The notes below the pieces were generated by a model. That model did not search any database and was not told the origin of the DNA. It saw only the letters and a program-made list of their open reading frames with translations. Positions 1 through 64,000 of a stretch of DNA of 64,000 nt are shown here, in pieces. The stretch is taken from positions 1 through 64,000 of the forward strand of contig JAFUVM010000066.1 in the NCBI GenBank assembly GCA_017483665.1, read 5' to 3'. Position numbers and translations under genes: made by a program. How positions within the stretch are numbered: the stretch's first letter is position 1; the number at the start of each line of letters is the position of its first letter. This DNA is from Bacteroidaceae bacterium (GTDB lineage: Bacteria > Bacteroidota > Bacteroidia > Bacteroidales > Bacteroidaceae).

Positions 1-680
1 ATTAGATTGGCGAGAATACTCCGTGGTAGCTACCTCGGCAAGTGTGTTGAGTGCCAGTTCCACATTCGTCATGTTGTCGCGCAGGTTCTGCTTGGTCAGC
101 CCCTTGTAACGCTTGTATTCGCCTGTGGTCATGCCGCTCCATGCCTTTGTCAGCACATTTGTCAGAATGGCGAAGTCCTTAGGCTCATGTATGCCGGAAC
201 GATGCCACTCATCGGTCAGCTCTTTGCGCATCTCGATGGAGCGCATGCGCTCGTTTATCCAGCGGTCGCTGTAGCCTTGACGACGATAGTCCTCGACGGC
301 CATCTGAAAGGTCAGTTCCGGGTCAATCATTTGGTCAACACGCATACTGCCCAACTCGGCAAGCCATTGTTTCACAGGTTCGGCTTTCTTGGAAGGTATG
401 GCCTGGATGATTCTAAAAATGCCTTCAAGATCAGCGGCTTGCGTCTTGCGTCGCTTGCCATCTGGAGCCAACATTACAACAGGGGTACAAATTGTACCCA
501 CTTAGAGTTGAGTTCCGAATCACGTGACCGCATTCGCTTGATGTACTGCTTGACATCAGCACTGTCGGTCAACACTTGCACTATATCCGTTACAGAGAAA
601 TAGTACTTCTCCTGTTCTGCATCCCATACGATGCGAACTTTCTTGCCCTCAAAGAGCTGTATAGCGAAATTCTCGTTCAT
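1..680 (-). pseudogene. Bro-N (phage antirepressor-like) protein, frameshifted and cut by the window edge
   Basis: The start codon is at 678-680. The first 68 residues form a Bro-N type start (KVRIVWDAEQEKYYFSVTDI), as in the roughly 280-residue bacterial Bro-N/antirepressor-like proteins. That frame stops at 474. From about 478 to the left edge the next frame continues the same protein: it reads APDGKRRKTQAADLEG, then a MIDPELTFQMAVEDYRR segment, then NLRDNMTNVELALNTL, and runs off the window. One missing base near 477-482 explains the break. Either the gene is decayed or there is a base error. No phage genes are visible nearby. Family membership is recognised from motifs, and a role in gene regulation or phage defence is not established. 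Confidence 0.7.
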
Positions 681-772
681 GATGATACAATCCTATGTGA
701 ATTGGTTGCAAAGATAACAATTATTATTATTGGAATGAGAAAATTTTCAGAAGAATAGTTTGCAATGAATAG

Positions 773-1597
773 TTATTTGCAGCCCGTCTGTAACATGTCA
801 GCATTCTTGACGAAAACCTTCTTTCCGCCGCGGATGTAGATGGTGCCCGGCTGGAGCTCGGAAACCTTGCGGCCGAAGAGGTCGTAGGTGTCACTCCCCA
901 CCCCCCATTGAGCACCCGCCATTTCTTCGCGGGGAAGAGCTTCGGGAGAGGCTATGCCGTCGATGATTTCGTCTGTCAGGTCGCCGACAATGGTGCCGTA
1001 CTTGGCCCAGCCCGAAGCCTGGTATTTGGCAAGGGCGCTGGCGTAGACGTGAATCGTGGGGTTGCTGTTGAAGATGTAGTCCCCGAGAGTGGGCGGCGCA
1101 AGGGCCTTGACGTAGACGTCCTTGACGGGCGAATTGTAGAAGACGCCCTGGCTCATCGTCCGGACCTTCCCGCCGAGAACGACCGTCGTGAGCTTCTCGC
1201 AGCCGCCAAAGGCTTCGAGGCCTATCGTGGAGACGACGTCGGGAATGACAATCATCTTGAGCCCCGAGAAGCGGAAGGCTCTGTCATCTATCTTTGTCAC
1301 CTTCTCGGGCAGACGCATGGCGACGAGCTTCTTGAAGCCATCGAAAGCGTAGGGGCCCACTACGTTGAGCGCGGTGGTGTAGCTCTGATAGTACGGCATG
1401 TTGGATGTCAGCACTTTGGCATTGGAAAGGTCGAGCGACTGGAGGTTGCCGTTGGCGAGGAGCTGACGCATGTACTTAATGTCCTTGCCGTTGATGCTGC
1501 CGCTGATGACAGCCTTGATTGCCTTGGCTGAAAGGGAGTCCTCCAGGACGCCTGCCCTGGGCATCACGACGTATTCCGTGCCAGAGCCGGCCTTCAC
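773..1597 (-). pseudogene. Detached C-terminal part of M60/LRR protein (BspA-like repeats and C-tail)
   Basis: This frame continues the preceding M60 peptidase gene after a frameshift. Its residues align with the C-terminal quarter of the intact paralogue at 4321-7635: LRR_5/BspA-type repeats (for example AFGGCEKLTTVVLGGKV), then a tail with YDLFGRKV and GGKKVFVK. The in-frame homology begins upstream of the first ATG, around 1640, with LYSLDADGSLHE. The break is therefore a lost frame, not a separate gene. The tail carries about ten extra residues (NADMLQTGCK) compared with the paralogue. Unless translated by frameshifting, the peptidase loses its last repeats and sorting-like tail. Confidence 0.7.
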
Positions 1598-4146
1598 AAT
1601 CTCGTGCAGCGAGCCGTCAGCGTCGAGGGAGTAGAGTTGTAAGTTGAGAGTTGAGAGTTGGGGATGCAGAAGTTCTTGGCATTGGCGGCAAACAGGAGAT
1701 TGTCGTCAGCATCGAGCAGCATGAAGCCGAGGCCGCCTTCGCCGTCGAGGGCATAGAGCGAGTCGGCCTGCAGATAGGTGTAGTCCGAGGGCTGGCAGCC
1801 GCCGATGTAGTCGGTGAACTGGCCTACGCTGCCGCACTGGCCCACCTGGTTCGAGTCGCGCCGCTTCTGTCCCTCCGTGGTGAGGAAGCCCGTGGTGGGC
1901 ACGTAGTCGGCACGGTCCTCGATGAAGAGAATCTCGCGGTTCTTCGTCGGGTACTGTGCTATCTCGGAGAGCGTCCTGTCGATGTCGGCCTGCCGGACCG
2001 TCATGGAATGTGCGCCGTAGTCCGTGACGGTGTAGTTCGTAAGCGGTTCGAAGAAGCCCCACACGCGGAAGAAGTCGGTGAGATCCTCGCCTGCCACCTC
2101 GCAGACTGCACGGACGAACTTCAGGCATCCGTTGCTGGAGTTGTAGGGCGTCAGCGGGTCTTCGCGCAGTTTCTTGAAGAGTGTGGGATAGAAGGCCGTG
2201 TTCCGCTGTGCCAAGTGGTAGTAGAGGTAGAGCTGCCAGTACATGCGCATCTGGCTCTCGAGGGGTCGGGTGAAGAACGGTTCGTGCCGCATGTATTCGT
2301 CCATGACCGTGGCGAGGGAAGCGCCGCGCGACGTGACGAGCCCGGTATGGAAGCGGACATAGTTGGAGAAGAGGTTGTTCGAGACCTCGGTGCCGCCCTC
2401 GACGGTGATGGGCCCCTGGTTGTTGTGGCCGCATTCGTGCGCGGCGCACCAGTCGTCGAAGTCGGCCGTGCGGCTCACGTCGAACGAGCTTTGCACACAG
2501 CCCTTCGTGTTGTACATCGTGCGGAAGGACGCGGAGTTGGCAAAACCGCCGTCGGTCGCCTCGCCCTCGATGGCGAAGTTCGGGTTGTTGTAGTACAGCG
2601 GGAAGATGGCATCGCCGCCCGTCAGGTAGTAGGGCGCCCCGGCGCGACGGCCGGAAGCCACGCTTTCGCTGATGCCAGCCAGCTCTTTCTCCCAGACGGT
2701 CAGGCTGTCGAACCAGCAGACACTCTTGTCGATGGTCTTGGGCCAGACCTCGCGGCAGGTGCTCGTCTTGAAGTGGAAGAGGGCCTGTCCGCCCTTGACG
2801 GTGAAGCGTTCGTGCGTGGCGGCAGCGAGGATGGCCTGGTAGTCGTGGTCGCTCTGCCGCTTCGCGTCGTAGTAGCCGTTCACGGTGCCGCCCTCGATGT
2901 GGACCTTGATGTCGGGCCACTCGCCGAGCGTCTTCGCCATCGACTTCGTGTCAGCTGTATATAATATGTAGAAGAGTGCGTCCGCTTTCCCGTCGACGAT
3001 GTTCAGGCCTTTCTTCAGCATCTTGCCCGACGTGGCGCTTGTCACCAGGTCGTTTCCCGCGCAGCCCGCGATGTAGAGGGTAGCGCCGGCGGGTACATCG
3101 CTGTCCACGAAGACGTAGAGGGGCTCGTAGTCCTTCGTGTAGATGCCCGTAGGATTGCCCATGAAGGAGCCGCCCGTGGTGCGGAGCTTGCCGTTCCAAT
3201 AGTTGGCGTCGCTGTAGGCATTGTAGCTGTGGATGCGGAAATCCTTCTCGTAGGGCTTCCAGTCCTCGTTCTTGAGCTTCAGGGCTATGGTGCGCATGAA
3301 GGCGGGCATGCCGTCCGCGGCCATGGCTTCCGAGAGCTCCTGGTCGGTCATGCCCTGGTAGGCGGCCTTCAGCTGTGTGCAGGCGGCATCGTCGAACCAC
3401 TTGCCGGCCAGTTCGCCAACCACGGCACTGGAGTCCGCTTCCTCGGGATAATAGTTTTCCAGCCTGCCCACGAGCGTGCCGTACTGCTTCCAGGAGGATG
3501 CCTTGTACTCGTCCAGCACGCTGGAGTAGACGCGGATGGTCGGGCTGGCCGTGAAGATGTAGGCGGCCAGTGCGGGCGGCGTCTTGGGCTTCGACGAGAC
3601 CATCGTTATGGAGGGGGAGTTGTAGAAGACGGCCTGGTCGAGCTGCGAGACCTTCCGTCCGATGACAACCGTCTTGAGGGAACTGCAATTGGCAAACGCT
3701 GCTCCGCCCAGATGCGTGACGCCGTCGGGTATCTCCACCTTTGTGATGCCGGTCAGCTGGAAGGCGGACTTGCGTATATCCGTGACGGAAACGGGCAAGG
3801 TGATGCCGGTGAGCTTGGAGCAACTGTAGAACATGGAGTCGCCGATGACGTTGTTTGTCGTCTTGTGCTTCCCGTAGTAGGCCGTGCCGCCGCTGACGAT
3901 GCTGGCTTCCTCGAGGTCGAGCTTCGTCAGTTTTCCTGCGGCGATACGCTCGCGGAGGGACTTGATGTCGGTGCCGTTCACGCTGCCGGTTATCTTGACT
4001 ATCCTGCCCGTCGTCTCCAAAAGCGAGGACAGTGTGCCGGCCGTTGCCACGTGGATGGTGTCTGTGCTCCAAACGTTTGCCGACATAAGACAGGCAATGC
4101 ACGTCAGCATCGCCCTGCGTATTACTCTAATTCCTTTCTCCTTCAT
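1594..4146 (-). CDS. Secreted M60-family metallopeptidase with BspA-like LRRs (frameshift-truncated)
   Basis: This 850-residue protein is likely exported: an N-terminal hydrophobic stretch ends near SANVWS. Residues about 30-230 are BspA/LRR_5-type repeats. The M60 (enhancin/mucinase-like) region follows, with the zinc motif HECGH at residues 570-574 and a downstream Glu in VEGGTE. Members of M60 cleave glycoproteins such as mucins outside the cell. It is a close paralogue of the 1104-residue protein encoded just upstream. It ends early because the frame is lost in a repeated CTCAACT stretch (about 1631-1662), giving a junk tail after NFCIPN. The remaining C-terminal repeats and tail lie in the next frame (773-1597). 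The metal site is intact, so activity is possible, but surface attachment may be lost. Confidence 0.85.
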   Translation of the reverse strand: MKEKGIRVIRRAMLTCIACLMSANVWSTDTIHVATAGTLSSLLETTGRIVKITGSVNGTDIKSLRERIAAGKLTKLDLEEASIVSGGTAYYGKHKTTNNVIGDSMFYSCSKLTGITLPVSVTDIRKSAFQLTGITKVEIPDGVTHLGGAAFANCSSLKTVVIGRKVSQLDQAVFYNSPSITMVSSKPKTPPALAAYIFTASPTIRVYSSVLDEYKASSWKQYGTLVGRLENYYPEEADSSAVVGELAGKWFDDAACTQLKAAYQGMTDQELSEAMAADGMPAFMRTIALKLKNEDWKPYEKDFRIHSYNAYSDANYWNGKLRTTGGSFMGNPTGIYTKDYEPLYVFVDSDVPAGATLYIAGCAGNDLVTSATSGKMLKKGLNIVDGKADALFYILYTADTKSMAKTLGEWPDIKVHIEGGTVNGYYDAKRQSDHDYQAILAAATHERFTVKGGQALFHFKTSTCREVWPKTIDKSVCWFDSLTVWEKELAGISESVASGRRAGAPYYLTGGDAIFPLYYNNPNFAIEGEATDGGFANSASFRTMYNTKGCVQSSFDVSRTADFDDWCAAHECGHNNQGPITVEGGTEVSNNLFSNYVRFHTGLVTSRGASLATVMDEYMRHEPFFTRPLESQMRMYWQLYLYYHLAQRNTAFYPTLFKKLREDPLTPYNSSNGCLKFVRAVCEVAGEDLTDFFRVWGFFEPLTNYTVTDYGAHSMTVRQADIDRTLSEIAQYPTKNREILFIEDRADYVPTTGFLTTEGQKRRDSNQVGQCGSVGQFTDYIGGCQPSDYTYLQADSLYALDGEGGLGFMLLDADDNLLFAANAKNFCIPNSQLSTYNSTPSTLTARCTRL

Positions 4147-4196
4147 ATCACTTTCTATTTGCGGTTCCGGTCGGAACCCTGTGCCTGTCCGTCATT

Positions 4197-4306
4197 CTCA
4201 CCGCGGGGGAACAGTAGTCTCACCGCAGGGGAACAGCAGTACCGCCGTGGGAAAACTGCAGTACTCCCGCGGTGGTACTGGAGTTTTCCCGCGGGAGTAC
4301 TGGAAG
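4197..4306. repeat. Degenerate 22-bp tandem array upstream of M60 copy 1
   Basis: Five consecutive 22-bp units start at 4197, 4219, 4241, 4263 and 4285. Units 1 and 2 are nearly identical (CTCACCGC..GGGGAACAG..AGT). Units 3-5 drift to CCCGCGG-containing forms, but keep the AGT end and the 22-bp spacing. The array occupies most of the gap between the two M60 genes and ends about 50 bp upstream of the start of the downstream copy. Confidence 0.75.
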
Positions 4307-4320
4307 CGGCACGTGCCGTA

Positions 4321-7300
4321 TTACTTCATCAGAAACTTCTTTCCGCCCCGCACGTAGATGGTGCCGGGCTTGAGGTCCGTGACCTTACGGCCGAAGAGGT
4401 CGTAGGTGTCACCCTCCATTGAACATTGACCACCCGACATTTCCTCGCCGGGAAGGGCTTTGGGCATGCAGATGCCGTCCACCATCTCGTCCGTCAGGTC
4501 GCCGACTATCGTGCCGAACTCTGCCCATGCGGAGTTCTTATAGGCTTCCAGGGCACTGGCGTAGACGTGAATCGTCGGTTTGGAGGAGAAGAGGTAGCTG
4601 GCGATGCTGGGCGGCGTGAGAGCCGTGACGTAGGCATCCTTCACGTTCGAGCTGTAGAAGACGCCTTGACCCATCGTCTTGACGCTGCTGCCTATGTAGA
4701 CGGTGTTCAGCTGGCCACAGTATGCGAAGGCGTCGCCGCCTACCGATGTCACCTTGTCGGGGATGACTATCGACTTGAGCAGACAGCCCGAGAAGGTCGC
4801 CTGGTTGATGGATGTCAGCGAGAGCGGCAGCTTGATGGCTGCAAGCTTCTTGTTGTCCTGGAAGAGGTTGGCGGCTATCGAGGTGACGACTGCCTTCTCC
4901 AGGTCAATCGCCTGCAGGTTCTGCTTGTTGACGAGCTGCTTCATATAGGTGAGGTCCGTGGCATTGATGGGACCGCTGACGATGAGCTTGATGGCCTGGT
5001 CGTTCGTCAGCTGGCTTCGGAGCGAGCCGGCACGGGTCAGGGTGACGTAGACGGTGCCCTCGCCTGCCTTGGCAATTTCGTGCAGCGAGCCGTCGGCATC
5101 GAGAGAGTAGATTTTGAAGTCGCGGCCCACGCTTGTGGGAACGCAGAAGTTCCACGAGTTGGAGGCGTACTTGATGTTGTTTTCGCCGTCGAGCATCAGG
5201 AAGCCCAGTCCGCCCGAGCCTTCGAGGGCAAAGAGCGAGTCGGACTGCAGGTAGACGTAGTCCGAAGGCTGGCAGACGCCCGGCACATAGTCGGTGAACT
5301 GACCTACGTCGCCGCACTGACCCACCTGCTCGTGGCCGTTACGCTTCTTGCCTGCTGCCTGCAGGAAGCCTGTGGAGAGCACGTAGTCGGCACGGTCCTC
5401 CACGAAGATTATCTCGCGGTTCTTCACGGGATACTTGGCGATGGCGGCCTTCGTGCTGAGGATGTTGGCACGTGTCACGGCGATGGGATGCTTGCCGTAG
5501 TCCTCGATGATGGAGCCAGCCTTGATGGGCTCGAAGAAGCCCCAGATGTCGAAGAAGTCGGTGAGGTCCTCCTGTGCCACTTCGCAGACCTTGCGTACGA
5601 ACTTCAGGCCGCCATTATTGTTGTTGGCAGAGTTGTAGAGAACCAGCGGATCGTTGCGGAGTGCCTTGAAGAGCTCCGGGTAGAACGAGGTGTTCTTCTG
5701 TCCCAGATGATAGTAGAGATAGAGGTTCCAGTACATGCGCAGGCGGCTGTTCACGTCCCTGTAGTAGAAAGGTTCGTGGCGTGCGTACTCGTTCATGACG
5801 GTAGCGAGCGTGGAGCCTCCGGAGGTGTTGAGGCCGTCGAGGTAGCGCACCAGGTTCGAGAAGACGTTGTTCGAAGCTTCGGTACAGCCCTCGACGTTAA
5901 TGGCTCGCTGGTTATTGTGACCGCATTCGTGGCCGGCGCACCAGTCGTCCATCGAGGTGTTCAAGGCGTTCAGACAGTTCTTGATGCAGTCTATGCCGTT
6001 GAAGGAAACTCTGTACGGGGAGGAATTGGCGTAGCCGGCATCGCTCGGTTCGCCCTCGATGGCAAAGTTCGGATTGTTGTAGTAGATGGGATAGATGGCT
6101 TCGCCGCCCGTCAGATACCAGGGATAGCCGGCCTTCTTGCCGGAGGCTACGCTCTCGCACATGCCCATGAGTTCCTTTTCCCACACGGCCACGCTGTCGT
6201 ACCAGGCAATGCTCTTGTCGATAGTCCGCGGGAAGACGGTCTTGTAGGAAATGGTCTTGAGGTGGAAGAGGGAGTGTCCTCCGCGCACCGTGAAGCGCCC
6301 CAAGGTGGAAGCCCGCATGAGGGCCTGGTATTCGCTGTCGCTGTGACGGCTGACATCATAGTAGCCGTTCACTACGCCGCCCTCAATGTGTATCTTTATA
6401 TCGGGCCACTCGCTGAGCGTCTTCTTCATGGACTTCGTGTCGGCAACGTAGACGATGTAGTAGATAGCGTTCTTCACACCGTCGATGATGTTCAGGCCCT
6501 TCTCCAGCCTGGTGCCCGTCCTGGCGTTGTAGATGAGCTGGTTGTCGACGCATCCGGCAATGTAGAGCGTGGCGTCGTCGGCCACGTCGCTGTCCACAAA
6601 GACGTAGATCTGTTCGCCGTCCTCCTTGGCGTAGATGCCGGTGGGGTTGCCCATGTAGGAGCCGCCGGTGCTCATCATCTTGTTGTTCCAATAGGAGGCG
6701 TCGCTGTAGGGCTTGTAGTCGTGGATGCGGAAGTCCTGTTCGAACTTTGCCCAGCTGGCGTTCTTTACCTTGAGGGCTGTGCTGACCATCAGCTCGGGCA
6801 TGCCGACCTCGGTGAGGGCAGCGGTCAGGTCTTCGTCGCTCATGGCCTGGTACTCGGCCTTCAGCTGCGTGCAGGCTGCATCCTCGAAGAAGTTGCCGCA
6901 CAGGGTCTTGGCGGCTTCTGCGGGGTCAAGCTCCACGGGATATGTATTCTCCAGGCCGCCGGCGATGGTGCCATACTCCTTCCAACTGGACTGCCGGTAG
7001 TCGGTCAGGACATCCGTATAGACGATGATTTTGGGACTCGACGAGAAGAGGTAGGCGGGAGTGGACGGGGGCGTCATGGGCTTTACGTAAGCCGTCTTGA
7101 CAGCAGAGGAGTAGAAGACGCCCTGACCGAGCTGGCTCACCTTCCTGCCGATGACGACCGTTTCCAGCGAACCGCAATAGGCAAAGGCGTCGCCGCCAAG
7201 GCTGGTCACGGTGCCGGGGATGTCGATTGTCTTGAGTCCGGTCCGCGCAAAGGCGTTGGTCCGAATGGCTGTCAGGGTCGTCGGCAACACCATCTGCTGC

Positions 7301-7635
7301 AGTTTGGAGCATTCGTAGAACATCTTCTCGCCGATGATGTCGTTGGCCGTGGTGTAGCTTTCCACATAAGCCGAACCGCCGCTGACAATGCGGACGCCCG
7401 ACCAGTCGAGGCTCGTCACCGTGCCTGCCACCACCATGTCGCGGATGAACTTGATGTCGGTGCCGTTGATGACGCCTGTCACCCGCAGTTCCTTGTCGGA
7501 TGTCTCAATGAGCGAGGAGAGCGTTCCTGCCTTCTCCACATTGACTTCCGTCACGGCAAAGATGCCGGTCGGGACAAAACAAGCAAGGACCGCAAGCAGC
7601 AGTCTGCATGTTCCCAAAAGGTAATTTTTAAGCAT
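4321..7635 (-). CDS. Secreted M60-family metallopeptidase with BspA-like LRRs (intact paralogue)
   Basis: This 1104-residue protein has a signal peptide ending near TGIFA. LRR_5/BspA repeats cover about 30-230. The M60 accessory and catalytic regions follow, with HECGH at 569-573 and a second Glu in VEGCTE around 582-586. A second block of BspA-like repeats runs from about 870 to 1060. The tail has YDLFGRKV and GGKKFLMK and resembles C-terminal sorting tails of Bacteroidetes surface proteins. M60 proteins act on host or dietary glycoproteins, and the repeats probably bind surfaces. It lies 174 bp upstream of its frameshifted paralogue on the same strand, so the two are a tandem duplication. 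A TAACTTTG box 42 bp upstream suggests its own promoter. Confidence 0.9.
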   Translation of the reverse strand: MLKNYLLGTCRLLLAVLACFVPTGIFAVTEVNVEKAGTLSSLIETSDKELRVTGVINGTDIKFIRDMVVAGTVTSLDWSGVRIVSGGSAYVESYTTANDIIGEKMFYECSKLQQMVLPTTLTAIRTNAFARTGLKTIDIPGTVTSLGGDAFAYCGSLETVVIGRKVSQLGQGVFYSSAVKTAYVKPMTPPSTPAYLFSSSPKIIVYTDVLTDYRQSSWKEYGTIAGGLENTYPVELDPAEAAKTLCGNFFEDAACTQLKAEYQAMSDEDLTAALTEVGMPELMVSTALKVKNASWAKFEQDFRIHDYKPYSDASYWNNKMMSTGGSYMGNPTGIYAKEDGEQIYVFVDSDVADDATLYIAGCVDNQLIYNARTGTRLEKGLNIIDGVKNAIYYIVYVADTKSMKKTLSEWPDIKIHIEGGVVNGYYDVSRHSDSEYQALMRASTLGRFTVRGGHSLFHLKTISYKTVFPRTIDKSIAWYDSVAVWEKELMGMCESVASGKKAGYPWYLTGGEAIYPIYYNNPNFAIEGEPSDAGYANSSPYRVSFNGIDCIKNCLNALNTSMDDWCAGHECGHNNQRAINVEGCTEASNNVFSNLVRYLDGLNTSGGSTLATVMNEYARHEPFYYRDVNSRLRMYWNLYLYYHLGQKNTSFYPELFKALRNDPLVLYNSANNNNGGLKFVRKVCEVAQEDLTDFFDIWGFFEPIKAGSIIEDYGKHPIAVTRANILSTKAAIAKYPVKNREIIFVEDRADYVLSTGFLQAAGKKRNGHEQVGQCGDVGQFTDYVPGVCQPSDYVYLQSDSLFALEGSGGLGFLMLDGENNIKYASNSWNFCVPTSVGRDFKIYSLDADGSLHEIAKAGEGTVYVTLTRAGSLRSQLTNDQAIKLIVSGPINATDLTYMKQLVNKQNLQAIDLEKAVVTSIAANLFQDNKKLAAIKLPLSLTSINQATFSGCLLKSIVIPDKVTSVGGDAFAYCGQLNTVYIGSSVKTMGQGVFYSSNVKDAYVTALTPPSIASYLFSSKPTIHVYASALEAYKNSAWAEFGTIVGDLTDEMVDGICMPKALPGEEMSGGQCSMEGDTYDLFGRKVTDLKPGTIYVRGGKKFLMK

Positions 7636-7676
7636 AATCTACGTGTTTTTTATGGTTATTATGTAAATTTCGCTTA

Positions 7677-7684
7677 CAAAGTTA
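7677..7684 (-). promoter_or_regulatory. -7 box (TAACTTTG) for the intact M60 gene
   Basis: On the minus strand TAACTTTG matches the Bacteroidetes -7 consensus TAnnTTTG and would start RNA about 30-35 nt before the ATG at 7635. An inverted repeat (TTCTTGC..GCAAGAA, 7690-7710) overlaps the expected upstream element. Confidence 0.6.
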
Positions 7685-7737
7685 CCCTTTTCTTGCGAAC
7701 AATGCAAGAAAAAACGGGAAAAAGAGCACGCGGCGGT

Positions 7738-8310
7738 TTATTTCACCTCGCGGAGGACCTGTTCCACGACCTGCGGGAAATGCGCCATCTCGAGCTGGTG
7801 TTCCTTCTCCGCGATGTCGTCCACGGTGTCGTCGGGCGAAAGGCTCGTGCGGAACTGCGCGATGATCTCGCCGCCGTCGCAGACAGGGGTGACGTAGTGG
7901 ACGGTCATACCCGTCTCGCTCTCGCCTGCAGCCTTCACCGCCTCGTGTACATGATGGCCCCACATGCCCTTTCCGCCGAACTTGGGCAGCAGGGCGGGAT
8001 GCAGGTTGACGATGCGGCGCGGGAAGGCTTCGATGAGGTAATCCGGGACGAGCGGCAGGAAGCCGGCCAGCACGATGAAGTCGATGCCATACTCCTGCAA
8101 CAGGGGCATCGTCTCGTCCGGGCTGTTCAGCTGCTGCTTCGTAAGCACGGCTGTAGGCACACCGAGGCGCTCGGCACGCACCAGGGCATAGGCATCGGAC
8201 TTGTTGCTGACCACCAAGGCGCACTTCACGAAGTCCGAATCCCGGAAATAGCGAATCAGGTTCTCGCAGTTCGTGCCGCCGCCGGAGACAAAAATGGCGA
8301 TGTTAATCAT
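7738..8310 (-). CDS. purN: Phosphoribosylglycinamide formyltransferase
   Basis: This 190-residue cytoplasmic enzyme transfers the formyl group from 10-formyl-tetrahydrofolate to GAR in purine synthesis. The start VSGGGTN (about 8-14) is the phosphate-binding loop. The catalytic triad of the family is visible as N102 and H104 in NLHPALLP, plus D145 in CDGG. The length matches PurN (about 190-210). It is the last gene of the minus-strand run yceD-rpmF-fabH-era-purN, 69 bp after era. That gap contains a GTCCCTCCC/GGGAGGAC-type imperfect palindrome (about 8345-8376). Confidence 0.95.
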   Translation of the reverse strand: MINIAIFVSGGGTNCENLIRYFRDSDFVKCALVVSNKSDAYALVRAERLGVPTAVLTKQQLNSPDETMPLLQEYGIDFIVLAGFLPLVPDYLIEAFPRRIVNLHPALLPKFGGKGMWGHHVHEAVKAAGESETGMTVHYVTPVCDGGEIIAQFRTSLSPDDTVDDIAEKEHQLEMAHFPQVVEQVLREVK

Positions 8311-8379
8311 TTGTTTATCTTGCGCTTTAGAATTGTCACATCGTGTCCCTCCCCTCTCAGGGACGTTGGGAGGACGCTC

Positions 8380-9264
8380 TCACTCCAGGTTGTAGCCGTA
8401 CGCTTTCATGGCGCGATCGCTCTGACGCCAGTCCTTGTCCACCTTGACGAACACTTCCAGGTAGATGCTCTTGCCGAAGAATTTCTCCAGACTCTTGCGG
8501 GCTTCCGTCGAGACACGCTTCAAGGCAACGCCTCCGTGACCGATGATGATGCCCTTCTGCGACTCGCGCTCCACGAAGATGACTGCGCCGATGCGGATGT
8601 TCTTGTCCGTCTCTTTGAACTGTTCCACAACGACCTCCACGCTGTAGGGTATCTCCTTATCGTAGTAGAGGAGTATCTTCTCGCGGATAATCTCGGTGAC
8701 GAAGAAGCGGGCGGGCTTGTCGGTCCACTGGTCTTTGTCGAAGTAGGCGGGCGATTCGGGCAGGAGTTCCTGGATGCGCCGCAGCACGTTGTCCACGTTG
8801 AAGCGGTGCAAAGCGCTGATAGGCACAATCTCCGCCTCGGGCAGCGCCTCGTGCCACAGCTCCACTTTCTCCGTCAGAGCCTTCTGGTCGCTGAGGTCTA
8901 TCTTGTTGATGAGCACAAGGACCGGGACGGTCATGCGCTTCACCTTGTCCAGAAAGTCGCTGTTCTTGTCGGGAGTCTCCACCATGTCGGTGACGTAGAG
9001 CAGCACGTCGGCATCCTGCAGGGCACTTTCGCTGAACTGCAACATCTGTTCCTGCAGCTTGTAGTTGGGCTTGAGTACGCCCGGCGTGTCGCTGAAGCAT
9101 ATCTGCATGTCGGGCGTGTTGAGGATGCCCATGATGCGGTGTCGCGTGGTCTGCGCCTTGAAGGTGGCAATGGAGATGCGCTCCCCTACGAGGAGATTCA
9201 TGAGGGTGGACTTCCCGACATTCGGGTTGCCTACGATATTGACAAAGCCGGACTTGAACATCAA
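8380..9264 (-). CDS. era: GTPase Era
   Basis: This 294-residue GTPase assists 16S rRNA maturation and 30S assembly, acting at the ribosome and inner membrane. The G1 loop GNPNVGKS is at 12-19, G3 DTPG at 59-62 and G4 NKID at 120-123. The C-terminal third is a KH RNA-binding domain with the IGHGG turn. The length is typical for Era. A second ATG directly follows the first, so the start may be one codon later. It is followed by purN on the same strand and separated from fabH by a repeat-filled gap of about 100 bp. Confidence 0.97.
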   Translation of the reverse strand: MMFKSGFVNIVGNPNVGKSTLMNLLVGERISIATFKAQTTRHRIMGILNTPDMQICFSDTPGVLKPNYKLQEQMLQFSESALQDADVLLYVTDMVETPDKNSDFLDKVKRMTVPVLVLINKIDLSDQKALTEKVELWHEALPEAEIVPISALHRFNVDNVLRRIQELLPESPAYFDKDQWTDKPARFFVTEIIREKILLYYDKEIPYSVEVVVEQFKETDKNIRIGAVIFVERESQKGIIIGHGGVALKRVSTEARKSLEKFFGKSIYLEVFVKVDKDWRQSDRAMKAYGYNLE

Positions 9265-9366
9265 TTCATAATTAATAATTCATAATTCACAATTATCCTT
9301 CTCACTTGGCTGTGTGGCACCAACATTTGTTGCGCTTTCCTAATTATGAATTATGAATTGAGAATT
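9262..9366. repeat. Inverted pair of AT-rich 7-bp tandem repeats (ATAATTC type) between era and fabH
   Basis: The left arm (about 9264-9294) repeats ATAATTC-like words. The right arm (about 9341-9366) repeats the reverse complement (GAATTAT). About 45 bp of unrelated sequence lies between. The arms could pair into a long imperfect hairpin in the mRNA. The right arm runs up to the fabH stop codon. Confidence 0.7.
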
Positions 9367-10456
9367 ATGCATTTTGGCGAAGTTTCTTCCATTCTTCGCG
9401 TGTCATGAGCCCTTCCTTGAAGAACTGTGCGGGCTCCTTGGCCGCTTCCGGGGCGCCGTCGTAGCCCCATATCATGTAGCTCGCGCCCCAGGTGAAGCCG
9501 GCACCGAAAGCGGTGAAGACCAGCTTGTCGCCCTTCTTGAGCTGCGGCTCGTACTCCCACAGGCAGAGGGGCAGCGTGCCGCCCGAGGTGTTGGCCATGT
9601 GGTCGATGTTGATCATGATATGGTCCTTCTCGATGCCGATGCGCTGTGCCACGGAAATCTCGATGTTGATGTTGGCCTGGTGAGGCACGACCCACGCGAT
9701 GTTTTCCTTCGTCAGATTGTTCCGCTTGGTGATGGTCTTCACGGCAGACGACATGTCGAGCACGGCATGCTTGTACACGGCACGGCCTTCCTGATAGACG
9801 AAATGTTCGCGGGCATCGACGGTCTCATGGCTGGGCATCTTGGCCGAACCGCCTGCCGCCATGTGCAGGTTCTGGTATCCCTTGCCGTCGACCTGATAGA
9901 AGCCGTCCATGAGTCCCACCTCCTCGGTTGTGGCTTCCATCATGACGCACGCGGCGCCGTCGCCAAAGATGGGGCAGGAGTTGCGGTCCTCGTAGTTGGT
10001 CATGGAGCTCATGTGGTCGCCGCCACAGACGATGATGCGCTTGTATCTGCCCGAACGGATGAAGCTTGCCCCCGTCTCCATCGCATAGAGGAAGCCTGCA
10101 CAGGCAGCCTCCATGTCGAAGCCGAAGGCAGCGGTCAGTCCGCAGTTGCCGATGACGAGCGATGCCGTGGAGGGGAAATGATAGTCGGGCGTCGTTGTGG
10201 CACAGATGACGAGCTCCACGGATTCGGGGTCCGCCTGCGTCTTGCGCAGCAGCTGGGCCACGGCCCGTGTCATCATGTAGCTTGTTCCGCTTCCCTGTTC
10301 GGGCTTGAGGATGTGGCGTGTCTTCACGCCGATGCGTTCCATGATCCACTCGTCGCTGGTATCCACTATCCGCGACATCTCCTCGTTGTCGAGGATATAG
10401 TCGGGCACATACCCGCCCACGCCGGTTATGACGGCATTGATTTTTTCCATTGGCAT
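9365..10456 (-). CDS. fabH: 3-oxoacyl-ACP synthase III
   Basis: This 363-residue condensing enzyme starts fatty-acid chains from acyl-CoA and malonyl-ACP. The catalytic triad is C119 (in EAACAG), H259 (in VPHQAN) and N289 (in MANTSGG). The protein is about 30 residues longer than typical FabH because of a C-terminal extension after the conserved FGAGFTWGA. The start could be residue 3 (MEKINA). It lies in the conserved order yceD-rpmF-fabH. The plsX often found there is absent. Confidence 0.95.
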   Translation of the reverse strand: MPMEKINAVITGVGGYVPDYILDNEEMSRIVDTSDEWIMERIGVKTRHILKPEQGSGTSYMMTRAVAQLLRKTQADPESVELVICATTTPDYHFPSTASLVIGNCGLTAAFGFDMEAACAGFLYAMETGASFIRSGRYKRIIVCGGDHMSSMTNYEDRNSCPIFGDGAACVMMEATTEEVGLMDGFYQVDGKGYQNLHMAAGGSAKMPSHETVDAREHFVYQEGRAVYKHAVLDMSSAVKTITKRNNLTKENIAWVVPHQANINIEISVAQRIGIEKDHIMINIDHMANTSGGTLPLCLWEYEPQLKKGDKLVFTAFGAGFTWGASYMIWGYDGAPEAAKEPAQFFKEGLMTREEWKKLRQNA

Positions 10457-10461
10457 GTTCT

Positions 10462-10556
10462 GAAAAAGGTGAAAAGGTGAAAAGGTAAAGAATTGAAAAC
10501 GCGTTTCAACTATTATCCCTTTTACCTCTTCACCTTTTTAACTTTTCAACTTTTTA
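10462..10556. repeat. Inverted short tandem repeats (GAAAAGGT type) between rpmF and fabH
   Basis: The left arm repeats GAAAAGGTG three times (about 10462-10490). The right arm (about 10510-10556) carries complementary words such as TTCACCTTTTT and TTTTCAAC. A CGCGTTTCAAC centre separates them. The right arm abuts the rpmF stop codon. This is the same arrangement as the era-fabH gap, but with a different word. Confidence 0.65.
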
Positions 10557-10733
10557 AGCTTCCTTTTCGATGGCAACCTTGCCGCGGTAGTAGCCGCAGG
10601 CGGGGCAAACCGTGTGATAGATGTGGAACTCGCCGCAGTTGGGGCATACTGCCAGTGCGGGAGCTACTGCCTTGTCGTGAGTTCTTCTCTTGAGAGTCCT
10701 GGTCTTGGACTGTCTTCTTTTAGGATGTGCCAT
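10554..10733 (-). CDS. rpmF: 50S ribosomal protein bL32
   Basis: A 59-residue protein starts MAHPKRRQSKTRT and carries a zinc-ribbon with C30xxC33 and C43xxC46. This is the Cys-containing form of bL32. The ATG is at 10731-10733 and the TAA at 10554-10556. It sits 20 bp after yceD, the classic yceD-rpmF pair, and before fabH. It would be co-transcribed from the promoter upstream of yceD. Confidence 0.95.
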   Translation of the reverse strand: MAHPKRRQSKTRTLKRRTHDKAVAPALAVCPNCGEFHIYHTVCPACGYYRGKVAIEKEA

Positions 10734-10753
10734 AATTCAATTTTACTATTTAA

Positions 10754-11257
10754 CTATTTACTGTTTACTAATTTTTTCAGTTCTGCCCATCGCGGGTCGC
10801 TTTTCTCCTCGCCGCTTGGCTCGGAGGAAAAGTCAGGAGTGGGGACGGGGCATTGCCCGTCGGGGTGAACATGCCGGAGGGGTATCTGCAGAGCTGCGAA
10901 CTCGTAGATGTTCCAGGCCACGTTGATGATGCCTTCCCTTTCGGGGATGGTGACCACCTCGCCGTCGTCGGCATATTCGCTGCCCATCTTGACACGCAGT
11001 GTGCACTGGGCATCGATGGGCTGGTCCATTGGCTCGAGGCAGCGGTCGCACGTCACTTGCACCGTTCCCTGCAGCTGAAACTCCAGTTCGTAGGCGCCCG
11101 ACGTCTTCTTCACCCGTAGTGCTACGTCGAGCAGACCCTGCCTGATTTCCGGACCCTGAACGGCGGAGAAGAAGTCATTCCCGGCCTGCCAACGATAAGA
11201 CACATTCTCGTCGGTCATGCCTTTCAAATCAACTATATAACCGTCCAGTTTCTCCAT
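10754..11257 (-). CDS. YceD/DUF177 family protein
   Basis: This 167-residue protein has the family's central motif VTCDRCLEP with Cys70 and Cys73, and an acidic C-terminal half. YceD homologues are linked to 23S rRNA metabolism and almost always precede rpmF, as here. It is the first gene of the yceD-rpmF-fabH-era-purN run. A TAATTTTG -7 box lies 8 bp upstream of the start, which implies a very short leader. Confidence 0.9.
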   Translation of the reverse strand: MEKLDGYIVDLKGMTDENVSYRWQAGNDFFSAVQGPEIRQGLLDVALRVKKTSGAYELEFQLQGTVQVTCDRCLEPMDQPIDAQCTLRVKMGSEYADDGEVVTIPEREGIINVAWNIYEFAALQIPLRHVHPDGQCPVPTPDFSSEPSGEEKSDPRWAELKKLVNSK

Positions 11258-11264
11258 CGGGCTG

Positions 11265-11272
11265 CAAAATTA
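11265..11272 (-). promoter_or_regulatory. -7 box (TAATTTTG) for the yceD-rpmF-fabH-era-purN run
   Basis: This is a match to TAnnTTTG on the minus strand. A TTG about 21 bp further upstream stands at the -33 position. The box is 8 bp from the yceD ATG, so the transcript would be almost leaderless. Confidence 0.55.
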
Positions 11273-11321
11273 CAAAAAAAAACGAATACATGTGCAAGAT
11301 TTGGTGCGAAAAAATGCAGTA

Positions 11322-12479
11322 TTAGTGTTTTTTGAGCTCAATACGGAAGGTTGTGCCCTTTCCGATCTCGGAATTTTTCACGTATATGCGCCCGTTGTGG
11401 TATTCCTCTACGATGCGTTTGGCGAGCGACAGTCCGAGTCCCCACCCGCGCTCTTTCGTGGTATAGCCTGGGGTGAAGACGGAGCTGAAGCGGTTCTTGG
11501 GTATGCCTTTGCCCGTGTCGGCCACTTCCACGCTGATGCAGTCGGGCTCTTCGCGTGCCGTCAGGGTGATGCTGCCCTTGCCTTCCATGGCATCGATGGC
11601 GTTCTTGCAGAGATTTTCCACGACCCATTCGAAGAGCGGGGCGCTGAGGGGAGCGATGATGGCCTCGTCGGGCAGTTGGCAAGTGATGCTGACGCGGTTG
11701 CTGGTGCGACGGCTGATGTACTGCACGACTGCTGAGAGCACCTCGCCCAGGTTCTCGGGCTTCGGCTCTGGCTGCGAGCCTATCTTGCTGAAGCGTTCGG
11801 CGATGCGCTGCAAGCGCTGCACGTCTTTGCCCATCTCGGGCAGGAGCTGGTCGTCGGGGTACGTCTCGCGCAGTACCTCGTGCCATGCCATGAGGCTGCT
11901 GATGGGCGTGCCGAGCTGGTGGGCGGTCTCTTTGCTGAGGCCTACCCACACCTTGTTCTGTTCGGCCTTCTTGCTGCTGAGCAGGGCGAAGATGGCGACG
12001 ACCACGAAGATGAGCACCACGCCGAGCTGCACGTAGGGCCACCAGGCGAGACGGCGCAGGATGAGGCTGTCGGCATAGCAGATCTCCATGTAGTCGGCGT
12101 CGCCGAGGTTGATGCGAATGACCCGTCCGGCCCGCCGCATGGAGAGGGCGCGGTTCAGGACGAGCGTGTCGAGGGCCGAAGCGGAGGCTGCCGTGGTCTC
12201 TATGTTGCGGTAGTCCTGCACGCGGCCTTCGCTGTCGAGCACGATGACGGGGATGGTGTTGTTGCTGTTGAGCACGGTCCACACGAGCGTGAGGTCGGTT
12301 GTCTCGTCGGCATTGTTCAGCGAGCGCATCGCTTCGGCCCAAATCTCCATTTTGCGCTGCTCCTCTGCCTTGAGGTCGCGCACCAGGAAATGTGAGACGA
12401 CGAGCGAAGCCACACTGAGCACGACGGCCAGCACAACCAGCACTATCTTCACCTGACGGATTCTGTTTATCCACTGCAT
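11322..12479 (-). CDS. Membrane sensor histidine kinase (orphan)
   Basis: This 385-residue protein has TM helices at about 10-32 and 150-167, with an extracytoplasmic sensor region of about 115 residues between them. The H-box KETAHQLGTP carries phospho-acceptor H187. The N-box NLCKNAIDAM, G1 DTGKGIP, F-box FTPGYTTK and G2 GWGLGLSLAKRI follow in order. All ATP-binding boxes are intact. No response regulator is adjacent, so its partner is unknown. It ends 65 bp before yceD on the same strand. The ligand cannot be told from the sequence. Confidence 0.92.
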   Translation of the reverse strand: MQWINRIRQVKIVLVVLAVVLSVASLVVSHFLVRDLKAEEQRKMEIWAEAMRSLNNADETTDLTLVWTVLNSNNTIPVIVLDSEGRVQDYRNIETTAASASALDTLVLNRALSMRRAGRVIRINLGDADYMEICYADSLILRRLAWWPYVQLGVVLIFVVVAIFALLSSKKAEQNKVWVGLSKETAHQLGTPISSLMAWHEVLRETYPDDQLLPEMGKDVQRLQRIAERFSKIGSQPEPKPENLGEVLSAVVQYISRRTSNRVSITCQLPDEAIIAPLSAPLFEWVVENLCKNAIDAMEGKGSITLTAREEPDCISVEVADTGKGIPKNRFSSVFTPGYTTKERGWGLGLSLAKRIVEEYHNGRIYVKNSEIGKGTTFRIELKKH

Positions 12480-12534
12480 ATCTCTATAATAACGAGAAAA
12501 CGTGCTCTCTTATTGTGTGATAAGCCAAGTTTCG

Positions 12535-12820
12535 GCAGATTCTCCCTTCCGGCCCCGACAACACGGCACGGTCTTCGTCACAACACGGCGTGCTCTTCCT
12601 CCCGACGCGGCGTGCCGTGATGCCCATAAGAGCACTGCGCTTCCGAAATAAGCGCGAGGCGCTTCCAAAATAAGCGCGAGGCGCTTCCGAAATAAGCGCG
12701 AGGCGCTTCCGAAATAAGCACCGGGCGCTTCCTGAAGAAGGGGGGTGCGCCTCCGCTTCAAGCAAAAGCGAGAGTGACATGCCGACGGCGACGCTTCCCG
12801 GGCAAAACCCGCAGGATAAA
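12535..12820. repeat. Long degenerate 22-bp tandem array (AATAAGCGCGAGGCGCTT core)
   Basis: About thirteen 22-bp units are in strict phase. The four central units (12645-12732) are nearly identical, with core AATAAGCGCGAGGCGCTT. Flanking units diverge to GACAACACGGC and CACAACACGGCGTGC forms but keep the spacing. There is no convincing ORF. It fills the 462-bp gap between the histidine kinase (divergent) and the clostripain-like gene. The core matches the arrays at 16945-17032 and 39872-40091. Confidence 0.8.
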
Positions 12821-12890
12821 ATGCCATAACCTTCGGAAAAATGCCAAAGAACGGCAGGGAAAAGGTTAAAAAAAGTGTTTTATGGACAAA

Positions 12891-12922
12891 AACTCTCAAC
12901 TATCAACACTCAACTCTCAACT
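12891..12922. repeat. CTCAACT-type 7-bp repeats just upstream of a -7 box
   Basis: Four imperfect copies of CTCAACT/ATCAACA words lie 7 bp before the TACCTTTG box of the clostripain-like gene, where the -33 region should be. A change in copy number would change promoter geometry. Confidence 0.65.
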
Positions 12923-12928
12923 TTTTCG

Positions 12929-12936
12929 TACCTTTG
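12929..12936 (+). promoter_or_regulatory. -7 box (TACCTTTG) for the clostripain-like gene
   Basis: This is a TAnnTTTG match only 5 bp before the ATG at 12942. The transcript would be leaderless or nearly so if this start is right. Confidence 0.5.
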
Positions 12937-12941
12937 CGCCC

Positions 12942-14138
12942 ATGAAACGATTTTGCCTATACATTATTATATTATATAATATGTTGCTGCTGGCCGGATG
13001 CCACGACACCACCAATCCGCCTGCCGAACCCGAGCCGCAGCCCCGGACGGAAGCCGAACGTACCGTCATCGTCTACATCGCAGCCGACAACAGCCTCAGC
13101 GGTTCTGTGGCACTCGACACCACAGAAATGGTCCGCGGCAAGAACCAGATACCGGAAAACGTGAACTTCTTCGTCTACATCGACGACCGGAAGGTACCTG
13201 CCATCTACGAGATTTCGGCAAAAAGCGGGATACAACTCTGGAAACAGTACAAGGAAGAACAGTGCAGCACCGACTCGCTGACGATGCTCAGCGTGCTGCG
13301 CGACATAGAACACATGTTCCCGGCTCGCCACTACGGGCTCTCCATGTGGTCGCACGCCACGGGGTGGGCACCGCGCCGCAACACCTTCGGGAAGGACGAG
13401 AACCGAGGCACCAACGCCGCCAACATGCCCAGCGAAATGGAGATACCCGTGCTGCACGACGTGCTGGCGCACCTGCCTAAGTTCGACTACATCTTCTTCG
13501 ACGCCTGCTTCATGCAATGCATCGAGGTGGCCTACGAGCTGCGGGACGTGACAGACTGGATGATCGGCTCGCCCGCCGAGATACCGGGTCCGGGCGCACC
13601 CTACGACAAAATCATCGGAGCCCTGTGCAGGAGCGACGTGGAAGGCATCGTCCGTGGCTACGACGCGGCCTACCCCTCCTCGCACAACGGCCACTACTAC
13701 TCCGGCGTGCTCCTCTCCTGCATCGACTGCTCGAAGCTGGAACCGCTGGCCGAGGCAACGGGCCGGCTGCTGACTCCCTTCTTCATGGAGCGCTCCGAGC
13801 CGTCCACTTCCGGCTTCCAGCCCTACAGCACCACCATCGACAAGTACACCTATTGTTTCGACATGCGCACCACGATGCGCCGCCTCCTCACAGAGAAAGA
13901 GGAGGACTACAACGCCTGGATGGAAGCCTTCGACCAGGCTGTCCCCCTGCGGACGCTGTCCGACACAAACACTTGGTTTGCCGTCACAAGCACCGTCTCC
14001 AGGGTGTACGACCCGGAGTGCTACGGCGGCGTGTCGATGTTCGTCCCGCTAAACACCTACGATTACTACGGCCTGAACGACAAATTCCAGAAGACTTCCT
14101 GGTATGCCGCTACTGGTTGGCAGGCAACGGGATGGTGA
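12942..14138 (+). CDS. Clostripain-family (C11) cysteine peptidase lipoprotein
   Basis: The start MKRFCLYIII was chosen because it gives a lipoprotein signal with lipobox LAGC and acylated C20. The upstream in-frame extension is only the translated CTCAACT repeat. The 398-residue protein has the C11 features: a core strand TVIVYIAADNSL, His138 in MWSHATGW and Cys189 in FFDACFMQ. C11 peptidases cleave after basic residues. In Bacteroidales many are membrane-anchored extracellular lipoproteins that can activate toxins or take part in protein breakdown. Its last 29 bp overlap the converging DUF3298-like gene. Confidence 0.88.
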   Translation: MKRFCLYIIILYNMLLLAGCHDTTNPPAEPEPQPRTEAERTVIVYIAADNSLSGSVALDTTEMVRGKNQIPENVNFFVYIDDRKVPAIYEISAKSGIQLWKQYKEEQCSTDSLTMLSVLRDIEHMFPARHYGLSMWSHATGWAPRRNTFGKDENRGTNAANMPSEMEIPVLHDVLAHLPKFDYIFFDACFMQCIEVAYELRDVTDWMIGSPAEIPGPGAPYDKIIGALCRSDVEGIVRGYDAAYPSSHNGHYYSGVLLSCIDCSKLEPLAEATGRLLTPFFMERSEPSTSGFQPYSTTIDKYTYCFDMRTTMRRLLTEKEEDYNAWMEAFDQAVPLRTLSDTNTWFAVTSTVSRVYDPECYGGVSMFVPLNTYDYYGLNDKFQKTSWYAATGWQATGW

Positions 14139-14898
14139 TGCCGATGAGTCCGGCAGCGTAGGGAGCTATCTCGTACTGGTTGAAGAGGAACTCGATGCTG
14201 TCGCCTTTCAGCAGGAAGTTATTGGTCAGATAGAGGTCGCCCAGCATGGTGATGCCCGTCTTCTGCTGCAGGTCGGCAAGATTCAGCGCACCCCAGTCCT
14301 TGCAGAGCTGCTGTTCCATTGCCTTCAGCACCTGCGCCTTCTTGTCGGCAGGCACGACATCCTTTATGTCGATGAGCTTGCCGCCCTTCCTGTCGAAGTT
14401 GTAATAGTGGATCACATAACTGCCGTGAGCGCCGCCCAGATAGCAGTCCGTCGTCGATATGTACGAGAGGATGCTGTCGCTCGCCTGCTCCGTCGGACGT
14501 CCATCCACCTTGTAATAGTACTGGTACATGTCTTTGTATTCCGCATCGGGGTCGTACCATTCGGCCAGCTCCGTCTTCCACTCCGTCTCCAGACTGTCGG
14601 CAAAGGCAGCCATCGTCTCAATGACGGTGGCACGCACCGGCGCGTAGAGCACGCTGTCGCGCAGCACGGCGGAGAGCTCAGCGGCCAGGGCTCCGTCGCC
14701 GCCCAGCGTGTCAAGATTGAGCTCGATGTGGTAGCACTCCTTGGCATCCGGCGCGATGGGATTCTCGATGCAAAGCTTGGCTATGCCCCATTCGAAGTGG
14801 GCTTGTTCTGTTCCTGCCGTGCCGCCTCCGACACATGCGCAGGCCAGGGCAACAAGGGGAAAACTGAGGAACTTCTTCATTCGTTTGGTGTTTGTCAT
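14110..14898 (-). CDS. DUF3298/RsiV-like lipoprotein
   Basis: This 262-residue predicted lipoprotein has lipobox-like LACAC near residues 19-23. The start could be the internal MKKFLS six codons later. The middle resembles the DUF4163/DUF3298 arrangement: an ADSLETEWK region followed by YLGGAHGS and YYNFDRKGGK, where DUF3298 has GGAH and a GK-I-DLxD motif (here KLIDIKDV). In other bacteria this fold forms the lysozyme-binding part of RsiV, but here no sigma factor is adjacent. It is transcribed toward the clostripain-like gene, and the two 3' ends overlap by 29 bp. Its role is unknown. Confidence 0.75.
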   Translation of the reverse strand: MTNTKRMKKFLSFPLVALACACVGGGTAGTEQAHFEWGIAKLCIENPIAPDAKECYHIELNLDTLGGDGALAAELSAVLRDSVLYAPVRATVIETMAAFADSLETEWKTELAEWYDPDAEYKDMYQYYYKVDGRPTEQASDSILSYISTTDCYLGGAHGSYVIHYYNFDRKGGKLIDIKDVVPADKKAQVLKAMEQQLCKDWGALNLADLQQKTGITMLGDLYLTNNFLLKGDSIEFLFNQYEIAPYAAGLIGITIPLPANQ

Positions 14899-14932
14899 GC
14901 TGTTTCGGTGACTAATTAGTTCATTTTCTGTA

Positions 14933-14940
14933 CAAAGTTA
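14933..14940 (-). promoter_or_regulatory. -7 box (TAACTTTG) for the DUF3298-like gene
   Basis: This TAnnTTTG match on the minus strand lies 34 bp upstream of the ATG at 14898. Confidence 0.6.
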
Positions 14941-15036
14941 CGAGTTATTTTGCTTCTTTGCAACTATTTCGCGTACTTTTGTACCATTTGACATACATTA
15001 TGTTCTCTTTTTCTTGGAACGTATTATATTTTTCTT

Positions 15037-15044
15037 TAACTTTG
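15037..15044 (+). promoter_or_regulatory. -7 box (TAACTTTG) for the outer-membrane protein gene
   Basis: TAACTTTG is followed 47 bp later by the ATG at 15092. TTG at 15014-15016 lies about 20 bp upstream in the -33 position. Confidence 0.65.
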
Positions 15045-15091
15045 CGAAGGAAACAGTTAAATAGTATTAAACCAATAATTAAGTTCTGATT

Positions 15092-15904
15092 ATGAAGAGA
15101 CTACTCCTTGTTTGTGTAATGGCCGCATTAGGCATCGGTAAGTCCCTTGCCCAGCTGGCCCCGGAAGACTACAAGTTCTTCAACCACCTGAGCGCCGGCA
15201 TTTCGCTTGGCCTCGACGGTATCGGCGTTGACGTGGCCGCCCCCATGACCTATAACTTCGCTGTCCGTGCGGGCTATACGTTCATGCCGAGAATCAAGTA
15301 CACCACCGACATCCATCTGGACAACACAGCCGTCTTCACGGCTCCCAACGTCGACATCGAGGGCAAGCTGAAGATGGGCGACTTCCACCTGCTGTTCGAC
15401 TACTACCCCTTCAAGAAGAGTTCGTTCCACCTGACAGCCGGTGCCTACATCGGCGGCCGCACCATTGCTTCCGTCTACAATGCGGGGCCCTTCGTAAAGG
15501 AGGCCTATTGGGGCAACTCCGGCATTGAGCTGGGCAGCACACGCTCCATCTACAGCCAGTACTCCCTGGTGGCTGGCGACGACGGCAACATCAACCTCGA
15601 CATGAAGGTCAACGCCTTCAAGCCCTACGTGGGCATCGGTTTCGGCCGTGCCATCACGAAGCATCGCGTGGGTGTACAGTTCGACCTGGGCGTACAGTTC
15701 TGGGGCAAGCCAGGAGTCTTCGGCAACGTCAAGTACTTCGACTACGAGACGGGCGACTTCGTGATACGCAACGAGCGGCTGGACCGCGGACGCATCACTA
15801 CCGACAACCCCGACTATGAGGACATCAGCGAAGCAATCCGCATCATGGAGAAGTTCCGCGTATACCCCGTACTGAAGATTCGCGTCAACTGCCGCATCTT
15901 CTGA
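15092..15904 (+). CDS. Predicted outer-membrane beta-barrel protein
   Basis: This 270-residue protein has a clear signal peptide (cleavage near GKSLAQ). Alternating hydrophobic strands such as YNFAVRAGYTFMP and FKPYVGIGFGRA, and a C-terminal strand ending in Phe (VNCRIF), fit a small Bacteroidetes outer-membrane barrel. I do not recognise a specific family. It is followed 50 bp later by a lipoprotein gene on the same strand and then by a strong terminator, so the two probably form one transcription unit. Confidence 0.7.
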   Translation: MKRLLLVCVMAALGIGKSLAQLAPEDYKFFNHLSAGISLGLDGIGVDVAAPMTYNFAVRAGYTFMPRIKYTTDIHLDNTAVFTAPNVDIEGKLKMGDFHLLFDYYPFKKSSFHLTAGAYIGGRTIASVYNAGPFVKEAYWGNSGIELGSTRSIYSQYSLVAGDDGNINLDMKVNAFKPYVGIGFGRAITKHRVGVQFDLGVQFWGKPGVFGNVKYFDYETGDFVIRNERLDRGRITTDNPDYEDISEAIRIMEKFRVYPVLKIRVNCRIF

Positions 15905-15954
15905 TTCCAGCATCAAGAGTTCACATTTCCAAGTCACACAAATAACAGAAGAAT

Positions 15955-16887
15955 ATGAAAAAGTACTTATTTCCCCTTGCCATAGCTGCATGCTTGGCTC
16001 TGTTCAACACGTCCTGCAGTTCCAGTGACCCCATTCCTCCCGCAGAACAGGAATACAACGGCGAGTTCATCAAACCGGCCTACGCAGAGCAGGCCACGGC
16101 GTTTGTGCTGCCCGTCGACGAGATTAAGGACAAGGAGGGCAAGGATGCCTATCTGAACGGCATCAACATCACCGAGAGCGGAAAGGCCATCTTCGAAGTC
16201 AAGACACCGGACGGCAAGACGAAGTTCGCCACCTACAATGCCCTGATCGAAGGCAACACCTACTACATCGTCGACGACGCGGGCAATCCTGTCGGCACGG
16301 TGGTTAAGGCTTCCACCAAGGCTACGCAGAACGTGACGATTAAGATTCTCATCGTCATCTACCTCGATGGCGAGCTGTACTCGTTCGAAGTGACCATCAC
16401 CGTCCCGGTAACTGTGCCCGACCCCAACGAAGCTTCCAGGCAGACCAACAACCTGTGCCGCACATGGGAAGTGGCCCAGATGAACATCGTGCTGGAAGGT
16501 GACGTCAACGTGTCGAAGATCGTAGAGAACGGCAACATGGAGGAATTCCTCACTGCCGCCGAGGATGCAGGAGCAAACCTGACCGACAGAGAGAAGGATG
16601 CACTGCGCAAGGTCATCACAAGCATGACGTTCGACAAGAACGGACTCTTCTCCATCGAGTACAGCGACGGACCCTCCGACGGCTGCATGTGGGAATGGAC
16701 CGACGAGGATAAGCAGGAATACATCCACCTGAAACAGCGCAACGGATCTGAGTTCGGCAACAAGTTCCTCAGCGACAACAGCGACATCAAGGTGGACTTC
16801 ACACCGACAAGTGTTGCGCTGACGCTGGATACAGAGATCAAGGGCAACCAGAACTACACTGCCACACTGACGATGGTCCTGAAATAA
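15955..16887 (+). CDS. Hypothetical lipoprotein
   Basis: This 310-residue protein has a lipoprotein signal with NTSC and acylated C21. A central Thr/Val-rich beta segment (TITVPVTVPD) separates two halves. The second half starts NLCRTWEVAQM and resembles, in general layout, the lipocalin-like folds of Bacteroidales lipoproteins, but I cannot assign a family. It lies downstream of the small barrel protein and just before the terminator at 16921, so it is probably co-expressed with it at the outer membrane. Confidence 0.7.
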   Translation: MKKYLFPLAIAACLALFNTSCSSSDPIPPAEQEYNGEFIKPAYAEQATAFVLPVDEIKDKEGKDAYLNGINITESGKAIFEVKTPDGKTKFATYNALIEGNTYYIVDDAGNPVGTVVKASTKATQNVTIKILIVIYLDGELYSFEVTITVPVTVPDPNEASRQTNNLCRTWEVAQMNIVLEGDVNVSKIVENGNMEEFLTAAEDAGANLTDREKDALRKVITSMTFDKNGLFSIEYSDGPSDGCMWEWTDEDKQEYIHLKQRNGSEFGNKFLSDNSDIKVDFTPTSVALTLDTEIKGNQNYTATLTMVLK

Positions 16888-16920
16888 CAAGCCGACTATA
16901 CGTTATTTATATATATAAGG

Positions 16921-16958
16921 AGAGGATGCACCGCACTGTACCGGTGCATCCTCTTCTC
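16921..16958 (+). terminator. Hairpin terminator after the lipoprotein gene
   Basis: The stem GAGGATGCACC (16922-16932) pairs perfectly with GGTGCATCCTC (16943-16953), with a 10-nt loop and a weak TTCTCGCTTCT tail. Confidence 0.65.
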
Positions 16959-17032
16959 GCTTCTGCCCGAAGCGACCAGGCGCTTATTCCGGAAGAGCAA
17001 GGCGCATATTTTCGAAGAGCATTAAACTTTCG
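16945..17032. repeat. Short 22-bp tandem array upstream of the TonB-receptor-like gene
   Basis: Units at 16967, 16989 and 17011 share CCGAAG/CCGGAAGAG starts and AGGCGC ends. They match the CCGAAATAAG..GGCGCTT consensus of the arrays at 12535 and 39872. The array lies between the terminator and the ATG at 17060. Confidence 0.65.
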
Positions 17033-17059
17033 TCCGCGAGGCATGTCATATTATATGTC

Positions 17060-20014
17060 ATGGCAAAGATTCTACGACACACGCTGCTGCTCCTGCTGCT
17101 GATGGCTGCCGCCGCGGCACTGGCACAGACACCGGCTCCTGCACAGCAGAAGCAGCCGATGAGGCTCAACATACGCGGCACCGTCTTCGAGAACCAGTCG
17201 CTGCAACCCCTGGAGGGTGCCGGCGTGAAGCTCCTGAACGAGCGCGACTCGATGATAGCCGGAGCCACGACAAAGCAGAACGGACAGTTCCTGCTGCCCG
17301 GCATCCCCGCCGCCACCTATACGCTGCAAGTGTCGTTCATGGGCTTCAAGACGCAGAAGTTCAAGCTCACCCTGCCCCAGAAGTCCGGCAACTTCAAGGT
17401 GGCTGACGTCATGATGCGCGAGGATGCCACGGTGATGGCCGAAGCCGTGGTGGAAGGCAAACTGCCGGAGATGACGGTCATCGACGACACGGTGGCCTAC
17501 AACGCCGACGCCTTCAAGCTCCCCGAAGGGTCGATGGTAGAGGACCTCATCAAGAAACTGCCCGGCATCGTGCAGGACGAGAACGGCAACTACACCTTCA
17601 ACGGCAAGAACATCAGTCAGATACTCGTCGATGGAAAGGAGTTCTTCGGGGGCAACCGCAACCTCGTGCTCCAGAACCTGCCCGCCGAAATCGTCGATAA
17701 GGTGAAGGCCTACGACAAGAAGAGCGACATGGCCCGCATCACGGGCATCGACGACGGCAACGAACGCACGGTGCTCGACCTCGCCATCAAAAAGAACCGC
17801 AAGAAGGGATTCTTCGGCAATGCCAACGGCGCCTACGGCACACACGACCGCTACAGCGGCGGACTCAACCTCAACAGCTTCCGCGGAGAACAGAAATTCA
17901 GCTTCGTCGGCAGCGCGAACAACACGCGGGGCAACGGCCTCACCGACAACCAGAGACTCGGCACGACGATGAACTGGGAGAACAAGAAGCTGGAGCTGAA
18001 CGGCAGCCTCAGCGGCGACTTCAGCCAAAGCAGCAGCGCCTCGCAGTCGAACTCGCAGAACTTCGAGCTCAAGAACTCGGCCTTTTCCGCCAGCAGAAAC
18101 AGCAGCTCGAACCGCAACGGCGGCTTCGAATTCCAATACAAAGTGGAGTGGAAGCCCGACTCGACGTGGAACATCCTCTTCCGCCCCGAGTTCAACTACA
18201 GCAAGAACAGCAGCTCGGGCAGCAGCGAGTCGGCCACCTGGAACGACAACCCCTTCCAGTTCTCCTCCACCCCGCTGGCCGACTACCGCGACCTGGCACG
18301 GCGCATCGGCGTCAACCACCGCCTGGGCGACAACTGGAACCGTTCGAAGAGCATCAGCGCCTCAGCCTCCCTGCAGATAAACAAACGTTTGCGCAAGCCC
18401 GGACGCAACATCACATTCAACTTCGGAGGCGGCTACGGCGACTCGGACAACCAGGGCAACAGCTACTCGCAGACCGACTATTACCTCCTGCAGGCACTCT
18501 CCGGCGGCGACTCCGTCTATCACAAAGTGCAGTACAACCGCGGCTCGAACTACAGCTACAACTTCAGCGCCCGCGTGAGCTACAGCGAGCCCATCGCCTA
18601 CAAGGCCTTCCTGCAACTCGACTACAGCTACCGCTACTCCTTCCGCGACAACGACCGAGACGTACGCTCCATCTTCGACCCCTACAACGACGTACTCGGC
18701 GTGAACATCTGGAACTACGACGACTTCTACGAAGCCCCCTATGTCGTGCAGGACAAGCAACAGTGCAGCTACACGCAGAACATTGGGCAGAACCACAGCC
18801 TGCGGGCCCAGTTGCGCATGAACCGCACGAAGTACCGCCTCACCATCGGCGCGAACATGCAGCCGCAAGTCAGCAAGGTCGATTACCACAAAGGCCGCAT
18901 CGACACCCTGCTGCGCCGCACGGTCATCAACGCCTCGCCCGTCGTCAACTTCCAGTACAAGTTCAGCAGGCAGGAACAGCTCGAGTTCCGCTACAACGCC
19001 GACACCGGATGGCCCAACATCACCGACATGATTCCCGACACCCTCAGCGACGCCAACCCGCTCAACATTCGCATCGGCAACGCAGGACTCAAGCCGAGCT
19101 TCACTCAGCACATCCAGTTTGAGTATCGCCGGACGGTCATCGACTACCAACGCACCTCGGCGCTGAACATGCAGTTCCACACAACCCGCAACGCCACAAC
19201 GAACCGCACGGAATACAACGAGGTGACGGGCGGCCGCGTCTCCATGCCCGTCAACGTGAACGGCAACTGGAGTGCCTCGGCATCCTTCAGCTTCAACACT
19301 GCCCTGGACAGCAAGAAGCACTGGCGCATCAGCACGGATACAAGGCTGAACGGCTCGAAGTCGGTGGGATTCCTCTATCGAAGCAAGGACAAAGCCACAG
19401 TGGAAAATCACGTACACAGCGGCAACTTCAACGAAAGACTGCGCTTCACCTTCCGCCAGGACTGGGAGAGCGGCTGGCAAGTGGAAGCGAATATGGTCGG
19501 CTCCTTCAGCTACAACCTCAACCGAAGCAACAATGCCACGGCCTCGAACCTCGACCATCACAGCTTCAACTACGGCGGCAGCTTCCAGATTACCACGCCC
19601 TGGGGCATGAGCATCGGCAGCGACATCGAGCAACAGAGCCGCCGCGGATACTCCGACGAAGCCATGAACACGAACCACCTGATATGGAACGGCAGCATCA
19701 GCCAACGCTTCCTTCCCCGCAAACAGCTCACCATCAGCCTCCGCGCCGTCGACATCTTGGGCGAGCGCGACGACGTGTACCGCGCCGTCAGCGCCGTCAG
19801 CCGCACCGACACACAGAGCGAGATGGTCCGCAGCTACGTCCTGCTCTCCGCCTACTGGCGCTTCGGTCGCTTCGGCGGCCGCGGCATGGGCGGTGGCCGC
19901 CGCGGTGGAGAGGCAAGGGGCAGCGACAGAGAAGACAATCGTGGCGGAGGTAGTCGTGGCGGCGGCAGTCGTGGCAGCGAAGGCGGCCCCCGCGGCGGCG
20001 GAAGAGGGTTCTAA
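17060..20014 (+). CDS. TonB-dependent-receptor-like outer-membrane barrel with RGG tail
   Basis: This 984-residue protein has a signal peptide (to about residue 23), then a carboxypeptidase-regulatory-like domain (about 35-115; IRGTVFENQSLQPLEGAGV). A plug-like region follows (about 140-255; LPGIVQDENGNYTFNGK and VDGKEFFGG), then a long barrel. It fits the outer-membrane beta-barrel family common in Bacteroidetes that lacks a SusD partner. Residues 937-984 form a Gly/Arg-rich tail of GGR, RGG and GGGSRGG repeats after the last barrel strand, which is unusual. The cargo is unknown. A 22-bp repeat array sits directly upstream. No TAnnTTTG box was found. Confidence 0.85.
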   Translation: MAKILRHTLLLLLLMAAAAALAQTPAPAQQKQPMRLNIRGTVFENQSLQPLEGAGVKLLNERDSMIAGATTKQNGQFLLPGIPAATYTLQVSFMGFKTQKFKLTLPQKSGNFKVADVMMREDATVMAEAVVEGKLPEMTVIDDTVAYNADAFKLPEGSMVEDLIKKLPGIVQDENGNYTFNGKNISQILVDGKEFFGGNRNLVLQNLPAEIVDKVKAYDKKSDMARITGIDDGNERTVLDLAIKKNRKKGFFGNANGAYGTHDRYSGGLNLNSFRGEQKFSFVGSANNTRGNGLTDNQRLGTTMNWENKKLELNGSLSGDFSQSSSASQSNSQNFELKNSAFSASRNSSSNRNGGFEFQYKVEWKPDSTWNILFRPEFNYSKNSSSGSSESATWNDNPFQFSSTPLADYRDLARRIGVNHRLGDNWNRSKSISASASLQINKRLRKPGRNITFNFGGGYGDSDNQGNSYSQTDYYLLQALSGGDSVYHKVQYNRGSNYSYNFSARVSYSEPIAYKAFLQLDYSYRYSFRDNDRDVRSIFDPYNDVLGVNIWNYDDFYEAPYVVQDKQQCSYTQNIGQNHSLRAQLRMNRTKYRLTIGANMQPQVSKVDYHKGRIDTLLRRTVINASPVVNFQYKFSRQEQLEFRYNADTGWPNITDMIPDTLSDANPLNIRIGNAGLKPSFTQHIQFEYRRTVIDYQRTSALNMQFHTTRNATTNRTEYNEVTGGRVSMPVNVNGNWSASASFSFNTALDSKKHWRISTDTRLNGSKSVGFLYRSKDKATVENHVHSGNFNERLRFTFRQDWESGWQVEANMVGSFSYNLNRSNNATASNLDHHSFNYGGSFQITTPWGMSIGSDIEQQSRRGYSDEAMNTNHLIWNGSISQRFLPRKQLTISLRAVDILGERDDVYRAVSAVSRTDTQSEMVRSYVLLSAYWRFGRFGGRGMGGGRRGGEARGSDREDNRGGGSRGGGSRGSEGGPRGGGRGF

Positions 20015-20233
20015 AGAAGTCCTTCCCTTGTGCAATAAGGCAGAGAGAGAAAGCCGAATCTTGCCGCAGCCATTGAGCAAGAAACTTGTCACAGACTTCA
20101 TCTCGCCCGACACCCTCTTCTGAGGGTCAGAATGCAAACAGGAATATGTGGGGACATTTATGTTCATTTTCATGTTTTTTTGATTAACCTTAAAAAAAAA
20201 AAACATAGGCAGACATTGTTCGTATTTATTTTG

Positions 20234-20241
20234 TATCTTTG
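20234..20241 (+). promoter_or_regulatory. -7 box (TATCTTTG) for the AraC-type regulator
   Basis: This TAnnTTTG match is 15 bp before the chosen ATG at 20257. A 12-bp poly-A run and AT-rich DNA lie just upstream. Confidence 0.55.
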
Positions 20242-20256
20242 CAGAAAATTCATGCC

Positions 20257-21132
20257 ATGTCCCAGCTTATCATTGAAATACCACCCATCAGCGACAAGGA
20301 CTGCTACTACATCCAGGAGCGCTACAAGCCATGCTTCAACTACCCACTGCACAAGCATGATGCCTACGAGCTGAACTTCGTGGAGCATTGTGCCGGAGCA
20401 CGGCGCATCGTGGGCGACAGCATTGAGGTGCTGGGCGACTACGACCTCACCCTCGTGGGCTGCAACCTGGAGCACGTGTGGGAACAACATGAGTGCCTGT
20501 CGGAAACCCTGCACGAGATAACCATACAGATGCCAGCCAACCTCTTTTCCGAGGCATGGCTGAACCGCCGGGTGATGCAGCCACTCAAGGATATGCTCGA
20601 TGCCTCGAAGGTCGGCATAGCTTTTGGCATGAAGGCCATCATGCATGTCTATGACCGCCTCTGCGAACTTGCTCAAGCCGAGCCCTCGCTACATGCTGCC
20701 CAGACCATGCTCAATGTCCTGCTCGACCTTGCCGACTCCGGTGACTACCACATGCTTTCCTCTTCGCGCTACTCACATGCCGAGCTGCCCGTCACAAGCC
20801 GACGCATCCAGAAGCTCAAAGATTATATCGACTCGCACTACCACGAGGAGATTCGCTTGGAGACGCTCTCGGAACTCGTCAACATGACTCCCAATGCTCT
20901 GAGCCGCTTCTTCAAGCAGCGCACCAACCGCAGCCTCTCCGGCTACATCAACGAAGTGCGCATCGGGCAAGCCACCTTGCTCCTCACATCCAGTGCCATG
21001 ACCGTGGTGGAAATCAGTTACAAATGCGGCTTCAATACCATCAGCAACTTCAACCGCATCTTCAAGTCAGTAAAAGGCGTGACTCCCACTGAATTTCGTG
21101 ACAGCTACAGGAAAAACGCCTATCTCATATAG
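20257..21132 (+). CDS. AraC-family transcriptional regulator
   Basis: This 291-residue protein has an N-terminal cupin-like sensing domain (HKHDAYELNFVEH, with GDYDLTLVG). A C-terminal AraC DNA-binding domain contains two helix-turn-helices: LETLSELVNMTPNALSRFFK and the second around VVEISYKCGFNTISNFNRIFK. The ATG at 20257 was chosen because the -7 box ends at 20241. It precedes the beta-glucan locus on the same strand by 172 bp, so it is the obvious candidate activator of GH94 through GH3, likely sensing a glucan-derived sugar. That role is inferred from position. Confidence 0.9.
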   Translation: MSQLIIEIPPISDKDCYYIQERYKPCFNYPLHKHDAYELNFVEHCAGARRIVGDSIEVLGDYDLTLVGCNLEHVWEQHECLSETLHEITIQMPANLFSEAWLNRRVMQPLKDMLDASKVGIAFGMKAIMHVYDRLCELAQAEPSLHAAQTMLNVLLDLADSGDYHMLSSSRYSHAELPVTSRRIQKLKDYIDSHYHEEIRLETLSELVNMTPNALSRFFKQRTNRSLSGYINEVRIGQATLLLTSSAMTVVEISYKCGFNTISNFNRIFKSVKGVTPTEFRDSYRKNAYLI

Positions 21133-21248
21133 CTGCCGGTTTCCTCTTTTCTACCCTTTTCTTCTACTAATATTGCCACAAATCTCAACTTGCCAGTTTT
21201 GTGGTAGCATTGGGTAGAATTGTGTAAGGGATATGATTGTAATATCTA

Positions 21249-21287
21249 TACCTTTGTCCCCGAAAACGTTTAAAAACCGTAACTTTG
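21249..21287 (+). promoter_or_regulatory. Tandem -7 boxes upstream of GH94
   Basis: TACCTTTG at 21249-21256 and TAACTTTG at 21280-21287 both match TAnnTTTG. Only the second is close to the ATG (21305). The AATATTGCCACAAA/TTTTGTGGTAG inverted repeat (about 21168-21209) upstream could be an operator. Confidence 0.5.
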
Positions 21288-21304
21288 AGTTAAAAGGAAT
21301 AAAA

Positions 21305-23800
21305 ATGGAAGTAAAAGAGGGAACAAAAATGGGAGAAAAAGAGGAAGTCAAAAAGCAATACGGATATTTCGACGATGCCCATAGGGAGTTCGTCATCACC
21401 GAGCCGGCTACGCCCTTCCCCTGGATAAACTATCTGGGCAACGAGGATTTCTTTTCCCTCATCAGCAATACCGCAGGTGGCTATTCTTTCTACAAGGATG
21501 CCAAGTTCCGTCGCATCACCCGCTACCGCTACAACGGTGTACCTATGGACAACGGTGGCCGCTACTTTTATATAAGGGAGCAAGGAGTAAAGAGCAAAGA
21601 GCAAATCTGGTCTCCCGGATGGAAGCCCTGCAAGACACAGCTCGACAAGTACGAGTGTCGTCACGGCATGGGCTACACCCGCATCATGGGTGCCAAGAAC
21701 GGACTGGAGGCTGAAACGCTCTTCTTCGTGCCCCTGCATACGTGGGCAGAAGTACAGAAAGTGACGCTCCGCAACACATCGGCAGAAGTGAAGCACATAC
21801 AGCTCTACTCCTTCGTGGAGTGGTGCCTGTGGAACGCCCAGACTGACATGGAGAACTTCCAGCGCAACCTCAGCACCGGCGAAGTCGAAGTCGAAGATGG
21901 CGGACGCATCATCTATCACAAGACAGAGTATCGCGAGCGCCGCAACCACTATGCCTTCTATGCAGTCAATGCACCTGTCAACGGGTTCGACAGCGACCGC
22001 GAGAGCTTCATCGGCATGTATAATGGCTTCGACGCTCCCCAGGCGGTCCTCGACGGAACAAGCCGCAACAGTGTGGCTCACGGTTGGAGCCCCATCTCCT
22101 CCCATCGCCTCGACATCGAATTGCAGCCAGGCGAGAGCCGTAGCCTTGTCTTTACCCTCGGCTATGTGGAGAATCCCGAGGAAGAGAAATGGGAGTCCCT
22201 CTCTATAATAAATAAGGAACGTGCGCACGCGCTTGTTAACCGCTTTGCCACCACCGAGGCTGTGGATGAGGCTTTCGACTGTCTGCAGAGGATGTGGGAC
22301 GGCTTGCTGGACAAATATACCATCCAGAGCAGCGACGAGCGCCTGAATCGCATGGTCAACATCTGGAACCAATACCAATGCATGATAACCTTCTGCTTCT
22401 CCCGTTCCGCCAGCTTCTTCGAGTCCGGCATAGGCAGGGGCATGGGCTTCCGCGACAGCAACCAGGACCTCCTCGGCTTTGTCCACCAGGTTCCGCAGCG
22501 TGCCCGCCAGCGCATCATCGACATCGCCTCCACGCAATTCCCCGACGGCGGTTGCTACCATCAGTACCAACCTCTTACCAAACACGGCAACAACGACATC
22601 GGTGGCGGCTTCAACGACGACCCCATGTGGCTCATCTATGGCACGGTTGCCTATATCAAGGAGACAGGTGACTTCTCCATCCTTGACGAGGCTGTCCCCT
22701 TCGATAATATGGAAGGCACGGAGGTCAGCCTCATGGAGCACCTCCGCGTCTCGTTCAATCATGTTGTGAACAATCTCGGCCCTCACGGACTGCCCTTCAT
22801 CGGTCGCGCCGACTGGAACGACTGCCTCAACCTCAACTGCTTCTCGATGGACCCCAATGAGAGTTTTCAAACCACCGAGAACAAGACAGAAGACACAAAG
22901 GCAGAGTCGCTCATGATAGCCGGCCTCTTCGTCTATTGCGGACAAATGTACGTCGACCTCTGCAAGCAACTCGTCAACTCGTCAACTCGTCAACTTCCAA
23001 CTCAATGGAATACCGAAGCCGCCCGCGCCCAGCATTGCATCGACGACATGAAGTCTGCTGTCAAAGCATACGGCTGGGATGGAGAATGGTATCTCAGAGC
23101 CTACGACTTCTTTGGTGAGAAGATCGGCTCGCACGAGAACGAAGAAGGCAAGATATTCATTGAGAGCCAAGGATGGTGCTCGATGGCAGAGATAGGCAAA
23201 GAAAAGCAAATGCCCGAGCGCGCCCTCGATTCCGTCAAACAGTTGCTCGACAGCGAGCACGGCATGGTGCTCAACTATCCGGCCTATACCCGTTACCACA
23301 TAGAGCTTGGCGAACAGTCCTCCTATCCGATGGGCTACAAGGAGAACGGCGGCATTTTCTGTCATAACAATCCCTGGATTATCATTGGCGAGACCCTTTG
23401 CGGTCGCGGCAACGATGCCTGGGAACACTACACGAAGATAGCACCCGCCTGGATCCGTGACCAGAAACTGCATCGCACCGAACCCTATGTCTATGCTCAG
23501 TGCATAGCTGGCAAGGAGTCCGTGCTTCCCGGCGAGGCTAAGAACTCATGGTTGACAGGAACTGCCGCCTGGAACTGGATAACCATCACGCAGCACATCC
23601 TCGGCATCCAGCCCACATGGGACGGTCTCATCATCAATCCCTGCATTCCCTCTTCACTGAAGGAATATACCGTTCTGCGCAAGTTCCGCGATGCAGAGTA
23701 CACCATCACCATTCTCAATCCCGATGGCAAGCAGCAGCCCGACACACCCACCTTCATCCCCTATCGGGCAGAAAAGCGACAAATCACGATAAAACTCTAA
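21305..23800 (+). CDS. GH94 cellobiose/cellodextrin phosphorylase
   Basis: This 831-residue cytoplasmic enzyme has no signal peptide. It reversibly cleaves a beta-1,4 glucosidic bond with phosphate, giving glucose 1-phosphate. The opening [14 protein letters not shown], then [18 protein letters not shown] and GRYFYIRE, are hallmarks of GH94. The DWNDCLN motif near residues 503-509 contains the general acid Asp. The start at 21305 leaves the TAACTTTG box upstream. Two short repeats are embedded in frame: residues about 91-101 (AGAGCAA words) and 555-564 (CAACTCGT words). It is the first gene of the beta-glucan locus and spares ATP by phosphorolysis of imported disaccharides. Exact chain-length preference cannot be read here. 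Confidence 0.92.
22967..22996. repeat. In-frame CAACTCGT 8-bp repeats inside GH94
   Basis: Three perfect CAACTCGT copies and a partial fourth encode [10 protein letters not shown]. The same word occurs between korA and the tRNA (39081-39120). Confidence 0.7.
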
Positions 23801-23842
23801 AACCATAACGTCATAACGATATAACGTCATAACGAAGTAACT
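23798..23842. repeat. CATAACG-type tandem repeats in the GH94-GH5 gap
   Basis: Five imperfect CATAACGT/ATATAACG words fill almost the whole 56-bp intercistronic gap. Confidence 0.65.
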
Positions 23843-23856
23843 CTAACAGAAAAAAT

Positions 23857-25130
23857 ATGAAAACCTTACTGACAACACTCTTTATTGCTCTCTTTGCCTT
23901 TCCCGTCATGGCATGTAGCGCCAATGAAGAAGAGACGCATCCAAAGACAGTTCCTGAGGAAGCAAAGAATCCCAAGGAGGAAGCTATCGACTATGCCCTA
24001 TCAATGGGGTTGGGTTGGAATCTCGGCAACAACCTCGATGCCCACGTCAATGGCATCAGCGACGAGACCAGTTGGGGCAACCCTGCTGCCACTCAGAAGA
24101 CCTTCGATGCCGTCAAGAAGGCGGGCTTCAGCACAGTCCGCATCCCTGTAACCTGGATGGGGCACATCGGCAAAGCTCCCGGCTACCGCATCGACAAATC
24201 CTGGCTCGACCGCGTAGCGAAGTGGCAGGCTATGCCAAGAAGGCAGGTCTCAAGTGCATCATCAACATCCACCACGACGGCTTCGGCGCAGAGACCGACG
24301 AATCGAAGAAAGGCATCTACTGGCTCGACCTGCCTGGTGCTGCAAAAGATGAAGAGAAGAACCAGCAAATCAAGCAGAAGCTCGCTATGGTTTGGAACCA
24401 GATTGCCCAGCGTTTCGCTGGCGAAGGCGACTGGCTCATCTTCGAAACACTCAACGAGATACAGGACGGCAAATGGGGCAATGGCGCCAACCTGACCGAC
24501 GGCGGTCACCAGTATCGCGTGCTCAACGAGTGGAACCAGCTCTGTGTTGACATCATCCGTGCCACTGGCGGCGAGAATGCCACACGCTACATCGGTGTCC
24601 CCGGTTATGTGTGCCAGCCCGGCCTTACTGTCCAGTACCTGCGCATCCCCGACGATACTGTCGAGAACCGCATCATGGTGGCTGTCCACATGTACGACCC
24701 CTGGGACTTTGCAGGCTCTGCCAAGTACAGTGAATGGGGGCACACGGCGAAGGATGCTGTTCCAGGCAATGGCGGCGAGGAAGAGTACAATGCCACACTC
24801 AATTCTTTATATAACAAGTTCGTACGCAAGGGCATTCCTGTCTATCTCGGCGAGTATGGCTGCGTGCACCGAAACAACAGCCGTGCCGAGGCCTTCCGCA
24901 AATACTATCTCGAATACACCTGCAAGGCATTGCGTGAACACAAGATGCCCGTCATCCTTTGGGACAACGGCAAGAAGACCAGCGGTGAGAAAGCTTTCGG
25001 CCTAATGGAACATGATGACGGAAAATTCATCCAGAACGGAGAGGAAATTATCCAGATTATGGTCAATGCATGGCACAATGATGACCCAGAATACACTCTG
25101 CAGAGCATCTATGACAAAGCGCCGAGGTGA
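23857..25130 (+). pseudogene. GH5 endoglucanase, split by a one-base frameshift
   Basis: The start is MKTLLTTLFIALFAFPVMAC, a lipoprotein signal with C20. The protein then reads GWNLGNNLDAH and VRIPVTWMGH in the first frame. Near 24219 one base is missing and the next frame continues with VAGYAKKAGLKCIINIHHDG. FETLNEIQDG (acid/base Glu) and YLGEYGCVHR (nucleophile Glu) follow, and the protein ends at 25130. Joined, it is about 424 residues, a full GH5 cellulase cutting internal beta-1,4-glucan bonds at the cell surface. It lies between GH94 and SusC in the same operon. All catalytic residues are conserved, so recent loss or a base-call error is more likely than old decay. Confidence 0.85.
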
Positions 25131-25163
25131 TTTACAATTTGACAATTTACAATTGACAATTGA
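25129..25163. repeat. ACAATTTG-type 8-bp repeats after GH5
   Basis: Four imperfect copies (ACAATTTG, ACAATTT, ACAATTG twice) lie in the GH5-SusC gap and start at the GH5 stop codon. Confidence 0.65.
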
Positions 25164-25203
25164 ATATAAAGTAAAACCATATAATAACAAATCAACCAAA
25201 CAC

Positions 25204-28200
25204 ATGATGACTAAAACTTATCGCATTGCCTGCCTCGGCGCCATGATGCTGTCCGTATGGGCTGCTATGCCTGCGCTGGCGGCAGCAACAGAGCCTGCCT
25301 CTCCAACCAAGATGGAGCAGCAGGATGACAAGATTAAGGGTAATGTCTCTGACGCTGACGGCGGCCTTATAGGTGCATCCGTCAAAATCAAGGACACGAA
25401 TGTAGGAACCTTGACCGACATGGACGGCAACTTCTCCATTGCCGCAAAGAAGGGCGACGTGCTTGTCATCTCCTACATGGGCTACACGACACAGGAAGTC
25501 ACCGTCACCGGCGCGCTTATCAATGTTCTGATGACCGATGACGAGGTGGCACTCTCCGAGGTGGTCGTTACCGCTCTCGGCATCAAGCGCGAAAAGAAGG
25601 CGTTGGGCTACAACGTCACCGAGATTGATGGTGTTGACCTCCAGAAGGCCAAAGAGACCAATGTCGTGAATTCTCTGGCAGGTAAGGTTGCCGGCCTCGT
25701 TGTGCAGAACACTGCAGGCGGTCCTTCCGGATCCACCCACGTCCAGCTTCGCGGTACGACAGAGATGACAGGTAACAACCAGCCCCTCTACGTTGTTGAC
25801 GGTGTGCCTTTGGACAACACCAACTTCGCCAGCGCAACAGCCGGAGGCGGCTACGACCTGGGCGACGGTATCTCTGCCATCAACCCCGATGACATCGAGA
25901 CCATGTCCGTGCTGAAAGGCCCGGCTGCCTCTGCCCTCTATGGCTCACGTGCCAGCCACGGTGTCATTCTCATCACCACCAAGAAAGCACCGGAGGACAA
26001 GTTCTCTGTCGAGTACAACGGTTCGCTTACCTTCGACACTCAGGCTGCCAACTGGGACAACATACAGCAGGTTTACGGACAGGGCGACCACGGCAAGTAC
26101 ATCACTTCCGGACGTAATGCCACGAACATGAGCTGGGGTCCCAAGGCCGACAACTACAGCCACTACTTTGAATTCGACGGACAGTACCATCCCTATAGCA
26201 TCGTCCCCAACAATGCCAGCGGTTTCTTTCGCACAGGCTTGACGGCTCAGAACACGGCCATCGTCAATGCCAGTTCGGGCAAGACGGGTATGCGCTTCTC
26301 GTTCACCGACATGCGCAACAAGGACATCCTGCCCAACAGCAACATGAACCGCGATAACTTTAACCTGCGCGTCAACACCTCCCTGGGCAAGGTTGACCTG
26401 GACTTCACTGCCAACTACACTCGTGAGGGCGTCGATAACCGTCCTGCCTTGGCAAGTGCCACTACAAACGTGGGCAAGAACCTGATGACGCTCGCCACTA
26501 CCTTCGACCAGGCTTGGCTGAAGCACTACCAGAACGAGGACGGCACGTATGCTGACTGGAACGGCTTGCAGATATACAATGTCAATCCGTATTGGGACCT
26601 CTACAAGAGCTCCAACGAGTCGAGTAAGAATGTCTTCCGCTTCTCTGCTAAGGCCATCTACAACATCAACAAGCATGTGAAGGTGCAGGGTACCATCGGA
26701 ACAGACATCAACAACATGGACTTCATGGAGTACATCGCTTTCTCCTCACCTCAGGAGCAGAAGGGCAAAATGACGACTCAGAAGTACAACAATCGCACCC
26801 TGAATGCCGAAATCCTTGCCATGTATAACAATACGTGGGGCGACTTCGACCTCAACGCTACAGCCGGAGGCAGCATCTACAAGGTCGATAACAAGACTTC
26901 CATCGCCCTGGGCAAGGAGGAGATTTCCCGTGGACTGAAGACCATCGGCAACTACGGCCAACAGAGTGCGACAGAGAGCTTGTATGCCAAGCAAATCAAC
27001 TCGCTCTACGGCAGTGCAAGCCTGGGCTATAAGCACACGTATTACCTCGATGCAACAGTTCGTGGCGACAAGTCTTCCACTCTGCCTTCCGGCAACAACA
27101 TCTATGTCTATCCCTCTGTTTCGGGCAGCTGGGTGTTCACCGAACTGATAAATGGCAAAGCTAAGAAGTATCTGAACTTCGGCAAACTGCGTGCTTCATG
27201 GGCTGAAGTAGGTTCCGACACCGACCCCTTCCTGTTGCAGCAGTACTACACGAATGCCAAATTCACTTATCCGGGCTACAACATAGGTTTTATCAACGGC
27301 GACCTGGTTCCCAATCCCGAGTTGAAGCCGACCCGCACCCGCTCGTTTGAAATCGGCACGGAGCTGAAGCTCCTGAACAACCGCCTGAGCATCGACCTGA
27401 CTTATTACAACCAGACTTCCCGCGACCAGATTATCCGTCTGGCCAACTCTTCTGCTTCTTCATACAGAGAGTCGCTGGTCAATGCTGGTAAGATAAGGAA
27501 CGAAGGCGTCGAACTGGCAATTAACGGACGCGCCTTGCAGATAAAGGACTTTGCATGGGACCTTGGCTTCAACTTCTCGAAGAACTGGAACAAAGTGGTG
27601 GAACTGACAGAAGGCATGGACTACTTCGAGATAGAGACAGCCCCCTGGATGGGTGTGTCCGTTGGTGCTGAGGTCGGCAAGAACTTCGGTTCCATCAGAG
27701 GCCGTGACTTCCAGCGCAACGCACAGGGACAGATTCTCGTCAACGATGCAGGCATGCCCCTCTACGAGAAAGAGGCCAAGACCATCGGCAATGCGTCGTG
27801 GGACTGGACAGGCGGTTTCTATTCCACCTTCACTTATAAGAATTGGCGTCTGGCAATGGGTTTCGATGTCAAGGTGGGTGCCGACGTCTTCTCCATGACC
27901 ATGTCCGATGCCTGCTATACCGGTAAGGACAAGCGGACTCTGGAAGGCCGCGAAGAGTGGTACGCTTCCGAGGAAGCACGTGTGCAGGCAGGCATGACGC
28001 TCGACGACTGGCGTGCAGCAGGCAATTGCAAGGGCTACGTAGTGGATGGCATCGTTGCCAGCACTGGCGAGAAGAACACCTACGCTGTTGACCCCCAGAC
28101 CTATTGGGACAATGTGCGTACCAACGCTGCTTCGATGTTTGTCTATGACAACTCGTACGTGAAGTGCCGCGAGATTACCCTCACTTATGCTTTCCCAAGT

Positions 28201-28392
28201 AAGTGGTTAGGCAATAACAAGTTCATCAAGAACCTCGACCTCTCGTTCGTAGCACGCAACCCCTTCATGATTTGGAAGAACATTCCCAATATCGATCCCG
28301 ACTCCAACTACAGCAGCACAGGCATGGGCCTTGAATACGGTTCTCTGCCCTCACGCCGCAGCTATGGTCTAAATGTTAATTTGAAATTCTAA
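25204..28392 (+). CDS. SusC-like TonB-dependent transporter (beta-glucan locus)
   Basis: This 1062-residue outer-membrane transporter has a signal peptide ending near PALAAA. A carboxypeptidase-regulatory-like domain (about 45-115; KGNVSDADGGLIGASVKI) is followed by a TonB-box/plug region (SEVVVTALGIKREKKALGY, then LRGTTEM and YVVDGVPLDN). The rest is a 22-strand-type barrel ending in NVNLKF. ATG 25204 was chosen because the longer frame only extends back into the GH5 gene. It forms an operon with SusD 14 bp downstream and would import oligosaccharides captured by SusD and the surface binding protein. Confidence 0.95.
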   Translation: MMTKTYRIACLGAMMLSVWAAMPALAAATEPASPTKMEQQDDKIKGNVSDADGGLIGASVKIKDTNVGTLTDMDGNFSIAAKKGDVLVISYMGYTTQEVTVTGALINVLMTDDEVALSEVVVTALGIKREKKALGYNVTEIDGVDLQKAKETNVVNSLAGKVAGLVVQNTAGGPSGSTHVQLRGTTEMTGNNQPLYVVDGVPLDNTNFASATAGGGYDLGDGISAINPDDIETMSVLKGPAASALYGSRASHGVILITTKKAPEDKFSVEYNGSLTFDTQAANWDNIQQVYGQGDHGKYITSGRNATNMSWGPKADNYSHYFEFDGQYHPYSIVPNNASGFFRTGLTAQNTAIVNASSGKTGMRFSFTDMRNKDILPNSNMNRDNFNLRVNTSLGKVDLDFTANYTREGVDNRPALASATTNVGKNLMTLATTFDQAWLKHYQNEDGTYADWNGLQIYNVNPYWDLYKSSNESSKNVFRFSAKAIYNINKHVKVQGTIGTDINNMDFMEYIAFSSPQEQKGKMTTQKYNNRTLNAEILAMYNNTWGDFDLNATAGGSIYKVDNKTSIALGKEEISRGLKTIGNYGQQSATESLYAKQINSLYGSASLGYKHTYYLDATVRGDKSSTLPSGNNIYVYPSVSGSWVFTELINGKAKKYLNFGKLRASWAEVGSDTDPFLLQQYYTNAKFTYPGYNIGFINGDLVPNPELKPTRTRSFEIGTELKLLNNRLSIDLTYYNQTSRDQIIRLANSSASSYRESLVNAGKIRNEGVELAINGRALQIKDFAWDLGFNFSKNWNKVVELTEGMDYFEIETAPWMGVSVGAEVGKNFGSIRGRDFQRNAQGQILVNDAGMPLYEKEAKTIGNASWDWTGGFYSTFTYKNWRLAMGFDVKVGADVFSMTMSDACYTGKDKRTLEGREEWYASEEARVQAGMTLDDWRAAGNCKGYVVDGIVASTGEKNTYAVDPQTYWDNVRTNAASMFVYDNSYVKCREITLTYAFPSKWLGNNKFIKNLDLSFVARNPFMIWKNIPNIDPDSNYSSTGMGLEYGSLPSRRSYGLNVNLKF

Positions 28393-28406
28393 AACAAGAA
28401 GCTATT

Positions 28407-30194
28407 ATGAACAACATATATTCAAAATGCAGAAATGCGGTGTTGGTATTAGGCTTGGGCATGGCAGGCATGTTTGCCGGCTGTTCTGACAGCTATATGG
28501 AGGACCTGAATACCGATAACACAAAGACTTCCGTCCCGGAACCCGCCTATCAGCTTACCTTTGCCCTCCTTTCCACATACGGCAGCTTCGCTTCGATGGA
28601 GGCGGTCCGTGCGTATGTTGCTCCCTACACCCAGATGTATGGCGGCAGCTGGAATGCAGCTAATGCCGGCGGGGCCAACCTGTACAAGAGCGACGTGTCA
28701 CAGTCCCTGTGGAACGTACACTATCAGAACGGCATCAAGAATCTGGTGGATGCCGAGTACAATTGCAAGAACGACAAGGCTATGCTTGGTGCCATCCGCT
28801 TGCACAAGGCATACCTCTTCAACATCCTTACCGACGTCTATGGCGATGTGCCCGTCTCGGAGGCAGGAAAGGCTGCCCACGAAGGTATCATTACACCCAA
28901 ATACGACAAGCAGGAGGACATCTACAAGTACCTGTTCGATGAGATTGATGCCAGCATCGCTCTTTTCCGTCAGGACTTGAGTTCGCAGACACTCAAGAAG
29001 GCCGATGTCACCTCAATGGGCGGTGACGTGAAGATGTGGATTCGATATGCCAATGCCCTGAAGATGCGTCTGGCAATGCGTATCTCCGACGTCGATTCCC
29101 AAACGGCAAAGACAAAGTTCCTTGAGGCTATGCAGGAAGAGGGTGCGCTCGCATCCAATGAGGCTGCTTACGTGAAGTACATCCACCAGCCCTTCACCTT
29201 CGAATCGAGCAACGAGGATGTTGACTTCCGCGTCAATGCCTTTGCCGAAATCATGTACGGTCAGGACAAGACACAGCCCACAGGCTTCGGCATGACGCTC
29301 TACGACTACATGAAGAAAGAGAACGACCCGCGTCTGTATCACTACTGCCGCTTCCTGAACGATAACTTCCGCGACAACACAGACCCTCATAACGGTCGTG
29401 AGGACTTCACTGAGGAGGTGCTGGCAGCAGAGAACGACGGCGACACCAACACGAAGGGCGTACAGATGGTTCCCGCTTGCTGGGCCTGGTACGATCAGGG
29501 CTCGACGTCTGGTGGGGCAAACTTCCCATGGCCGGATGCAAGCTGCGTGACAAACAGTCAGCACTATCAAGAGTTCATTGCAGGTCGTGAAGGACAGGTT
29601 GTAGCAGACTACTACTACAAGGCTGTGCGCGGCAGTGTAGCAACAGAGTATGTCCTGCCCGAGACACCCGGTATGCTGGTCAGTGGAGCAGAGGTATGCT
29701 TCCTGAAGGCAGAAGCAGCCGTCAAGGGTTGGATTGGTGAAGATGCGAATGCACTCTATCAAAAAGGTATAGAGGAGGCTATTGCAACAGTTCACAACAA
29801 GGTCTATGCACAGACAAGTTCTGTCGATGCTGCCGACATTGCCGCTTACGTGGCTGCCCACACACTCAATGCCGATGCGGAGAAAGCCAAAGAGCAAATC
29901 AACACTCAGGCTTATTTCCTGCACTTTGCCAATCCTCTGGAGGCATGGGCAAACCTGCGTCGTAGTGACTACCCTGCGCTCTATGAGCGTACACAATTCG
30001 GACAGGGACAGAACGGCTATCAGGACCCCGACAACGACATGAGCCAGCCCGTGCGTCTGTACTATCCCCTGGAAGAAGAGAACTATAACAGCAAGAATAA
30101 CGCTGACGCCAAGGCACGCGTAGAAGGCTACAACTGGCACAAGCGTATGTGGTGGGACACCAAGGATCAGAACTATACAACATATCCCTTATAA
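28407..30194 (+). CDS. SusD/RagB-like glycan-binding lipoprotein
   Basis: This 595-residue outer-surface lipoprotein has lipobox FAGC with acylated C26. It has the alpha-helical TPR-like plan of SusD proteins: LHKAYLFNILTDVYGDVPVSEA, WIRYANALKMRLAMRIS, FLKAEAAVKGW and a C-terminal YNWHKRMWW. It caps the SusC transporter encoded just upstream and delivers oligosaccharide to it. It lies 14 bp after susC and 19 bp before the next lipoprotein gene, all one operon. Confidence 0.94.
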   Translation: MNNIYSKCRNAVLVLGLGMAGMFAGCSDSYMEDLNTDNTKTSVPEPAYQLTFALLSTYGSFASMEAVRAYVAPYTQMYGGSWNAANAGGANLYKSDVSQSLWNVHYQNGIKNLVDAEYNCKNDKAMLGAIRLHKAYLFNILTDVYGDVPVSEAGKAAHEGIITPKYDKQEDIYKYLFDEIDASIALFRQDLSSQTLKKADVTSMGGDVKMWIRYANALKMRLAMRISDVDSQTAKTKFLEAMQEEGALASNEAAYVKYIHQPFTFESSNEDVDFRVNAFAEIMYGQDKTQPTGFGMTLYDYMKKENDPRLYHYCRFLNDNFRDNTDPHNGREDFTEEVLAAENDGDTNTKGVQMVPACWAWYDQGSTSGGANFPWPDASCVTNSQHYQEFIAGREGQVVADYYYKAVRGSVATEYVLPETPGMLVSGAEVCFLKAEAAVKGWIGEDANALYQKGIEEAIATVHNKVYAQTSSVDAADIAAYVAAHTLNADAEKAKEQINTQAYFLHFANPLEAWANLRRSDYPALYERTQFGQGQNGYQDPDNDMSQPVRLYYPLEEENYNSKNNADAKARVEGYNWHKRMWWDTKDQNYTTYPL

Positions 30195-30213
30195 TATAAT
30201 AAAATAAGCAACT

Positions 30214-31611
30214 ATGAAAAAGAAATATAATCTCCTCCTGCTGGCAGCTACACTCCTGCTGTCGCTTGCAGGCTGTTCCAGCGATGAACCTTATATCACT
30301 GCCGGACCCGACGACACGCCGCGATTCCTGGCTCCTTCTTCCATTGAGGGCAGTGCAGAGACAAGTGTGAACCAGAACCGCGACGAGGTGTTTTCTATGG
30401 AAGTCGTTGTAACGCCTGCCAATCACACCACAATTGAGTGGATTTCCGATGGTCGCGTGCTGGGCACTGGAACAACTTTCAACAAGCAGTTTGAAGCAGG
30501 CAATTATGACCTGATCATCAAGGCTACCACACAGGCTGGCAAGGTAGCTACACGTACCGTGAAGCTCACTGTCGGTGCTTTGGCAGAGGATCCTCAGTTG
30601 GACAACAAGGAAAAGAACCGTTGGCTGAACCCTGGTAATCTCTTCACCATCGAGGGCACCAACCTGGCAGGAGTCAAGACACTCGTCTTCACACCTGTTC
30701 CGGAAGAAGCAGCTACTCGTGTCGATGAGCCGCAGAGCACTCAACCCGTTGTGGATGGAAGCATTTCGCTTCCTTGCATTGCCGCAGCAGACGGCAAGAG
30801 TGTGACTGTGACCTTACCCGCAGACATGCCCAAAGGCATCTATCGTGTGTCGGCTGTGAATGACAAGGCAGAGCGCTTTGGCTGTGGCATGGTGACAGTA
30901 ACAGACGAAGAATGGGTTGATCCCGACATCGTGGAAGTGGCACTTTGGGAAGGCGACCAGGCTATCGACTGGAATGCCGAGCTTTGCAAGATTACTGCCG
31001 AGCAGATGGCAGACGTGCCTGTTGGCACAGAGATAAAGGTTTACTACACTACTCCAGAAGCAGAGTATCATGCCATGCGCATCACAACGCCTTGGTGGGG
31101 AGACAATCCGGAGGACAACCTTGTCGGTCAGTTCGACATCACTGCCGAAACCCCCAACCCCTTCATCTTTGTCTATGACGAGCGTTGCAAGGCTTTGGTA
31201 GAGGAGCGTGGCGCAATATGCCTGGTTGGCTTCGGCTACAATGTGCAGAAGGTTGCCTACGACAAGATGGTGGGTGCAACAGTGCTTTGGGAGGGTGATG
31301 CCGTGACCATTGACTGGAATGCTGACCTCTGTAAACTAACCGCAGAGGAAATGGCAGATGTGCCAGTGGGGGCTACCATTAGCATCTATTACGACACGCC
31401 CGAGGCTGAGTATCATGCCATGCGCATCACAACGCCTTGGTGGGGAGATAATCCCGAGGACAACCTTATCGCTCAGTTCGACTTGACAGAAGAGACTCCT
31501 AATCCCTTCGAGTTCACATACGACCAGCACTGCAAGGCACTGGTTGATGAACGTGGAGCGATGTCTTTGGTAGGCTTCGGCTATCGTGTCAGCAAGATTA
31601 CGTTCAAGTGA
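30214..31611 (+). CDS. Surface glycan-binding lipoprotein with duplicated C-terminal domain
   Basis: This 465-residue lipoprotein has lipobox LAGC (C21). Residues about 40-125 form a PKD-like Ig fold. Residues 130-235 form an IPT/TIG-like domain (LNPGNLFTIEGTNLAGV). Residues about 240-352 and 355-465 are two copies of one domain: both contain LWEGD, IDWNA, a YHAMRITTPWWGDNPEDN core and VGFGY. The exposed Trp pairs suggest a sugar-binding platform. The position after SusD is that of a SusE/F-type or SGBP-B protein, which retains glucan at the surface. Its stop overlaps the next start (TGATG), so translation is coupled to the symporter. Confidence 0.85.
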   Translation: MKKKYNLLLLAATLLLSLAGCSSDEPYITAGPDDTPRFLAPSSIEGSAETSVNQNRDEVFSMEVVVTPANHTTIEWISDGRVLGTGTTFNKQFEAGNYDLIIKATTQAGKVATRTVKLTVGALAEDPQLDNKEKNRWLNPGNLFTIEGTNLAGVKTLVFTPVPEEAATRVDEPQSTQPVVDGSISLPCIAAADGKSVTVTLPADMPKGIYRVSAVNDKAERFGCGMVTVTDEEWVDPDIVEVALWEGDQAIDWNAELCKITAEQMADVPVGTEIKVYYTTPEAEYHAMRITTPWWGDNPEDNLVGQFDITAETPNPFIFVYDERCKALVEERGAICLVGFGYNVQKVAYDKMVGATVLWEGDAVTIDWNADLCKLTAEEMADVPVGATISIYYDTPEAEYHAMRITTPWWGDNPEDNLIAQFDLTEETPNPFEFTYDQHCKALVDERGAMSLVGFGYRVSKITFK

Positions 31612-32954
31612 TGGCATCTCGTTGGGAAAAACTTGGTTACGCCCTGGGCGATGCAGCTTCGGGCGGAACTGTGTGGAAGGTCATGTCTGTGGCCTTCCCA
31701 CTGTTCTTTACTAACGTATTCGGTCTGACGTTCACTGATGCGGCGATGCTGATGCTCGTGGCGCGTATGTTCGACGTGGTCACAGACCCCCTTATGGGCA
31801 GTATCGCCGACCGTACACAGTCGCGTTGGGGTACCTATCGCCCATGGCTCATCTTCGGTTCCATTCCTTTGGGACTGGTCTTTGCGCTCTTGCTCTACAC
31901 CCCAGAGCAGGGGCCTGTGGGCAAGCGCATCTATGCCTACGCGCTCTATCTGCTTATGATGGCTGTCTATACGATGGTCAATGTGCCATACGGAGCTATG
32001 CTGGGCGTGATGACGGACAATAACGACGAGAAGAATCAGTTCTCGTCCTACCGAATGGTGGGCGCTTACGCCATGTCGTTTGTCACGCTGGCTGCCTTCC
32101 CCTACCTGCAGCGTGCTGTCGGTGGCAGTGACCAGCGGCAGTATGCGGCTGTGGGTGCTGTGTTTGGCTTGACGGCTTGCCTGATGACGTTGGCTTGTGG
32201 TCTGATGACCAAAGAACGGCTGAAGCCAGTCCGCGCAGAGAAGTTCCAGATGCGGCAGTTCGTCGATCTGCTGCCTGGCCGCCCTTGGATATTCCTGACG
32301 CTCATTGCTCTCTGTACCAACTTCTTCAATGGCTTCCGCTTTGCAGCGGCAGGTTATATGATGGAGTATTGTCTGGGGCGTGAGATAACGGTGAGCGGAC
32401 TCATCATCAACTATACGGTGCTGATGGCTTTCGGCGAAGTGACCTGCATGATATTTGGTGGTCTGAGTCCTCGGTTCACGCGTATAGTTGGTTCCAAGCG
32501 GATGGCTTTCGTCTGGTCGTCCGTTATCTGCGTCGTGTCCTCGATGGCCTTCTTCTTCATTCCCGCATGGCCTGAAAGCATCTCGCTCATCGTCCTGACG
32601 GTCATCGTGACGAGTGTGGGCATCGGCCTTTATTCGCCAGTGCTCTGGTCGCTCTATGCCGACGTCAGCGACTATGCTACGCAGAAGAACGGAACTTCCT
32701 GCACGGGTCTCATCTTCTCCAGCGGCACGATGGCGCAGAAGCTTGGCGGAGCCATATCGGGGTCACTCATCGCCTTGCTGCTGGCGCTGGCTGGTGCAAC
32801 GATGGTGAGCGACGAGTTTGGCAATACCGTCATCGACCCCGCTTCCGTCACGGACAGTGTCCGCACAATGGTTTGGGCACTCTTCTCCCTCTTCCCCGCC
32901 GCCATTGCCTTGGCGATGGGGCTGCTGGCATATTACTTCCCAATAAAGAAATAA
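31611..32954 (+). CDS. GPH-family sugar:cation symporter
   Basis: This 447-residue inner-membrane protein has about 12 hydrophobic segments. It carries the GPH/MelB-type start GYALGDAASGGTVWKV and the loop VTDPLMGSIADRTQSRWGTYRPW, which is diagnostic for this MFS branch. The ATG at 31611 overlaps the previous stop codon. In PULs such transporters carry di- or oligosaccharides from periplasm to cytoplasm. Here that would feed the GH94 phosphorylase, which lacks a signal peptide. Confidence 0.92.
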   Translation: MASRWEKLGYALGDAASGGTVWKVMSVAFPLFFTNVFGLTFTDAAMLMLVARMFDVVTDPLMGSIADRTQSRWGTYRPWLIFGSIPLGLVFALLLYTPEQGPVGKRIYAYALYLLMMAVYTMVNVPYGAMLGVMTDNNDEKNQFSSYRMVGAYAMSFVTLAAFPYLQRAVGGSDQRQYAAVGAVFGLTACLMTLACGLMTKERLKPVRAEKFQMRQFVDLLPGRPWIFLTLIALCTNFFNGFRFAAAGYMMEYCLGREITVSGLIINYTVLMAFGEVTCMIFGGLSPRFTRIVGSKRMAFVWSSVICVVSSMAFFFIPAWPESISLIVLTVIVTSVGIGLYSPVLWSLYADVSDYATQKNGTSCTGLIFSSGTMAQKLGGAISGSLIALLLALAGATMVSDEFGNTVIDPASVTDSVRTMVWALFSLFPAAIALAMGLLAYYFPIKK

Positions 32955-32989
32955 ATTTTTAATTTTTAATTTTTAATTTTTCACCTTTT
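32952..32989. repeat. TTTTTAAT 8-bp repeats in the symporter-GH3 gap
   Basis: Four near-perfect TTTTTAAT copies, followed by TTTTTCACC, fill the 38-bp gap between the two genes. Confidence 0.7.
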
Positions 32990-32992
32990 AAT

Positions 32993-35497
32993 ATGAAGTA
33001 TCTATTCGCAACCATCATAGGGGCTGCCATCGCACTGCCCGCGAGTTCGCAGTGCATCCCCCGTGACGAAAAGGTCGAAGCACAAGTCGAAGCATTGCTC
33101 TCCAAGATGACACTCCGCGACAAGGTGGGGCAGATGTGCGAACTGGCTATCGACAAGGTGGCGCAGAGTTCGAGCGATGGCAACGTGAAGGACAACAACT
33201 CCTCGCGCACGCTGGCCAGCGGTATGCTGTCGGCAGAAGCCGCCGATGACGTGTTCGGGAAGTACCGCGTAGGCTCCATCCTGAACGTGCCTTTCGGTGT
33301 GGCGCAGACGCCAGAGAAGTGGGCAAACATCATCTGCACCCTCAACGAGGCTTCCATGGAGCAGTGCGGTGTGCCGCAGATATATGGTGTCGACCAGATT
33401 CACGGTGCCAGCTACACCTGGGGCGCGACGTTCTTCCCGCAGGAAGTGGGACAAGGCGCCAGCTTCAATGCTGCCATCCCCCGCCGCATCGGTGAGATAA
33501 CGGCTTACGAGAGCCGTGCCTGCCTCATTCCCTGGGTGTATTCGCCCGTCATGGATGTGGCACGTTCTCCGCTCTGGCCCCGCATGTGGGAGAGCTTCGG
33601 CGAGGACGTGCTGCTGAACGGCATCATGGCTTCCGAGCTGACACGTGGTCTTCAGGGCAATGACCCCAACCATGTGGGGATGCAGAACGTGGCAGCTTGT
33701 CTGAAGCACTATCTGGCTTATGGTGCTGCCGTCAGCGGCAAGGACCGCACACCATCCAGCGTGACCTATCGCGAGATGATGGAGAAGTACTTCCAGCCTT
33801 TCCGCATGTGCTGCGAGGCTGGTGCGCTGAGCCTGATGGTCAACTCCGCCAACAACAACGGCGTGCCCTTCCATGCCAACCGCCGCCTGCTGACCGAATG
33901 GCTCAAAGAAGGACTTGACTGGGACGGCATGATAGTGACAGACTGGGCCGACATCGACAACATCTGGCGCCGCGACCATGTGGCTGCCAACAAGAAAGAT
34001 GCCATTGCCCTCGCCATCAATGCAGGCATCGACATGACGATGGATCCCTATTCGACCGACTTCTGCGACCTGCTCGTAGAGCTGGTGAACGAGGGCCGTG
34101 TGCCCATGTCGCGCATCGACGATGCCGTGCGCAGCATCCTGCGCCTCAAGATTCGTGTCGGCCTGATGGACAAGTCAACGTGGCAGGTCTCCTCTGACTC
34201 CACCTCTAAAGGAAGAAAAAAGAAAACGGCCAATGGCAAAAGTTCAATGGTCAATGGTCAACGGTCAATGGTCAATGGTCAACGGTCAATGGTCAATGGT
34301 CAACGGTCAATGGTCAATGAAAGATACTCCGACTTCGGCAGCGACAAGTTCGCCCTCGAAGCAACGAAAATGGCCGAGGAGTGCATGGTATTACTGAAGA
34401 ACGAACAGCAGATTCTGCCCTTGAAGCCAGACACGAAGCTCTTCGTCTGCGGCCCAAATGCCAACAGCTTCCGCACCATGAACGGCGGCTGGAGCTACAC
34501 TTGGCAAGGCGACAGGACCGATGCTATCGCCAGGGAAATAGGCAAGTACCGCACTTTCCTCGGCGCTCTGGAACAGAAGTTCGGCAAGGAAAACGTCAGC
34601 TTCTGTGAGATGGTCCGCTATGATGGGCGTAACTTCAACCTCGACCACAAGGCGGAGGACGGCAGCGTCAAGGAGAAGGTGGCAGCAGCCGACGTCATCC
34701 TGGCCTTTGTCGGCGAGAACTCTTATACCGAAACCCCAGGCAACATCGACGACCTCAACCTCTCTCCCAACCAGCAGGAGATGGTGAAGTCCTTGGCTCA
34801 GTACGGCAAACCCATCGTGCTGGTGCTCAACGAAGGCCGTCCCCGCATCGTCAACGAGATAGAGCCTCTGGCTAAGGCTGTCGTCCATACCTTCCTGCCT
34901 GGCAATTACGGCGGCGATGCTCTGGCTAACCTGCTCTCCGGCGAAGCCAACTTCTCCGGACGCATGCCTTACACCTATCCCAAGTACCACGGCTCGTTCA
35001 TCACCTACGACTGCAAGCCTTGCGAGTACGTCGAGACGATGGCCGGAGCCTACAACTACGATGCCAACACCACCGTGCAATGGACCTTCGGCTCCGGCAT
35101 CTCCTATTCCGAAGTGAAGTACAGCAATCTGCGCGTCGAGACGCCCGCAGCTACAGGCAAGGCTTCGCCCAGCAAAGGCTTCTCGCCCAAGACAGCTGCC
35201 GGCACGACTTTCGATGGCAACATCCGCTTCACGGTAGAAGTGACCAATCTGTCCGACCGCAAGGTCAAGGAACCAGTGCTGCTCTTCGTCTCCGACCTTG
35301 TTGCCTCGCTCACACCTGATGTTAAGCGCCTGCGTGCCTTCACCAAAGTCGAGTTGGCGCCCCACGAAACAAAGACCGTCACGATTACTGTCCGCCCATC
35401 CGACCTCGCCTTTGTGAACGAGGACATGCAGTGGACGCTTGAGCCTGGTCAGTTCCGAGCTACCGTCGGCAACCAACGGACAGAGTTTACGCTCTAA
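32993..35497 (+). CDS. GH3 beta-glucosidase with an in-frame repeat insertion
   Basis: This 834-residue periplasmic or surface exo-enzyme has a signal peptide ending near PASSQC. The GH3 N-terminal barrel contains KHYLAYG and the nucleophile D317 in GMIVTDWADI. The C-terminal GH3 sandwich and a fibronectin-III-like domain (from about 730) follow. Between the two GH3 domains, residues about 417-443 are translated 21-bp repeats (MVNGQRS three times), preceded by a Lys-rich linker GRKKKTANGK. The repeats fall in an interdomain linker, so the fold should tolerate them. As the last gene of the beta-glucan locus it would release glucose from oligosaccharides. Confidence 0.93.
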   Translation: MKYLFATIIGAAIALPASSQCIPRDEKVEAQVEALLSKMTLRDKVGQMCELAIDKVAQSSSDGNVKDNNSSRTLASGMLSAEAADDVFGKYRVGSILNVPFGVAQTPEKWANIICTLNEASMEQCGVPQIYGVDQIHGASYTWGATFFPQEVGQGASFNAAIPRRIGEITAYESRACLIPWVYSPVMDVARSPLWPRMWESFGEDVLLNGIMASELTRGLQGNDPNHVGMQNVAACLKHYLAYGAAVSGKDRTPSSVTYREMMEKYFQPFRMCCEAGALSLMVNSANNNGVPFHANRRLLTEWLKEGLDWDGMIVTDWADIDNIWRRDHVAANKKDAIALAINAGIDMTMDPYSTDFCDLLVELVNEGRVPMSRIDDAVRSILRLKIRVGLMDKSTWQVSSDSTSKGRKKKTANGKSSMVNGQRSMVNGQRSMVNGQRSMVNERYSDFGSDKFALEATKMAEECMVLLKNEQQILPLKPDTKLFVCGPNANSFRTMNGGWSYTWQGDRTDAIAREIGKYRTFLGALEQKFGKENVSFCEMVRYDGRNFNLDHKAEDGSVKEKVAAADVILAFVGENSYTETPGNIDDLNLSPNQQEMVKSLAQYGKPIVLVLNEGRPRIVNEIEPLAKAVVHTFLPGNYGGDALANLLSGEANFSGRMPYTYPKYHGSFITYDCKPCEYVETMAGAYNYDANTTVQWTFGSGISYSEVKYSNLRVETPAATGKASPSKGFSPKTAAGTTFDGNIRFTVEVTNLSDRKVKEPVLLFVSDLVASLTPDVKRLRAFTKVELAPHETKTVTITVRPSDLAFVNEDMQWTLEPGQFRATVGNQRTEFTL
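34241..34319. repeat. TCAATGG/TCAACGG 7-bp repeats expanded in frame inside GH3
   Basis: About eleven 7-bp copies are arranged as a 21-bp higher-order unit (TCAATGG, TCAATGG, TCAACGG) repeated three times, so the reading frame is kept. The same word, in the other orientation, occurs inside korB (35808-35836). Confidence 0.85.
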
Positions 35498-35523
35498 GGC
35501 TGCTCACCGCATAGCAAGACAAA

Positions 35524-35573
35524 AAAGGCACCATCGTGACTTCACAGTCCTCCGATGGTGCCTTTGCTTTTTT
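35524..35573. terminator. Bidirectional terminator between GH3 and korB
   Basis: The stem AAAGGCACCATCG (35524-35536) pairs with CGATGGTGCCTTT (35553-35565). It is followed by TGCTTTTTT on the plus strand and by CC-TTTTTTG on the minus strand. It serves two converging genes. Confidence 0.8.
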
Positions 35574-35589
35574 ACTATGGTGCCCGTCT

Positions 35590-36585
35590 CTACTTCACCT
35601 CCCAGATGTCGTTCGTCTCGAGGAGCTCGGCGAAGTTGTGGTACTTCTTCTTCGTCTTGATGTCCTCGATTTGCTGCCAGACGCAATCGTCATAGGTGGG
35701 AGCCTCCACGTCGCGAATCACACCGAGCGCCACAGGCCACTCCAGCTCGGCAAGCTTCAGCTGCAAGGTGTTGTCCTCCTGATGTGCGTCGTGAACCAGA
35801 ACGTCGTCCATTGACCATTGACCATTGACCATTGACACGGGTTTGATGTTGAAGCCGTCCTGCACGATGCCGTACTCATTGTTCTCTCCAAAGAGCATCT
35901 TCTCGCCATGACGGAGATAGATGGCATTCTTGGCGCGGCCTTCCTTCGAGTAGACAGCGTCGTGCGTGCCGTTGTTGAAGATGACACAGTTCTGCAGAAT
36001 CTCGCAGACGCTGGCACCCTTATGATTGTAGGCTGCCTTGAGCACCTCGATGGTGCCCGGAGCATCGGTGGCAACGGCGCGGGCGAAGAAATGTCCGCGT
36101 GCGCCGAAGCAGAGCTCAGCAGGGCGGAAGGGGTCCTCCACCGTTCCGTAGGGCGACGACTTGCTGACGAAGCCGCGCGGACTGGTGGGGCTGTACTGTC
36201 CCTTCGTGAGTCCGTAGATACGGTTGTTGAGCAGAATCATGTTCAGATTGATGTTGCGGCGGTTGGCATGTATGAAGTGGTTGCCACCGATGGCGAGTCC
36301 GTCGCCGTCGCCGCTGACCTGCCATACGGTCAGGTCGGGGTTTGCCACCTTGCAACCCGTTGCGATGGCTGCGGCGCGACCGTGAATGGTGTTCATGCCA
36401 TAGGTTGCCATGTAGTGCGGCAGACGGCTGGAACAACCGATACCGCTGATGACGGCAGTCTCACTTGGCGCCACACCTATCTCTGCCATTGCTTTGTGGA
36501 GACTGGCGAGGAAGAAATGGTCGCCACACCCGGGACACCAACGCGGCTGTCCCTTCTTGAAATCAGAAGCACTATAATTACACAT
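35590..36585 (-). CDS. korB: 2-oxoacid:ferredoxin oxidoreductase, beta subunit (KorB type)
   Basis: This 331-residue thiamine-diphosphate-binding subunit contains the cluster-binding-like WCPGCGDH (residues about 16-23), the GDGDGLAIGGNH ThDP/Mg motif and NNRIYGLTKGQYSPTS. With the alpha subunit it oxidises 2-oxoglutarate (or a related 2-oxoacid) to the acyl-CoA and reduces ferredoxin. Near residues 250-260 a short repeat of TCAATGG words is translated as SMVNGQWSM, in frame. It normally follows the alpha gene directly; here a 643-bp gap with a GxxExxY element separates them. Substrate assignment to 2-oxoglutarate is by family resemblance only. Confidence 0.9.
   Translation of the reverse strand: MCNYSASDFKKGQPRWCPGCGDHFFLASLHKAMAEIGVAPSETAVISGIGCSSRLPHYMATYGMNTIHGRAAAIATGCKVANPDLTVWQVSGDGDGLAIGGNHFIHANRRNINLNMILLNNRIYGLTKGQYSPTSPRGFVSKSSPYGTVEDPFRPAELCFGARGHFFARAVATDAPGTIEVLKAAYNHKGASVCEILQNCVIFNNGTHDAVYSKEGRAKNAIYLRHGEKMLFGENNEYGIVQDGFNIKPVSMVNGQWSMDDVLVHDAHQEDNTLQLKLAELEWPVALGVIRDVEAPTYDDCVWQQIEDIKTKKKYHNFAELLETNDIWEVK
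35808..35836. repeat. CCATTGA 7-bp repeats inside korB
   Basis: Four consecutive CCATTGA copies encode the SMVNGQWSM stretch. The reverse complement is the TCAATGG word of the GH3 insertion. Confidence 0.75.
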
Positions 36586-36606
36586 AATACTTATAATTTT
36601 TCTTTT

Positions 36607-37222
36607 TTAACAACGAATTAGGACGAATGTCACGAATTGAACTAATTATTTTTCATTACTACGAATTCTGACTACAGGGAAACGCTTACAGTTTTATCTA
36701 CTTTCCTTGAACAACGAATTAAGACGTATGCCACGTATTGAACGATTCTATATTTTTTCCTATTACACAAATTACCCTACAGGGAAACGTTCGTATTCGA
36801 GGGATGAATCTCCGAAATTGATGAGAAGAGCAAGTTTATAGCCTGCCACTTTTGCATAGTTGATTGCTTGTGAACGATGGACATCGTCAAGGTCTCTGAC
36901 AGCTTTCAGTTCGACTATGATTTTATCGTAGCAAATGAAGTCAGGAACAAACGTGGCATTGAGAATGATGTCTTTGTATGAAGCACGAATCTCCACCTCA
37001 CGCTTGAATGGAATACTTTGTTCCTTAAACTCCAAAGCCAAGGCCTCCTGGTATACCTTCTCGGTAAATCCAGGCCCCATGATGCTATGAACCTTCATGG
37101 CCGCACCAATAATCTCATAACTCTCCTTCGGATATATCATTTACCTTACCAGAATCTCAATTCGTATAATTCGTGTAATTCGTTTTAATTCGTTGTTTCG
37201 AAATAATCCGTAATCCGTTGTT
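36607..37222. mobile_element. Putative GxxExxY element flanked by inverted CGAATT-type repeats
   Basis: The left side has two related blocks, AACAACGAATTAGGACGAAT (from 36609) and AACAACGAATTAAGACGTAT (from 36710). The right side (37156-37222) has ATTCGTATAATTCGTGTAAT and ends TAATTCGTTGTTTCG, the inverted complement of the left blocks (AACAACGAATTA). The GxxExxY gene is enclosed. The whole unit lies between korA and korB, which belong to one operon. There is no transposase of a known type, and target-site duplications are not obvious by eye. Confidence 0.55.
36772..37140 (-). CDS. GxxExxY family protein (PD-(D/E)XK-like)
   Basis: This 122-residue protein is named for its motif, seen here as GFTEKVY (G24, E27, Y30). 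A PD-(D/E)XK-type signature follows: D67 in VPDFICYD, then E77 and K79 in IVELKAV, with Q91 in RSQAINYAK. All putative catalytic residues are present, so a nuclease-like activity is possible. The family's biological role is not known to me. It is encoded in the same direction as the korA/korB genes it separates and is bracketed by inverted repeats. Confidence 0.88.
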   Translation of the reverse strand: MIYPKESYEIIGAAMKVHSIMGPGFTEKVYQEALALEFKEQSIPFKREVEIRASYKDIILNATFVPDFICYDKIIVELKAVRDLDDVHRSQAINYAKVAGYKLALLINFGDSSLEYERFPVG

Positions 37223-37228
37223 TATATA

Positions 37229-39070
37229 TTATTTTTCCTTGTTTAATATCTCCGTGAATGCTGCGACGAGTTCGGCGACCTTGAAGGGTTGACCTTTTAC
37301 TTCGTTGTACTGCTGGGGGACGAAGCCGTCGACTTTCATGCGGAGCCAGCCGGCGAGCTGGCCCATGTTCTGTTCGGCAACGACGACTTTGGGGTAGCGG
37401 CGGAGCACTTCTGTGGTGTTCGCGGGCAGGGGGTTGATGTAGCGGAAGTGGGCAAGGGCAACCTTGTGACCCTGACTGCGCAGCTCGTCCATGGCGGCGT
37501 GCAGGTGGCCGTAGGTGCCACCGAAGCCGACGATGAGGAGTTCGGCATCGTCCTTGTCGCCCAGCACTTCGAGGTCGGGCACGGGGATGCCGTCAATCTT
37601 GGCCTTGCGCTTGCGCGTCATGAGGTCGTGGTTCTCGGGGTTCGTGCTGATGGCGCCCGTCTTGTCGTCCTTCTCCAAGCCGCCCAGGATGTGCTCGAAG
37701 CCTTCGCGACCGGGCACAGCCCAGTAGCGGACGCCCTGCTCGTTGCGCATGTAGGGAGTCCACGAGCCGCGCAGTTCTTCGGGACCGTACGGGGGATTGA
37801 TGGCAGGATAGTTCTTCAGGTCGGGCAGACGGAAGGCTCCCGAGCCGTTGGCAACGAAGGCGTCGGTCATGAGGATGACGGGCGTCATGTGCTCCAGCGC
37901 CATCTTTGCGGCGGCATACGCCATCTCGAAGCAGTCCGTGGGACTGGCAGCAGCCACGACGGGCATGGGGCTCTCGCCGTTGCGCCCGAAGAGTGCCTGC
38001 AGGAGGTCGGTCTGTTCGCTCTTGGTGGGCAGGCCAGTGGCAGGTCCGCCGCGTTGCACGTCGAGGACGACGAGCGGCAGTTCCATGATGACGGCCAGGT
38101 TCATGGCCTCGCTCTTGAGGCAGATGCCGGGGCCGGAGGTGCTGGTGACGGCCAGAGCTCCTGCGAAGGAAGCGCCGACTGCCGACGCGCAACCGGCTAT
38201 CTCGTCCTCGCATTGTACGGTGACGACACCGAGGCTCTTGTGCTTGGACAGTTCGTGGAGGACGTCCGTGGCGGGCGTGATGGGATAGGAGCCGAGGTAG
38301 AGCTTCAGTCCGGCCTTCTCTGCTGCGGCGATGAAGCCGTAGGCTGTGGCCTTGTTGCCCGTGATGTCCATGTAGCGGCCGGGCACCTTGTGCTTCGTCT
38401 CGATGCGGTAGACGTTGGCTACGCTGGAGTGTGTGTTGTGTCCGTAGTCGTAGCCTGCCTGTATGACCTTGATGTTGGCTTCGGCCACTTCGGGTTTCTT
38501 GGCGAACTTCTCCCTGAGGAAGTTGAAGGCGACGTCAAGGTCGCGGTCGAAGAGCCAGCAGACGAGTCCGAGCGCAAACATGTTGCGGCACTTGCTCACA
38601 CTCTTGGCATCCATACCACTATCCTTGAGACAATCCTTCACCATCGTCGTGAGGGGACAGGCGATGACGCGGTCGGGGTCGATGCCCATCTCGCCGAGGT
38701 AGTCGTCGGTCTTGAACTGCGCTTTCTCCAGGTCTTTGGGTCCGAAGCTGTCGGTGTCGATGATGATGGCGGCATCGGGCTTGGCGTAGCGGTACTGCGT
38801 CTTGAGGGCTGCGGCATTCATCGCCACGAGGACGTCGCAGAGGTCGCCGGGTGTGTAGACCTGTCCGGCGCCGATGTGCACCTGGAAGCCGCTGACGCCT
38901 GTGAGCGAGCCTTGCGGGGCTCGGATGTCGGCGGGATAGTCGGGGAACGTACTGATGCTGTTGCCAACGGTGGCACTGACTGTAGAAAAAATGTTTCCGG
39001 CGAGTTGCATGCCGTCGCCGGAATCACCTGAGAACCTAACTACGACAGATTCCTTTTCTTTTATTTCCAT
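37229..39070 (-). CDS. korA: 2-oxoacid:ferredoxin oxidoreductase, fused gamma-alpha subunit (KorA type)
   Basis: The start MEIKEKESVVVRF at 39070 was chosen over the longer frame because the extra residues are repeat-derived. This gives 613 residues. Residues about 5-180 are the gamma domain (VRFSGDSGDGMQLAGNIF), followed by the alpha pyrimidine-binding domain (LYLGSYPITPATDVLHELSK) and the C-terminal transketolase-like domain II (AELLIVGFGGTYGH, VVVAEQNMGQLAGW). It pairs with the beta subunit encoded downstream beyond the GxxExxY element. It acts in the cytoplasm, linking 2-oxoacids with ferredoxin. A tRNA-Arg gene lies 90 bp upstream on the same strand. Confidence 0.92.
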   Translation of the reverse strand: MEIKEKESVVVRFSGDSGDGMQLAGNIFSTVSATVGNSISTFPDYPADIRAPQGSLTGVSGFQVHIGAGQVYTPGDLCDVLVAMNAAALKTQYRYAKPDAAIIIDTDSFGPKDLEKAQFKTDDYLGEMGIDPDRVIACPLTTMVKDCLKDSGMDAKSVSKCRNMFALGLVCWLFDRDLDVAFNFLREKFAKKPEVAEANIKVIQAGYDYGHNTHSSVANVYRIETKHKVPGRYMDITGNKATAYGFIAAAEKAGLKLYLGSYPITPATDVLHELSKHKSLGVVTVQCEDEIAGCASAVGASFAGALAVTSTSGPGICLKSEAMNLAVIMELPLVVLDVQRGGPATGLPTKSEQTDLLQALFGRNGESPMPVVAAASPTDCFEMAYAAAKMALEHMTPVILMTDAFVANGSGAFRLPDLKNYPAINPPYGPEELRGSWTPYMRNEQGVRYWAVPGREGFEHILGGLEKDDKTGAISTNPENHDLMTRKRKAKIDGIPVPDLEVLGDKDDAELLIVGFGGTYGHLHAAMDELRSQGHKVALAHFRYINPLPANTTEVLRRYPKVVVAEQNMGQLAGWLRMKVDGFVPQQYNEVKGQPFKVAELVAAFTEILNKEK

Positions 39071-39080
39071 ATCTTTTTGT

Positions 39081-39153
39081 AGTTGACAGGTAAACAAGTT
39101 GACGAGTTGTTACCCTTAAACTCTTAACTTTGAACTATGAACTATGAACTTTC
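39081..39153. repeat. AGTTCAT/CAACTCGT-type short repeats between tRNA-Arg and korA
   Basis: The run contains AACTATG twice, AACTTTC, AACTCTT and GTTGACGAGTTG words. It fills the whole gap upstream of korA, where its promoter should be. Confidence 0.6.
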
Positions 39154-39160
39154 GAAGTAG

Positions 39161-39232
39161 TACTCCCGCCGGGAATCGAACCCGGATTGACGGTTTAGGA
39201 AACCGTAGTTCTATCCATTGAACTACAGGAGC
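39161..39232 (-). tRNA. tRNA-Arg (anticodon CCT)
   Basis: The 72-nt cloverleaf on the minus strand has acceptor GCTCCTG pairing with CGGGAGT. The anticodon arm ACGGT-TTCCTAA-ACCGT has anticodon CCT. The T-arm CCGGG-TTCGATT-CCCGG and discriminator A complete it. CCA is not encoded. It reads AGG codons. Confidence 0.93.
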
Positions 39233-39259
39233 TCCTGCTGCTTTGCAGCGAATCGTGTG

Positions 39260-39267
39260 CAAAGGTA
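39260..39267 (-). promoter_or_regulatory. -7 box (TACCTTTG) for tRNA-Arg
   Basis: This is a TAnnTTTG match 28 bp upstream of the tRNA 5' end. Confidence 0.55.
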
Positions 39268-39518
39268 CGACAAAAAGTGAAAAGAGGAAAGTAAAAGCGG
39301 AAAATTATTTGCTTTCCTGTCTGTTTGTGTCTGTTTACCCTTGTTTTATGGCAGGAATGCTATCTTAAACGGTCTATCCTGTCGCATACCTTTAATACAT
39401 GGTCCAATCCGCACAACATCTTTCTTCCTGTCTTCGCAGCAAGCAGGGAGGTCTCTGTTGAGTTGTTCGAAAAGAAGTGTTCAAAATCGCAGTATTTCAT
39501 TAAATTCTTCTCAAATTA

Positions 39519-39667
39519 TTTGGTTCATACGAAAAAGATAACTACCTTTGCAGCGATGAATCCCGCTAACCTCTGGCCGCAAGGTCAAGTTAGCGGGTAT
39601 TGTTTTATATAGGAATCCTTGCATCGCCACAACTTCATGTCTGTTTGCTGTTTGCGATGCAAAGATA
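39519..39667. other. Hairpin between two converging promoter boxes; possible small RNA
   Basis: On the plus strand, TTTG followed 20 bp later by TACCTTTG (39543-39550) matches the full Bacteroidetes promoter. About 12 nt on lies the hairpin CCCGCTAAC (39562-39570) / GTTAGCGGG (39589-39597) with a T-rich tail. On the minus strand TATCTTTG (39660-39667) points at the same hairpin. There, a 17-codon frame MKLWRCKDSYIKQYPLT runs into it. Either a tiny RNA is made or a short leader peptide remnant exists. The rest of 39233-39870 shows no credible gene. Confidence 0.35.
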
Positions 39668-39871
39668 CAAAATCTTTCCGACTCAAACACGCTTTATCTA
39701 TATTTAATTTACACTCCAGGGGCATACGACTGACCGAAGTCAAGGTTTTGGCGGGGGAAAAGCCCCGAGCCTCCAAGTGGAAAAAGGGAAGGGAAAAGCC
39801 CGTTTCGCTTACCTTTTGCCACTTCGGTTTCAGTCACGAAACGGAGCAAAACAGAGAAGAAAGTGCGGCGG

Positions 39872-40091
39872 AGGGCGACGCGACGGGGGCTTCCGGACGG
39901 CGCGGCACGGGGCTTCGGAGATAAGCACAGGGCGCTTCGGGAAGAAGCACGTGGCGTGTCGGACAGGTTCACACGTTGCGAAAGGCGTCAGAACACGTCG
40001 CGAGGGGCGCCACAGCGTGTCGAAAAGCACCTCATTCCTCGTCGTTTTCACCTCTTCCGCACGTCGCGTCCAGACGCGTAAAACCGCAAGC
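39872..40091. repeat. Degenerate 22-bp tandem array upstream of the second SusC gene
   Basis: Ten units are in 22-bp phase (39872, 39894, 39916, 39938 and so on). The clearest, at 39916, has core GATAAGCACAGGGCGCTT and matches 17 of 22 positions of the consensus at 12535-12820. Later units keep GTCGCGA or GTGTCG at the same phase but drift strongly. The array ends about 280 bp before the SusC ATG. The intervening 40092-40330 has no gene that I can support. Confidence 0.75.
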
Positions 40092-40332
40092 CGCACAGCA
40101 TCAAGCGGATAGAAAACCGCACGAGAATGCCGTGCTTTGGACCTCGACGCGGTTTGGGCATTTCCGCGCGATTCTCAGGGCATCGACGGAAATCAGGATG
40201 CAAGCAGAAAGGCCGCATTGCTTTCGCTTTGTCAAAATGCGTCCAAATGTGCCTGTTCCTGCAAATCACGCAAAAAATGCGGTTATTTGTGCCAAAGTGC
40301 ACAAAAGCTTCGTATTATTAGAGTAAAATGTG

Positions 40333-40340
40333 TAACTTTG
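40333..40340 (+). promoter_or_regulatory. -7 box (TAACTTTG) for the GH85-associated SusC gene
   Basis: This TAnnTTTG match is 30 bp before the ATG at 40371. It fixes the SusC start, because the longer upstream frame would begin before the promoter. Confidence 0.65.
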
Positions 40341-40370
40341 CAAGGAGAATTGTACAAAAACATACAACCG

Positions 40371-43300
40371 ATGAAAGAAACACCGACCCAACGGACCGCA
40401 GACAGCCTGCTCGTCCGCTTTGGCATGACGGCGCTGCTGCTCCTGCTCCCCGTCGTGGCCTCATCCTTCCCCTCGCACGAAGGGGAGAACAACCCACCTT
40501 CCGCCGCCGCCTCCGAAAGGGGGCAAAAGAGCATCGGCCAAGCCGCGCCGGAGGACGACACGCAGAAGCCAAAAAGGGAAATACGCGGACAGGTGCTGGA
40601 CGAACAGGGCGAGCCGCTCATTGGCGCATCCGTCGCCGTCAAGGGCACCACGGACCGCGCCCTGACCGACCTGGACGGTAACTACCGCCTCACGACCAGC
40701 GTGGAGGCTCCCGTGCTCGTGTTCTCTTATATGGGCTACCAGACGAAGGAAATACAGACCCCCCGTCCCCCTTTAGGGGGAGAGAAGGAAGCGGTGGTCA
40801 ATGCCGTCCTCTCCGAGAACACGGCGCAGCTGGACGAAGTCGTCGTGACGGCCCTCGGCATCAAGCGCGAGAAAAAGATGCTCGGCTATGCCGTGCAGGA
40901 CCTGAAGAGCGAACAGCTCAACCTGACGGGCGACCCCTCGGTGACTTCTGCCCTATCGGGCAAGATAGCCGGCGTGGAGATGAACACGGCATCCACCGGT
41001 CTGGGCGGCTCCACGAAGATCACCATCCGCGGCAACTCGTCGCTGACGGACAACAACCAGCCGCTCTGGGTAGTGGACGGCGTGCCGTTCTCCGACAACC
41101 AGACGAGCGACGTGACGGCCTATGGCGGCTACGACCGCGGCGGAACCAGCTTCGACCTTAACCCCGAGGACATCGAGTCCATCTCCGTCCTGAAGGGCCC
41201 CAACGCCGCAGCACTCTACGGCGCACGTGCCGGCAACGGCGTCATCCTGGTCACCACCAAGAAGGGGGCGCGCAAGGAAGGCCTCGGCATCAACTATTCG
41301 GGCAGCTTCACCTGGAGCCAACCCGCACAGACCATCAAGCTGCAGGACAAGTACGGACAGGGCAGCACAGCGCAGAGAAAGGACAACGTCCCCGTCAGCA
41401 AGGCCAGCGACTCGTTTGGCTCCGTGCTCGACGGACACGACTACGTCACATGGAACGGCCTGACCATTCCCTACCAGGCCTACGGCAACAAGCTGACCGA
41501 CTACTTCCGGACGGGCTTCTCGCAGTTCCACTCCGTGTCGCTGGGCAAGATGACCGACGCCTCGCACTTCCGCCTCTCGCTGGGCTACAACGACAACCGC
41601 GGCATGTTCAAGGACGAGAAGCTCGACAAGCTGACCATCGACCTCAACGCCGGACACCAGCTGAACAAGTGGCTCAACGTCGACGGCAAGATTTCGCTCT
41701 CCCGGACAAAGGCCAACAACCGTCCGCAGACGGGTCTGGGCGGCGAGGTCGGGCAGCTGCTGCTCATCCCGGCCAACGTCCGTCTGCAGGATTTGGAACA
41801 GTACAGCACCGACCTGCGCCCGCACCAGAACTGGTTCGGCCCCGACATGAACTACAGCAACCCCTACTACATCCGCCATCAGATGCAGAACAGCGACGAA
41901 CGGCTCCGCGCCTTCGGTTACTTCTCGCTGGATGCCGACATCATGCCCTGGCTGAAGTTCCAGGCCAAGTACGCCTTCGACTACTACCGCACACGCATCC
42001 AGGAGACCAACCTCAGCGGAGCCATCAGCGCTGAGACAAGCGGCGAGAACACCTGGCAGTCGCAGGTGACGGAGGACGGCATGTACCGCGGCGAGACGAA
42101 CCACTTCGAGCATAACATCTCCGCCATGTTCCTCGGTGACTATACCCTCAACGACAACTGGCGCTTTGGCTACACCCTGGGCGGCAACATCATGTACCAG
42201 AAGTACGAACTCCTCGGGGCGTCTGTCAGGAACATGCTGCAGAAGGACCTCTGGCTCTTCAACACCGCCGAGAAGCTGAACAGCGCCACCGACACCGGCA
42301 GCGACCGCGCCATGTACTCCATCTACGCGTCGGCACAGGTCGCATTCCGCGAATATCTCAGCCTCGACCTCACCGCGCGCAACGACTGGTCCTCGACGCT
42401 CCCCGCCAGCAACCGCTCGTTCTTCTACCCCTCCGCATCGGTGAGCTACATCTTCTCCGACTTCATGAACTCCATCGACCGCCCGCTCCCCGCCTGGATG
42501 ACCTTCTCCAAGCTCCGTCTCTCGTGGGCGCAGGTGGGTAAGGACCCCGACCCCTACAACCTCTACAACACCCTGCAGTACAACTTCTCGAACGGCGTAC
42601 GGCAGTCCACCGTGCAGACCATCAAGATGAACGACAACCTGAAGCCCGAAATCAAGAGCTCGTTCGAGGTCGGTCTCGACATGAAGTTCCTGCAGAACCG
42701 CCTTGGCTTCGACTTCACATTCTACTACAACAGCACACGCAACCAGGCGATGCTCGTCAGCGCATCCTCGCCCTGGAGCCAGCAATGGGTGAACGCCGGC
42801 AAGATCTCCAACAAGGGCATCGAGTTCACACTCTACACCACGCCCGTCAAAACGAAGGACTTCACCTTCGACCTCAACCTGAACCTCGCACACAACGTCA
42901 GCACCGTCGACGAACTGGCCGACGGCGTAGGACGCATCTACTTCGCAGGCGACTCGCACATGCCCGTCAGGGTCGGTGCCGTCGCAGGCGGCAAGCTGGG
43001 CGACATCTACGCCTACCGCCTCATCAAGCGCGACGAGCAGGGACGCGCCATCGTCGACGCCAGCGGACTGCCGCAAACCGAGACCGGAGGCGGCAACCAG
43101 GAGCAATGGCTGCTGGACCACCCCATCGGCAACATACAGCCCAAGCTCATGATGTCCCTCATGCCTACCTTCAACTATCGCGGCATCATACTCTCTGCCA
43201 TGCTCGACGCCAAGATTGGCGGCGACATCGTCAGCGTCTCGGAAGGCATCGCCACGAAGGCCGGCACGTCCGAGCGCACGCTCTACCGCGGAGAATACAT

Positions 43301-43721
43301 GACGGTGAACGGCACCGACAACTACTACATGACGGTTCCGGGCGTGAAGGCTGACGGCACCCCGAACGACATCCTGGTCTCTGCCGAGAACTACTACAAC
43401 CGCATCGGTCTCTTCTCCAACTCGCAGGGCTATGCCGAGGAGTTCGTCCACGATGCCTCCTACATCAAGCTCAAGGAACTTTCCATCGGTTACGACTTCC
43501 CCAAGAAGACGCTCCGCAAGATTCTTCCCCTGAAGGGGGACAGGGGACTCTTCACCTCCCTGCGCCTCTCCTTCGTGGCCCGCAACCTCTGCTTCCTCAT
43601 GAAGAACGCGCCGGGCAACCCCGAAGGCGGCTACGACACCAGCATGTTCTCGCAGGCTCTCGACTTCCTGGCCGTGCCCTACGCCCGCACATACGGACTC
43701 ACGGTTAACGTGGGACTATAG
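40371..43721 (+). CDS. SusC-like TonB-dependent transporter (GH85 locus)
   Basis: This 1116-residue protein has a signal peptide ending near VVASS. A 35-residue low-complexity linker (SFPSHEGENNPPSAAASERG) is followed by a carboxypeptidase-regulatory-like domain (IRGQVLDEQGEPLIGASVAV). The plug (LDEVVVTALGIKREKKMLGY, then WVVDGVPFSDN) and the barrel, ending in LTVNVGL, follow. Three short palindromic sequences are translated within it: TTCCCCT..AGGGGA at 40467, CCCCCTTTAGGGGG at 40767-40780 (encoding RPPLGGE) and CCCCTGAAGGGG at 43527-43538. All are in frame. It pairs with SusD 190 bp downstream and probably imports N-glycan fragments freed by GH85. Confidence 0.93.
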   Translation: MKETPTQRTADSLLVRFGMTALLLLLPVVASSFPSHEGENNPPSAAASERGQKSIGQAAPEDDTQKPKREIRGQVLDEQGEPLIGASVAVKGTTDRALTDLDGNYRLTTSVEAPVLVFSYMGYQTKEIQTPRPPLGGEKEAVVNAVLSENTAQLDEVVVTALGIKREKKMLGYAVQDLKSEQLNLTGDPSVTSALSGKIAGVEMNTASTGLGGSTKITIRGNSSLTDNNQPLWVVDGVPFSDNQTSDVTAYGGYDRGGTSFDLNPEDIESISVLKGPNAAALYGARAGNGVILVTTKKGARKEGLGINYSGSFTWSQPAQTIKLQDKYGQGSTAQRKDNVPVSKASDSFGSVLDGHDYVTWNGLTIPYQAYGNKLTDYFRTGFSQFHSVSLGKMTDASHFRLSLGYNDNRGMFKDEKLDKLTIDLNAGHQLNKWLNVDGKISLSRTKANNRPQTGLGGEVGQLLLIPANVRLQDLEQYSTDLRPHQNWFGPDMNYSNPYYIRHQMQNSDERLRAFGYFSLDADIMPWLKFQAKYAFDYYRTRIQETNLSGAISAETSGENTWQSQVTEDGMYRGETNHFEHNISAMFLGDYTLNDNWRFGYTLGGNIMYQKYELLGASVRNMLQKDLWLFNTAEKLNSATDTGSDRAMYSIYASAQVAFREYLSLDLTARNDWSSTLPASNRSFFYPSASVSYIFSDFMNSIDRPLPAWMTFSKLRLSWAQVGKDPDPYNLYNTLQYNFSNGVRQSTVQTIKMNDNLKPEIKSSFEVGLDMKFLQNRLGFDFTFYYNSTRNQAMLVSASSPWSQQWVNAGKISNKGIEFTLYTTPVKTKDFTFDLNLNLAHNVSTVDELADGVGRIYFAGDSHMPVRVGAVAGGKLGDIYAYRLIKRDEQGRAIVDASGLPQTETGGGNQEQWLLDHPIGNIQPKLMMSLMPTFNYRGIILSAMLDAKIGGDIVSVSEGIATKAGTSERTLYRGEYMTVNGTDNYYMTVPGVKADGTPNDILVSAENYYNRIGLFSNSQGYAEEFVHDASYIKLKELSIGYDFPKKTLRKILPLKGDRGLFTSLRLSFVARNLCFLMKNAPGNPEGGYDTSMFSQALDFLAVPYARTYGLTVNVGL

Positions 43722-43773
43722 TCCCTACTATAATTAAGTAACCAATCAAAAATAAACTGCAATGATTCTTCTT

Positions 43774-43854
43774 ACCACGAATTTCACGAATTGCACGAAT
43801 TGCCCTTGGCAATCAGCGGCGTAGCCTATTCGTGTAATTCGAGTAATTCGTGGT
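43774..43854. repeat. 81-bp inverted-repeat element (ACCACGAATT...AATTCGTGGT) in the SusC-SusD gap
   Basis: The left arm reads ACCACGAATTTCACGAATTG and continues with CACGAATTG. The right arm reads ATTCGTGTAATTCGAGTAAT and ends TTCGTGGT. The outer 10 bp are perfect inverted repeats. The centre is about 30 bp with no gene. The words match the flanks of the GxxExxY element at 36607-37222. Confidence 0.7.
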
Positions 43855-43911
43855 TATATAAAACCAATATGTTCGTCTACTTAAATGTTCAACTTCGATA
43901 TTCATTGCTCA

Positions 43912-45843
43912 ATGAAACACTTTATATATAATAATGTGAAGTCGCGTCTGCCGCTCGGAAGCTCTCTCCGGCAGTCGCCTGCGGTTCTTCGCCTTTCATT
44001 TTTCCATGTTTTCGTTTTCTCATTGTTCCTTTCCTCCTGCTACGACCTCACTGAGATGAGCCACAACCCCTACGCCATCGAAGGCAGCGGCAGCGCACCA
44101 ACCAGCGAAGTCACGCCCGTGGAGGACGAATCGGAATACGCTGACATCAACCTCGACTACTACGTCACAGCTGAAGACTCAGCCTACTGGAAGGACTACA
44201 TCAGCGCCGTCCCCAGCGACCTCCGCTCCTTCCTCTACCAAAGCTACTACTCGCAGTACCAGCGCGCCACGAACCTCACCCACGACGTCTACTCGGGCTA
44301 CGGTGCCTACAACCAGCCCAAGCACATGAACGGCTCGCCCCGCTACGGCTACACCGACGGATGGTCTGCCTACCGCTGGGAAGACTTCTACAACCAGCGC
44401 TGCACCGAGTACCGCAACATGCTCCGCGCCCTGAAGTTCAACAACGACCCCGAACACTACAAGAACATGTTCTACAAGGTGCGCATCTACATGGCCTTCG
44501 TCCTGCTGGCACACACCGACACCTACGGCGACATGCCCTGCAAGGAATACGTCCAGGCAAAGATTCCCGAAGAGAACAACGTTCCCTACGACTCACAGCA
44601 AGACATCTACGACTGCATGTTCCGCATGCTGGAACAAGCCGTCGACAGCATCAACCCCGAAGACAAGAGCCAGTACAACATCACCGACGAGGACATCTGC
44701 TACTTTGGCGACGACATGAAGTGGCTGCGCTTCGCCAATACGCTCCGCCTGCGCTTGGCTCTCCGCATCTCCAACGTCGACCCCGAACGGGCACGCAAGG
44801 AAGGCGAGGCTGCACTCTCGAACCAATACGGACTCATGGAATCGAACGACGACAACATGCAGACCGTGCCCAAGTACGCCGCAGCCAGCATCGGTGGCGA
44901 GGATGCAGGCGGCGACGAGAACGGCATGGCGATGTGTTCCGTAGCCTACAACGGCGAGTTCGTCCTCTCGTGGGACATGGAACAGTTCTATCGCAACCTC
45001 TCTACCGGCGGAGCGGAGTACACCGTCAGGGAAGGCTCCGGGCGCAATGCCACGAACGTGACCAAGGTCATCGACCCGCGCTGCCTGAAGTGCTGGTACC
45101 GCGGCAACATGACGTCCGAGACACTTGCTGCCGGCGAGGAGTCGTTGCGCGAGGACTACACAGGCTGCCACCGCAACGCGCCGGACGACGACCTCTCCAT
45201 GTCGGTGCTCAAGTACAGCCTTACCAAGACGCAGCCCAAGCCGGCATCGAAGGAACTCAACCCCGACTACTACTTCAACTACTGCCGTCCCCACGTTTGG
45301 CTCGGTTATGCGGAGAGTCTCTTCCTCAAGGCTGAGGCTGTCCTGCGCGGCTGGAGCGGCGAGGCACTCACCATGAGTGTGGAGGATTACGTCCGCGCCG
45401 GCATACAGGCCTCGATGGACCACTACCAGGTTGACGCGGCCCAGGCACAAGCCTACATCAGCGGCGTGAAGTGCTTCTCCGACGGCACCTTCCAGAGCGG
45501 CGACAAGGAACGCATCCTCGAAGCCCTCATCACGCACAAGTGGATGGCGGTCTTCCCCAACGGCAACGAAGGCTGGGCTGACTTCCGCCGCACAGACTAT
45601 CCTGCCCTCGAGGGCATGTACAACACCGAGACTGGCGTCGTCACCAACACCTCGGGCGACCCCGTCCTGGACCATCACCTCATCAAACGGCTGCTCTACC
45701 CCAACAGCGAAAGCGCCAACCAGTTCTTCACGTCCAGCACCGAGCTGCAGCAGAAGAACATGCAGAGCACGCGCCTCTGGTGGGACGTCGACGACACGAT
45801 GGACGACAGCGGCAACCGCAAAACGTACAACAACTTCAGGTAG
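43912..45843 (+). CDS. SusD-like glycan-binding lipoprotein (GH85 locus)
   Basis: This protein has 643 residues from the ATG at 43912. An in-frame ATG at 43885 is possible. The lipobox FLSSC gives acylated C43 after an unusually long n-region (KSRLPLGSSLRQSPAVLRL), which appears to be repeat-derived. SusD features include MAFVLLAHTDTYGDMPCKEY, WLRFANTLRLRLALRIS, YAESLFLKAEAVLRGW and the final RLWWDVDDT. It acts as the lid of the preceding SusC. The locus contains only one recognisable glycoside hydrolase, the GH85 downstream. Confidence 0.9.
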   Translation: MKHFIYNNVKSRLPLGSSLRQSPAVLRLSFFHVFVFSLFLSSCYDLTEMSHNPYAIEGSGSAPTSEVTPVEDESEYADINLDYYVTAEDSAYWKDYISAVPSDLRSFLYQSYYSQYQRATNLTHDVYSGYGAYNQPKHMNGSPRYGYTDGWSAYRWEDFYNQRCTEYRNMLRALKFNNDPEHYKNMFYKVRIYMAFVLLAHTDTYGDMPCKEYVQAKIPEENNVPYDSQQDIYDCMFRMLEQAVDSINPEDKSQYNITDEDICYFGDDMKWLRFANTLRLRLALRISNVDPERARKEGEAALSNQYGLMESNDDNMQTVPKYAAASIGGEDAGGDENGMAMCSVAYNGEFVLSWDMEQFYRNLSTGGAEYTVREGSGRNATNVTKVIDPRCLKCWYRGNMTSETLAAGEESLREDYTGCHRNAPDDDLSMSVLKYSLTKTQPKPASKELNPDYYFNYCRPHVWLGYAESLFLKAEAVLRGWSGEALTMSVEDYVRAGIQASMDHYQVDAAQAQAYISGVKCFSDGTFQSGDKERILEALITHKWMAVFPNGNEGWADFRRTDYPALEGMYNTETGVVTNTSGDPVLDHHLIKRLLYPNSESANQFFTSSTELQQKNMQSTRLWWDVDDTMDDSGNRKTYNNFR

Positions 45844-45897
45844 CGACCCCACATCTCGTCATCACGACATCACGTTAAACCTTAAATAACTCTAGTT

Positions 45898-46072
45898 TCT
45901 GAAGTTAAAGTGGAAGTTAAAATGGAAGTTAATTCGCTACGCTCATGGAAGTAATAAAAGGACAATACCACATAGGCTGTCAGCATCCAAAGCTATCGTC
46001 CAGCACGCAGTGCTTTACTTCCAGCCTGCAAAGCAGGCTTAACTTCCTATTTAACTCCATTTTATAACTCCC
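45898..46072. repeat. Inverted GAAGTTAAA-type repeats with central hairpin in the SusD-GH85 gap
   Basis: The left arm has three GAAGTTAA words (45900-45934). The right arm has TTAACTTCC, TTTAACTCC and TATAACTCC (46037-46072). Between them lies the perfect hairpin AGCCTGC-AAA-GCAGGCT (about 46024-46040). It occupies most of the 250-bp gap, and no gene is seen in it. Confidence 0.65.
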
Positions 46073-46093
46073 GAAACTTAAATAAACAACATC

Positions 46094-49000
46094 ATGAACT
46101 TAAAAAAACTCTCCTTATCCGCAGCCTTTCTCCTGATTGGGCTGTCAGGATTCAGTCAGCAGCCGCTGAATGTGTGCTGCCACCCGAAGGACATCAAGGA
46201 CTGGACGCCCGGTTCGAATCCCAACGATGTCTTCAACGTTGCAAAGGTTCCCTTGCAAACCCGCTTCAAGGAACCGACCCTGATGAAGGCCAACTCAGCC
46301 CAACTCTACGACGGACAGATTTGTAACTCCACCATCCTCTACCCTACTTGCTCGCTCTGCCCTTCGCAGGGTGAGCTGGGCAACTTCCTGGGTTACCAGC
46401 CTACCTACTGGCAGTACATGGACAAGCTGGTCTATTGGGCAGGTGCTGCCTCGGAGGGCATCATCAACATCCCGCCTGCAGGCTCCACGGACGCTGCCCA
46501 CCAGAGCGGCGTGAAGTCGCTCGGTAACATCTTCTTCCCGCCCGCTGCCTACGGAGGCAAGCAGGAATGGGTTCGCGAGATGCTCGTCACGGAGAACGGA
46601 CACTATCCGATGGCGGTCAAGCTCTACGAGATGGCTAAGTACTACGGCTTCGACGGCTGGTTCATCAACGAAGAGACTGGCGGCGGCTCGCAGAGCGAAT
46701 GGGAGGCTTTCTTCAGCGACTTCTACGCTGCAGCAATGGCCGACGACCCCGACACGCAGATGGAGCTGCAGTGGTACAACGCTTCGCGCACGCCCAACGT
46801 CGGCATCCTCAAGACGCACATCAACACGTCGCAGTTCGTGGAGTACGGTGCCGTGAGGGAGTATCGCAGCTACGCCTCGCAGCTGGGCTGCACGGAGGCT
46901 GAGACGTTCTCGAAGATTTATGCGGGCGTAGAGCTGGCGCAGGCCGGTCACACTGGCTGGACGACGGCGCTGAACACGGCCATGCCCAAGACGGGAGGCC
47001 ACGCCTGCTCGCTCGACCTCTTCTGCCCTGAGACAAAGATATGGGAGGACCCTGCGAAGAAAGCCTTCAAGTCGGCCAGCGACTGTCACGGCGCTACGGC
47101 CTACCCCATCGCCAAGACGGTCTTCGAGAACGACGAGGACATGTGGGTGAACCTCAGCTCCGACCCCACGACCGTCGCCTCGAGCGGATGGCCCGGCGTG
47201 TCGAGCCGTGTGCTGGAGCGCTCGGCCATCACCGCCATGCCCTTCGCCAGCGACATGGGCGTGGGCAACGGCAAGTACCGCTTCGTACGCGGACAGATAG
47301 CCGGCACGGCCGACTGGTACCACTCGGGCATGCAGAGCATTCTGCCCACCTGGCGCTGGTGGATTGAGAAGAAGACCGGCATTTCTGTTGCCATCGACTG
47401 GGACAATGCCTTCAACGTCGGTTCGAGCTTCAAGATCTCCGGCAACCTATCGCCCGGCGACCACCTCGTCCGTCTCTACAAGACGCAGATTCCCGTCACC
47501 GCAGGCGGAACCTATCAGGTCGTCTACAAGAGCGAGAGCCCCGTCACCGTCCTGGCACAGCTTTCCACGGCGAGCTCCACAAAGCCCGACGTAACCCTGG
47601 AGGGCACCACGACGACCGTGGGCGACTGGACGGTAGTCAGCTTCGACCTCTCTTCCCTGAACGGCAAGACCATCTACATGCTCGGCATCAACATCAACGC
47701 CGCAGCCCGCGTCTCCAAGTTCAGCTTCAACCTGGGCCGCATCGCCGTGCTGCCTGCCGACTATGCTCCGGCTCCTGTCAAGATAAGCGACCTCTCCACG
47801 ACAAGTGTGCTTGGCGAAGAGAGGGGCGACATCCGTGTCTCGTGGAAGTACACCTGGACGCCCGACTTCGACCACTTCGACGTCTACACCCAGACCGCCG
47901 GCGGCGAGAAGACCCTCATCGGACAGACGCGCGACGAGGGCTTCTACATTCCCACCTTCGAGCGTAACGGCTCCGACAGCTACGTCACGGTGCTCGTGGA
48001 GCCCATCATGAAGGACGGCGAGCCTCAGCAGGCCAGCGAGCTCCGCGTGGACTATCCCGCTCCGACGGCTCCGAAGGTGACGTACGCCATCTCTCCGAAG
48101 AGCTATGTGCTGGTTGGTGAAAGCGTCACCGTCACGGCCAAATGCACTGGCCATCCCACAGCCTACCAGTGGACGCTCCCCGAGAACGTCGAGCTGGCTT
48201 CGGGCAGCAGCCTCACGGAGCAGTCCGTCACCGTCGTGGCGAAGGAAGAGGGCAAGGTGAGCCTCACCGTAGCTGCCACCAACGACGTGGGCACGACGGA
48301 GTACACGGCTCAGGCTTTCGACGTCTATGCCGACGCCTCGGCCATCGCTTCTGTCTACAACGTGCTCAAGGGCAAGACCGTGGTCAGCTTCAGCGGCTCC
48401 ACCAACTCCACCGAGGTGCCCGGCAAGATTATCGACGGCGTGACGAATCCCTCGGCCACCAGTTCGAAGTGGTGCAACATTTCGCCCGACAATGAAGTCG
48501 TCTTCGACTGCGAGGGAGCCTACCGCATGTACGGCTTCGTCATCTACGACGGCAATGCCGGACCCGAGTCGGGTGTGGACCAGATCGACACTTACACCAT
48601 CGAGCTCTCGCAGGACGGCACGACGTGGCAGACCGTCGTCGACAACCAGACGCCCGGCAACGAGAAGATTTCCGTCAAGAGCGACTACATCGCTCCCGTC
48701 AAGGCCCGCTACATCCGTCTCCGTCCGCACGTGAACGGCACCCTGCGCATCTGGGAGTTCGAGGCATACGGCGTGGAGGACAACAACCTGACGATGAAGG
48801 TGGAACCGAAGGAACTGACCCTGATGGCCGGCGTGGGCCGGAACGTCAAGGTGCACTACGACCTGGGCGGCGACCAGCGCGAACAGCTCTTCACCTGCAC
48901 CGCACGCTCCGGAGGCATGGTCACCATCGGCAAGATCACCGAGAACGTTGCCGAGCAGACCTTCACCGTGCCCATCTTCGCAGGCTACAGCTACGGACTG

Positions 49001-50347
49001 GACAACGTGACGATTACGGTCAACAACGGCGGCGCCTATCAGGAACGCACCGTGGCCGTGACCATCGACTCCGACACGCAGCCCAACATACTGGCTGGCA
49101 AGACGGCCAAGGTGCGCCACTTCAAGGCCGACTATTCCTACGAGGCTACCTACAACGAGTACGACATCACGACGCTCACCGACGGCGACCGCGAGACGGA
49201 AGGCCTCCTCGAGATAGAGGACTTCTCTACCCACAAGCGCGACCTCTGGGCTATCTTCGAGGCTCCGACCAGCGAGGGATGGAACCTCTCGAAGGTGAAC
49301 ATCTTCCTGCCCGACGGCAACTTTGGCGAAAACGACAACGGCAACGAGGGCACCGTGACGAACACCGTCGAGATATGCATCGGCAGCGACCTCTCGTCCA
49401 TGCAGACCATCAAGACCTTCACGGAGCTGGACGGTGTGTCGAGCCTCTCGTACATCCTGCCAGAATACAAGAACACCAAGTACCTGGCCATCGTGTCCAC
49501 CCTGAACGCATACTTCTATCCTTCGATGGCCGAGATTGAGGCTTACGAGCAGTACGAAAGTGCCATTCCCCTGAATGCGCCCGTGGAGATTGCCAACTGG
49601 ACCGACGATGTGATTGCCGAGAACAAGCCTGTCACCGACTACACCGACAATACGCTCGACAACCAGGGCTGGTGTCTCTTCACACCCGACGTCAAGGCTG
49701 CCGGCGCCATGCCGATTGTCGACGGCAAGGTGACCACGAAGAGCGGCACCACCTACAGCATCGATGCCACCCGCAAGAACGCCCTCGTGCTGAAGACTGC
49801 CAATGCGCCCAAGACGCTTGAGTTCACCGCTCCCGCCACCTGCGAAGAGCTCTACTTCATCGTCATCTCGGCCGACGGCACCTCCACCCTCACGGCAGCC
49901 GTCAACTACGAAGACGGCACAAGCGAGGCCGCCAAGCAGTTCTCGGTAGGCGACTGGTTCAGCGGCAGCGCAGGTCAGGGCGAAGCCATCTACGGCCTCG
50001 ACCGCATCAAGCGCGGCAGCGGCAACGGTTACACGGCCGACGCCTTCGACGGACGCACCAACTTCCGCATCTTCGAGTACACGCTCCAGGCTGACAAGAA
50101 CAAAGCCGCCAAGGGCATCACCTTCACCTCCACGAAGTCGGGCAGCGAACCCACCATCCTCGGCATCGCCAAGAAGGGCTACAAACCCTTCGACCCCGAC
50201 GCCATCCTGAGCCCCGAAGCCTTCGCTCCCGCCTCCACCGTCACGGCCATCTACTCGCCCGACGGCAGGAAGCAGCCCGCCCTGCAGCGCGGCATCAACA
50301 TCATCCGCACGGCAGACGGCACCGTCCGGAAGGTCCTGATCAAGTAA
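46094..50347 (+). CDS. GH85 endo-beta-N-acetylglucosaminidase, multidomain, secreted
   Basis: This 1417-residue protein has a signal peptide to about residue 22. The GH85 catalytic domain spans about 25-430. The substrate-assisted Asn-X-Glu motif is in GFDGWFINEETGG (N192, E194). The enzyme cuts the chitobiose core of N-glycans. An Ig-like domain lies at about 659-750 (YQWTLPENV) and an F5/8-type (CBM32-like) domain at about 750-895 (ARYIRLRPH). A second discoidin-like domain is at about 1000-1150. A C-terminal tail (GRKQPALQRGINIIR, then KVLIK) resembles T9SS-type sorting tails. It follows SusCD, so the released glycans could be imported directly. Binding specificity of the accessory domains is not readable. 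Confidence 0.9.
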   Translation: MNLKKLSLSAAFLLIGLSGFSQQPLNVCCHPKDIKDWTPGSNPNDVFNVAKVPLQTRFKEPTLMKANSAQLYDGQICNSTILYPTCSLCPSQGELGNFLGYQPTYWQYMDKLVYWAGAASEGIINIPPAGSTDAAHQSGVKSLGNIFFPPAAYGGKQEWVREMLVTENGHYPMAVKLYEMAKYYGFDGWFINEETGGGSQSEWEAFFSDFYAAAMADDPDTQMELQWYNASRTPNVGILKTHINTSQFVEYGAVREYRSYASQLGCTEAETFSKIYAGVELAQAGHTGWTTALNTAMPKTGGHACSLDLFCPETKIWEDPAKKAFKSASDCHGATAYPIAKTVFENDEDMWVNLSSDPTTVASSGWPGVSSRVLERSAITAMPFASDMGVGNGKYRFVRGQIAGTADWYHSGMQSILPTWRWWIEKKTGISVAIDWDNAFNVGSSFKISGNLSPGDHLVRLYKTQIPVTAGGTYQVVYKSESPVTVLAQLSTASSTKPDVTLEGTTTTVGDWTVVSFDLSSLNGKTIYMLGININAAARVSKFSFNLGRIAVLPADYAPAPVKISDLSTTSVLGEERGDIRVSWKYTWTPDFDHFDVYTQTAGGEKTLIGQTRDEGFYIPTFERNGSDSYVTVLVEPIMKDGEPQQASELRVDYPAPTAPKVTYAISPKSYVLVGESVTVTAKCTGHPTAYQWTLPENVELASGSSLTEQSVTVVAKEEGKVSLTVAATNDVGTTEYTAQAFDVYADASAIASVYNVLKGKTVVSFSGSTNSTEVPGKIIDGVTNPSATSSKWCNISPDNEVVFDCEGAYRMYGFVIYDGNAGPESGVDQIDTYTIELSQDGTTWQTVVDNQTPGNEKISVKSDYIAPVKARYIRLRPHVNGTLRIWEFEAYGVEDNNLTMKVEPKELTLMAGVGRNVKVHYDLGGDQREQLFTCTARSGGMVTIGKITENVAEQTFTVPIFAGYSYGLDNVTITVNNGGAYQERTVAVTIDSDTQPNILAGKTAKVRHFKADYSYEATYNEYDITTLTDGDRETEGLLEIEDFSTHKRDLWAIFEAPTSEGWNLSKVNIFLPDGNFGENDNGNEGTVTNTVEICIGSDLSSMQTIKTFTELDGVSSLSYILPEYKNTKYLAIVSTLNAYFYPSMAEIEAYEQYESAIPLNAPVEIANWTDDVIAENKPVTDYTDNTLDNQGWCLFTPDVKAAGAMPIVDGKVTTKSGTTYSIDATRKNALVLKTANAPKTLEFTAPATCEELYFIVISADGTSTLTAAVNYEDGTSEAAKQFSVGDWFSGSAGQGEAIYGLDRIKRGSGNGYTADAFDGRTNFRIFEYTLQADKNKAAKGITFTSTKSGSEPTILGIAKKGYKPFDPDAILSPEAFAPASTVTAIYSPDGRKQPALQRGINIIRTADGTVRKVLIK

Positions 50348-50387
50348 GCCCCGCGTTCACAACTTTCCCGCCCTGCGGAACAAAACT

Positions 50388-50545
50388 TTTTCAGTGGCTC
50401 GGAAATTTATTTCAGTGGCTTGGAAATATATTTTAGTGGTTCTGAAATATATTTCCAAGCCTTTGAAATTGTTTTATGCTGCGGCGCGGGGAAATTTCTG
50501 CCATGTCGTACAGCATTTGTCAACATGTCGTGCAGAACTTGTGCT
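50388..50545. repeat. AT-rich 22-bp tandem arrays upstream of the LytTR gene
   Basis: Three 22-bp units with TCAGTGGCTCGGAAATTTAT, TCAGTGGCTTGGAAATATAT and TAGTGGTTCTGAAATATAT starts run from about 50391. A fourth, diverged unit (CAAGCCTTTGAAATTG) follows. About 35 bp later (50502 on) come two further 22-bp units, CATGTCGTACAG and CATGTCGTGCAG. The rest of 50546-51082 holds one promoter box and no credible gene. Confidence 0.75.
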
Positions 50546-50646
50546 TGCGATGCGGTTGGGAACGAAGCATGAGGAATTGTTGTACATAAAACGTGTTTTT
50601 GGAGATAATTATTCACGTTTTCCTTTGCCGTTTCACACAAAAATGC

Positions 50647-50654
50647 TAACTTTG
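50647..50654 (+). promoter_or_regulatory. Promoter (-33 TTTG, -7 TAACTTTG) upstream of the LytTR gene
   Basis: TTTG at 50624-50627 and TAACTTTG at 50647-50654 are 19 bp apart, the expected spacing. The leader to the ATG at 51083 would be about 420 nt, long enough for regulation. A CCACC-TTTTT-GGTGG hairpin lies just after the start site. Confidence 0.6.
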
Positions 50655-51082
50655 CACCGTCACCACCTTTTTGGTGGAAGCAAGAGCAGAACAAATCCAT
50701 AGGCCCTGGAGCCTCGAAGATATCTGCCTGCAGAAGCCGGGAGGGTGGGAACATATACAAAAAAGGCGTTTACACAGGCGCTTTGTTCTTTGGCTGCAAA
50801 GAATCTCGCAAATTCGACATCAAGTCCGAGACAAAGCAACAGTAGATGTCCAATGTGGGAATATGTTGATACCAACGTTCGCACTACCCTATTTATATAT
50901 TTAGGGAACGCGCGAAGTGTATTCTATATTAACATATGCTTCGCGTGGGCTTCTGCGTTGCTCGTTCAGACTTGATGGGCAATGCGAGAGCCTTTTGCAG
51001 CGGAACGGGCAACTGAACAGGAAGGAAACCCACGCTTTTCTTGTATCTGCCTATTGCAAGTCAAGAAAACATTGTCCCGCTT

Positions 51083-51472
51083 ATGATGAAGATATTTATT
51101 GAGTCGCGCGACGAGCTCCGCATCATCAACCTCTCTGAAGTGCTCTACCTCAGGGCAAGCCACAACTACACCGACTTCGTCTACACCGACGGACGGGTGA
51201 AAAGCGAACTGATGAACATCTCCTTCCTCGAGTCGCAAATCGCCGAGATGACCTCGCAGAGGAACATCCGCAACCCCTTTGTACACGTGGGGCGAAGCCT
51301 GTTGGTCAACACCACCCACGTCGAGGTGCTCAGCATGAAGCTCCAGAAAATCATCTTCAAGACGACGCCGCCAACGTCAATCCCCGTCTCGAAGTTCCTC
51401 CTCAAGAGCCTCAAGGAGAAAATCTCCGAAAGGCTCGCCGAGGATTCGTATGCCGTGCGCAGCATTTCGTAA
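51083..51472 (+). CDS. LytTR-domain DNA-binding protein without receiver domain
   Basis: This 129-residue protein is essentially one LytTR domain (about residues 5-105): SEVLYLRASHNYTDFV, FVHVGRSLLVNTTHVE and IPVSKFLLKSLKEKI are diagnostic. It lacks the usual N-terminal response-regulator receiver, so it cannot be phosphorylated in the normal way. Either ATG at 51083 or 51086 could start it. The next gene, 79 bp downstream, is a LytS-like kinase with missing catalytic motifs. The two probably regulate together, perhaps the scaffold genes downstream. Confidence 0.85.
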   Translation: MMKIFIESRDELRIINLSEVLYLRASHNYTDFVYTDGRVKSELMNISFLESQIAEMTSQRNIRNPFVHVGRSLLVNTTHVEVLSMKLQKIIFKTTPPTSIPVSKFLLKSLKEKISERLAEDSYAVRSIS

Positions 51473-51551
51473 CGACAAACCCCGCCTTTCGGAGACATCC
51501 GGCAAGGCAAAGAGCTGCGTCTCGCAAAAAAAGCATAGCTTTGCCCTCAAA

Positions 51552-52370
51552 ATGTCTACGAACCAAGCCAAACCGACACAGATGAAGCTTTTCAGACTGG
51601 AGAACCTGATTTTCCTGACAGCATGGGGCCTGCTGTTTGCCGCCTTCGTGCTGAAGATCCACATGCACACCGCCAGTGGCACCATTACAGCACCCGACCT
51701 CATCGAACTCATCGTCCTGGCATTGGTGCTCTTCGTCATGGTGTTCATGGCCTGCACAAACAGAAAGGACACACCGGAAATACCCGTCGACAACAAACGG
51801 CTGCACAACATCGAGCGCATCTCCACCAACTCCCTCCGGCGCATACACGCCCTGACCGACATCGCACCGGAGAAAGCCAAGCACGCCATGTGGGAGTTCT
51901 CGAAGGTGATGCACTATGTCCTCGTCGAAGCCAACCAGCCCTACGTACACCTCTACTACGAGCTCGACTTCATCCAGCACTACACCGCACTCATCAAGCT
52001 GCGCTTCGGCGACACACTCAGCGTGGGGCTCGAACTGCCCGTCGTCCCCGACCGGCAGATACCGCCGCTCGTGCTCTTCGCCATCATCGAGGACGTCGTC
52101 AGCCGCAGCACCGGAGTGGACCATAGTGCTGCCATCGAGATAAAGGCGTCGGTCCAGGACGAACGGCTGCAGTTCCTCTGCCGCGGCACAAACGCCAACC
52201 GCCCCGTCGGACGGACCGACAGCCTGGGCATCGACGACGTCCGGCAGCGCCTCGACGCACGCTACGGCCTCAACTACTCGCTCGACATTCACGACACCCC
52301 CGAAGCCTACGCCGTCACCCTCGTCCTTCCCCTCAAAATGCAGGCCAACAGCCTCAGAAACAAGGTCTGA
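51552..52370 (+). CDS. LytS/YehU-like histidine kinase, degenerate (likely pseudokinase)
   Basis: This protein has 272 residues from the ATG at 51552. The longer upstream frame overlaps the LytTR gene. Two TM helices (about 18-35 and 50-68) precede a His_kinase-like region: KVMHYVLVEANQPYVHLYYELDFIQHY and LIKLRFGDTLSVGLELP follow the family closely. The NPHFLFN phospho-acceptor motif is replaced by IERISTNSL. The ATP-binding N-box is IIEDVVSRSTG in place of a VENAxKHG-type sequence. A weak final DVRQRLDARYG segment remains of the NxxxRL motif. It probably senses and binds its LytTR partner without kinase activity. Confidence 0.8.
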   Translation: MSTNQAKPTQMKLFRLENLIFLTAWGLLFAAFVLKIHMHTASGTITAPDLIELIVLALVLFVMVFMACTNRKDTPEIPVDNKRLHNIERISTNSLRRIHALTDIAPEKAKHAMWEFSKVMHYVLVEANQPYVHLYYELDFIQHYTALIKLRFGDTLSVGLELPVVPDRQIPPLVLFAIIEDVVSRSTGVDHSAAIEIKASVQDERLQFLCRGTNANRPVGRTDSLGIDDVRQRLDARYGLNYSLDIHDTPEAYAVTLVLPLKMQANSLRNKV

Positions 52371-52477
52371 GGACACACTTTTTGCGTTCGTACGCCGCAC
52401 CCGGCAATTCGTACCCCCAAACCGAATGGTTCAGAAACAAAGCCTTTTCCCCGACACGACGTATTATCAAAAACTCG

Positions 52478-52485
52478 TACCTTTG
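52478..52485 (+). promoter_or_regulatory. -7 box (TACCTTTG) for the giant scaffold gene
   Basis: This TAnnTTTG match gives a leader of about 120 nt before the ATG at 52613. The gap 52371-52612 holds no gene. Confidence 0.55.
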
Positions 52486-52612
52486 CCAAGAATACTACAG
52501 AAATTATGGGCAGATTATGCACTGCACACTATATATAATAATGTAAGAGAACGAAACAGACAAACTCGACCATAGAGAAAAACAAACCAATATTAACCAA
52601 AAAAACAGTATT

Positions 52613-55600
52613 ATGAGAACAGAATTTATCTACTCATTTATGGCACTGGGTGCAATACCCGTAGTGGCAAATGCTGCTGATGTTCAGACAATCAGTAGTG
52701 ACGTGCTTGCCTCTACCGATGGTAGTGAGGTTACGTACGCTGTAGGAAAGCTGGTACCTGGCAAGTACAAGTTTTCTGCAAAATTGACATCTAAGGTGTA
52801 TGGCGTCAACATCAGCATTGGCGGAAAGACTTTGAAAGCTGCCTCGACAACCGCTAAAGGAGCAGTGAACGAGGTAGAATTCACCTTGACCGAAGAGACC
52901 GACATTGAGCTTAAGATGGTCAGCACCGATCCTGGAGAGGCAGGTGCAGGCTTCACCGTTGCTGATGCTAAAATCATTCTCGACTTCGATTTTAGCACTG
53001 CCAAGACAACACTCGTAGGCCGTGCAAATGACCTGAAGACAGTGAATATCCCTGTCTACTCATACAATAGCACGGACGATGCGACTGCTGTTGACAAACT
53101 GGTTGGGAAAATTAACACTGAAATCGAGGAGAAGTACCTTACCTATAAGGAAAAAAAGCTCTACAACCTCGACAGCAAGAAGACTACTTACGATGATGAC
53201 ATTGCCAACCTTGCCGCCACTATCGCTAGCCACCAGAACGAGAAGGCATACAGCGACGTCAACGCAGAAATCACAGCAATCAAGGCTAAGTACAATGCCG
53301 CCGTTACCGAGCTGGAAGGTGTCCTCGTCGACGCTGCAGGTTACCTCCTCGACGGAGCCAAGGCTAAGCTGAATGATGAAATCAACAAGAAGATAACCGA
53401 AGCAACATCTGCCAGCTATGCTTCCTACGAGGCAGGCACTGCAGTAGCGGACAAGACAGCGAACTTGGGCAAGATTCCCACAGAGACAGCCTTGAACACT
53501 ATCGTCAACGACTACAAGACACAGGCTCAGAACAACAAGGCCAAGTATCAGGCCCTGGCTGACAAGGTAGAAACTTTGCAGACGAATCTCGATGCTGTGA
53601 CGGTGGCCGATGCCTCCCTGACCGCTTCGTTTGCAGAAGAAAGAGCAGCAGCTCAGCAAGCTATCAGCGCTCTCGACACGAAGGTATCTGGTGTTTACAA
53701 CAAGGAAGCCCAGCTCACGCTCAACATCGATGCGGAGGTTACTGCAGCTCAGGGCAAAATCAACACACTGGCAGGCAAGGTAACAACAGCCAACGCAGAG
53801 TTCAATGCCAACAAAGCTACCACAGAGGCTATCGCTGCCGTACAGAAGGCAAAGGACGATGCCGAGACGGAAGTAAACAAAAAGAACTCCAAGGACGGAC
53901 AATACAAGCCCGCCGACTACTATGTAGATTACCTCAAAACACAGCAGGATGCCATCAACAAGCTTACCACAGATGCAGCTGCTGTCTATAAGGCTGACGG
54001 CACGGGTACTGCCCAAAACTACAACAACGGCTTGGCAGCCAAGACTGCACCTATCACCGCTGCCATCAACGACTACAAGACCAACGCTCCCCGGGCTGTT
54101 GAGAACTACGACAAGCGTCAGGATGACATCGCAGAATATCAGGATACTCTTGATAAGGTACGCGAAAAGATAAAGGGTCTTGACATCTACACTGCCGCAG
54201 ATTACGACTATGAAACAAAGCTCGACCTCCTGCAGAAGAGTATCAACGAAATCAAGAAGGCCATCGCTGCCGCTCAGGAGAAGAGGGGCGCAGAGCATTG
54301 GACTGCCATGCAGGCTGTTGCTGCCGACGACAAATTCATTCAGGATGTAACAGACCTGATTGCCGGCGCAAAGGCAAACCAGAACCAGTACAAAAAGGAT
54401 CAGCTCACAGCTGACCGAGACTCTATCCAAAGCAGCATCGATGATTTAGAAGCAACCGATGCCGTACTTGGTGCCGACTATGAGCTCTTTGCCAAAGCAA
54501 AGGCAACCATCGTTAGCAAATTAGCCCAGATCAACAGCGATTGGGAGGCCATCAATGTCAATGCCGAAAATGCCCCCGAAACAATCCAGGCGCTGCGTGA
54601 GAGAATCACAAGCCTCAAGGCAGAGCAGGCTGCACTCGTAGCCGCTGCAGACGCAGTCAAGGCTAAAGTCGCAGCAAACACCAATGCAAAGACAACGCTT
54701 GCGGCCAGCATCAATGGCCTGCAGACGAGTATTGGCTCATTCAAGACTACCTATAAGGTTGGTGAGGACGATTCCACACTCGGTCTTCGTGGTAAGGCTG
54801 GCGGCAGCGTAACCACAGAGGTAAACGATATTGAAACCAAACTCGGCACCCTCAAGACCGCCAACGGTGAAGTTGAGCCTAAAGCATGGAAACCTGTCGA
54901 TATCACGGTGGCTGGCAACGAATACAGCAACCTGGCTAACGGCGTATACGTCGTTGTTGTAGATATTACTGCAGCAGCAGAAGGAGGCAAGGTTAAAGCC
55001 AACGCCACAGAAGCAGCTGGTACCGCAACTGGCGAAGTCACACTGGCAGGTGTATTCGTTACCGACGGCACACTGAAAGTCAGCGCCAACAAGGAAGGTG
55101 TCAAATTCGAAGTGAAGAAGGTAACCTACCACGAGAACGACCAGCTTGGCAAGTATAACAACGCCAGCACGGAGACTCCCGGCTATAACAACCAGTACAC
55201 CGCTCTGAATGAAAGATTCCAGGCACAAAATGCTGCTGCTCTCGGTATCAAGACCGCTGTTGAGAACAATGCAGCAACCAAGACCGCTGCCAACACGGCC
55301 GTCTCGAACCTGCAGACCGCTGAGCTAAACACACTGAAGAACCTGGAGAACGTAACGAATGACGAGGCCAAAAGTGACGACACTACAGCCAAGAAGACAG
55401 ACCCTGCAAACTGGAAGGTATTCGAGACAGGATTGGAAGCAGGCAAGACCTACACCGCAAAGAAGGAAGCCATCGATGCCGACATCGCAGCCATGAGCAA
55501 CGCTATCACTGCCTCCGCAGATGTCGAAAAACTGTTCGACGAATGGAAGGACAACAGCATCACGGTGGGTGAAGGTGATAATAAGAAGACCTATTCCATC

Positions 55601-58600
55601 TCCGCCATCACTGCTGCCATCAACGCCCTGAAGGCTGAGGCTGAAGCCGAGAGCAATAACTGGAAGGCTTACAAGGCACTGAAGGACAACAACTGGGATA
55701 AGCTGGATCCCGACACCATCACGATTGACGCAGCCGTCATGGGCGAAGGTGCAAAGCCCTACTACCAGGGCCTCAAGAATCAGTACATCAGTGGCAAGGC
55801 CGACATTCTCACTGCCATGCAGGCTTCCCTGAATGCACGCACGGCTGTAAGCACAAAGAGCGGATTCGAAGCAGAGATTACTGCGCTCATCAATAAGGTG
55901 AAGGCTGTTTACACCGATAGCAAGGCCAACAAGGCAAAGTACGACGAGCAGGTTGCTGCCTACCAGAAGGCACAGACCCTGTGGAACAACACCTACACCG
56001 AGATTGCCGCAAAGGACAAGAGCTCTAAGGTTCAAGAGTGGACCGACCAGCTCGACGCCATCCAGGTAACGCTCACCGAGGCAACCGAAGCAGTAGAGGC
56101 AAACTACCTGATTGGCAAGTCTGTAGCAGAGGCCAAGGACTTCGCTGCTATCGAAGCCAGCATCAACGATGTGAAGGCACAATGGAGCGAAGGCTACAAC
56201 GCAGCCATAACCGCCGACAACATGGCTGCTCACGAATCCTTCACTAACGCCATCAGCGTGGCTGAACAAGCTTACAAGGACGCCGTTAAGGATCGTGCTC
56301 TGTACAGCTCTACCAATACAGAGATTGAAGACCTCATCACAACTGCTGCAGCTGAGCTCGACGTTGCACTCTACAACTGCCCGACCGATATTGAAACGTT
56401 GAAAAACGAAGAGGGCGAAGAGTACGCTAACACCACGAGTCCTGACGTATTCGATGTATCTGACTTCAACACCAGAGCCACTGCAATCGCGCAGAACATC
56501 ACAAGCAAGCTCAACACGTTCAAGACGAATGTCAAGACGGCAATTGGAGATTATTGGACTCCTAAGAAGGACAGCTTCGCCGAGAAGGTAACTGAAGCCG
56601 AGGCTGCAATCAACAGCTACAAGGACGAGGCCAAGACGTATGCCTTCAAGGATGTGACAGACCTGATTGCAAAGGGCGATGCCGGTGTACAGTCTATGAC
56701 ACTCTCCGATGTGGAAGCCGCTATTGATAGCCTTGATGTGAAAATCGACGCTATGCTGACCGCAGACAAGGATGCTGCCGCAGTGAAGGACATCAAACTG
56801 TGGATTGCTGATGCTGAAGACAAGTACACCGAAGTGAAGACTTACCTCGAATCTGTAAGCATTGCAGATGATGTTTATGGTGTTAGTGAACAGTTGAGCT
56901 ATCTTGACGATGATTACTGGTACGTAACGAATATTAAGAATCGTCCCGGTACTTACAATTTCTCAAATCGCAACGACTACGTCAACAATTACCTCAGTAA
57001 ATTCATAACTCAGGCCAACGGAATCAAGACGCTTGTTGAGAAAGCAGTTGCCAGCGACACTGCCAACACTGCTGCTTACAATGAAATGGCAACAGCCATT
57101 GCACCCGTAGGCGACAAGCTGACAGAAGCTATGGATGCAGCAGCTCCCTATAAGTATGCAACATCGTTTGCTACAAACGAGGGTGAGTTCGAAAGCATCA
57201 ATAGCGATGCTCTGTACTACAAGACACATGGTTCTGCTGTTGCAAACAAGACAGCACTCCTGAACCGCGTAACAGCACTCAGCGCAGATATCGAAACAAC
57301 TCTGACCGCTGCCTTCGGCACAGAGAAGACTGGTCTGGCTGCTGACATCGCCGAGCTGAAGAACCAGTACAACGCATACGTTGCTGACAATAGTCTCGAG
57401 GCTGCAAGCACTTTCAAGGCCAAGATTGATGAGTATGAGACAGCACTTAACAATGCTGCCATCGTTGACCTCGACGAAGATCCCGCCGACGGCATCCAGT
57501 TCGACGAGATTGTTGCCGCCACAGAGGACCTGATTGCCCTGCAAAACAAGATCGCCAACCTGGAGAGCGAGCTGCTGCAGGCAAATGCAAGCACAGCCAA
57601 TGCCGACGCACTTGCCGACTTCCAGACGCAGCTTGGCGATCTGGCAACTTCAGCCACGCTGGAAGGCAAGGCCGAATGGGTTAAGCAGCAGAATTTCAAT
57701 GGCAAGACGCTCGAGCAGTGGATTAAGGAGATTAGCGCCCAGATTGCTGGACTGCAGGAAGAGGTCGAGAACGAACCTAACATTGCATTCTACAAGAAGC
57801 AGTATCAGGAGCAAATCACGAACGTCAAGACTGCCCTTGATCCCGTTGTCAATGAGATTAATGCCCGTCAGGCTCAGTTCGATGCCAATACGACAGTTTA
57901 CACTAGACTCAGCGATGAGTTGCAGCAGCTGCAGAACCTTGTGGATGCAGCCACAGCTAAGGTCTATGAATACGAATATGCTAAAAACACCTACAAGTCC
58001 AGGATTGAGTCCTACAACTGGTATGGTTATCTCAATGGCGGTGTTCAGTATAACATCAACAACGCAAAAAAAGACCTCGACGATGCTAACAGCAATGTTG
58101 CATTGAACGCTTCAAGCAACTTGAACACTTACATTAATGTCAACAGTACTAAGACAACCATCCAGGGTTATCTCGACGACTCTGCATACGATGAGTTAAC
58201 AGCACAGAAGAACCATCTTACTGAGCTTCTCACCAATGCCCTTGACGAAGCAAGTCATGTGAACGTTCAGAAGTACTCCAGCGCACTGTGGCGTGATTTG
58301 ATGACAACGGCGAATGCTATCAATACCGAAATTACCAACCTCGGCGATGCCATTAATAACTCTTACAACCCCCACTATTATTGGAATAACAATGGTGTAC
58401 GGACATATGGTATCACCAGCGATGCTGACTACGCAAGCCAGATGGAGACCGTTGGAAACATCAAGAATGATATTGAGGATCTCGACGATGCTGTTGACAA
58501 CATGGGTCTGCTCGGCGATGCAAACACTAACGGCGAGGTGACCGTGGCCGACTACCAGATAGTATTGAACATGATTCTCGGTAAGAACGCGACGCCAACT

Positions 58601-59266
58601 GAAGGGACCAACCTCTTCGCAAACCTCGACATCAACAAGAACTCGCGTATCGAGGTGGGCGACCTGACTGCCATCGTCAACTACATCCTGAACAAGGAAT
58701 GGGCAGACGACTATGCTGCCGTGAAGGGCTTCCGCTCTCAGAGCGAGAGTATGTCGATGGACATCACTCCGATGCAGCAGGGCGTACAGCGCTACGCCAT
58801 CAACCTGCAGAACACAGAGGACTACACCGCCTTCCAGCTCGACGTGCTTCTGCCCGAGGGTATGACCATCGTAGGCCAGAGCCTGAGCGACCGCGCCGGA
58901 CAGAGCCACAAGCTCTACAGCCACGCACAGGAGGACGGCAGCATCCGCCTGCTTGCATCGTCCATCAAGGGCGAGACCTTCAGCGGAAACGAAGGTGCAG
59001 TGCTCTACATCGACGTTCAGACCGATGCCAGCTTCCAGGGCGGCAGCGTAGAGATGCTGAACATCCTCTTCTCCGACGTCTATGCCAATACTCATGCCTT
59101 TGCTATCGGCAACGGCGGCGAGGCTACAGGCATCGACATCATGGCTGCCGTGCAGTCGCTCAAGCAGAAGGTCTATGACCTGGGCGGACGCGTGATGAAC
59201 GGCATGAAGAAGGGTGTCAACATCATCCAGAATGCTGACGGCACAACGAAGAAGGTATTGAAGTAA
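52613..59266 (+). CDS. Giant secreted coiled-coil protein with dockerin and cohesin-like modules
   Basis: This 2217-residue protein has a signal peptide ending near VANAAD. A beta-sandwich domain covers about 23-135. A very long Ala/Lys/Glu/Asp-rich helical region runs from about 140 to 1960, interrupted by a second beta domain at about 763-845 (NLANGVYVVVVDITAAAEGG). A type-I dockerin lies at about 1966-2029, with Ca-loops DANTNGEVTVAD and DINKNSRIEVGD. A cohesin-like domain at about 2045-2175 (AFQLDVLLPEGMTIVGQSLS) and a sorting-like tail (VYDLGGRVM, KKVLK) end it. No repeats are long and exact. It looks like a fibre or stalk bearing interaction modules at its end. Codon use appears less GC-rich than in the GH85 gene. 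Function is inferred from modules only. Confidence 0.82.
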   Translation: MRTEFIYSFMALGAIPVVANAADVQTISSDVLASTDGSEVTYAVGKLVPGKYKFSAKLTSKVYGVNISIGGKTLKAASTTAKGAVNEVEFTLTEETDIELKMVSTDPGEAGAGFTVADAKIILDFDFSTAKTTLVGRANDLKTVNIPVYSYNSTDDATAVDKLVGKINTEIEEKYLTYKEKKLYNLDSKKTTYDDDIANLAATIASHQNEKAYSDVNAEITAIKAKYNAAVTELEGVLVDAAGYLLDGAKAKLNDEINKKITEATSASYASYEAGTAVADKTANLGKIPTETALNTIVNDYKTQAQNNKAKYQALADKVETLQTNLDAVTVADASLTASFAEERAAAQQAISALDTKVSGVYNKEAQLTLNIDAEVTAAQGKINTLAGKVTTANAEFNANKATTEAIAAVQKAKDDAETEVNKKNSKDGQYKPADYYVDYLKTQQDAINKLTTDAAAVYKADGTGTAQNYNNGLAAKTAPITAAINDYKTNAPRAVENYDKRQDDIAEYQDTLDKVREKIKGLDIYTAADYDYETKLDLLQKSINEIKKAIAAAQEKRGAEHWTAMQAVAADDKFIQDVTDLIAGAKANQNQYKKDQLTADRDSIQSSIDDLEATDAVLGADYELFAKAKATIVSKLAQINSDWEAINVNAENAPETIQALRERITSLKAEQAALVAAADAVKAKVAANTNAKTTLAASINGLQTSIGSFKTTYKVGEDDSTLGLRGKAGGSVTTEVNDIETKLGTLKTANGEVEPKAWKPVDITVAGNEYSNLANGVYVVVVDITAAAEGGKVKANATEAAGTATGEVTLAGVFVTDGTLKVSANKEGVKFEVKKVTYHENDQLGKYNNASTETPGYNNQYTALNERFQAQNAAALGIKTAVENNAATKTAANTAVSNLQTAELNTLKNLENVTNDEAKSDDTTAKKTDPANWKVFETGLEAGKTYTAKKEAIDADIAAMSNAITASADVEKLFDEWKDNSITVGEGDNKKTYSISAITAAINALKAEAEAESNNWKAYKALKDNNWDKLDPDTITIDAAVMGEGAKPYYQGLKNQYISGKADILTAMQASLNARTAVSTKSGFEAEITALINKVKAVYTDSKANKAKYDEQVAAYQKAQTLWNNTYTEIAAKDKSSKVQEWTDQLDAIQVTLTEATEAVEANYLIGKSVAEAKDFAAIEASINDVKAQWSEGYNAAITADNMAAHESFTNAISVAEQAYKDAVKDRALYSSTNTEIEDLITTAAAELDVALYNCPTDIETLKNEEGEEYANTTSPDVFDVSDFNTRATAIAQNITSKLNTFKTNVKTAIGDYWTPKKDSFAEKVTEAEAAINSYKDEAKTYAFKDVTDLIAKGDAGVQSMTLSDVEAAIDSLDVKIDAMLTADKDAAAVKDIKLWIADAEDKYTEVKTYLESVSIADDVYGVSEQLSYLDDDYWYVTNIKNRPGTYNFSNRNDYVNNYLSKFITQANGIKTLVEKAVASDTANTAAYNEMATAIAPVGDKLTEAMDAAAPYKYATSFATNEGEFESINSDALYYKTHGSAVANKTALLNRVTALSADIETTLTAAFGTEKTGLAADIAELKNQYNAYVADNSLEAASTFKAKIDEYETALNNAAIVDLDEDPADGIQFDEIVAATEDLIALQNKIANLESELLQANASTANADALADFQTQLGDLATSATLEGKAEWVKQQNFNGKTLEQWIKEISAQIAGLQEEVENEPNIAFYKKQYQEQITNVKTALDPVVNEINARQAQFDANTTVYTRLSDELQQLQNLVDAATAKVYEYEYAKNTYKSRIESYNWYGYLNGGVQYNINNAKKDLDDANSNVALNASSNLNTYINVNSTKTTIQGYLDDSAYDELTAQKNHLTELLTNALDEASHVNVQKYSSALWRDLMTTANAINTEITNLGDAINNSYNPHYYWNNNGVRTYGITSDADYASQMETVGNIKNDIEDLDDAVDNMGLLGDANTNGEVTVADYQIVLNMILGKNATPTEGTNLFANLDINKNSRIEVGDLTAIVNYILNKEWADDYAAVKGFRSQSESMSMDITPMQQGVQRYAINLQNTEDYTAFQLDVLLPEGMTIVGQSLSDRAGQSHKLYSHAQEDGSIRLLASSIKGETFSGNEGAVLYIDVQTDASFQGGSVEMLNILFSDVYANTHAFAIGNGGEATGIDIMAAVQSLKQKVYDLGGRVMNGMKKGVNIIQNADGTTKKVLK

Positions 59267-59305
59267 TTCCAGCGAAAACATTAGTTTTTCTCATCTCAGT
59301 TTCCC

Positions 59306-59349
59306 GGGTGGCAGCCTCGTGCTGCACGGCACTGGCTGCCACCCCTTTT
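59306..59349 (+). terminator. Strong hairpin between the giant gene and the cohesin-dockerin gene
   Basis: The stem GGGTGGCAGCC (59306-59316) pairs with GGCTGCCACCC (59334-59344), followed by CTTTTA. It could terminate or attenuate transcription into the next gene, for which I see no separate promoter box. Confidence 0.7.
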
Positions 59350-59370
59350 ACCTTACACAAAACAAAACAA

Positions 59371-61497
59371 ATGCTTAATGTCATGAGTAATATCACAAAT
59401 ATAAGCAAACGGACGATGCAAAGCTGTCTGCTGCTGATGCTTTTCCTGGCACAGGCACTGACATCGTCCGCCCAGGTGGAAATCTCTGTGGAGGATTTCA
59501 CTATAGCAAGTGGCGAAACCAAGGAGGTGGCAGTGCTGCTCACCAACGACAAACAGGTAACTGCCCTGCAGCTGACTGTCGACCTTCCGGAAGGACTGAC
59601 CTACAAAGAAAACTCTGTGAACAAAACGGCACGCGTCAAAGGCCGCGGCGCTATGGTGCAGGCATCTGACAAGGATGCATATGAAAGAACAGGCAAGCTG
59701 GTGATTGTCGAGACCGACGGCACCATTGCTGCCGGTGAAGGAGCCATCATCACCTTCAGCGTGGAAGCCGGTACCCTTGACGACAAAGAAGAGGTTCTGA
59801 ACATTGAGGACATCGAAATCGTCGATGACAATGGTACAAAGCTGAACGAGAACAAGACATGCACAGCCAAGGTGAAAATGCTGGGGCTGGATTGTAAGTT
59901 CTCTGCTCCCGAGAGCATCGAGGTGTCCGTGGGACAGGAATATCAGGTGGATGTCACAATGACCAATGTACAGGACCTTACGGCCCTCCAGGGTACGCTC
60001 ACCTTGCCCGAAGGACTGGAGATTGTACTGCCCGATGAAGGGGAGCCCAAGGAACGGTTCATCTATTCTGACCGTATTCCCAAGCAGTCACAGTTTAAGT
60101 TCGAGGATTATAACGGTTCCATCAACTTCGTGCTGAGTTCCTCCATGAATGCCAAAATTATCGAAAACGACGGCGTCATCTTCTCGTTCATCGTGAAGGC
60201 AACTGCTGACCTGGCCGAAGAAACAGAGATTTCACTTACCGACCTGCGCGTGGCAACCCCCACAGGAAAGTCCCAGCTCTGCGACCCCCTTACCATCAAG
60301 GTGACCAACACCTCTGTTGCTGACAGGGCTGCCTTCGACGAGTACAAGGCTGAGCAGGCTGCTGCATTAGAGGCTCTGGCTGAGGAAGGCGACAGCGAGG
60401 CTTCGCAGGCCATCATCGCTGATGCCGTAGCTGACATCGAAGCTCTGGAGTACGACGAAGAGAAGTCGCTCGACGAGAACAAGGCTGCCATTGACGAAGT
60501 TGCCGCTTCAGCTCAGGAGGCTCTCGCTGCACAGCGTGCTGCCGAACAGCTGGCTGCCGACAAGGAAGCCTTCGCTGAGTATCTGGCTGAGCAGGCTGCT
60601 GCCGTAGAAGCTCTGGCCGAGGAAGACGACAGCGAGGCTGCACAGCAGATTCTCGCCGATGCCAAGGCTGCCATCGAAGCACTGGAATACGACGAAGAGA
60701 AGACGCTCGACGAGAACAAGGCTGCCGTTGACGCAGTAGCTGCTAACGCCCAGGAGGCTCTCACCGCACAGCGTGCCGCCGATGCAGAAGCTGCCAAGGC
60801 TGCTGCCAACGAGGAAGCCTACGAAACCCTGAAGGCTCAGTACAACGAACTGCGTGCTGCCCTGAGACAGGCCAAGAACACCATCAAGAACGACTACCCG
60901 GAAGTGGCTTCGCAGTTTGATGACGCCATCGCTGACCTGGAAGACATGCTCAGTGATGCCATTGCCAAGCTGGAGGGCGAATATGCAGCTGAGAAGCTGA
61001 CCGCAGAGAGCACACTGCAGAACGGCGAAGCTATCGCCGCCGGCATTGAGGCTCTGCTCGCTGACGTGGCTGCCGCTCAGCTCGCTGCCGACAAGGCTGC
61101 CTTCGAAGCATACCAGGCTGAACAGGCTGCTGCCGTAGAGGCAATGGCTGAGGAAGGCGACAGCGAGGCTTCGCAGGCCATCATCGCCGCCGCAGTTGAG
61201 GCCATCGAGGCCCTCGAGTACGACGAAGAGAAGACACTCGACGAGAACAAGGCTGCCGTAGACGAACTGGTTGCTCCCGTAGAGGAAGCTCTGGAAGCTC
61301 AGCGCGAGGCTGACGCCATCATCCCGGGCGACGTGAACGGCGACGGCAAGATCAACACGGTAGACGCCTCCTACATCCTGATGTACCTCGTAGGCAATAC
61401 TCCCGAGGACTTCGTAGAGAAAGCTGCCGACGTTGACGGTGACGGCAAGATTAACACCTTAGACGCTACAGCTATCCTGAAGAAGCTCGTGGAATAA
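59371..61497 (+). CDS. Secreted protein: two cohesin-like domains, coiled-coil repeats, C-terminal dockerin
   Basis: This protein has 708 residues from the ATG at 59371, with a signal peptide ending near LTSSAQ. Cohesin-like domain 1 (about 35-165; VTALQLTVDLPEGLTY) and domain 2 (about 170-310; LTALQGTLTLPEGLEIV) are followed by three copies of an Ala/Glu-rich module of about 75 residues, starting near 320, 399 and 576. Each copy contains EYDEEKTLDENKAA or a close variant. The C-terminus is a textbook type-I dockerin with two Ca-binding loops, DVNGDGKINTVDA and DVDGDGKINTLDA. It has no sorting-like tail, so it may be held by the cohesins of its neighbours. Confidence 0.85.
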   Translation: MLNVMSNITNISKRTMQSCLLLMLFLAQALTSSAQVEISVEDFTIASGETKEVAVLLTNDKQVTALQLTVDLPEGLTYKENSVNKTARVKGRGAMVQASDKDAYERTGKLVIVETDGTIAAGEGAIITFSVEAGTLDDKEEVLNIEDIEIVDDNGTKLNENKTCTAKVKMLGLDCKFSAPESIEVSVGQEYQVDVTMTNVQDLTALQGTLTLPEGLEIVLPDEGEPKERFIYSDRIPKQSQFKFEDYNGSINFVLSSSMNAKIIENDGVIFSFIVKATADLAEETEISLTDLRVATPTGKSQLCDPLTIKVTNTSVADRAAFDEYKAEQAAALEALAEEGDSEASQAIIADAVADIEALEYDEEKSLDENKAAIDEVAASAQEALAAQRAAEQLAADKEAFAEYLAEQAAAVEALAEEDDSEAAQQILADAKAAIEALEYDEEKTLDENKAAVDAVAANAQEALTAQRAADAEAAKAAANEEAYETLKAQYNELRAALRQAKNTIKNDYPEVASQFDDAIADLEDMLSDAIAKLEGEYAAEKLTAESTLQNGEAIAAGIEALLADVAAAQLAADKAAFEAYQAEQAAAVEAMAEEGDSEASQAIIAAAVEAIEALEYDEEKTLDENKAAVDELVAPVEEALEAQREADAIIPGDVNGDGKINTVDASYILMYLVGNTPEDFVEKAADVDGDGKINTLDATAILKKLVE

Positions 61498-61539
61498 ACA
61501 GATCAACTTTCAGAAGTTAAATAATTAAGATAAGAAGAC

Positions 61540-62685
61540 ATGAAAAAGTTAATTCTTAGTTTGTCTGTGCTCTTCGGACTAAGCGGAGCATCAATGGCAC
61601 AGACTGTCTCTGCCTCCGACGTCGAGGCTCTGCCCGGCGAGAAGGTGACGGCTACTCTCAACCTCTCTGCACCTGCCGATGCCTTTACCGGCATACAGAT
61701 GGCACTGCAGTTCCCCGCTGAGGGCTTCACAATGGAGGCCAGCGGTGCCATAGAGGGATGGAACGGTTCGCTGGAGTACGGCACCATGAACGAAGGCAAG
61801 GTGAAAGTTGCTGCTGCCGCAGCCAAGACTTTCGAGTCGGCTACCCTCACGGTAGAATTCACGGTCGGAGCTGACGTGGCTGTCGGAGACTATTATGTCA
61901 ACGTGACGGACATCGTCTTTGAAGGTGCCGATGGCAACGCTGATGCTGAGGACGCAACATTCGTCGTAAGCGTAGTGGACCGCCACACGGTTGTCCTCGA
62001 CGAGAATGACACCGAGGCTCCCGAAGCCAGCGAGGACGAAGTGAACGTCACCCTGAAGCGCACCATCAGTGCAGACGTCTGGAGCACAATCTGTCTGCCC
62101 TTCGCTGCTACCGGCGAACAGGTGAAGGCAGCCTTCGGCAACGATGTTGAGCTGGCCTCCTTCAGCGGCGTTGAGGTGGACGAGGAAAAGGACAACATCA
62201 ACATGATGTTCACCGCAGCTGATGCTGCTGACGGCATCGAGGCCAATACCCCCATGCTCATCAAGGTGAGCGCAGACGTTGAGTCGGCCGAGTTTGAGAA
62301 CGTCAGCATCGAAGCAGAAGAGGAGCCCGAAGTACAGGTTGGCGAAAGAAGGAAGTACAGCTACTTCCGCGGCACATACGCAGCAACGACGGTGCCCGAG
62401 GAGAACCTCTTCCTGAGCGGCAACAAGTTCTGGTACTCGACAGGCGCTTCTGCCATCAAGGGCTACCGCGGCTACTTCGAACTCTACTACGTGCTGGACG
62501 GCTACTACGACGTGGCTGAGGTGAAAGTGAACATCCTCTTCCTGGGCGACGAAGCAACCGGCATCAACAGCCTCACCCCGGCCCTCTCCGAAGGCGAAGG
62601 AGCTATCTATAACCTCGCAGGCCAGCGCGTGAGCAAGGCTCAGCATGGCATCAACATCGTGAATGGCAAGAAGGTCATCAGATAA
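61540..62685 (+). CDS. Secreted cohesin-like protein with sorting-like C-tail
   Basis: This 381-residue protein has a signal peptide ending near ASMAQT. Residues about 22-150 form a cohesin-like domain (LPGEKVTATLNLSAP, GIQMALQFPAEGF, TVEFTVGADVAVGDYYV). Residues about 165-340 form a beta-rich domain with DVWSTICLPFA, a sequence common in Bacteroidales surface proteins. The tail has IYNLAGQRVSK and INIVNGKKVIR. Just before the tail, LTPALSEGEGA is the translation of a CCTCACCCCGGCCCT-type palindromic sequence (about 62570-62602). It begins 42 bp after the cohesin-dockerin gene and may anchor that protein's dockerin. Confidence 0.82.
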   Translation: MKKLILSLSVLFGLSGASMAQTVSASDVEALPGEKVTATLNLSAPADAFTGIQMALQFPAEGFTMEASGAIEGWNGSLEYGTMNEGKVKVAAAAAKTFESATLTVEFTVGADVAVGDYYVNVTDIVFEGADGNADAEDATFVVSVVDRHTVVLDENDTEAPEASEDEVNVTLKRTISADVWSTICLPFAATGEQVKAAFGNDVELASFSGVEVDEEKDNINMMFTAADAADGIEANTPMLIKVSADVESAEFENVSIEAEEEPEVQVGERRKYSYFRGTYAATTVPEENLFLSGNKFWYSTGASAIKGYRGYFELYYVLDGYYDVAEVKVNILFLGDEATGINSLTPALSEGEGAIYNLAGQRVSKAQHGINIVNGKKVIR

Positions 62686-62726
62686 TCTCGATCTCGAAGT
62701 TTAACCTCTTAATTACAGAAAAAGCT

Positions 62727-62909
62727 ATGAAAAAGATATATGTATGTCCTGCCATAAACATTGAAGATGCTACAGTAGAATCAATGCTCGCCTCCAGCAT
62801 ATTCAGCGATGACCCAAAGATTGACTTCGGAGGTGTCGACGGAGACGGCGACCTGAATGCGGACGTGAAGGAAGACTCCTGGGGTGTCTGGGACGATGTA
62901 GACTTCTGA
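62727..62909 (+). CDS. Small acidic protein (60 residues), unknown function
   Basis: It starts MKKIYVCPAINIEDATVESM, then has LASSIF and an Asp/Gly-rich half (VDGDGDLNADV), and ends SWGVWDDVDF. It has no signal peptide. Small proteins with an MKKxYxxPxI start and a Trp/Asp-rich end often follow surface-protein genes in Bacteroidales, but I know of no proven function. It lies 41 bp after the cohesin-like gene and directly before a strong terminator, so it is the last gene of that unit. Confidence 0.7.
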   Translation: MKKIYVCPAINIEDATVESMLASSIFSDDPKIDFGGVDGDGDLNADVKEDSWGVWDDVDF

Positions 62910-62933
62910 TCTGACTTCAGACAAGAATGCCAA

Positions 62934-62969
62934 GGGGATGTGTCGGGAAACGGACACATCCCCTTTTTT
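62934..62969 (+). terminator. Rho-independent terminator after the scaffold cluster
   Basis: The stem GGGGATGTGTC (62934-62944) pairs with GACACATCCCC (62953-62963), followed by TTTTTT. Confidence 0.9.
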
Positions 62970-63033
62970 GAGTGAATAATGGGTAAAATTAATACTTCTT
63001 TGTCAGCTTCTTGCACGTTATTTATTTTTTTGC

Positions 63034-63041
63034 TAATTTTG
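63034..63041 (+). promoter_or_regulatory. Promoter (-33 TTG, -7 TAATTTTG) for the Rpn-family gene
   Basis: TTG at 63011-63013 and TAATTTTG at 63034-63041 are about 20 bp apart. The ATG follows at 63073. Confidence 0.65.
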
Positions 63042-63072
63042 CTGTCGAAAACATATAAACAAGGAGGCTATT

Positions 63073-64000
63073 ATGGCAAAAGACAAATACGTACGCTTCG
63101 ACTGGGCAGCTAAACGCATGCTCCGTAACAAGGCCAACTTCGGAGTGCTCGAAGGGCTCATCACAGTGCTCCTCGGACAGAAGATACAGATTGTCGAAGC
63201 CATCAAAATGGTGTCCGTACAACAAATCGACATGGTTCGTGATGTACAAGACTATCGAAACCGATCTTTCTTCCTTGCCAAAGATTTACATGGTGAGGTT
63301 TTTATGATTGAGTTGCATGTTGTCCGCCTTCTTTACTATTATGAGCGCATCCTCTACGGCGTGGCGAAGTCCATCACCGAACACATACAGCTTGGCGACA
63401 AGTACGACAAGGTGAAAAAGGTCTACAGCATCAGCATCCTCTACTTCGACCTGGGCAAGGGTGCCGACTACCTTTACCACGGGCAGACCACCTTCAAGGG
63501 TGTGCACACTGGCGACACGCTCCAGATAACGACGAAGGAGAAGGACATCATCGAGATGAAGACACCCGAGCAAATCTTCCCCGAGTACTTCCTCATCCGC
63601 GTAAACGAGTTCAACAAGATGGCGACGACACCGCTGGAGGAGTGGCTCGACTACCTGCGCTCCGGCCACATCAAGGATGACACTACGGCTCCCGGACTGC
63701 AGGATGCTCGCCGACAGCTACAGTACATGCAGATGCCGCGCGAGGAACAACTCTCCTACGACCGCCATCTGGATGCCATCATGATTCAGAACGATATCAT
63801 CTCCACTGCACAGAAGGAAGGAAGGGCTGAAGGAAGAGCTGAAGGTCGTGCTGAAGGAAGAGCTGAAGGTCGTGCTGAAGGAAGAGCTGAAGGTCGTGCT
63901 GAAGGTAGGGCTGAAGGTAGGGCTGAAGGTATTGCCATTGGCAAGCAGGAAGCAACCCTTTCCAATGCAAAGGCTTTAATAGAGAAGGGCGTACCAAAGG
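63073..64000 (+). CDS. Rpn/PD-(D/E)XK nuclease family transposase-like protein (3' end beyond window)
   Basis: The frame is open from the ATG at 63073 to the right edge, giving 309 residues. The start DKYVRFDWAAKRMLRNKANFGVLEGLI matches the Rpn/PDDEXK_2 family. KDLHGEVFMIELHVV corresponds to the nuclease core. RILYGVAKSITEHIQLGDKYDKVKKVYSI and KTPEQIFPEYFLIRVNEF follow. At the catalytic position it has E80-L-H82, where relatives usually have E-M-Q or E-L-K. From residue 249 nine EGRA units (12-bp repeats) form the charged tail typical of the family. Rpn proteins are nucleases that promote recombination, and their cellular role is debated. Confidence 0.88.
   Translation, partial: MAKDKYVRFDWAAKRMLRNKANFGVLEGLITVLLGQKIQIVEAIKMVSVQQIDMVRDVQDYRNRSFFLAKDLHGEVFMIELHVVRLLYYYERILYGVAKSITEHIQLGDKYDKVKKVYSISILYFDLGKGADYLYHGQTTFKGVHTGDTLQITTKEKDIIEMKTPEQIFPEYFLIRVNEFNKMATTPLEEWLDYLRSGHIKDDTTAPGLQDARRQLQYMQMPREEQLSYDRHLDAIMIQNDIISTAQKEGRAEGRAEGRAEGRAEGRAEGRAEGRAEGRAEGRAEGIAIGKQEATLSNAKALIEKGVPK
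63817..63924. repeat. Nine 12-bp in-frame repeats encoding EGRA
   Basis: Units alternate GAAGGAAGAGCT and GAAGGTCGTGCT, with GAAGGTAGGGCT at the end. The 12-bp period keeps the frame, so length variation would alter only the tail. Confidence 0.85.

Follow-up and report, generated by a model that had tools for sequence, protein, structure and literature searches.

The RAYT proteins that accompany repetitive extragenic palindromes (REP) are HUH tyrosine nucleases, gene-free versions of the intervening sequences (IVSs) of 23S rRNA exist in Salmonella, and cyanobacteria carry heptamers known as STRR. GxxExxY and DUF559 genes are common, and to our knowledge neither family has been given an established function. 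In Coxiella burnetii, the inverted repeats of the IVS form a 28-bp stem, and the portion of the report consulted terms the IVS a selfish element of unclear origin and gives its S23 protein no settled function (PMC4990558). The same portion raises a role of the IVS open reading frame (ORF) in mobility, citing Ralph and McClelland 1993. In the sections available of PMC4679880, the TAACTGA heptamers that recur in Beggiatoaceae, cyanobacteria and Bacteroidetes are presented as direct repeats, and a role in translation is proposed for them. An incomplete survey of open-licence papers yielded none that linked GxxExxY genes to inverted arms made of such words. Here we describe a unit at about 36609-37222 of a 64,000-nucleotide stretch of Bacteroidaceae DNA (the window) that has roughly an even chance of being a single-gene mobile element without a transposase, in which the predicted nuclease would recognise the words of the arms and spread both itself and gene-free copies.

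The sole protein of the unit is encoded by a GxxExxY gene of 122 aa (36772-37140, minus strand), a predicted PD-(D/E)XK nuclease (TIGR04256, PF13366). Its neighbours, both on the minus strand, are an alpha-subunit gene upstream (37229-39097, likely start ATG at 39070) and a gene for the beta subunit of a 2-oxoacid:ferredoxin oxidoreductase downstream (35590-36585), which we take to be korA and korB, respectively. Just upstream of the GxxExxY start, the right arm (37159-37197, plus strand) consists of four AATTCGT words at spacings of 9, 9 and 10 and ends in TAATTCGTTGTT (37186-37197). It is followed by the outer right end (37204-37222, plus strand) with the variant word TAATCCGTAATCCGTTGTT, which is also found in the korA-korB units of G013 and G027. 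The inner left arm (36710-36754, minus strand; AACAACGAATTA...) is inverted relative to the right arm, and was 76% complementary to 37153-37197 over 45 nt. An inverted repeat of 48 nt, 36600-36647 versus 37159-37206, was 77% complementary. The original prediction that degenerate inverted AATTCGT/ACGAATT repeats enclose the gene was borne out by these two pairs and by a word count above chance. Both of the unit ends that it had named are present, AACAACGAATTA at 36609-36620 and TAATTCGTTGTT on the right, but its end coordinate of 37222 belongs to a variant, TAATCCGTTGTT, because this variant forms the outermost right end (37211-37222); TAATTCGTTGTT itself ends at 37197.

On the left side, the end unit is found twice (36606-36661 and 36707-36762), each time followed by the gene's own last codons, CTACAGGGAAACG (36672-36684 and 36777-36789). 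From its sequence, the outer left arm (36606-36684, minus strand) looks like a second, tandem copy of the arm that includes the final 13 nt of the gene, and the korA-korB unit of G077 has a similar arrangement. The window contains 13 AATTCGT words, 8 of them in the GxxExxY unit and 4 in a second unit (43774-43854, no strand assigned), which belongs to the same word family, has no gene and reads ACCACGAATTTCACGAATTGCACGAATT, a spacer of about 25 nt and then TATTCGTGTAATTCGAGTAATTCGTGGT. In 100 shuffles of the window, the mean was 5.4 words and 13 was never reached. We also computed a flank inverted-repeat score by comparing the 150 bp upstream of a gene with the reverse complement of the 150 bp downstream. 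This score was 23.0 at the window locus versus a maximum of 12.5 among 39 control genes. As originally noted, the gene content of the unit included no conventional transposase, the PD-(D/E)XK family match being its only protein. An Rfam search of 33900-39400 gave tRNA only, and the unit lies outside 23S rRNA, between korA and korB.

The assignment of the protein was confirmed. It matched TIGR04256 with 137.8 bits (curated cut-off, 35) and PF13366 (PDDEXK_3) with 130.9 bits (cut-off, 22), both over the whole length. Residues D67, E77, K79 and Q91 were invariant in all 22 aligned sequences and the D..ExK core was intact, in line with the earlier description of a 122-residue GxxExxY protein with intact PD-(D/E)XK residues. 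The predicted structure had a pLDDT of 97.1, and its nearest solved fold was that of SSO0001, presumably a Cas4. The next fold neighbours were alkaline and lambda exonucleases and MGME1. A search with PADLOC models gave no convincing defence match to the window protein, the best being DruK (E 0.03). A defence or phage family was rejected, as both this match and that to the phrog_945 endonuclease (E 0.004) were weak. Among plasmids, distant relatives were found in 8 records only. The dN/dS ratio of the gene was 0.02-0.07 in the 7 pairs with usable dS; judged from these rates, GxxExxY is under strong purifying selection.

The korA-korB junction was compared in a genus sample of 61 genomes. korB was found in 59 of them, in G010 only as a distant paralogue, and there were 59 korA-korB loci in 58 genomes, 56 of which were measurable. 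A junction was scored as empty when the RWCPGCG codons of korB lay at most 80 nt from the korA stop, and this was so in 32/56 cases. The GxxExxY unit was present at 13/56 junctions, in 12 genomes; a further one in G072, cut by a contig end, stands outside the 13. In G024 the junction held an S23 four-helix-bundle gene between TTAAGAGTTAAG-type arms (1/56). A DUF559 gene was found in three cases (3/56), beside CCTCCCCC-type repeats in G002 (flank score, 16.5) and G067 and as a broken copy in G084. Gene-free word arrays were recognised by eye in G083, G007, G074 and G011 (4/56), the insert of G012 reads like a DUF559 remnant, and G022 and G021 hold other inserts. The same junction is occupied, empty or differently occupied among relatives. 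By eye, G+C hairpins like those of the DUF559 units were also seen inside the N-terminal coding region of korB in G022 (L107), G033 (L092) and G012 (L088).

On the korB tree, G005 with the GxxExxY unit is the sister of G008, with an empty junction (branch support, 94), and the junctions also differed between G024 and G012 (support, 98) and between G015 and G084 (support, 91). The carrier label required at least 10 changes, and well-supported branches force 3 of these. Resolution of the tree is poor, and the carriers showed no clear clustering on it (41/500 shuffles gave a value as low). The comparison with empty sites suggested by the original prediction thus yielded 32/56 junctions without an insert, including that of the sister of a carrier. 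A pattern in which all close relatives carry the gene at this site was contradicted by these 32 junctions; the gene does occupy the same site in 13 of the 56, yet for the window copy replacement is indicated, as described below. The claim that the unit was inserted between korA and korB and may be mobile is, as far as sequence comparison goes, supported by the empty and differently filled sites and by the recurrent arms.

Inverted arms around GxxExxY genes recur across phyla. Loci were excluded from the scoring when they lacked 150 bp on both sides or had N in these flanks (GxxExxY genus/order, 4/34; S23 genus, 6/31; GxxExxY wide, 4/80; S23 wide, 4/30). In the genus and order, 26 of the 30 full-flank GxxExxY loci (of 34) exceeded the 99th percentile of the 39 control genes, while mismatched arm pairs passed the threshold in 25% (GxxExxY) and 19% (S23) of cases. 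The wide set consisted of the best 80 of 572 confirmed GxxExxY loci in named genomes and included Bacteroidota, Cyanobacteria, Acidobacteria, Planctomycetota, Chloroflexota, Verrucomicrobia-type Opitutaceae and Akkermansia, Proteobacteria and others. Among these best 80 of 572, 54 of the 76 full-flank loci scored above 12.5, versus 5/52 control genes taken from these loci and 13% of the mismatched arm pairs; 22/76 did not exceed 12.5 within 150 bp. At locus L203 of Hymenobacter daecheongensis, the gene has a perfect 51-bp inverted pair. The enrichment of repeats around GxxExxY genes elsewhere, a question raised with the original prediction, was thus found both in the genus and order and across phyla (best 80 of 572).

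Two other gene families have similar flanks. S23 genes (TIGR02436) were present in 55/61 genus genomes, with up to 17 genes per genome. The control threshold was exceeded by 22 of the 25 full-flank S23 loci of the genus (of 31; L146-L175), and across phyla by 19/26 full-flank loci (of 30) versus 6.6% of mismatched pairs. DUF559 genes were found in 37/61 genus genomes, and 24 of 30 genus loci (L318-L347) scored above 12.5, with inverted G+C-rich hairpin repeats (CCCCTCCC...GGGAGGGG); the mismatched control is weak for this family (45% of mismatched pairs above 12.5) because its word is shared. GxxExxY genes (PF13366) occurred in 151/296 phylum genomes.

The spacing of the words was examined against shuffles. 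GxxExxY flanks had a peak at period 9, with a z of 15.2 in the genus and order and 15.0 in the wide set (best 80 of 572), in which lags 8 and 10 were also raised (z 8.5 and 6.3). S23 flanks had peaks at period 7 (z 14.9 in the genus, 19.0 across phyla) and at period 8 (z 19.1 and 10.4, respectively). Many GxxExxY words match CRCRRAKNN, such as CACAGATTA, CGCAGAGAC and CACGAATTG, and arms off the common word exist as well, for example, ACTCCTT at L006. Three CRCRRAKNN-type words in a row were found 318 times in the 296 phylum genomes, and the reversed pattern was found 8 times.

Word copies follow the gene. PF13366 was present in 47/52 word-bearing versus 104/244 other phylum genomes (p 5.8e-11, with the gene's own arms counted and kinship ignored) and in 21/22 of those with at least 3 word hits; because a gene's own arms add to these counts, little can be read from genomes with 1 or 2 hits. 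The word-bearing genomes without PF13366 were G155, G268, G195, G283 and G364, and G268 had 23 period-9 word triplets with no PF13366 match. Within the genus, at least 5 AATTCGT word pairs were found in 16/19 genomes with a close GxxExxY versus 4/42 of the others (p 1.8e-8, own arms counted and kinship ignored). G017, G067 and G070, with only a distant GxxExxY, and G076, with none, had 6-12 word pairs despite the lack of a close GxxExxY, and G074, G075 and G079 had a close one yet 0-4 word pairs. No clear difference in word count was found between genus genomes with only a distant GxxExxY and those with none (p 0.07). In a test with independent korB-tree pairs, the association was not significant because supported pairs were lacking; the test was underpowered, with 4 supported-branch pairs, of which a mean of 2.2 agreed and 0 disagreed.

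The arms also vary together with the protein. At nonsyntenic sites, arm similarity tracked protein similarity (rho 0.17, reached in 0/500 permutations; 79 elements with detected arms, of 106). In the korA-korB units, both arms change together, and the words drift between ACGAATT, ACGGATT and ACAGATT. We aligned 10 arm pairs by hand, leaving out two degenerate units (that of G005 and the C133 copy of G018) as well as that of G077, which is near-identical to G000. The arm match was 0.87 within versus 0.71 between these 10 korA-korB elements (0/20000 permutations).

Many copies of the words have no gene nearby. In the window's own genome, which is 78% complete, the pattern AATTCGTN{1,5}AATTCGT had 157 matches, and the reversed control had 0. 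The 100 matches listed fell in 27 separate places, and none of these lay less than 15 kb from the genome's 4 GxxExxY genes. A typical gene-free unit consists of ACCACGAATTnnACGAATTnnACGAATT, a spacer, which varied among most of the sites shown, and then the inverse; in some, tandem 44-base units extend the arms. One site of this genome has a 501-bp array that was absent from the near relative G077, and another gene-free site was filled in four genomes (G000, G077, G036 and G013) and vacant in three (G027, G005 and G076). At L135 and L136, identical gene-free word units lie within copies of a larger repeat ending in GAGGGTGTGTCA/TGACACACCCTC (at L136; that at L135 is cut by a contig end), which is probably an insertion sequence remnant or a miniature inverted-repeat element (MITE).

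The window carries other short repeats. An array of the TCAATGG heptamer, of the S23 type, with 10.9 copies at period 7 (34244-34319), lies in frame within an ORF of 834 aa (32993-35497), which we presume to be glycoside-hydrolase-like, and adds SMVNGQR repeats to its protein. The same heptamer, inverted, is in frame within korB (35808-35836). Further arrays of period 7/8, such as AACTATG and CAACTCGT, resemble S23 flanks and are found at 1633-1660, 9263-9294, 12891-12922, 22967-22995 and 39126-39150. A 22-base tandem unit, GCGCTTCCGAAATAAGCGCGAG (12637-12732), has similar units at the C9 and C116 sites of the same genome and in G077, and is another dispersed repeat family. Repeats of the TTGGAAATATATTTCA type are present at 50389-50476; in G000 and G077, this motif is also found at the border of the L143 site.

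Next, we considered whether the window unit was inherited with its neighbours. Between G000 and G013, korB had a dN of 0.05 and a dS of 0.54 and korA had a dN of 0.04 and a dS of 0.52. For GxxExxY, dN was 0.18, and dS was saturated and not computable. GxxExxY is therefore far more diverged than korA and korB in this pair, and the two units at one junction apparently have different histories. These rates point to replacement rather than plain descent of the window unit. In all 7 other computable pairs (of 15, not independent), GxxExxY dS was lower than that of both neighbours, which may be due in part to codon bias or to the short length of the gene. Multicopy genomes were also searched for near-identical GxxExxY copies at two sites. 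The 19 regions fetched covered 7/11 copies of G346, 4/6 of G258, 4/5 of G365, 2/9 of G350 and 2/2 of G288, and all except L354 gave a comparable protein; one further region, of G402, was inspected outside this comparison. No near-identical copies were found among these 18 copies of 5 genomes; the most similar same-genome pair was only 70% identical, and hence no recent jump is shown. The comparison of filled with empty junctions at the korA-korB, L143 and L144 sites gave neither exact ends nor a target-site duplication, and no base-by-base alignment was obtained between the junctions of relatives with and without an insert.

If the unit is a mobile element, it could work as follows. The GxxExxY nuclease would bind its 9-base words, probably exposed as single strands or hairpins, and would cut at the words or at a target. 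Host repair would then copy the unit, with or without the gene, into the break at an intergenic site or operon junction, and the gene-free palindromes would be moved in trans. The word-gene association, the fixed period, the covariation of arms and protein and the conserved catalytic residues are the reasons why we infer that the nuclease reads and cuts the words. The arms are also predicted to pair in RNA. The insert would thereby loop out of the host operon transcript as a hairpin, an escape alongside mobility that may be why operon junctions tolerate the unit. The main objection to the nuclease as the motor of spread is that S23 genes occupy the same kind of unit with no known nuclease domain; a nuclease is therefore not needed for the architecture.

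The pairing of the arms is also the basis of a different explanation, by which the unit is a passenger at the RNA level like the 23S IVS. RNase III would excise it, the protein would have another role, and the unit would owe its spread to rare horizontal transfer and to homologous recombination. The IVS of Coxiella is organised in the same way, its small ORF being enclosed by inverted repeats with heptamers ahead of the S23p start, and it is excised by RNase III (PMC4990558, in the part consulted), and a 631-nt transcript of the window unit is predicted to fold with its outer arms paired (z -2.54, 20 shuffles). The genes are mostly co-oriented with co-directional neighbours, in 38/43 cases for GxxExxY in the wide set (best 80 of 572), 14/15 in the genus and order and 18/18 for S23. 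However, ordinary window genes were co-oriented equally often (15/17), so co-orientation is not diagnostic, and we dropped the orientation bias (38/43 among the best 80 of 572) as proof of action at the RNA level. An RNA passenger would, moreover, leave unexplained the many gene-free copies that follow the gene and the fixed period of each protein family, and we regard it as unlikely. Somewhat less probable still is that the repeats are independent and REP-like and mark intergenic hot spots, and that the small genes arrive there through recombination between repeats and contribute nothing to the spread. By eye, several repeat classes crowd the same intergenic sites, and in the window's own genome the gene-free places (27 among the matches listed) far outnumber the 4 genes. 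Against this stand the period tied to the family (9 for GxxExxY, 7-8 for S23, and, by eye, a G+C hairpin for DUF559), the words that follow the gene across genomes, the covariation of arms and protein and the better score of matched than of mismatched arms.

The low dN/dS (0.02-0.07) indicates a maintained function, and the copies shown adjoin genes. Both would fit a resident regulator or defence nuclease, with the arms as operators and the scattered copies as regulatory or decoy sites selected by the host. However, there was no convincing defence match (DruK, E 0.03), the sites vary between relatives, some of them with tandem expansions, and the same junction takes different genes; this explanation seems to us improbable. 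The words are short and degenerate, as would be expected if the inverted repeats reflected chance or the composition of an A+T-rich spacer, an idea that is refuted by the shuffles, the control genes and the mismatched arm pairs and that is almost certainly wrong.

Returning to a mobile element, the window unit might belong to an unrecognised class without transposases, a generalisation that we put forward tentatively, at somewhat below even chances. In such a class, small genes (GxxExxY, S23 and a DUF559 nuclease) would be held in word arms whose period depends on the protein family (9 for GxxExxY, 7-8 for S23), the encoded protein would recognise the words, move gene-free copies in trans and refill the same junctions, and the 23S IVSs and many heptamer and nonamer repeats would be members or debris. 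Should each gene be the cognate of a word family, a single explanation would cover three unknown protein families as well as large classes of short repeats, and whether the ORF of the 23S IVSs serves mobility becomes testable.

Compared with described systems, the unit shares features with several of them. Like MITEs, it belongs to short nonautonomous inverted-repeat elements with many copies; the unit contained no transposase, and the junctions compared gave no definable target duplication. It resembles TAACTGA and STRR heptamers in its tandem short intergenic words at many places per genome; the part of PMC4679880 consulted reports no inverted arms or cognate gene for the TAACTGA repeats, whereas here words of period 7/8 flank S23 as inverted arms. 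With the 23S IVS of Coxiella burnetii, which carries S23, it has in common one small ORF between terminal inverted repeats and tandem short words beside the start codon, the Coxiella heptamer being GACAGAT (PMC4990558, same portion). It differs in lying in an operon junction instead of 23S rRNA, in encoding a predicted PD-(D/E)XK nuclease instead of S23 and in having period 9 instead of 7. With REP/BIME and RAYT (TnpA-REP), as far as the sources consulted in part describe them, it shares dispersed extragenic palindromes, many gene-free copies and a nuclease gene flanked by inverted repeat copies. However, its protein is of the PD-(D/E)XK and not the HUH (Y1) type, and its arms are tandem 9-base words and not a REP hairpin tagged with GTAG/CGTC. 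Because the HUH enzyme, the defining feature of REP/RAYT, is absent, the unit falls outside that system. It works like REP/RAYT, is built like the intervening sequences of 23S rRNA and belongs to neither.
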